A DNA stretch of 25,128 bases from a virus, in IMG/VR virus record IMGVR_UViG_3300025889_000881, positions 1-25,128 of that record, one strand, 5' to 3'. Below the pieces are notes generated by a model, which did no database searches, had not been told where the DNA came from, and worked only from the letters and a program-made list of their open reading frames with translations. Made by a program: the position numbers and the translations under genes. Below are positions 1 to 25,128 of the stretch, in pieces; the first letter of the stretch is position 1, and the number at the start of each line of letters is the position of its first letter.

Positions 1-1948
1 TTACCTTGTCAGTACCGCCCATTCCTTGATGCCATGTAGGCCAGCCAACTGCCGATGTTCGACTTTTACAAATTATCATAGCGGGTGTCGTTCCAAGCCC
101 ATGACCAACCGAAGATGTTGTACCCGTTCCCGTATACGAAACAATACTAATCCCCGCAGTCGTATTCGCTGAGACTGTGCTGGATACTGTTCCGTCTGTG
201 TTAGATACGCCAGCACCGTTGGCTTTCCAGTTCCAAGAGATATAGGGTCTACTAGATGCGTTTGTTGATCCTGCTCCGCTAGTTTCTGTGCCAAGTGTAA
301 ATCCTGTCGAATCAAATGATAAAAGCCCAGATCCAGCAGTAAGGGTGTATTCAGAGTTAGTTAAACTGCTTGCAAGCGTTTTATTGATTCCTCGTACTTG
401 GTCAAATAAAACATGATGGTTTGCGTCTTGCCTATCTTTAATCCAAACCAACCCACTTGCAAGACCTGTTGTTACAACCAAACCAGATGATCCCGTTCCT
501 GTGTATGTTGTTGCGCTAAAGTGGTCATCCCCCTGCGCCACAGTTGGCTCAGGTAGGTTCGTTGTGACAAGTGCCTTGAAGCCAGATGGTGCTGTGTGGG
601 CGAAGGGTCGCTGGCCGAAGTTTATATACATGACCGATGGGTCATTCATAGAAAATGCAAAGAAATACGGCCCAGAAGTTAGGCCGGTATATGCCGTTCC
701 TTGGCTAACATTATTTTTGTAAAATGTAAGCGTTCCAACGTCAGCATCAAACGCAATTCCAATTACATCGTTACTCGTCCAAGAAGACCCGTATGCTACA
801 GAACTTAAATTATGTTGTTTATTCCCACTATTACTAATGTAAGCCCAACCACCAGCGTTATCACCAAGGTAACCGTTAATGTTTACGGCTTGCGTAGCAA
901 TGCCAGCCCTAGCATATAAAGTACCTGAAATTGATGTTACGGTTGCTTCGCAATACCATTTTCCAGATGACATTCCGATGGTTGCAATGGATGTTCCCCA
1001 AGCCGCAGAAGGACCAGTTAGTTGAAGATTACCATTTGCAAGCGTGTTGGTATTATTTAATGCATTCCAAGTAGCGTAATTCCCCCGCACCTCGCCACCA
1101 GCACCCGTGTCTGTACCGTAAGGTGTAGGTGTGTCCACCAGAGAATCGTTACCAGCACCCGCAGTTACAGAGAAGTTGTTAGGTGTCCAGTTATTCCCGT
1201 TGCCAGAAATGTCTTTGCCGAGTGTGGTCGATGTGGTTCCGCTGTTATCAGAGAAGTCTAAGTGAAACCCGTTTGTGCCGTAGGAACCCGCATAACGAAT
1301 AGGTGACCAGACTCCTGTGGTTTCGTTGGTCTCACCGAAAGACGATGGGGTTAGTGCTTGACCATCTATGAAATTTATTTCTGTGAGGTAGCCATCTAAA
1401 AAATAATTTGTTGTTTGAGCGTGTCTACCAATGGCGTGAGGCTCAGTTGTGTTAATTCCAAAATCAAAATTTTGACTAGGCCAATTTGTGCCTTGCGTTA
1501 AAGTTTGCCTCACATTGTTTACATATAATTTTAATCGATCATCTGATGTTGCTTGTGTTGTATCAACAACCAAAACAATGTGATACCAAGCAGACACATC
1601 TCTAAAAAGAGCAGGTGTTGTAAAAACATCAAAGTCATAGGTATGGACGCCCAAACAATTATCTGCCCCGCTTGTGCCACCACCATCATCAAATTCAAAA
1701 ATAAAGTTGGTGCTTGTTGATGCTCCCGATGCTGGATTGCAAGCAAATAAAACCTGCCCGTTTGTTTGAGCGTCTAATTTTGCTCGCTTTACCCACCCAC
1801 TCCATGTCCATGTCTTGCGGTTACCAGCACTCGCAGGAGTCCTACTCAGATACGCAGAGTCAGCAGAGTTAAACCGCAGAGAGCGTGAGATTTCGTAGTC
1901 GCCAGCCGCAGAGCCAGCCGCCGCAGTGGTTAAGGCTTTGCTTAACAT
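1..1948 (-). CDS. Partial lectin-like receptor-binding/tail adhesin protein (LamG + SPRY domains)
   Basis: I translated this by hand from an ATG at 1948 that overlaps the stop of the upstream fibre (TAATG). The frame is open to the left edge, so at least 649 residues are present and the C-terminus is missing. Residues about 22-195 resemble a concanavalin A-like/LamG domain, with SLRFNSADSAYLSR, TWTWSGWVKR, AWYHIVLVVD and DGYLTEINFIDGQ. Residues about 310-447 resemble a SPRY domain, with GKWYCEATV, VIGIAFDAD, GTLTFYKNN and a closing INFGQRPF. Residues about 480-640 contain TYTGTG and SVGHGLGTTPAMII motifs of a kind I associate with phage adhesins (DUF7483-like, from memory). It probably binds the host surface at the distal tail. 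Codons are much AT-richer than in other virion genes (many AAT, TTT, ACA, GTT), suggesting a separately acquired module. A dispersed set of short ORFs in this stretch are shadows. Confidence 0.82.
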   Translation of the reverse strand, partial: MLSKALTTAAAGSAAGDYEISRSLRFNSADSAYLSRTPASAGNRKTWTWSGWVKRAKLDAQTNGQVLFACNPASGASTSTNFIFEFDDGGGTSGADNCLGVHTYDFDVFTTPALFRDVSAWYHIVLVVDTTQATSDDRLKLYVNNVRQTLTQGTNWPSQNFDFGINTTEPHAIGRHAQTTNYFLDGYLTEINFIDGQALTPSSFGETNETTGVWSPIRYAGSYGTNGFHLDFSDNSGTTSTTLGKDISGNGNNWTPNNFSVTAGAGNDSLVDTPTPYGTDTGAGGEVRGNYATWNALNNTNTLANGNLQLTGPSAAWGTSIATIGMSSGKWYCEATVTSISGTLYARAGIATQAVNINGYLGDNAGGWAYISNSGNKQHNLSSVAYGSSWTSNDVIGIAFDADVGTLTFYKNNVSQGTAYTGLTSGPYFFAFSMNDPSVMYINFGQRPFAHTAPSGFKALVTTNLPEPTVAQGDDHFSATTYTGTGSSGLVVTTGLASGLVWIKDRQDANHHVLFDQVRGINKTLASSLTNSEYTLTAGSGLLSFDSTGFTLGTETSGAGSTNASSRPYISWNWKANGAGVSNTDGTVSSTVSANTTAGISIVSYTGTGTTSSVGHGLGTTPAMIICKSRTSAVGWPTWHQGMGGTDKV

Positions 1949-3717
1949 TAAGCGTAACTCCCGACATAAGCCGCATACAAGGTCGTACTGACTTTCCAAA
2001 ATACAAACACATCCTTATTCGTCACAGTAGGTGCTGCATTGCCAGCACTGGTAGTCCAGGTCACAGTAGGCCATACGGGTGCATAAGTGTCACCATTCTC
2101 TAGGTGCAATACAACCGTCTGCCCAGCTTCCAGTGAATCAGTAAAGGTGGGCGCACCAGTAGCTACACACACTTGAATCGAACCGTTAGCTGGATCAAGT
2201 GCAATGCTGCCGCTGGTACCTAATGTATATACAGTCTCTTTTAATTCAGCAAATGTCTGCTGTGCAGTAAAAGCCTGGGCTACATCCGTCTTGGCTGTGT
2301 CAGCATCATAGGCTTGAACATCTGTACCAATGGCTAGTCCAAGATTTGTCCTGGCCGTTGCTGCATTGTCAAGGTCAGACAGATTGTTTGCAGACTCTAA
2401 AAATCCAGCAGTTGATATGACAACATTCTGCCAAGCAGATCCATCATAGATTCGACTGAGGTTGCTTGTTGTATTGAAGTACCAATCCCCAGCAGTCACT
2501 GGATCGCCCTCATTATCCAAAGAAGGATCACTTGCTTGAGCGCCCAGATAAGTGGCATTGAATGAAGCAAGGGCAGCTTCAGCAGCAGACTGTGCGGTAG
2601 CTGCACTGGTTGCGCTATTGCTTGCATTGGTTGCGCTTGTCGCTGCATTGGATGCGGAGGTTGAAGCAGCAGACTCAGAGGCAGCTGCGTTCGATGCTGA
2701 CGTGCTGGCAGATGATGCGGAACTGGACGCGTTGGTCGCAGAGGTCGAAGCATTCGACGCAGAGGTCGAAGCAGCTGATGCAGAAGACGATGCATTGCTG
2801 GCACTGGTCGCAGCCGCCGACTCCGAAGCAGCTGCATTGGTCTCGCTTGTTGAGGCAGCGGATGCACTGGCCGAGGCTGCTGAGGCAGAGCTTGCTGCAG
2901 CCGTTGCGGAGTTCGACGCATTGGTGGCTGAGGTCGATGCACTCGAGGCGCTGTTGCTCGCGTTGGTTGCGCTTGTGGAAGCGTTCGATGCGCTCGTCGA
3001 GGCGTTACTTGCAGACGTAGATGCCGCGCTTGCTGACGATGCAGCGGCAGTAGCCGATGCACCTGCTGCCGCGTTGTCCACAAGCAAATCCCACTTAGCA
3101 ACATCGGCATTGGTGTCAATCGGCTGTGCGCCGCTCGAAGTGTGTGCAGTGTTGGCGTAGTAGATGTTGCCGTTGCTGGTGTCTTTAACAATGTCGCGCT
3201 TGTTGTAGCTAGTGCCTGCCGCCCAGTTGCCGCGATTGTCACCAATTACCTCACCAATCACCGGGTTGCCGTTGGAGTCAAATGCAAGTGACTTGTTGGC
3301 TCGCACCGATGCGCGTGGCAGCACCATGTTAATGCTGGTCGGGTCAGTCTGCGGTGCCTGCAGCGCACGCTGCAAACCTTCTGCATTTTGCTGCGCAAAG
3401 ATGGTCTGCTGGTCGAGCTCGTCGTTCAGAGTATTCGCAAAGAAGTCGCCGCCCGTCGTGAAGTCGGTCGCCCGCGCAATGGTCCTGTTGCCAACGATTG
3501 CGATCTGCGTGCCGGTAGGCGAGGCCACCAGAGTGACAGAGCCTGTGCCGTTGGCGTTGATGGTGACCGTGTAGTCAGTCGTCAGAGTCAGCAGCGTGTC
3601 GTCTTCGTAGACCGCGATATCGCTGGCTGCGAGAATCTCGAAGGTGAACGCATACGGCCCCGTGCCTGAGGCAGCAAAGACAACTCGGCGGGTGACGTTT
3701 GAAATAGCTACTGGCAT
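1948..3717 (-). CDS. T7-type tail fibre protein with long Ala/Ser/Asn repeat
   Basis: A 589-residue tail fibre. Residues 1 to about 125 look like the T7 gp17-type N-terminal domain that anchors fibres to the tail (TRRVVFAASGTGPYAFTFEI early on; FFANTLNDELDQQTIFAQQN later). Residues about 163-212 resemble a small carbohydrate-binding-like module (NWAAGTSYNKRDIV, YYANTAHTSSG, KWDLLVD). Residues about 212-385 are a low-complexity Ala/Ser/Asn/Thr repeat, expected to form a long helical trimeric rod. Residues about 388-433 hold a DWYFNT...IYDGSAWQNV motif common in fibres, followed by a short C-terminal region. The ATG at 3717 has an AGGAG ribosome binding site about 10 nt upstream in the short gap after the 980-residue gene. 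It is translationally coupled to the adhesin, which may attach to its tip. Fibre function is confident; trimeric structure is inferred. Confidence 0.88.
   Translation of the reverse strand: MPVAISNVTRRVVFAASGTGPYAFTFEILAASDIAVYEDDTLLTLTTDYTVTINANGTGSVTLVASPTGTQIAIVGNRTIARATDFTTGGDFFANTLNDELDQQTIFAQQNAEGLQRALQAPQTDPTSINMVLPRASVRANKSLAFDSNGNPVIGEVIGDNRGNWAAGTSYNKRDIVKDTSNGNIYYANTAHTSSGAQPIDTNADVAKWDLLVDNAAAGASATAAASSASAASTSASNASTSASNASTSATNASNSASSASTSATNASNSATAAASSASAASASASAASTSETNAAASESAAATSASNASSSASAASTSASNASTSATNASSSASSASTSASNAAASESAASTSASNAATSATNASNSATSAATAQSAAEAALASFNATYLGAQASDPSLDNEGDPVTAGDWYFNTTSNLSRIYDGSAWQNVVISTAGFLESANNLSDLDNAATARTNLGLAIGTDVQAYDADTAKTDVAQAFTAQQTFAELKETVYTLGTSGSIALDPANGSIQVCVATGAPTFTDSLEAGQTVVLHLENGDTYAPVWPTVTWTTSAGNAAPTVTNKDVFVFWKVSTTLYAAYVGSYA
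2565..3085 (-). repeat. Degenerate tandem repeat encoding the Ala/Ser/Asn fibre shaft
   Basis: Within the tail fibre gene, short units of about 21 bases recur, encoding variations of SASNAST/SATNASN/SASAAST heptads over roughly 170 residues. Units differ in synonymous and non-synonymous positions, so this is an old, diverged repeat rather than a recent expansion. The skewed composition removes stop codons in other frames. That explains the long shadow frames on both strands here (for example 2552-3160 plus and 2496-3245 minus). Repeat number could set fibre length. Confidence 0.8.
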
Positions 3718-3750
3718 TTGTCAAGAGCTCCTATTGGTAATTGTATTTCG

Positions 3751-6693
3751 CTAATCGCCTTTATAAAAGAGGCCAAATGCCTCCCGATTCGCTTTTAATT
3801 GATCAATTTTCACTGAGAGCTCTGGGTCTTCCGCTAGCAGCTGCTGCCTGGCCGCGCCCATGTACTTGTCGTGCAGCAGGCGAATGAGGCGCTGCTGCTC
3901 GTCCAGGCTTTGCATATCGAAACCTGGGCCGGTGGCCAGGTCATAGATGGCCATCTTCGCGGTCATGCCGTTGAACTCGAGCTCCTTGCCGTAGATCGTC
4001 AGCAGCCGGTTGTACTGCTCGGAGCTTAGGTCCACGCCATTGATCTTGCGCTGTGGCATGGTGATCGGCGAGCCCATCTGCACCAAGATGTCGTCGGTCG
4101 GGGAGAACTGGCCAGGCGTGACACGGGTGGGCAGGATCATCTCGTAGGCCTTGCCCTTGCCCTGCATGATCGGGTCGCCCCATAAGTTGAGCTTTGGGGG
4201 TAGCGTGGCCGAAAGACCTGGCACGCGGGCCATGTACTTCTTGAAGGCCTCGTAAAAACCTTTGACGCCCATGGGTAGGTCCTCGCCCTTGACTGACGTG
4301 TCAGAGGCCATTGGGTCCATAAACCGCTCGATGGTGGCCACTGCTGAGTTGTAGGCCCCGATAGGCGAGCCACCGATACCGAAGCTGCCGAACTGTTTGA
4401 CCAGGGCATCGATTGTGTCTTCGACTGTCTTGTTGGTGTTTGCGATGCCACCCCCAAATGCGCCAGCAATGTCGGCCACGCCCGTGAGCCAGGGCTGCTC
4501 GCCCATATAGTTGTACATGCCATAAAGCGCGCCCATGAAGACCTCTTCGATCTTGCCGGCGTCTTCTTCATAGCGGGCGTACTCGGCATAGTCAGCGGCC
4601 ATGGCCAGGAATGCCGAGATCGGTTCCATGCCGTTGAAGCTGAGGTAGACCTTGTCGTCGCCAATCGACACGCGGCCCAGAGCAGACAGCCGCTCGACCT
4701 GGCCCTCGTAATCAGCACGCGGCAGCACCAGGGAGTAGGGCTGCCAGCCACCGCGCAGCAGCGCCTCACGGTCAGCACGTCGTCCAGGCCCGCGCCCGGT
4801 GAGGTAACCCTCAGACGATAGGCTGGCAAACGTAACAAGCAGTGCAGAGCCCATAGTGACCTTGGCCATGGCTAGGTCGCGGTACGGGCCACCCTTGGCC
4901 ATGTCAGCGCGGAAGCGCGAAGAGATTGGGGCAAAGGGCGTGCGCTCAATTACCTCAAGCGCAATGTTGGCCGGCGTCCGAAAGAACGGCACCACCATTT
5001 TTGCGATAGGGTGCTGGAACGCCCCTTCAATCGAACGCAGTGCTGGTGGAAGGTCCATTGTGAACGTGCTCTTACGGGCATACTCCATCGCCTCCGCGTC
5101 AATGTCTGCCGGTGGATTCTTAAAAATATTCTCAACCTCTTGCTGCGCACGGGCGCCGGCCAGGGCCTCATCAGCACCACCCTCAATGGCCTCACGGTAG
5201 ACAGACTTGCCACGGCGAATGGCCAGCCGGTTGAATGCCGTGCGATAAAACCAGCCCTTGTAAAACTCGTCCTGAGTCAGCAAGGCCTTACCTGGGATGG
5301 TGATGGCCTTGCCGTATAGGTCCACGCCTTTGGCCAGCAATCCGTCTGCCTGCATACCAAAGGCGGCAGCAGAGATTTCGGGTTGGTCACCACGCCTGGT
5401 GAGCTCGAGCTTGCTGATGGGGTCGCTTGGCATTCCCGTGTTCCAGGTGCGCCTGCCGAGTTCGAGACCCTCGCGCACCCCGGTGGTCAGAGCTTGCATC
5501 TCGGTGAGGAACTCGTCGAACTCCACCTTCTCCTTTGCGCTGCCGGGCACCGTCGCACGCCAGGACCTGGCCCACTTGGGTAGCACGTTTGAGTAGAACG
5601 CAGCCATGATGCGCTCAGGCACCTGGTAGGCGCCAAAGAGCGTATTGCCGGTAATGTTCTTTGCGTGCGTGACAGGTGAGGACAGCAGGCCATTGATCCA
5701 AGTGGTGAACCAGACGTCCTTGAGGGTGGAGAACATCGACTTCTCGATGATCTGGTTCTTGGCTGCCTGGTTGGGTGCAGACAGGTAGGCACGCGCCAGA
5801 TCCTGCAGGCTGTTCTCACCGCCACCTTCTTCCAGGGTCCTGCGGATCAGGTCGATGTTGCTGGTGTCACGCGGCACGCGCATGACAGCCAGGGCTCGGG
5901 CCGTTTCGCTCTGCACACCTTTGACCGCTTTTTGGATCAGGCCGTGCATGGTCACTTGCTGGCGCAGCTGCAGCTTCTGGATGTCTGTTGCCTGGCCATT
6001 GGCCACCAGGCCAAAGAGCCTGCCGAGCTCATCAGCAGATGCCTCGAGCACCTGCATGGCGCGGTACACATCCACCGCGTTGCCGGCCATCTGGTTGTTG
6101 TTGTCCAGCAGCCTGGTCAAGAACCGTTCATCCACGCCCAGGCCAGCGGCCTTTTCTTTAATCTGGTCGAAGGTCACCTTCTGGGTCTTGATGCCGAGCG
6201 CATCACCCACGCCACCGATGATCGCGCTGATGTTGTCGGTCTGCATATTGGCCAGGTTGAACGCTTCCTCAGGAGGCTTGCCGTCGATGTTCACATCGGC
6301 AGCCCGCTTCTCTATAGCAGCCTGCACGTCGTCCACAGTTTGCTGTGGCGCCTCGGGCATGATCGTCGTCTTGTCTTTGACCGTAGCCTGCGGGAGATCA
6401 CCAGGGTCTGTCTGTGGGCCAGGAATGATGGGGCGCTGCGAGGCCTGAGGGTTTTTCTTTAAACCCTCCAGAGCCTGGTCTGCGCCCTGCTTAACCACGC
6501 CGCGCAGAAACGAGCCGACGCCGGCCACCTGCGTGGGGTCCTCCATGGCGGGCTGGCCCGGCTGGTCAGTGGTAGTCATCCCTGAGTCTTCAGGGTATGT
6601 AAGCGGCTCGGGTAGTTCTGGTGCCGGCTGCTCGACCGGCAGCGGCTGGGGAAGGATGGAGTTAAGGCGGTCGTCGAGAGGCTTGGCGGCCAT
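3751..6693 (-). CDS. Large internal virion/ejection protein (T7 gp16-like position)
   Basis: A 980-residue protein occupying the last and largest place of the ejection-protein block, the position of gp16 in T7-like phages. The N-terminus (about 1-125) is Pro/Gln/Glu-rich and probably disordered. The middle and C-terminal parts are mainly helical, with a hydrophobic stretch near residues 605-625 (KVTMGSALLVTFASLSSEG) and further apolar segments such as AFLAMAADYAEY and GGIANTN. Such proteins are packed in the capsid and injected to form a conduit across the envelope; this role is inferred from position and size. I see no lytic transglycosylase motif, unlike T7 gp16. The ATG at 6693 overlaps the previous stop (TAATG). 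A 233-codon frame at 4137-4838 is a shadow. Confidence 0.7.
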   Translation of the reverse strand: MAAKPLDDRLNSILPQPLPVEQPAPELPEPLTYPEDSGMTTTDQPGQPAMEDPTQVAGVGSFLRGVVKQGADQALEGLKKNPQASQRPIIPGPQTDPGDLPQATVKDKTTIMPEAPQQTVDDVQAAIEKRAADVNIDGKPPEEAFNLANMQTDNISAIIGGVGDALGIKTQKVTFDQIKEKAAGLGVDERFLTRLLDNNNQMAGNAVDVYRAMQVLEASADELGRLFGLVANGQATDIQKLQLRQQVTMHGLIQKAVKGVQSETARALAVMRVPRDTSNIDLIRRTLEEGGGENSLQDLARAYLSAPNQAAKNQIIEKSMFSTLKDVWFTTWINGLLSSPVTHAKNITGNTLFGAYQVPERIMAAFYSNVLPKWARSWRATVPGSAKEKVEFDEFLTEMQALTTGVREGLELGRRTWNTGMPSDPISKLELTRRGDQPEISAAAFGMQADGLLAKGVDLYGKAITIPGKALLTQDEFYKGWFYRTAFNRLAIRRGKSVYREAIEGGADEALAGARAQQEVENIFKNPPADIDAEAMEYARKSTFTMDLPPALRSIEGAFQHPIAKMVVPFFRTPANIALEVIERTPFAPISSRFRADMAKGGPYRDLAMAKVTMGSALLVTFASLSSEGYLTGRGPGRRADREALLRGGWQPYSLVLPRADYEGQVERLSALGRVSIGDDKVYLSFNGMEPISAFLAMAADYAEYARYEEDAGKIEEVFMGALYGMYNYMGEQPWLTGVADIAGAFGGGIANTNKTVEDTIDALVKQFGSFGIGGSPIGAYNSAVATIERFMDPMASDTSVKGEDLPMGVKGFYEAFKKYMARVPGLSATLPPKLNLWGDPIMQGKGKAYEMILPTRVTPGQFSPTDDILVQMGSPITMPQRKINGVDLSSEQYNRLLTIYGKELEFNGMTAKMAIYDLATGPGFDMQSLDEQQRLIRLLHDKYMGAARQQLLAEDPELSVKIDQLKANREAFGLFYKGD

Positions 6694-8381
6694 TATTCAT
6701 TTCCCCCTGATGGTGTCTGTATAGACGCCTTCTCAAGGGAGGCCTGCTCCCGCTGCTTACGCAGCTTATCTAGGCGTCGAGCGTTTCGTTCGTTGAGCTT
6801 TCTCTGAGCTTCTGGATCAATCGAGCTTGCTTTGCTGCCAGCTCGGGGTTCTTTACTTCTTGCTGATCCATCAGTTCCTGCAGAAGCTGCTCGGAGTTTT
6901 GCGAGTTGCTCTCCGTATCCAGCTTGCTCAAGGATTGGTTGGAATCTTTCATCATAAAAAAGTGTCCTAAAGTCAGGGGTTGATGCGATTAACTCATCTG
7001 TAATCGCATTATCTCGAATCAATTCTACCGCGCTTCTAGTCTCGCCGGCAGATCCTGCGGTCTCATATAAAGTCTTTGCCCAAGACCAAATTGTCTCCTG
7101 AACCTCGGCTGGGGTCCAAGTCTCTCCCGTAAGTTTAGTGAGGTAGTTAGCTGTCTCACGCACCCGTGCATTCATGGCAAGGTAACCAGGACCCTTGCCT
7201 GGATCTACCTTGGTTAGACTGCCCGAAAACATCTTTTGGTCTACTAGGGCGAATGCCGCCATCCAGGCGTCGTTTGTCACCTCGTTGACATTACCCTGCA
7301 AGTTACGCATGAAGCTGTTTACCTTGGGCCCAGACAGGATGACGGTGCTGGGGTCTTCAGACGACAGAGCCCTGACTGTGTTGTTAATCCAAGCATCAAG
7401 CACTGAGTCTTCGCCCTTACTGCCCTGGACGCTCTGACCCATGACCCTGACAATTGAGGCCTCATCGGCGGGCCTGCCTGCAGCGGTCCAATTCTTCCAT
7501 ACCTGCAGCGCGTTGTAGAGGTTCGACTCCACGCTGGTCTGCGGGCTGGTAGCCGACAGTAGGGCAGCAAACCTAGGTGCGTCTTGACCAAACACGTTGA
7601 CAATGGCCTGGGTGCTGCCCTCGTACCATCCGCGCTTGGCTTTGCCGCCAATGGCCGCAGCCGCGAACTCCTGCTTGCTGGGTAGCTGGGTGAGGTACTC
7701 AACGAAGGTCTTCGCGGTGTTCGACTTGAACTTAGCCTGCTCGGCAGGTGTTAGGTTCTTGACAGCTCGAGACAGGACAGCAGCCTGGTCGGCCCTGATC
7801 TTCACCTCACGCTCGCCGATCTTCACCGGCATAAGCAGCTCGTCGCCAGGCTTGCCGACGTTCTGCACGCTCAGGCCCACCGGCAGGTTCTGGGGCAATA
7901 CGTCGGCGGCTTTGCCGGCCACCTTGGCCGTAGACTTCACCAAAGCGCCAGCCGTAGGTACATCAAAAGCAGCCAGCTTCGCATCAGGTACGAGCTGCGT
8001 CGCAAAGCCTGTGCCTCGGACCAGGCTCTCACCTTGGCCAGCCTTCTGCAATGCCTCGGGCGTGCCGACCTGCACCACGCGCTTTTCGCCTGTCACTGGG
8101 TCGATCTCTTTCTCAGAGCCACCAACGAATGGCAGGAAGTCACGAATGCCGAGCTCAATGCCGCCGATGCTGACCTTGCCCAGGCCATCCAAGGCCATGC
8201 CGATCTCCTCAAGCGTGGCGCCAGTCTTCTGCATGAGCGCCTCAACAGGCGACTGCTCGATGGCAGACATCTCACCTTGCATGGCGCCAGGCCGCACAGT
8301 GCCGGCCACGTCCATTTCAGGCCCAGGAAATACTTGCCGGGTCAGGCTGTCGATGTAGGCCTGTTCTAGTTCTGAGTTCAC
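6693..8381 (-). CDS. Internal virion/ejection protein with DUF7178-like domain
   Basis: A 562-residue protein starting with GTG at 8381; a GTGA overlap links it to the upstream gene, and GGAGGG lies 6-8 nt before the start. Residues about 250-297 (WYEGSTQAIVNVFG, FAALLSATSPQTSVESNL, ALQVWKNW) and about 354-378 (KVNSFMRNLQGN, VTNDAWMAAFAL) match a domain I remember from large phage structural or ejection proteins (DUF7178-like). Its biochemical role is unknown. The last 60 residues are highly charged and helical (KLNERNARRLDKLRKQREQA). Codons from about residue 417 to 513 (6840-7130) are clearly AT-richer than the rest of the gene. It sits between the gp15-like and gp16-like genes and probably travels in the same ejection complex, though it could be a domain that split from a longer ejection protein. 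Confidence 0.7.
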   Translation of the reverse strand: MNSELEQAYIDSLTRQVFPGPEMDVAGTVRPGAMQGEMSAIEQSPVEALMQKTGATLEEIGMALDGLGKVSIGGIELGIRDFLPFVGGSEKEIDPVTGEKRVVQVGTPEALQKAGQGESLVRGTGFATQLVPDAKLAAFDVPTAGALVKSTAKVAGKAADVLPQNLPVGLSVQNVGKPGDELLMPVKIGEREVKIRADQAAVLSRAVKNLTPAEQAKFKSNTAKTFVEYLTQLPSKQEFAAAAIGGKAKRGWYEGSTQAIVNVFGQDAPRFAALLSATSPQTSVESNLYNALQVWKNWTAAGRPADEASIVRVMGQSVQGSKGEDSVLDAWINNTVRALSSEDPSTVILSGPKVNSFMRNLQGNVNEVTNDAWMAAFALVDQKMFSGSLTKVDPGKGPGYLAMNARVRETANYLTKLTGETWTPAEVQETIWSWAKTLYETAGSAGETRSAVELIRDNAITDELIASTPDFRTLFYDERFQPILEQAGYGEQLAKLRAASAGTDGSARSKEPRAGSKASSIDPEAQRKLNERNARRLDKLRKQREQASLEKASIQTPSGGNE

Positions 8382-10096
8382 TCAAGGCCCTCCGCTTGTT
8401 TTACGAGTCTCTCGATCTGCTGCAGCTCACGCGCCTTAATGTCGCTCTTGCCAGACTGCACCTGCTCGCGCAAAAAGGGCAGGGTCTCCGAGGTGATCTT
8501 GGCGCCTGTCTTCTTCTCGTAAACCTCGAGCCTGCTGCGTGCAGCCTTGGCCGCTGCCGTGTCGCGCTTTTGTTGGCCACGAATTTCGATTTGTCGCAGC
8601 ACGCCGAGCTGGTCAAAAGGCTTACCTTCTGCCACTGCTTTAGAACGCTCAGTTTCCATTTCCTGCTGAATCTCAAGATACTTCTTGGCCTCGGCACCCT
8701 TGGGGTCGATGTTGACCAGGCCCTCGGGGATGCCGGCCAGGCGTCGAATGGTGGCCTTGACTTCAGTGGTCACGCGGCCGCTCAAGCGCCTGCGCAGATC
8801 CACCATGTCTTTACCAGTCACGCCGCGCTTGGAACCTGCATTGAGCAGATCTGCAGAATTGGTGATCACGCCAGAGTCGATCTGGTCCTCGAGAAAGAAG
8901 ATGACATTCGGGCTGGTCTTCGCGGCATCAGGGTCGAGCAGGTTCTTGGTCTGCTCAAGCGTCAGGACATTGAGGTCGAGCAGGTTCTGCTGCAGCCTGC
9001 GCTTCTCGGCTGGGTTGTTTGACTGTAGCCAGTCCTCGTAAAGATCGAGCGCAGCGTCCTTGTCCACCAGCTCCTGGTCCTTTCGCTTCTTCTCGGCCAG
9101 GCTCGCTTTGTTGCTGACGTCAGACATAAGGTTAGAGATAACCTTCGCCTTGTCGTCTTGGTCCATCGACTGATAGACCTGACTCATCATGCCCACATCA
9201 CCACGGCGCAGCCGGCCATAGGTGTCGAGCGGGTCCTTGGTCATCTCGGTGTCAGTTGTAATGTATCGCGTGACAGCGTTGACCTTGGCCTGGCGAATGG
9301 CAGCCGGGAACTTCTGCACATATGAGAGCGCCTGCTCTTGTCCACCAATAAGCGCAGCCTTGGTGATGAAGCTCTGCTTAATCGCGTCAGCAAATTGGTC
9401 AGGCGACAGCGGTGTGCCGTCCTGGAACTCACCCCAGCTGCTGCGGCTAAAGACCTCCTCGAGCTCCTGTTGCACGCGCTGAAAGTCAAGCTCGAGCTTG
9501 ATGTTGTTCTCAGCCTTTACGCGCTTGAGCTCGGCAACCGCAGCTTTCTCAAGCACGGTGTTGCCAAGGCTGGCAATGGTGGCGCGGAACTTGAGCGAGG
9601 CCTCGGGGTCGATTTGCACCAGCGACCGGCTGTAACCATCAAGCACGGTGGCCAGCTTAATCTGCGCATCCTTTGAGCTGATGTTGCCCTTCTCGATGTC
9701 GGGCAGCATGTCAATAATGACCTTGCGGGCCTCGATGTCGGCGTGACCAGCAATCTCGAATGCACGCGCCTTGCGGATGACGTTCTGCTGGATGTTGATG
9801 CCAGAGCCAGCAGTGACAACTTTCCGCACATCACCCCTGGCGATGGCCTGCAGCTGCTCAGGCGTAAGCGGATTCTCGGCCACATACTGGTAGCCGGCGT
9901 CTTCAGCGAGCTTGCGATTGACCCCAAAGAGGGTGTTGCTGATCCGATCCAGCGACTGGGCCACAGTGCTCTGGTAGTTGGCAGCAGCCCGCAGGCCGGT
10001 GCGCTCAATCGGTTGGGGACTGACAGCCCTGGCAGCCGAGCCTGGCGCTTGGCCAATCATGGCCTGGGTCTGATCAATGATGGGTAAGGTCGCCAT
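8378..10096 (-). CDS. Internal virion protein (T7 gp15-like position)
   Basis: A 572-residue, predominantly helical protein with long charged stretches (for example AVAELKRVKAENNIKLELDFQ is split here as AVAELKRVKAEN and NIKLELDFQRVQQELEEVF). No membrane segment or catalytic motif is evident. The N-terminal region (YQSTVAQSLDRISNTLFGVN, EDAGYQYVAENPLTPEQLQA) resembles the opening of internal core proteins of podoviruses. Size and order (after a gp14-like gene and before the larger ejection proteins) fit the T7 gp15 role, a periplasmic part of the DNA-ejection channel. ATG at 10096 lies 2 nt after the previous stop. Assignment rests mainly on synteny. Confidence 0.68.
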   Translation of the reverse strand: MATLPIIDQTQAMIGQAPGSAARAVSPQPIERTGLRAAANYQSTVAQSLDRISNTLFGVNRKLAEDAGYQYVAENPLTPEQLQAIARGDVRKVVTAGSGINIQQNVIRKARAFEIAGHADIEARKVIIDMLPDIEKGNISSKDAQIKLATVLDGYSRSLVQIDPEASLKFRATIASLGNTVLEKAAVAELKRVKAENNIKLELDFQRVQQELEEVFSRSSWGEFQDGTPLSPDQFADAIKQSFITKAALIGGQEQALSYVQKFPAAIRQAKVNAVTRYITTDTEMTKDPLDTYGRLRRGDVGMMSQVYQSMDQDDKAKVISNLMSDVSNKASLAEKKRKDQELVDKDAALDLYEDWLQSNNPAEKRRLQQNLLDLNVLTLEQTKNLLDPDAAKTSPNVIFFLEDQIDSGVITNSADLLNAGSKRGVTGKDMVDLRRRLSGRVTTEVKATIRRLAGIPEGLVNIDPKGAEAKKYLEIQQEMETERSKAVAEGKPFDQLGVLRQIEIRGQQKRDTAAAKAARSRLEVYEKKTGAKITSETLPFLREQVQSGKSDIKARELQQIERLVKQAEGLE

Positions 10097-10098
10097 TA

Positions 10099-10791
10099 CT
10101 AAAATGCCTTCGCAATCGTCGGGAATGGATTGGTAACGGTCTGCGCGAACTTCACGCCGGTATCGACCAGCGCAGCCCTGGAAAGTATGCCGCCCGACTT
10201 CTCGGCGAACTCACCTGCCAGGCGCAGCTCGGAGGCTTGGCGCTCTGCAGCAAATCGGGTGTACTGCGCACTTTGTTTGCCTGTGATGTACATGGCCGTG
10301 GCGTCCTCGTAGCCAAAGACCCTGGCCATCATTGAGTTAAGGTCTGTTATGCCCACATCAAACATGGCCGTCTGCGTGTTAACGTCCTGCAGCTGCGCCG
10401 CCGACCCCGAGGAGATGCTCACACCATTGGCAGCTGCACGGGCACGCACAGCCGCGTTGGTAGCTCGAAGGTTCTTCAGCATCCTGTTGGATTGGATCTG
10501 GTAGTTGCGAGCCTCGATGTTGGCCTGCTGCAGTCGGCGACCGGCCTGCAGAGTTGCGATCTTCTCTTCCTGGTCTGCGCGGATGTTGGCAAGCGCCAGG
10601 GTGTCGATAGCCTGGACCTCGAAGAGGCCCCGCTGGTAGATGCCGGCAGCTTTCTGTGCGCCTGCAGCTTTGATGCCCTCGGACAGCTGCGCATAGGGCA
10701 GGTACGCATTGACACCGGCACCAATGATATTGGCGCCAGCCGAGGCAAGATTTACAGCGTCGCTGAAAGTGAAGTTCGATGGTGCGGCCAT
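10099..10791 (-). CDS. Internal virion protein (T7 gp14-like)
   Basis: A 230-residue protein. The N-terminus has an apolar Ala/Gly-rich segment (AVNLASAGANIIGAGVNAYL) that could insert in a membrane. It is followed by a long helical, Gln/Ala/Arg-rich region (NIEARNYQIQSNRMLKN, RARAAANGVSISSGSAAQLQ). The phrase in which Ala/Arg repeats lead to a GVSxSSGS turn is common to gp14-like proteins of podoviruses. In T7, gp14 forms the outer-membrane part of the ejection channel; the same job is inferred here. ATG at 10791 lies 2 nt after the nozzle gene stop, with GGGGA upstream. Confidence 0.72.
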   Translation of the reverse strand: MAAPSNFTFSDAVNLASAGANIIGAGVNAYLPYAQLSEGIKAAGAQKAAGIYQRGLFEVQAIDTLALANIRADQEEKIATLQAGRRLQQANIEARNYQIQSNRMLKNLRATNAAVRARAAANGVSISSGSAAQLQDVNTQTAMFDVGITDLNSMMARVFGYEDATAMYITGKQSAQYTRFAAERQASELRLAGEFAEKSGGILSRAALVDTGVKFAQTVTNPFPTIAKAF

Positions 10792-10793
10792 AG

Positions 10794-12776
10794 TTAGGTC
10801 CCCTGGTGCACGGCGAGCTTGTATTCAAGGCCGAGCAAAGTCATTTTCAGCGGCAGCGTCTGAGTCACCTCGATGGCCGCCTCTCGCTCGTAACCACGAA
10901 TGCCGTCCAGGCGCTTCACCCCGGTGAACTCTTGGATGGGCAGGTCAAGCAACGGGTTGTCGAAGTTGCGAAACGGCACCGGCTGGTTGTTGATGTTCAA
11001 GTGCTGCGAGTCGTTGACAATCGCGTTGACCTGCACAATGCGTTTCTTGAACGAGACCCGCGTACCACTTTGCAGCTGGATCTCGGCAGGCATGGTCTTG
11101 GCCAACACCGTAAACGGCAGGCCCACCTCAAAGCTTGCGGTCGATGCTCGGTCGAATGTTACCGAGCCAGAGCTCACCGTTTCATTGCTCTGTGGAACGC
11201 CGTCGCAAATCACATTCAAGGCCTTGCCCTCATGCGGCAGGCTCGAGACGCTGGCGGCTGCGCCCCCAATGAATGCGCAGTCTGTGAACCGTGCGTCTTG
11301 AAAGAGCTCCACAAAATAACGGTCAGTTCCATTGAACGTGCGCTTGGTTGCGCAGTAAATATCGTTCACATCGGTCTGCACGTCCACGAAGGTGCCGTCG
11401 GTGGTGTACTCGCTGGGCGCCACCACTTGCTGGCTGCGCATCACCGAGAAGACAGCCAGGGTGCCGTCGGTAGCATTGACCACCAGCAGCAGGTCGCCCT
11501 CGTCTGTCGAGGTAGCCCTGCGCAGTGCAATACGCTTGGGGCCCTTGAGTAGATGGCCAGATAGCAGCGAGATCCTTGAGGTCACATAGGTCAGCTGCGT
11601 GTCAGAGAATAGGAACTCGTTGAGTGCTTTGCCCTGGCGCTGCACGAAGATTGTGCCGGTCTCGATGGTCTCCACGCGGGTGCCAGGCTTAGTGCCATTC
11701 TTCGAGACATTCTTAAATGTGAGGGTGAGAGGTGTGATCGGATCAGTGCCGGCCTGCGGGACGAAGAACTCACCACCCGTGGTGAAGACCTGGAGGTCTC
11801 GACCTGAGAGCATGTCAACGATCACGTTCAGCTGGCTGGTGTCGAGTGTCGCCTCGACCGCGTCGTCATCCAGCAGCTCGGTCGCAGAGAAGTCAAAGAA
11901 GAGCCCGACCTTCGAGCCCCAGATGGTGGACGGCCTGCTCTTAGATCCACCGAAAAACAAACGACCCTCATGGAAGGTGACCGACCTCGGGTAGCCCTTT
12001 GTGGCAGACCAGACCGACTCGTAGCCCGCTTCGAGCTCCCAGTTGCCGCTGGCGATTAGAGCGGTGGAAAAAAACGGGTACTCGGTCACTGCCTTGACCA
12101 CCGTGGTGCTGACAAACTCAACAATCTTGGCCCGGCCCTGCGGGCTTGAATTTATGTATTGATTGACATTCCCGGCACTGAAGACTCCTGCCGATGCCGT
12201 GATCGTTACGTTGCCAGAAACGGCCGAGGGCGTGATGTCGGCAGCGGGGTTGCTCACCGTGAGAGCGAAGGCGTAAAGTGGGATCGAGTCGAAGGTGATG
12301 GTGCTGATGGTCCAGCTTGCGTCAGTGCCGCCACGCACCAGTTTTACGGGCGCCAGGTCGGGATGCACAATCACCATGGTGTCTGCCGACTGTACCCAGC
12401 ACAGATCGTCGAGCATGGCCGCCGTGATCGAGGTCGTCAGAAAATTGTTGCCGGTCCCGTTGATGTTGGTGATAAGCACCCCGTCCTTAATTACAAACAT
12501 GCGCGTAGCTACAAAACAGAGCATGTAGCTGTCGTCCACAGAGAACTCGAAGTTGATGAGCCGCACGCCGTTGGCGGCAGACTCGGTGCCGCTGTTGGGC
12601 AGCTCGATGATGTGCTTGAGACCTGGTCGTCGTCGCAGCCCACCCTGGGGCTGGATCACCACATTGGTGGCCTTGGCAAGCGCGTTGTTGTATTGCTGCA
12701 GATCCACCCTGGCACGCAGCAGCGGATCGAGCTCACCCGTGACGAAGTTGGTTTGAAAGTCTACGAATCGCGCCAC
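10794..12776 (-). CDS. Tail tubular protein B-like nozzle protein (T7 gp12-like)
   Basis: A 660-residue tail protein. The start is highly characteristic of this group (ARFVDFQTNFVTGELDPLL, then RVDLQQYNNALAKATNVVIQ and GGLRRRPGL), followed by a mostly beta-rich body with WSATKGYPRSVTFHEGRLFFGG and STIWGSKVGLFFDF typical of nozzle beta-propeller-like proteins. It would form the distal tail tube below the gp11-like adaptor and seal DNA in the capsid. It begins with GTG at 12776, sharing one base with the gp11 stop (TAGTG), with GAGG five bases upstream. The 660-residue length is somewhat below T7 gp12 (about 790). Confidence 0.85.
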   Translation of the reverse strand: MARFVDFQTNFVTGELDPLLRARVDLQQYNNALAKATNVVIQPQGGLRRRPGLKHIIELPNSGTESAANGVRLINFEFSVDDSYMLCFVATRMFVIKDGVLITNINGTGNNFLTTSITAAMLDDLCWVQSADTMVIVHPDLAPVKLVRGGTDASWTISTITFDSIPLYAFALTVSNPAADITPSAVSGNVTITASAGVFSAGNVNQYINSSPQGRAKIVEFVSTTVVKAVTEYPFFSTALIASGNWELEAGYESVWSATKGYPRSVTFHEGRLFFGGSKSRPSTIWGSKVGLFFDFSATELLDDDAVEATLDTSQLNVIVDMLSGRDLQVFTTGGEFFVPQAGTDPITPLTLTFKNVSKNGTKPGTRVETIETGTIFVQRQGKALNEFLFSDTQLTYVTSRISLLSGHLLKGPKRIALRRATSTDEGDLLLVVNATDGTLAVFSVMRSQQVVAPSEYTTDGTFVDVQTDVNDIYCATKRTFNGTDRYFVELFQDARFTDCAFIGGAAASVSSLPHEGKALNVICDGVPQSNETVSSGSVTFDRASTASFEVGLPFTVLAKTMPAEIQLQSGTRVSFKKRIVQVNAIVNDSQHLNINNQPVPFRNFDNPLLDLPIQEFTGVKRLDGIRGYEREAAIEVTQTLPLKMTLLGLEYKLAVHQGT

Positions 12777-13390
12777 TAGAACCTCGACACAACAAGGCTG
12801 AAGTCTTCAATGACCTGGCTCGGCTGGCCCTGGCTGTCCATGTTTATGGCCTGTCGGAAGTAACCACCCCGGCCATTTTCAGAAGCCTGGCCGATGGCCA
12901 CGGTCTGCCAGTAAACGGTTTTGTCCTGCTGCTCGGTAACGGGGTAGGCGAGGTGCCAGGCCATCTGGTATTTGAGCAGCTGTACGAAGTAGGAAGGCAT
13001 AGCAAACTCCCCCACCTGGTACGCGTAGTCGATGTAGACGGTGGTCTCATTGGTCATTAACTTGTCGCCAATGATTTCCCACTCTTTGTATGGCCGAGCG
13101 CCAGCAGAGTTTGTGATGAACACGGCGCGTGGATTTGCGAGGCGGTCGCCGGGCAGTTGGTATTCGTAGCGCCACTCGGTGGTGGGCGTGGTGATGAGCT
13201 GGGAGAGCTGCGCCTTCTTGTAGGAAAAGGACCATGGGTACATGCTCAAGGTCATATCCCTGACGTCAGGGTAAAGCCGGTCGCAAGTATTCGACTCATC
13301 TGTGCCGTCGTTAAAAGACGAAATAGGCTTGGCGCCCAGCAAGATCAGTGCGTCAGAACAGATTGATACCCCGGTGTCTCCAGCAGCCAT
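12776..13390 (-). CDS. Tail tubular protein A-like adaptor (T7 gp11-like)
   Basis: A 204-residue protein of the length and pattern of T7 gp11 adaptors: SICSDALILLGAKPISSFNDG, then YPDVRDMTLSMYPWSFSYKKA, and later EWEIIGDKLMTN and YQMAWHLAYPVTEQQ. Twelve copies of this family form a ring between connector and nozzle and also dock the fibres. The ATG at 13390 is preceded by GAGAGG. It lies only about 19 nt downstream of a putative intrinsic terminator, with no room for a promoter, so it must depend on read-through or on a promoter inside the previous gene. Confidence 0.88.
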   Translation of the reverse strand: MAAGDTGVSICSDALILLGAKPISSFNDGTDESNTCDRLYPDVRDMTLSMYPWSFSYKKAQLSQLITTPTTEWRYEYQLPGDRLANPRAVFITNSAGARPYKEWEIIGDKLMTNETTVYIDYAYQVGEFAMPSYFVQLLKYQMAWHLAYPVTEQQDKTVYWQTVAIGQASENGRGGYFRQAINMDSQGQPSQVIEDFSLVVSRF

Positions 13391-13408
13391 TGCAACCTCT
13401 CAATGTGT

Positions 13409-13444
13409 AAAAGGCCAGCCTCCGAGAATCCCCAGAAGCTGGCC
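13409..13444 (-). terminator. Putative intrinsic terminator/attenuator after the capsid module
   Basis: On the minus strand, GGCCAGC (13444-13438) can pair with GCTGGCC (13419-13413) across an 18-base loop, and the stem is followed directly by TTTT (13412-13409). The seven-pair GC-rich stem and U-run fit a rho-independent terminator, though the loop is long. It lies between the small capsid-associated gene (stop at 13465) and the adaptor gene (start 13390). Partial read-through would give more capsid than tail protein. Confidence 0.65.
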
Positions 13445-13464
13445 CCAGGTACTACTAACCCGAC

Positions 13465-13743
13465 TTAATCGCTGTCGGTATTGGCCAGCGTGGTGCCGTC
13501 ATTGACGTCAACCACACCGCTCGAGTTCGACAACACATAGACCAGCGTGGCCACAGCGGTAGAGCCCGTGGAGGTCACGCAGTAAATGAGGTCGCCAACT
13601 TCGAGTGTGTTGGCCAAGCTGTTGAAGTAGCCGGCCGTGTTGACGTCGGCAATAGCGTCGGCTGTTTTGTAAGCGAAGACAGAAGGTGCCTGACCACGCT
13701 TACCAGCAGCGACGACGTTCCAACCAGTTGAACTAAAAGCCAT
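13465..13743 (-). CDS. Small capsid-associated (putative decoration) protein
   Basis: A 92-residue protein, Ser/Thr/Val/Ala-rich and predicted mostly beta (APSVFAYKTADAIADVNTAG, NTLEVGDLIYCVTSTG, VATLVYVLSNSSGVV). It is encoded directly after the major capsid gene with only 13 bases between them, and GGAGG lies 8 nt before its ATG. Small proteins of this shape next to capsid genes in podoviruses are commonly virion structural, possibly head decoration proteins. It is cotranscribed with the capsid gene and followed by a terminator, consistent with a need for high copy number. The exact function is unproven. Confidence 0.7.
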   Translation of the reverse strand: MAFSSTGWNVVAAGKRGQAPSVFAYKTADAIADVNTAGYFNSLANTLEVGDLIYCVTSTGSTAVATLVYVLSNSSGVVDVNDGTTLANTDSD

Positions 13744-13756
13744 GACTCAGTCCTCC

Positions 13757-14599
13757 TTAAGTTTCGCGGCAGGTGATCTTGACGATGCCCTCGTCGTCAA
13801 TCGACGAAGACCCAGCCGAGAACATCGACGCAACCAAGAAGGAAACCTTCTCGGGTACATAGTTGATCTCGGTGCGGGGAGCGATACCCTCGGCCATACC
13901 AATTGCGTCGCGGTGGAAGGCGTAGAGAGTGCGGTCGCTAGAACCGTCAATGGGAAGGCCACCCTCGGCACGGTCACCCATGAGGTGGAACTGAAAGCCG
14001 AGGAAGGTGTTGATGTCACCCTGCACAAGAGCCTTGACAGTGTTGAAGTCAGAGCTCGTCACAGCGGTCTCGCTCAAAAGCGAGGCGAGGCTGTCTGCGT
14101 GGATGAGGATGTGACGGTCAGTCATGGGCACGTTGTTGCCATCGAGCAGGCGCTTGGCCTCACGCAGCTTGGCTACGTTGAGGTTGGAAGCCGCGCCACC
14201 AATGCTGTTGGCAACGGTAAGCGAGGTGCTGGAAGCAGAAAGTGCATCAAGAATGATTTGATCCTGACGGCGTCCGATAGCAGCGGAGACAACCTGAACG
14301 AGCTCACGACGCTCGTCGAAGTTGACTTTGGCCTGCATAAAGACATCGGAGTACTCAGCTGCGATGAAGTCAGCAAGAGTCACCGTCACTTGACCGTAGG
14401 TCACGTTGAGGGGAGCAACATCAGTCTGGGGAACACGAACTTGTGCGACACCCTTACCGATCTTGGGGAACTTGTAGGTCGAGCCTTCGACACCTGAACG
14501 AACACGGACAGCGCCACGAAGCATGGCCGAGCCTTGGTAGGCCTGCTTAACTTCCGCGTCGAAAAGGGTAACAAAGGCAGTGCTTAAATTGATAGCCAT
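13757..14599 (-). CDS. Major capsid protein
   Basis: A 280-residue protein directly downstream of the scaffold gene, as expected for a major capsid protein. The sequence has the features of small podoviral HK97-fold capsid proteins: LSTAFVTLFDAEVKQAYQG at the start, RRELVQVVSAAIGRRQDQII in the long (spine) helix region, DRHILIHADSLASLLSE in the core, and GMAEGIAPRTEINYVPEKVS near the end. It self-assembles around scaffold into the procapsid. The ATG at 14599 has GGAAGGA about 8 nt upstream. Transcription probably starts from the promoter at 14741-14768, giving an approximately 130-base leader with several short hairpins such as GGTGG-TAAT-CCACC. Confidence 0.88.
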   Translation of the reverse strand: MAINLSTAFVTLFDAEVKQAYQGSAMLRGAVRVRSGVEGSTYKFPKIGKGVAQVRVPQTDVAPLNVTYGQVTVTLADFIAAEYSDVFMQAKVNFDERRELVQVVSAAIGRRQDQIILDALSASSTSLTVANSIGGAASNLNVAKLREAKRLLDGNNVPMTDRHILIHADSLASLLSETAVTSSDFNTVKALVQGDINTFLGFQFHLMGDRAEGGLPIDGSSDRTLYAFHRDAIGMAEGIAPRTEINYVPEKVSFLVASMFSAGSSSIDDEGIVKITCRET

Positions 14600-14740
14600 T
14601 TGTGTAGTCCTTCCAAAAGTTAAGAAAAGTTTCTTCGCTGTCGGTGAGCCGCAGGTGCGGGCCTAGTGCTTGCAGTGGGTTGCCAGCCGGTGGATTACCA
14701 CCATCTCAGGGCCTCGATGCTCAGAGGTTGGCCTAACTCG

Positions 14741-14768
14741 ATTCTATTGTCCTTTTAGATATCTGCAA
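14741..14768 (-). promoter_or_regulatory. Putative sigma70-type promoter for the capsid genes
   Basis: On the minus strand TTGCAG (14768-14763) is separated by 16 bases from TAGAAT (14746-14741), a fair match to TTGACA-N17-TATAAT. It lies just downstream of a strong terminator and upstream of the major capsid gene in the only sizeable intergenic region among the structural genes. Host RNA polymerase would therefore read the capsid unit. This rests on consensus matching alone. Confidence 0.5.
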
Positions 14769-14788
14769 GCGGTCCGATTGATAAATGT

Positions 14789-14813
14789 AAAAAAAGCCCG
14801 CCGGGAGGCGGGC
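14789..14813 (-). terminator. Strong intrinsic terminator after the scaffold gene
   Basis: On the minus strand a perfect stem GCCCGCC (14813-14807), loop TCCC, GGCGGGC (14802-14796) is followed by seven T residues (14795-14789). This is a textbook rho-independent terminator. It lies 37 bases past the scaffold stop and ends the packaging/head operon. The plus strand has no matching T-run, so it acts on leftward transcription only. Confidence 0.9.
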
Positions 14814-14849
14814 CAAACCCTGTGAGGGTGGAGGAGAAGGAAAGGCGCG

Positions 14850-15629
14850 TTAACCGTAACGCTGCTGGAAAAGCTTTTCGACCTTGGCCCGGTGCGCGGG
14901 ATTGTCGTAGTATTCTTTCGTGCCGACCATCTGCTGCAGCTCCAGGTCGGTGGGCATTCCATCCATCGGCTGGGATTCCACTGGGATGCGGCCCTCGTAG
15001 GATTCGCGGATCTTCATTAGAGCTCGCAGGCCTCGGGCAGTTCCCCCCATGACCCGAAACTCATCGAAGTCATTGGCGTCCCAGACGCCCTTGTTTACTA
15101 AGCCGCGTGCCCAGTTGACCATGCCATTCTTGATGGCCTCGCCGTTTGGTCCCAATGATTTCATCTCTGCTGCCACGTCAATGGCCGGCTCACCAGGTCC
15201 CAATTCTGCAGCCACACCCCTGACTTGGGAGACCAAGGCGTCGAATGCCGCCTGGCTCACACCCCACTCCTTGGCCCAATTTAGGACAGCAGGCGCCAGG
15301 GGCATACTCTCGATGTCACCCTCGCCGAATACGGCGGTGTCGTAGTTACCATCTGCCGGGGGCTTGTGCTTGCCTTGGCTAACCATCTTGCGCATGTCCA
15401 TCCAACTTTTCGCAATGCCCTCGAGGTCGGGGTCTCCGTCCTTCCAGAAGTTCTCTGGCCACCAGTCTGGCCGATCAAGCGCCTCGTCTTCAGGGATCGA
15501 GTCGGTCGCCCGGTGCTCGACGTTGGACTGCTGCGGTGCATTGGAATCCTGCTGGCTCTCGTCGGTGGCTTGCACCCCGTCGAGTAGGCCAGTGGATTCA
15601 CTGGGCTCGACTACTGCTTCTTCGCTCAT
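14850..15629 (-). CDS. Capsid assembly scaffolding protein
   Basis: A 259-residue acidic protein. The first 50 residues are rich in Glu, Asp, Ser and Gln (EEAVVEPSESTGLLDG), followed by DRPDWWPENFWKDGDPDLEG and a helical body. The C-terminus (YDNPAHRAKVEKLFQQRYG) is basic and helical, a typical capsid-binding end. The motif of a WWPENFW followed by an AKSWMDMRK helix is usual for podoviral scaffold proteins. It acts in procapsid assembly and exits before or during DNA packaging. The ATG at 15629 overlaps the Bbp19-like stop (ATGA). It is the last gene before the strong terminator, directly upstream of the capsid gene. Confidence 0.85.
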   Translation of the reverse strand: MSEEAVVEPSESTGLLDGVQATDESQQDSNAPQQSNVEHRATDSIPEDEALDRPDWWPENFWKDGDPDLEGIAKSWMDMRKMVSQGKHKPPADGNYDTAVFGEGDIESMPLAPAVLNWAKEWGVSQAAFDALVSQVRGVAAELGPGEPAIDVAAEMKSLGPNGEAIKNGMVNWARGLVNKGVWDANDFDEFRVMGGTARGLRALMKIRESYEGRIPVESQPMDGMPTDLELQQMVGTKEYYDNPAHRAKVEKLFQQRYG

Positions 15630-15886
15630 AGATTCCTCGCTTTTTTAATCCGCGCTTCAAGATCCCTGACTACGCTGTTCTGTCCTTCTCGGTAGAAAGC
15701 GAAGTCGGGGCTGCTTCCCGGCACGGCGACGGGTTGCTCGAGCAGCTGCTCACGCCACCAGGCCAGTAACCTCTGGCCTTCCTCGGTGCCGAATACCCGC
15801 AGCATTAACCTGTTTGTGTCGTCGTTCTTTGAGTGGTTTGCAGAGGCCTCTGCGTCCAAGGCCTCTAGTTCGTCCCATCCTGGCAT
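15626..15886 (-). CDS. Bbp19-like phage protein
   Basis: An 86-residue protein with the pattern LMLRVFGTEEGQRLLAWW near residues 27-44 and DFAFYREGQNSVVRDLEARI near the end. This matches, from memory, the Bbp19 family first named in Bordetella phage BPP-1. Its function is not known; it is regularly found between connector and scaffold genes, suggesting a role in head morphogenesis. The ATG at 15886 begins immediately after the connector TAA, and its stop overlaps the scaffold start, so the three are translationally coupled. Confidence 0.75.
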   Translation of the reverse strand: MPGWDELEALDAEASANHSKNDDTNRLMLRVFGTEEGQRLLAWWREQLLEQPVAVPGSSPDFAFYREGQNSVVRDLEARIKKARNL

Positions 15887-17494
15887 TTAGGCCCCTTGTG
15901 GTGGTGGTTGTGGTGCGGCTTGCTGCATCTGCATCTGCTGCATGGCCAGCATCTGGGCCTGCTCTGCAGCTGCGCGCTCTTCGATGAGCAGAGTGCGTTC
16001 AGCCGCGTCATTTCGGACTGCGGCAGGCACCCCGAGCTTGTCGCCCAGGTAGTCCACCACGGCGCTTGTCTTGATGGCGAGCTGACCCTCAGCCCCGAGC
16101 GGCCCGACCAGCTGCAGGTACTGCAGAATGGCGTTGACCTCTTCCATGTTTTGCGCCATGGCAAGCGGCGCCACAGGGGCGACCCTCACCTCCAGGCCAT
16201 TGACTCGCAACGGCATGTCGATCAGACCGCGCTCATCCATCACCTGCAGGATGCGACCAACCAACGGGACCATCGTCTCGTTGATAAGACGGCCGAACGC
16301 CGAGCCCAAATTCTGCGCGAGCTCCTTCATGCGCTCGACCACCTCGGTGGCCGATCTTGCCGACATGTTGTCAGGCGGCAGGCTCTCATCAAGCAGGATG
16401 CGCTTGATGTTCATGCGCAGGTCGTTGATCACGATCTGACTGACGTTGAAGTCGCCCGAGCGGGGCAGGGGTTTCAAGCTGTCGCCCTGGGGGCCACCAT
16501 TACGCGCCACGGGAATAATCGCGCCCGGCACAATCTTGACCGTCTGCGGGTTGAGCACGCCGTCGTCGGCTGCCGTATAGGCGCCCGATACAGCCAGGCT
16601 CGCATTCTTCAGCAGCAGCTCAAGCGTCTTGTTTAAGGTCTTGATGTCGGGCAGGGCAGTAAGCAGCGGGCCGCGCCCATACACCTCGCCTGAGACTTTC
16701 ATGTAGCGTGAGATCACCCACGGCGAACCCTTCATGCGTCGGTAAACAATTTCTTCTTTCGAGACCTGGTCGATGACGTGGTAACACCAGTCGCCGCGTT
16801 CTGAATCGTAGACTGTGGCCTCGAGTAGGTCCACGTCGTCGGTGGGCTTTTGTTCAATGCGTTGCTTGACTTGAATTGGAAACTCGGCGTCTTTCCACTG
16901 CTGCTGGATGGCCTCGCCCTTCATGCGCATCTTGCGGTAGATCTTGTCTACCTGGCCGTTGGCGCCCTCCTCATAAGCGAGGAGAAACATCGGCACGGGA
17001 ATGAAGTTGATCGGGCTCACGTCGTCGCCAGGCATCACCAACATGCCGGCTGTGCCCACCGCTAAGTCGAGCAAGAACTCGCCAATAGCGATGTCGAAGT
17101 TGCTCTGCTTGAGCACGGCAAACATCTTCTCGCCGTAAATGTCGAGGATTGTTTGCGCTTGGCTGCGTCGGTCCTCAGGAATATCGGGGCCGGGCTCAAG
17201 ACGCGCCCACTTGCGCTGCGGGGGGAAGATTCCCGACTGCAGTCGGTTGGCAAAACGCTGGGTCGAACTGATGGCCGTGGAGTCAAACACTCGGGCCATC
17301 TTTTTGTTGCCCTGGCTATTGCCTTCCCAGTAGCCATACAACTGGCGCTGGGGCAGGGCAAACTCGTAGGCGTCGCGGTAGAGGTCCTCGAAGAGGTCCT
17401 TCTTGCGCTGCGCCACCTCGGCCCGCTTGATGATGTCTTCAACCTTAAGCCGGTTGCCCTCGTACTTCTTGCCTTTTTCGTAGACTTCAGCCAT
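15887..17494 (-). CDS. Head-to-tail connector (portal) protein, T7 gp8-like
   Basis: A 535-residue protein, the size of T7 gp8 (536). It begins with a helical segment (DIIKRAEVAQRKKDLFEDLY), then YEFALPQRQLYG and a VFDSTAISSTQRFANRLQSG block that is a hallmark of podoviral connectors, followed by IFPPQRKWARLEPG. The mid region has SPWVISRYMKVSGEVYGRGP and LPDIKTLNKTLELLLKNA, and the C-terminal domain has ATEVVERMKELAQNLGSAFG. The last 30 residues are Gln/Met/Ala-rich. It forms the dodecameric ring at the packaging vertex, binding terminase and then the gp11-like adaptor. The ATG at 17494 overlaps the DUF6321-like gene by 8 nt. Confidence 0.93.
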   Translation of the reverse strand: MAEVYEKGKKYEGNRLKVEDIIKRAEVAQRKKDLFEDLYRDAYEFALPQRQLYGYWEGNSQGNKKMARVFDSTAISSTQRFANRLQSGIFPPQRKWARLEPGPDIPEDRRSQAQTILDIYGEKMFAVLKQSNFDIAIGEFLLDLAVGTAGMLVMPGDDVSPINFIPVPMFLLAYEEGANGQVDKIYRKMRMKGEAIQQQWKDAEFPIQVKQRIEQKPTDDVDLLEATVYDSERGDWCYHVIDQVSKEEIVYRRMKGSPWVISRYMKVSGEVYGRGPLLTALPDIKTLNKTLELLLKNASLAVSGAYTAADDGVLNPQTVKIVPGAIIPVARNGGPQGDSLKPLPRSGDFNVSQIVINDLRMNIKRILLDESLPPDNMSARSATEVVERMKELAQNLGSAFGRLINETMVPLVGRILQVMDERGLIDMPLRVNGLEVRVAPVAPLAMAQNMEEVNAILQYLQLVGPLGAEGQLAIKTSAVVDYLGDKLGVPAAVRNDAAERTLLIEERAAAEQAQMLAMQQMQMQQAAPQPPPQGA

Positions 17495-17816
17495 TTTTCT
17501 TCTGCGCCTCGTATCGTTTTAAAAGTGACCGACCTTTCGCAGCCAGCCGAGCTGCACCCGCTGCATTGGTCGGCGCCGGCTCACCCCATGCTCGGGCGGC
17601 TAGTGCGAGGCGGGTAGGCTCACCGTTGTCTTTCTTCAGAGGCCCGCTGGGATTGGAATAAAACCTGGTCAAGAACGAACCCTTGCGGCGCATTTTTTCG
17701 GGCGTATCTGCGGCGCCCTTAACGCCTGGTTTCAGATTCGCACCCTCTTTGCGTTTGAAGTAGGCCCGACCTTTTGCGGTTAGCCCACCTTTAGGATCTT
17801 TGATCGGTTCGCTCAT
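17487..17816 (-). CDS. DUF6321-like small phage protein
   Basis: A 109-residue, strongly basic protein. The pattern DPKGGLTAKGRAYFKRKEGA, NLKPGVKGAADTPEKMRRKG, FLTRFYSNPSGPL and RLALAARAWGEPAP matches a widespread phage family I remember as DUF6321. Its role is unknown; the Lys/Arg content and the Gly/Pro-rich linker suggest nucleic acid or nucleoprotein binding. The ATG at 17816 overlaps the previous stop (ATGA), and the stop overlaps the connector start. Its constant place next to the portal suggests a packaging or head function. Confidence 0.8.
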   Translation of the reverse strand: MSEPIKDPKGGLTAKGRAYFKRKEGANLKPGVKGAADTPEKMRRKGSFLTRFYSNPSGPLKKDNGEPTRLALAARAWGEPAPTNAAGAARLAAKGRSLLKRYEAQKKNG

Positions 17817-18004
17817 GTGATCTTGTATTTCAAATAAATGCAGGTCGGCAGTGTCATGTCAGCGCCGTAGTCCTTGAGGATGGTCAGGTACTCGCCAACC
17901 TTGTCGGCGCACTCTCGCGCTGTTGGCAGTACCTGCTTTGAGCTGACCATGAATGCGCATTCGCCTTGTATGCAGAACACCACAATGGCCAGCCATGTGT
18001 TCAC
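17813..18004 (-). CDS. Small Cys-containing protein with N-terminal hydrophobic segment
   Basis: A 63-residue protein starting with GTG at 18004, which overlaps the preceding stop (GTGA); AGGAAG lies upstream. The first 20 residues are apolar (NTWLAIVVFCIQGECAFMV), resembling a signal or short membrane anchor. Four Cys residues (about 11, 16, 32, 55) could form disulphides outside the cytoplasm. No family function is known to me. It lies in a row of coupled microproteins between the coiled-coil genes and the DUF6321-like gene. Confidence 0.7.
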   Translation of the reverse strand: MNTWLAIVVFCIQGECAFMVSSKQVLPTARECADKVGEYLTILKDYGADMTLPTCIYLKYKIT

Positions 18005-18153
18005 TTTTTCTTCCTCATTGCCGTTTTTGCCGCCTTCTTAAACGCATCGGCAGTCGGCGCACCGGGGGTGCCAGGCTTGCGCATCTTCTCCTTTGAGCCT
18101 TCAGCAATGCGCTTACGCTTTGCGTGGATGTTGGCGTAGAGACCCTGAGTCAT
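18001..18153 (-). CDS. Conserved basic phage microprotein
   Basis: A 50-residue protein found by direct translation. It starts at ATG 18153, overlapping the upstream stop (ATGA). The order GLYANIHAKRKRIAEGSKEK, MRKPGTPGAPTADAFKKAAK and a Lys/Arg tail is one I recall as recurring in many phages near DUF6321-like and portal genes. It is very basic and may bind DNA or pack with it, but the function is unknown. Coupled start and stop overlaps with both neighbours support its being translated. Confidence 0.78.
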   Translation of the reverse strand: MTQGLYANIHAKRKRIAEGSKEKMRKPGTPGAPTADAFKKAAKTAMRKKK

Positions 18154-18275
18154 TTCTTGTCTCCCTTCAAACACTTGCCTGCAGCTTTACACTTTGCTGG
18201 GGTGGGGCATCCTGGGCAGGTCTTGAACCCGCCCTTCATTTTGTCTTTCGCTTTTTTCTGCATTCGGTCGTACAT
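18150..18275 (-). CDS. Cys-rich microprotein
   Basis: A 41-residue protein beginning at ATG 18275 with AGGAG nine bases upstream. The N-terminal half is Lys-rich and helical (YDRMQKKAKDKMKGG). The C-terminal half holds four Cys in TCPGCPTPAKCKAAGKC (residues 20, 23, 29, 35), which could bind a metal ion or form disulphides. I do not know its function. It begins 12 nt after the coiled-coil gene stop and ends in an ATGA overlap with the next microprotein. Confidence 0.7.
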   Translation of the reverse strand: MYDRMQKKAKDKMKGGFKTCPGCPTPAKCKAAGKCLKGDKK

Positions 18276-18287
18276 GATGTTTTGCTC

Positions 18288-19019
18288 CTAGAGTGCAAGT
18301 AAAGGTCGATTACGCAGTCGGCGTGCTCGCACAAAGCCAGCGCGCTGCGCCCCGGTATTGCGTTGCAAGGTTTCTGTTTCTTCCGTAAATTGCCGGCGAC
18401 GTCGCTCAAGCTCGGTCCTGCTTTCAGCGGCCTGCTCTTGTGCAACCCTTTGGGCGTTCTCGGCTGCGGCCTGTGCTTTCCTGTTTTCTTCTGCAAGCAG
18501 GTCTTGTTCTTTCTGGAGCTCTTTGAGCTGTTCGTCGTACTTCTCTTCTTCCGCTTTGCGGATGAGGTCGAACTGCGCTTTCTGGCCAGCAAGATCTTGT
18601 TCAAACTCTGAGAGGAGCAGCGCGCTGTAGCGTTCTTGCTCAAACGTAGGTAACACAGCACCAAAGTCGCCGGGGTCTATGCCCTGGCCTGAGTTGTAGA
18701 GATCGACCGCTGCGTTGTATTCATCGACCCGCTTTTCGTATTCAGCTAAATGTCTTTCAAAAGTATTGACGTACCTCTGGGACGGCAACTCCCGCCCGAG
18801 TTGGATTGAGTTTGGCGATTGCGAGGGTCTCTGAGTTAGATCAAGAGAACCCGCGATTGGGGACACCTGGTTGCGATCTGCCGGTGGCATCGGTCCAATC
18901 TTGTAAACCGGCCTTTCCGTGGACGGCAGCTCGACCGTCGTTTGCATAGCAAGTGCTTGCGATGCCGGGTCAGGTTTAAGGACTGGCTCGAGGTTGATGT
19001 TTTGGACTTTAAGGACCAT
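18288..19019 (-). CDS. Coiled-coil protein, probably virion-associated
   Basis: A 243-residue protein. The first 80 residues are Pro/Ser/Gln-rich and probably disordered. Residues about 85-225 are charged and helical with heptads, e.g. KAEEEKYDEQLKELQKEQDL and AEENRKAQAAAENAQRVAQ. The end is Arg-rich and hydrophobic (GFVRARRLRNRPLLAL), resembling the C-terminal part of the preceding protein. The ATG at 19019 shares one base with the upstream stop (TGATG). Genes like this pair occur between terminase and portal in podoviruses, but the role is unestablished; assembly or internal virion functions are possible. Confidence 0.7.
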   Translation of the reverse strand: MVLKVQNINLEPVLKPDPASQALAMQTTVELPSTERPVYKIGPMPPADRNQVSPIAGSLDLTQRPSQSPNSIQLGRELPSQRYVNTFERHLAEYEKRVDEYNAAVDLYNSGQGIDPGDFGAVLPTFEQERYSALLLSEFEQDLAGQKAQFDLIRKAEEEKYDEQLKELQKEQDLLAEENRKAQAAAENAQRVAQEQAAESRTELERRRRQFTEETETLQRNTGAQRAGFVRARRLRNRPLLAL

Positions 19020-19615
19020 CAGACACCGCCGAGTGTTGTGACCTTACCGTCGTTAGCTGCTGGCAAGCCGATTTCAGGATTCAGGCGCGCATCAGACAGC
19101 AAAGCGCGAATGCCGCCACGTCGCCGTGCCCGCGTTTGTGATGCTGCCTTCTCGCCAGCTTCTCGACGCTGCTCGTCGATTTGCGCTTGGATGGAAGCGG
19201 CCTGCTTCTCTGCTTCAGCTTTCTGTTCTTGAAACCGGGCAGTCTCGGCAGTCAGAGCTTCGCGTGCAGTTACGGCCTGCTCCTGTTGAGTCTTGACCAT
19301 GACGTTGTAAGCGTCGAGCTGCCTTTGCCGATCTGCAGCCTCCGCTGCCGCTCTGTCCTGAAGCTCCTTGAGCTCCTTGCCGCTTGTCTCACGCATGAGG
19401 TCAAGCTCAGTCTGCGACTGGTTGATTGCATCGATCCTGGCTTGTTCTGCCATTTTGTTCGCATCAATTCGAGCCGCATCGGCTATTCGGTTTGCTTCAG
19501 CCGACGCTTCACGCGATTCTTGGCGCGCTCTCTGAGCTGATTTTTTCGCTTCAGTTACGCCGTAAGTAGTTGCAGCTGCAGTAAAGAGGGCTGTTAATTC
19601 TGCTCCAGTACACAT
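19019..19615 (-). CDS. Coiled-coil protein, probably virion-associated
   Basis: A 198-residue protein. After MCTGAELTALFTAAATTYGV (apolar, with a Cys at position 2 as in T7 gp14) it forms a long Ala/Glu/Gln/Arg helix through about residue 155. The C-terminus is a basic RARRRGGIRALLSDARLN motif followed by a short Gly-rich tail. A C-terminal Arg-rich, Leu-Leu-containing patch is shared with the next gene and with many podoviral small proteins. It could be an internal virion or assembly protein. The ATG at 19615 has GAGGT eight bases upstream, provided by the stop region of the acetyltransferase gene. Confidence 0.7.
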   Translation of the reverse strand: MCTGAELTALFTAAATTYGVTEAKKSAQRARQESREASAEANRIADAARIDANKMAEQARIDAINQSQTELDLMRETSGKELKELQDRAAAEAADRQRQLDAYNVMVKTQQEQAVTAREALTAETARFQEQKAEAEKQAASIQAQIDEQRREAGEKAASQTRARRRGGIRALLSDARLNPEIGLPAANDGKVTTLGGV

Positions 19616-19621
19616 AGCAAT

Positions 19622-20068
19622 TTACCTCGCATTCAAATAAAAAGTTGATCCACAGTTGGTGAACCCCATCGCCTGATAAAGACGCGACGCGGCCGTGCCT
19701 GGCGCACCAGTAGTAACGCCTGGCCGAATTTGTTTTGCCCCGGTTTGTTTTGCCCAAACGACAAAATCTTTGATTAACCGTGCAGCTGCCAACGAGCCAC
19801 GGTGTTTTGCGGAAATAAACAACGCGATGTCTACTGCATAAAGGTCATTTGAAAACCATGGCTGCACGCTCATGCCAACCATCCCACCAAGAATCTTGTC
19901 GTCTTGTTCATACACTCGAACATATTGGTCGCTCATCAATCTCATCAAAAACATCCTTGCTTTGCGCTCATCAAAATTTAATGAGCGATAGGACGACTCA
20001 GCGTGCATCTCCCGGCCTAAAGCTAACAACCTATCCAAATCATCGAGCGCTGCTGGCCTTATCGTCAT
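19622..20068 (-). CDS. GNAT-family N-acetyltransferase
   Basis: A 148-residue protein with the GNAT fold order: MTIRPAALDDLDRLLAL at the start; DKILGGMVGMSVQP (beta4); VDIALFISAKHRGSLAAARL, the acetyl-CoA-binding motif A with the RGSLAA loop; and GTAASRLYQAMGFTNCGSTF (motif B). The substrate cannot be deduced and could be a protein, a small molecule or a host toxin. An upstream in-frame extension exists to 20173, but MTIRP is the family-typical opening and avoids overlap with terminase; the ribosome binding site is weak. The gene is AT-richer than its neighbours, suggesting acquisition. Confidence 0.85.
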   Translation of the reverse strand: MTIRPAALDDLDRLLALGREMHAESSYRSLNFDERKARMFLMRLMSDQYVRVYEQDDKILGGMVGMSVQPWFSNDLYAVDIALFISAKHRGSLAAARLIKDFVVWAKQTGAKQIRPGVTTGAPGTAASRLYQAMGFTNCGSTFYLNAR

Positions 20069-20126
20069 ATCAAAAGATTCTATTGGTGCTTGAACAAAAT
20101 GTGTCTTTAGCGATATCGCAGAGATA

Positions 20127-21683
20127 TCACCCGAAGATATTGAACTCGGTCTCGGCCTGGGCCTGCCCAACAAACTGCCCGCTCACACCTAGCGGCGTCT
20201 TGGTCATGCGCCGATGTTCACCGCCACCGAGCAGAAGGTAGCCAAAAGCGTCGCCAATGTGGCTGTGCTCGTTTTTATTGGGCGCATCCCTGAACCGCTC
20301 CTGGCCGGCGCCGATGGCCACGCGCTTGAAGTGGTAGCCGCCGCCCAAGGATTTCCTCAGCAGCTTGCATTCGGTGCTCACGATCAGGCCAGGCTTGCCG
20401 ACAATGAGCCGCTGCATGGGCATGGCTGCGGCCTCCCGCCGCACCTTGAAGTCGTTGCTTGGTGCAGGCTGCGCCCGTAGGCCCAGGGTGCGCAGGTAGT
20501 CGAACGCGGTCACCTCGTAGATCGCATCGCGCTGCATACCGGCCGGGTCACCCCAGAGCATGATCTGGGCTTTCGGATATCGGGCGTTGAGCTCGGCGAG
20601 CAGCTGCTGGCCGAACCGCTCTAGGCCCATGTCGAAGGTGACAATCTCATGCAGGATTACCCAGCGGCCGTTCGTAAATCGCTGGCCGATGGTTGCGGCT
20701 GGCGTCAGGCCGAAGTCGAGACCCACCTGAAGGGGAATAGAGGGGTCGTATTCGACTTCGCCCGACATCAGGCTGTCGTCGTACTCGGGCCAGACCGGCC
20801 GGCCTTCTTGGACGTAGGTGTACTGGCCGCCTGCGTAGCAGCGAATCCAATCGAGCTGCTTACCGAGCAGCATCTGCGGGTAGTAGCCTGGCGGCAGGTT
20901 GCCGATGTTCTCGGCCTTGGGGTTAACCTTCCACCACTTGCCCGAGGCAAAGACGTGGTCGTTCGCCTCTGGTGCTTCAGGCAAATCGACCGGGTCCACT
21001 TGCACCACGCCGCCAGGCTGCTTAAAGAACTTCCAGGCGTAGGCGCCGGTCATCTTCTCTTTCTCGGCCATGCGGTGGTACCAATGGTCGTCGTCCATTG
21101 GGTTGGTGTCGAGCCAGATCCCGTGCCAGGTCGCGCCACCGTCGCGCTTGGTGGGGTAGCGTCCGACCCGATGGGTGAGGCCATCGACAATCGCCTTGGG
21201 TAGCTCTCGCGCCTCATTGACCCAGGCACCTGTGAGCTCTAGGGAAAGCAGCTTTCTGACATCTTTAGGTTGATCTAAGGCGATAAAGATCACCTCACAG
21301 TCGATGCCGGCCGCGTCACCGCGTGACGGCAGCCGTATATGGTGGGTAATCGGTGGCGTCCACAACATTGCCCCGAACGTGTTTTCGGGGAATAGGTCCT
21401 GCCATGTCTTGATGGTGGTCGTCTTCAACATGGGGTAGCTGTTGCGCACAATTGCGAAACGGGTGTAGCGGATGCCGTCTACAGGTGAGGGCTTTTGCCT
21501 GACGGCACGCAACATGACCTCAGCCGCGCAAGCGTAGCTCTTACCTGACCCCACGGGGCCCATCAAGCCACGCACGAATGCGTCGGACTGCAGGAAGTTG
21601 TAGACGACGGGCGAGGTCCTGAAGTCGAGGTTCAGGCCCGTGGTGGGCAGCTCTTTGCTGCCGGTCTCTTTAGTTCTTGCCAC
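20127..21683 (-). CDS. terL: Terminase large subunit
   Basis: The 518-residue packaging motor, from a GTG at 21683 with GAGG spaced about six bases upstream. The ATPase domain has a Walker A GPVGSGKS at residues 42-49 and a probable Walker B region, LTGAWVNEARELP. The nuclease domain shows acidic motifs QVGLDFGLTPA (near 320), IMLWGDPAG (near 375) and HSHIGDAFGYLLL (near 470), as in RNase H-like terminase nucleases. It cuts the concatemer and translocates DNA through the portal. A longer in-frame version from 21770 would put the reading frame across the DUF3310-like gene and gives an unconvincing Ser/Arg-rich N-terminus, so I prefer the GTG. It overlaps the DUF3310-like gene by 14 bases. Confidence 0.95.
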   Translation of the reverse strand: MARTKETGSKELPTTGLNLDFRTSPVVYNFLQSDAFVRGLMGPVGSGKSYACAAEVMLRAVRQKPSPVDGIRYTRFAIVRNSYPMLKTTTIKTWQDLFPENTFGAMLWTPPITHHIRLPSRGDAAGIDCEVIFIALDQPKDVRKLLSLELTGAWVNEARELPKAIVDGLTHRVGRYPTKRDGGATWHGIWLDTNPMDDDHWYHRMAEKEKMTGAYAWKFFKQPGGVVQVDPVDLPEAPEANDHVFASGKWWKVNPKAENIGNLPPGYYPQMLLGKQLDWIRCYAGGQYTYVQEGRPVWPEYDDSLMSGEVEYDPSIPLQVGLDFGLTPAATIGQRFTNGRWVILHEIVTFDMGLERFGQQLLAELNARYPKAQIMLWGDPAGMQRDAIYEVTAFDYLRTLGLRAQPAPSNDFKVRREAAAMPMQRLIVGKPGLIVSTECKLLRKSLGGGYHFKRVAIGAGQERFRDAPNKNEHSHIGDAFGYLLLGGGEHRRMTKTPLGVSGQFVGQAQAETEFNIFG

Positions 21684-21888
21684 TGGTGACCTCGAGCAGC
21701 TTTTCCATGTAGTGGTGCGCCTTCTGGATATCGTTTGGGCCTTTGGTTCTCGCAAGGTATTTGATGACATTGCCTTTGAGAAACCCGCGAAACTCCTCTG
21801 GCGTCATCCAGGCCTGCATGGCTGCCCAGGGCTCAACAGCCAGGGTTTTATAGTGGTCGCCTCCGACCTGTCGATCATCTGCCCCCAC
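21670..21888 (-). CDS. DUF3310-like small protein
   Basis: A 72-residue protein of the DUF3310 type: QVGGDHYKTLAVEPWAAM, then FLKGNVIKYLARTKG and DIQKAHHYMEKLLE. This fits the family in order and spacing. DUF3310 occurs in many phages, sometimes called nucleotide kinase-like, but its role is unclear. I chose GTG at 21888, which follows the previous stop by two bases and has GAGG five bases upstream. A TTG at 21930 would add 14 residues inside the upstream gene. Its location between the terminase genes is likely a matter of operon packing. Confidence 0.88.
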   Translation of the reverse strand: MGADDRQVGGDHYKTLAVEPWAAMQAWMTPEEFRGFLKGNVIKYLARTKGPNDIQKAHHYMEKLLEVTSGKN

Positions 21889-21890
21889 GT

Positions 21891-22184
21891 TCACCTCGCT
21901 GGCTGTTGGTTGGCCCAGAGCTCGAGGCAAGATTGCTCAAGCGCCCAGCTGCTAGGGTTGGTCTTCAGCGCGTCACCAATCCCCCGGTTGTAGGCCTGAA
22001 TGATCTGGTCGGGTGTGACATTGGTCACTGTTTGTACAGGTTCATTCATCAATCGGTACGTTACCAGGGTGCCGATGATTGCTGACACGGCACCGATGGC
22101 AAAGCCAGAAGCGAACACCTGCCAACGTGTCATGCCATCAGGCAGTTCGACGAAGTAGGGCACACCACTTACGCGAGTCTTCAT
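21891..22184 (-). CDS. Small single-pass membrane protein
   Basis: A 97-residue protein from the ATG at 22184, which overlaps the preceding zinc-ribbon stop (ATGA). A hydrophobic stretch at residues about 22-42 (QVFASGFAIGAVSAIIGTLV) is a likely transmembrane helix. The remaining part (TPDQIIQAYNRGIGDALKTN and a Trp-containing end) would lie on one side of the membrane. The frame continues upstream to 22331, but that stretch is occupied by the zinc-ribbon and 57-residue genes, so I reject it. A holin or spanin role is conceivable, but no neighbouring lysis gene supports it. Confidence 0.72.
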   Translation of the reverse strand: MKTRVSGVPYFVELPDGMTRWQVFASGFAIGAVSAIIGTLVTYRLMNEPVQTVTNVTPDQIIQAYNRGIGDALKTNPSSWALEQSCLELWANQQPAR

Positions 22185-22282
22185 GAGAAGAATCCTTTCT
22201 GACAGTTTCGGCAGTACTTGCGGCCAGGCTTGGCCTCGATACGAGCTGCGCAGCGGCAGCAGGTCTTCCACTTTTTTTTCAT
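22181..22282 (-). CDS. Zinc-ribbon microprotein
   Basis: Found by direct translation: 33 residues, with ATG at 22282 overlapping the preceding stop (ATGA). It has CCRC (C8-x-x-C11) and YCRNC (C24-x-x-C27), a likely four-Cys zinc site, in an otherwise Lys/Arg-rich chain. Such microproteins may bind nucleic acids or protein partners. Start and stop overlap both neighbours by 4 nt, which is strong support for translation of an otherwise unremarkable short frame. Confidence 0.72.
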   Translation of the reverse strand: MKKKWKTCCRCAARIEAKPGRKYCRNCQKGFFS

Positions 22283-22452
22283 GGCGTGCTCCTTTCTTCA
22301 AGAATCCTGATTCGGGCCCGTAGGTCGTCAAGCTCTTTGTGCGCTATGCGCCAGGCTTCGCGCCAGACCAGGCGAGCCACAGCGAGCTCGTCCTCGGTCC
22401 ATGTTCGCGCATCCTGACGGCGCTGCAACCAGCCATCAAAGCTGTCTGGCAT
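22279..22452 (-). CDS. Small charged helical protein
   Basis: Found by direct translation: 57 residues from ATG 22452. It is highly charged and Trp-rich (SFDGWLQRRQDARTWTEDEL, then ARLVWREAWRIAHKELDDLR), predicted as one or two amphipathic helices. I know no function. It overlaps the 3' end of the small terminase gene by 17 bases and the next microprotein by 4. Its position suggests a translationally coupled role in the packaging operon. Confidence 0.65.
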   Translation of the reverse strand: MPDSFDGWLQRRQDARTWTEDELAVARLVWREAWRIAHKELDDLRARIRILEERSTP

Positions 22453-22888
22453 CACGCTCTTCTTGCACGTCTTCGATCTCTGGGGCCTGCACGTTGATGC
22501 CGATTACGCTGGGCTTTTCGCTGCCGTCGTCAGGGTTATCCAAGAGGCCAGAAGCTTTAGCCAAGAGCCGCAGCACACCCACCTTGTCGTAGAGCTCCAC
22601 CTCCAGCGTAGAGGCCCCGTCCTTGCCCTTGGTGACCTTGATGTTCTTGATCGCCTGCAGGGCGTGGTCAGGGATCGCCGAGGCAGCCTTCACCTTCACG
22701 TTGCCCTCTTCGTCCCAGGCCAGGATGTCGGTGATCTTGGTGTTGGCCATGCACAGCAAGCTGTAGGCCACCGCCTCACGGTTCTCGATGATGGTCTGCG
22801 ACCGCTCCAGGCGACGCTGCACCGAGCGCACCCCGCCCCAGTTCTTCAGGCTTGGCACCTGGTTGGCTAGTCTTGGGGATCTAGGCAT
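22436..22888 (-). CDS. terS: Putative terminase small subunit
   Basis: A 150-residue protein. The N-terminal third (SLKNWGGVRSVQRRLERSQT) could hold DNA-binding helices. The later part IPDHALQAIKNIKVTKGKDG, STLEVELYDKVGVLRLLAKA and SGLLD is the pattern of small terminase proteins, in which a KVTKG..xEVELYDK..L..L beta/helix unit precedes an acidic tail (EIEDVQEERD). It recognises phage DNA and stimulates the large subunit. The ATG at 22888 immediately follows the TAA of the +1-frame ORF at 22889-23611 and overlaps the end of the methyltransferase gene by 8 bases. Confidence 0.8.
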   Translation of the reverse strand: MPRSPRLANQVPSLKNWGGVRSVQRRLERSQTIIENREAVAYSLLCMANTKITDILAWDEEGNVKVKAASAIPDHALQAIKNIKVTKGKDGASTLEVELYDKVGVLRLLAKASGLLDNPDDGSEKPSVIGINVQAPEIEDVQEERDARQL

Positions 22889-23615
22889 TTAACTTCCCCC
22901 ATGCTCGTCTAGCCACTTCTGGTACTTGTCCATTTCCAATGGCTCTAAGGCGGTCCACCCTAGCGGCCACCCCATCAGCCATTCGGTCACTAACGGCTTC
23001 AGATACCTTCCAATCAGGTTCGGATAACTTTCTCCAACACTGCCAACAAGAATCACTCCGTGAGTCCCATTTGCTTCGCTTGGAGTCAACTTTCTTACGG
23101 GTTTGTAGTCTTGGCTTGTCGTTGGAGTGCCCCACAATCCAGATGCGATCTCGCTGGTGCGGTGCGCCAACGTCTGCCGCTCCCAGCACTCCCCATTCCG
23201 CATCGAACCCCAGCGAGGCCAAGTCTCCGAGTACTCGGTCAAGCCCCCGAGAAGTGAGCATTGGTGAGTTCTCCACGAATACGAATCGGGGTCGAACCTC
23301 GCGAATGATCCTCGCCATTTCGGTCCACATCCCGCTTCGCTCTCCGTCAATCCCTGCTCCTTTCCCCGCGGCAGAGATGTCTTGACAGGGAAACCCTCCC
23401 GATACAACATCAACAATTCCTCGCCAAGGTCTTCCGTCAAAGGTTTGTATGTCATCCCAAATCGGGAAAGGCGGGAGAAAACCGTCATTTTGTCGGGCGC
23501 ACAATACGCTTGCTGGATAGGGTTCCCACTCGACTGCACAGACTGTTCTCCATCCAAGGAGATGTCCCCCAAGTATTCCTCCACCAGCACCTGCGAAAAG
23601 AGCCAGCTCATTCAT
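22881..23615 (-). CDS. dcm: DNA (cytosine-5-)-methyltransferase
   Basis: A 244-residue C5-cytosine methyltransferase. Motif I is ALFAGAGGG (near 5-13), motif IV GGFPCQDIS with catalytic Cys77, motif VI ENS at 115-117, motif VIII QRDRIW at 154-159 and motif X GNGQVP at 227-232. It transfers methyl groups from S-adenosylmethionine to cytosine, probably shielding phage DNA from host restriction. Only about 60 residues separate motif VIII and motif X, so the target recognition region is short and unusual. I chose ATG 23615, overlapping the previous stop (TGATG); the TTG three bases earlier is less likely. Base composition is AT-richer than the terminase genes. A second frame covers nearly the whole gene. 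Confidence 0.93.
   Translation of the reverse strand: MNELALFAGAGGGILGGHLLGWRTVCAVEWEPYPASVLCARQNDGFLPPFPIWDDIQTFDGRPWRGIVDVVSGGFPCQDISAAGKGAGIDGERSGMWTEMARIIREVRPRFVFVENSPMLTSRGLDRVLGDLASLGFDAEWGVLGAADVGAPHQRDRIWIVGHSNDKPRLQTRKKVDSKRSKWDSRSDSCWQCWRKLSEPDWKVSEAVSDRMADGVAARVDRLRAIGNGQVPEVARRAWGKLNA
22889..23611 (-). CDS. Overlapping +1-frame ORF inside dcm (possible dual coding)
   Basis: A 240-residue frame on the same strand as dcm, shifted by one base. Its ATG is 4 nt after the dcm ATG and its TAA is directly followed by the small terminase ATG. The predicted protein is not low-complexity and contains GEELLMLYREGFPVKTSLPR, FDPDSYSWRTHQCSLLGG, ETWPRWGSMRNGECWE and EWLMGWPLGWTALEPLEMDK. From memory, similar phrases appear in phage proteins annotated as DNA methyltransferase, but those entries could themselves be alternative-frame translations of related dcm genes; I cannot check this. 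No catalytic motif is visible in this frame. Its own ribosome binding site is not evident. It is either a real overprinted gene or an unusually long shadow. Confidence 0.4.
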   Translation of the reverse strand: MSWLFSQVLVEEYLGDISLDGEQSVQSSGNPIQQAYCAPDKMTVFSRLSRFGMTYKPLTEDLGEELLMLYREGFPVKTSLPRGKEQGLTESEAGCGPKWRGSFARFDPDSYSWRTHQCSLLGGLTEYSETWPRWGSMRNGECWERQTLAHRTSEIASGLWGTPTTSQDYKPVRKLTPSEANGTHGVILVGSVGESYPNLIGRYLKPLVTEWLMGWPLGWTALEPLEMDKYQKWLDEHGGS

Positions 23616-23908
23616 CAAAACGGGATATCGCCGTCAGGGTCATCGAGCTTGCTCGGCGCACTGGGCGAAGGTGTTCGCATGAACGATTGGTGGGCAGCCG
23701 AGTAGACCTCCTGCGCCGGTTGCACGGGTTGGCCAAGAGCAAGCGAGTAGAACTCCCCACCATTGCTCGACTTCTTCACCCAGGCCGATATCCAGTACTC
23801 CTGGCCGTCCATGAGCTTGATCTTGCCCGTGAGGTCAGGGCTCGTGTCCTTGGTCTTGTTCTTTGCCTTCCCCAGGGTGCCCTGGCCTGGCTTGTGTTCA
23901 TACGCCAT
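23615..23908 (-). CDS. Putative OB-like ssDNA-binding protein with SSB-type C-terminal tip
   Basis: A 97-residue protein. The middle region TGKIKLMDGQEYWISAWVKK and GGEFYSLALGQPVQ is beta-rich and resembles small OB-like/DUF736-type phage proteins. The linker after residue 70 is Pro/Ser/Gln-rich, and the last nine residues are DDPDGDIPF, closely matching the acidic DDDIPF tip by which bacterial SSB recruits partner proteins. It may therefore bind single strands or interact with replication/repair proteins of the host. The ATG at 23908 has AAGGAGA eight to ten bases upstream; its stop overlaps the dcm start. The family assignment is tentative, but the tip is seen directly. Confidence 0.72.
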   Translation of the reverse strand: MAYEHKPGQGTLGKAKNKTKDTSPDLTGKIKLMDGQEYWISAWVKKSSNGGEFYSLALGQPVQPAQEVYSAAHQSFMRTPSPSAPSKLDDPDGDIPF

Positions 23909-23930
23909 CTGCTTTGTCTCCTTTTAAGCT

Positions 23931-23965
23931 GTTGCGGTCACCCTCTCCAAGAAAAGGTGAGGAAA
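23931..23965. repeat. Degenerate copy of the zinc-finger gene 5' region
   Basis: The intergenic region upstream of the SSB-like gene holds GTTGCGGTCACCC (23931-23943) and GAAAAGGTGAGGAAA (23951-23965), 7 bases apart. The same two sequences occur in the same order and orientation at 24233-24245 and 24272-24286, flanking the start of the zinc-finger gene, 26 bases apart. This looks like a duplication with an internal deletion, or a shared regulatory signal. Confidence 0.7.
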
Positions 23966-23992
23966 CCCTCAGTAACCGCTTCTGAGGCTCTG

Positions 23993-24256
23993 TCATGCTG
24001 CTGGGGATACCTGAGTACCAGTCACCCCCTCGGAGGGCGTTTTAGACCAGTACTGAGCACCTGCATTGGCCATCGGGGAACCCACCCAGAACCCCGACTT
24101 GCTCTTTCCCATGCCTTTGGCCAACATTTCGGACTCGGTCAGGCAGCGGCGCTGAAACCCGGTGAAGCTGCCAGTGCGGTGTTTATCGAAGGCAGCGGTC
24201 GAGTTGAAGTGCAGCCCGCAGCTCGGGCACTGGTTGCGGTCACCCGTCAGTCGCAT
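23993..24256 (-). CDS. Small CCHC zinc-finger protein
   Basis: An 87-residue protein from the ATG at 24256, with GGGAGA about eight bases upstream. It has CPSC (C10, C13), a following FNSTAAFDKHRTG with H26, and RRCLTESEM with C38, giving a plausible CCHC zinc site. The order of this finger, an RRCLTxxEM block, a GMGKSKSGFWVG block and a variable tail is one I recall from small proteins of proteobacterial phages, always of unknown function. DNA or RNA binding is likely. The frame is open upstream to 24487, but the sequence there is Pro/Gly-biased and the strong ribosome site supports this start. Confidence 0.8.
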   Translation of the reverse strand: MRLTGDRNQCPSCGLHFNSTAAFDKHRTGSFTGFQRRCLTESEMLAKGMGKSKSGFWVGSPMANAGAQYWSKTPSEGVTGTQVSPAA

Positions 24257-24286
24257 CGTTGTCTCCCGTTGGAAAAGGTGAGGAAA
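24233..24286. repeat. Parent copy of the duplicated segment
   Basis: GTTGCGGTCACCC (24233-24245, codons 4-8 of the zinc-finger gene) and GAAAAGGTGAGGAAA (24272-24286, upstream of its ribosome site) are repeated at 23931-23965 with the intervening 26 bases shortened to 7. The coding role here makes this the likely original. Confidence 0.65.
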
Positions 24287-24599
24287 ATTTTTGGGGGGTC
24301 CCCCCGTATAGACGCTGGGGGTGGGGGGAGGGAAGGGTGGCCTGTGGCTGGGCAAGGCCGACAGCACTGACCCGACCATCAGGCCCCCACCACACCTGCA
24401 GCCCGTGGCCTGTCCAAACACGGGTGGCAGGGGGTGTCTGTACACGACAAGCACCATACCAGCGTTTGTTGATTGTACAAACCTCACAGAAGGCTCTGTA
24501 GGAGGCTGGTGGCCCCTTGGGTAGACTAGGGTAGCCAGACAGTCCTACGAGGCGCTTGTAGAGCTTCTCAGGTACCTGCATGGCCCTATGACCTGGCAT
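24240..24599 (-). CDS. Doubtful ORF of unknown function
   Basis: A possible 119-residue protein from ATG 24599, or 113 residues from ATG 24581, which is just past the stop of the upstream gene. The first 60 residues look protein-like (KLYKRLVGLSGYPSLPKGPP, YRAFCEVCTINKRWYGACRV) with a CxxC pair. The last third is Pro/Gly/Thr-rich, crosses a GGGGGGTCCCCCC palindrome, and overlaps the zinc-finger start by 17 bases. Ribosome binding sites are weak for both starts. It may be a real small gene, a decaying gene, or open intergenic DNA. If it is not a gene, 24257-24585 is an unassigned stretch. Confidence 0.38.
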   Translation of the reverse strand: MPGHRAMQVPEKLYKRLVGLSGYPSLPKGPPASYRAFCEVCTINKRWYGACRVQTPPATRVWTGHGLQVWWGPDGRVSAVGLAQPQATLPSPHPQRLYGGTPQKFSSPFPTGDNDATDG

Positions 24600-25122
24600 C
24601 GATCAGGTCGCACAGGACGGATGCCACGCCTTTGGACAGGTCTGCAGCTGCCAGGTGGGCCTCGAGGTCTGCCTGGTTGCAACCGACCTCGACCAGCAGC
24701 TCGATGGCTTTCATGTCTGTGTCTGTGATTGTTGTACAAACAGAGTCTTTAACTACATGTAACTCTAAAGTCTTTAAAGTCTCTTCTATACCTATGTTTT
24801 TCATGTTTGCACAACTCTGGGGTTGTGCATATGGTTGTGCATGTAGTTGTGCATGGGAGCCTTCATTCACAACCATTGAGGGTTGTGCATGAGAGGGTTG
24901 TCCATGTACAACCATTGGGGGTTGTGTATGTGACTTCTTTACGCGTGGCATGAGATCTCCAATTCTCTGTGGTTGGTGGGTTCTGAAGTTGGGGCTGCCA
25001 CCCATGGTGGCGAGCATCTCTCTGAGGCGCTTCTTGTTGGCCTCGATGCGCTCTGCTGACATCTCAGGCAGTCCATCGTCTGCCAGGGGCGTGGCAGCCT
25101 GCCTGGTGTCCTTCTTGACCAT
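24586..25122 (-). CDS. Unknown protein with a His/Ala/Gln/Pro repeat (5' end may lie outside the window)
   Basis: At least 178 residues. The N-terminal part is charged and helical (EMSAERIEANKKRLREMLAT). Residues about 65-100 carry an imperfect repeat (MVVHGQPSHAQP, then MVVNEGSHAQL and HAQPYAQPQ). The C-terminal part looks like a helical domain (DTDMKAIELLVEVGCNQADL, AAADLSKGVASVLCDLI). I do not recognise the family. A DNA-binding or regulatory role is only a guess. The reading frame is open through the last six bases of the window upstream of ATG 25122, so the true start may be further right. Confidence 0.65.
   Translation of the reverse strand: MVKKDTRQAATPLADDGLPEMSAERIEANKKRLREMLATMGGSPNFRTHQPQRIGDLMPRVKKSHTQPPMVVHGQPSHAQPSMVVNEGSHAQLHAQPYAQPQSCANMKNIGIEETLKTLELHVVKDSVCTTITDTDMKAIELLVEVGCNQADLEAHLAAADLSKGVASVLCDLIDARS
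24803..24930. repeat. Cluster of GTTGTGCAT iteron-like repeats, partly in 12-bp phase
   Basis: GTTGTGCAT occurs at 24822-24830, 24834-24842, 24846-24854 and 24882-24890. Variants lie at 24897-24905 (GTTGTCCAT) and 24921-24929 (GTTGTGTAT), and an inverted TTGCACAAC at 24807-24815. The first three are exactly 12 bases apart and the fourth is 36 further. Two copies of ACAACCATTG(A/G)GGGTTGT (from 24868 and 24908) form small inverted repeats. They lie inside a gene and encode a four-residue HAQP-type repeat, so they may be coding repeats, protein-binding sites, or both. Confidence 0.75.
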
Positions 25123-25128
25123 CTCTGG

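Follow-up and report, generated by a model that had tools for sequence, protein, structure and literature searches.

The stretch of viral DNA analyzed here (hereafter the window) comprises 25,128 nucleotides, positions 1 to 25,128 of the IMG/VR record IMGVR_UViG_3300025889_000881, and contains on its minus strand a gene for a C5-cytosine methyltransferase (dcm) that is overlapped almost completely by a second open frame in the +1 register, which we will refer to as alt. The features of this locus and its surroundings are as follows:

22881..23615, minus strand: dcm frame, C5-cytosine methyltransferase, 244 amino acids (ATG at 23615, TAG stop at 22881)
22889..23611, minus strand: alt, the alternative (+1) frame, 240 amino acids, proposed small-domain subunit (ATG at 23611, TAA at 22889)
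23609..23615, minus strand: overlapping starts ATGAATG (dcm ATG 23613-23615, alt ATG 23609-23611)
23373..23396, minus strand: catalytic motif IV of dcm, GFPCQDIS (Cys77), by direct reading; invariant across the dcm alignment
23114..23131, minus strand: alt residues 161-166, GTPTTS, one PTPTA/TL-like unit where the variable region begins
22955..23005, minus strand: alt residues 203-219, YLKPLVTEWLMGWPLGW, the motif-IX-like segment (canonical RLTPRECARLMGFPD), located by hhalign with C-terminal pieces
22902..22946, minus strand: dcm motif X (RAIGNGQVPEVARRA), in DNA shared with the C-terminal helix of alt
22881..22891, minus strand: 3' junction TAAATG, where the TAA of alt abuts the ATG of the next ORF (22888)
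23615..23908, minus strand: upstream SSB-like gene (PHROG single-strand DNA-binding protein, 2.1e-11)
22436-22888, minus strand: 150-amino-acid ORF downstream of dcm/alt, without a PHROG match
20127-21770: large terminase (phrog_2, 9.4e-19)
15887-17494: head-tail adaptor (PHROG search)

The SSB-like gene ends in a TGA that shares bases with the dcm ATG (TGATG); 4 nt further on comes the alt ATG, with an in-frame TGA immediately 5' of it, and at the other end dcm extends 8 nt into the next ORF. The DNA of motif IV is read in the +1 frame as FPVKTS of alt. The coordinates and junctions given for the two frames in the original prediction, which had been made by reading the DNA without database searches, proved exact throughout; its label of small terminase for the downstream ORF remains unconfirmed, as this ORF matches no PHROG, although a large terminase is encoded further downstream.

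Relatives were chosen by their dcm and not by alt, in order to remove ascertainment bias, and the +1 frame was open in 79 out of 79 usable ones, the expectation from synonymous shuffling of the dcm codons being 5.5 stops per gene and a mean probability of an open frame of 0.0022; neither the +2 frame nor any of the three reverse frames of the same set was depleted of stops. Among relatives chosen by alt (80 loci, one identical and the others 49-68% identical over the aligned part), the +1 frame was open across the whole dcm in all but one. As controls, 60 high-scoring canonical C5-methyltransferases showed 15.1 stops in the +1 frame vs. 14.8 expected, none of them being open, and the +1 frames of neighboring genes were open in 0 of 60 cases. 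For the dcm of the window itself, the longest +1 opening averaged 81 codons after synonymous shuffling vs. the 240 observed, a length reached by none of 300 shuffles, and this frame was the clearest outlier among 16 window genes (p<1/300, synonymous shuffling). Two further long openings were recorded in the window: the +1 frame of a gene of 980 amino acids at 3751-6693 (minus strand; 244 codons vs. 126 expected from synonymous shuffles, p<1/300, one of about 80 tests), whose sole relative found is distant (28%), and an antisense frame of 1948-3717 (minus strand; 139 codons vs. 53 expected, 0/300 shuffles). The caution, voiced beforehand, that the window holds other long shadow frames was fair, but it is dcm that stands out most.

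Purifying selection acts on the second frame. When substitutions were classed by their effect in both frames in 45 disjoint pairs of the window's clade, the NN/NS ratio of alt (a dN/dS-like measure) was 0.47 (95% bootstrap interval 0.40-0.54); a remote clade gave 0.47 (0.41-0.54), so that two independent clades agree. The corresponding controls were 0.79 in 30 neighboring genes under the same treatment and 0.90 in the 5' part of the remote-clade dcm genes, outside alt. The modal conservation of alt residues over 98 clade representatives was 0.72 vs. 0.46 after shuffling. The start of the gene is constrained at the level of single codons: codon 2 of dcm is AAT in 97/98 clade representatives, a choice that creates the alt ATG, while overall Asn usage there is 521 AAC to 514 AAT; codon 4 is YTG before G in 94/98, which creates Trp3 of alt, although just a third of the Leu codons are YTG. 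Since the shuffles ignore shared ancestry and were not corrected for it, the pairwise tests and the controls are those that carry weight. On these grounds the locus is a true overprinted pair, with both frames protein-coding and under selection; this is established from sequence evolution and is no proof of translation. The original prediction had raised the possibility that both frames were selected, forming a large overprinted pair, and this held, the finding having been understated: the synonymous variation of dcm, which it had proposed to measure, is reduced, in support of overprinting, and the stops or frameshifts in close relatives with an intact dcm that would have refuted it were not met, the frame being open.

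Signals for translation were also surveyed. A Shine-Dalgarno-like motif was found 4-18 nt 5' of the alt ATG in 146/179 loci, and this ATG is itself nearly invariant. In 22 loci, the usual position of the dcm start holds no start codon, and dcm has to start further upstream; several of these possess a clear Shine-Dalgarno motif for alt inside dcm (e.g., L050, ATGAACAAGGAGAATTTAAATG). Of 167 loci, 69 have the stop of an upstream gene directly 5' of the alt ATG, and in 39 the two overlap as ATGA. Downstream, the next gene starts between -4 and +3 of the alt stop in 103/175 loci and within the same distance of the dcm stop in 55/175, the values for shifted anchors being 3-47.

The overprinted arrangement is old and widespread. 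An alt frame was found in the +1 register of dcm in phages of Pseudomonas, Salmonella, Acinetobacter, Klebsiella, Vibrio, Stenotrophomonas, Mycobacterium, Paenibacillus, Synechococcus and Microcystis, and an HMM search added phages of Lacticaseibacillus, Porphyromonas and Bacteroides; the pair also occurs in prophages of many Proteobacteria, Akkermansia, Verrucomicrobia and others, and on Leptospira plasmids. It spans Proteobacteria, Actinobacteria, Firmicutes, Bacteroidetes, Cyanobacteria, Verrucomicrobia and Leptospira. In three remote clades whose loci were chosen by dcm, alt was present in 122/126, and five loci obtained with a fourth dcm query were without it. Given that the motifs of dcm partly dictate those of alt, the remote scores were compared with shuffles: the alt HMM scores of the remote clades lie 2.9-13 standard deviations above the dcm-synonymous shuffles of each gene and exceed all 200 shuffles except in one weak case, and two dcm genes without alt score at the shuffle background. 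The longest overlaps (L277, L365, L366 and L367) have a dcm of 431-520 amino acids with 367-457 open +1 codons and multiple PTP-like alt units; another locus, L238, carries an internal deletion with both ends kept. Two Escherichia coli loci were also recorded, one in strain PT62 (L489) with an intact pair that is 94.5% identical to that of Salmonella phage S9-5, and one in strain PCP07014 (L491) with both frames broken.

In no record examined were both frames annotated together; most list dcm, and the record of Pseudomonas phage phPA-G lists alt alone. The alt protein matches PHROG 1008, labeled "DNA methyltransferase" (8.3e-24; 95/95 clade members), and the PHROG 1008 matches found here have no detectable similarity to methyltransferases except for a short motif-IX-like end. 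No standalone alt was found in a PHROG 1008 search of bacterial genomes, where 42/42 confirmed matches were embedded in the +1 frame of dcm, so the label appears to describe the host gene dcm and not the protein. Two earlier expectations can be settled here: the phage entries named DNA methyltransferase that the +1 product had called to mind do exist and correspond to PHROG 1008, and the database check proposed for the 240-residue protein returned matches that were all embedded in dcm. No description of this overlap was found in the literature searched, whose coverage was incomplete; an apparent mention of PHROG 1008 there proved to be of phrog_10089.

In C5-methyltransferases, motifs I-VIII and X belong to a large domain, and the target recognition domain (TRD) and motif IX to a small one (PMC3404938). 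The dcm product matches Pfam PF00145 (5.5e-36) over profile positions 4-175 of 324 only; motifs I-VIII, including the PCQ, and X were found, a recognizable TRD or motif IX was absent, and residues 15-174 of M.HhaI align to dcm while the M.HhaI TRD does not. In a profile comparison, its C-terminal end falls on motif X of canonical enzymes (P=2.6e-6); GNGQVP was considered as a candidate motif IX and rejected, as it corresponds to motif X. Eight other dcm proteins bearing alt were scanned against PF00145, seven of which end at 167-180 and one (520 amino acids) reaches 280; two relatives without alt match the profile through 323-324. The interval between motifs VIII and X of dcm is polar, with a hydrophobic fraction of 0.18 vs. 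0.31 in the canonical TRD; the value for alt over the same DNA is 0.24.

The alt protein, on the other hand, was assigned to no family by Pfam, NCBIfam, PADLOC or PDB sequence searches, and the AlphaFold models of both chains were poor (pLDDT 54 and 52). Its C-terminal LNPxWVEWLMGFPxGW aligned on motif IX (RLTPRECARLMGFPD) with hhalign P values of 0.0044 and 0.002; the alignment is short and its probability is 8-14%, but the score was reached by 0/60 shuffled pseudo-alt sets. The variable region is made of PTPTAxDxxxG-like units, which form arrays in the longer relatives: P[STCA]P occurs 51 times in the alt of 26 relatives vs. 8.8 expected from dcm-synonymous shuffles, and the number of units rises with length (r=0.66). 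These units recall the TL motif of TRDs, P(STCA)PT(ILV)(TASV) (PMC2413257), although the likeness is partial, as PTPTA lacks the I/L/V and the window's alt has GTPTTS. The assignment of motif IX and TL units to alt is thus no more than suggestive, being inferred from sequence alone without fold support.

Because alt was found only with dcm, dcm has no recognizable TRD or motif IX, the VIII-X interval is polar and alt has motif-IX-like and TL-like segments, we favor, with a probability of about 0.6, a reading in which the two frames specify a single two-chain C5-methyltransferase, its large domain in one frame and its small domain in the other; translation, interaction and methylation are all inferred. 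In this view, the dcm frame would provide the large catalytic domain, in which a polar linker connects motifs I-VIII to motif X, and the +1 frame would provide the small domain with TL-like target-recognition units and motif IX. Ribosomes finishing the upstream gene may reinitiate at either of the two starts 4 nt apart, or alt may be started from the Shine-Dalgarno motif inside dcm, so that both chains would come from the same mRNA. The enzyme would act as an orphan modification enzyme shielding phage DNA from host restriction, and differing numbers of PTPTA units may alter its specificity or add further ones. The 25 families listed for 68 neighboring proteins included no restriction endonuclease. 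The original prediction had put forward the +1 product as a possible partner of the methyltransferase, which is still inference, now more specific in that the motif-IX-like end and TL-like units lie in alt where dcm lacks them.

Several described systems bear on this model. In M.EcoHK31I (YGGCCR), as proposed here, motifs I-VIII and X are on the large chain and motif IX is on a separate, smaller one (PMC3404938); the small-chain gene reportedly lies within the large-chain gene in a different frame, with both chains needed for methylation (Lee et al., 1995). It differs in that its TRD is reported on the large chain, where ours has none recognizable, and in being part of a restriction-modification system, whereas no restriction endonuclease is among the neighbor families shown here. 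The pair may be a widespread relative of the M.EcoHK31I system, a possibility that rests on analogy, without sequence comparison. M.AquI, as proposed here, has its catalytic and recognition halves on separate chains, but its smaller chain contains motifs IX and X (PMC3404938), while X is here in the dcm frame, and it lacks the almost complete overlap of the frames seen here. TRD swapping was addressed in the work of Trautner on phage C5-methyltransferases (cited in PMC2413257). Multispecific phage C5-methyltransferases have several tandem TRDs; they resemble alt in the repeated TL-like units of their variable region, and differ in that the units lie here on a separate polypeptide in a second reading frame. 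Outside this enzyme family, the out-of-frame HNH of mycobacteriophage ShiLan (PMC11855218) also lies in a second frame inside a phage methylase gene, but is a mobile inserted element and not overprinted methylase sequence; the lambda spanins Rz/Rz1 (PMC9409062) are also a phage gene nested in another frame with partner products, but are unrelated proteins with a smaller overlap.

The alternative that survives best is that alt is real but is not the missing small domain, being instead an independent regulator, anti-restriction factor or DNA-binding protein that arose inside dcm, and this remains a real possibility. The coding evidence says nothing on function, alt has no fold or domain match, and alt is open despite a premature dcm stop in five relatives, a viral contig (L153) and four prophages (L173, L185, L196 and L216), the stop of L173 falling inside the catalytic motif (FPC*DIS). 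The reverse case, a truncated alt with an intact dcm, was found in L007 only. A pure subunit role leaves the five dcm-broken loci unexplained unless the decay of dcm is recent, and alt could conceivably function without dcm. Against an independent protein, alt was never seen apart from dcm, the dcm proteins that bear it are those without a canonical TRD and motif IX, and its motif-IX-like end beats all shuffles.

We consider it unlikely that the +1 frame is only an extension reached by programmed frameshifting, yielding a fusion of dcm motifs I-VIII with the C-terminus of alt. In such a fusion, motif VIII would again be followed by TL-like units and motif IX, and two loci are natural frame-swapped forms, L245 reading from the dcm into the alt frame and L232 from the alt into the dcm frame. 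Nonetheless, the ATG and N-terminal half of alt rank with its best-conserved parts, alt has its own Shine-Dalgarno motif in most loci, and motif X is still conserved in the dcm frame. Less probable still, judging from substitution and stop patterns alone, is a constraint on the nucleic acid (RNA structure or a regulatory element) in place of a second protein: the synonymous sites of dcm are indeed constrained, but the constraint follows the genetic code of alt, NS changes being about twice as frequent as NN, and stops are missing from the +1 frame while the +2 and reverse frames are undepleted. Finally, a shadow ORF, open and apparently conserved only through dcm motifs and base composition, is practically ruled out: shuffled dcm genes still reach about 5-150 bits on the alt HMM and the window has several other long shadow frames, but stop depletion, NN/NS, start invariance and HMM excess are all beyond the shuffle nulls, canonical C5-methyltransferases show none of these signals, and in the test by synonymous shuffles this explanation accounted for part of the HMM score and not for the excess.

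Returning to the two-chain reading, a bolder form of it, which we would neither press nor discard, is that the locus represents a large and ancient class of C5-methyltransferases with the catalytic domain in one frame and, in the other, a separate small-domain chain of tandem recognition units and motif IX, whose specificity would evolve as units, bound to remain open in both frames, are gained and lost. In cellular and phage DNA, it is rare for a long same-strand overlap to be conserved across phyla, and this one covers most of a methyltransferase gene (up to 457 open codons) in phages from those of Mycobacterium to those of Bacteroides. Annotation pipelines retain one frame and discard the other, and in one protein-family library alt bears the name of the gene that surrounds it. 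Should alt prove to be the missing specificity domain, recoding or codon-optimizing dcm for cloning would cost the enzyme one of its two halves, and its recognition sites could not be predicted from dcm alone. The locus is also a natural system for the study of the co-evolution of two proteins under dual coding.
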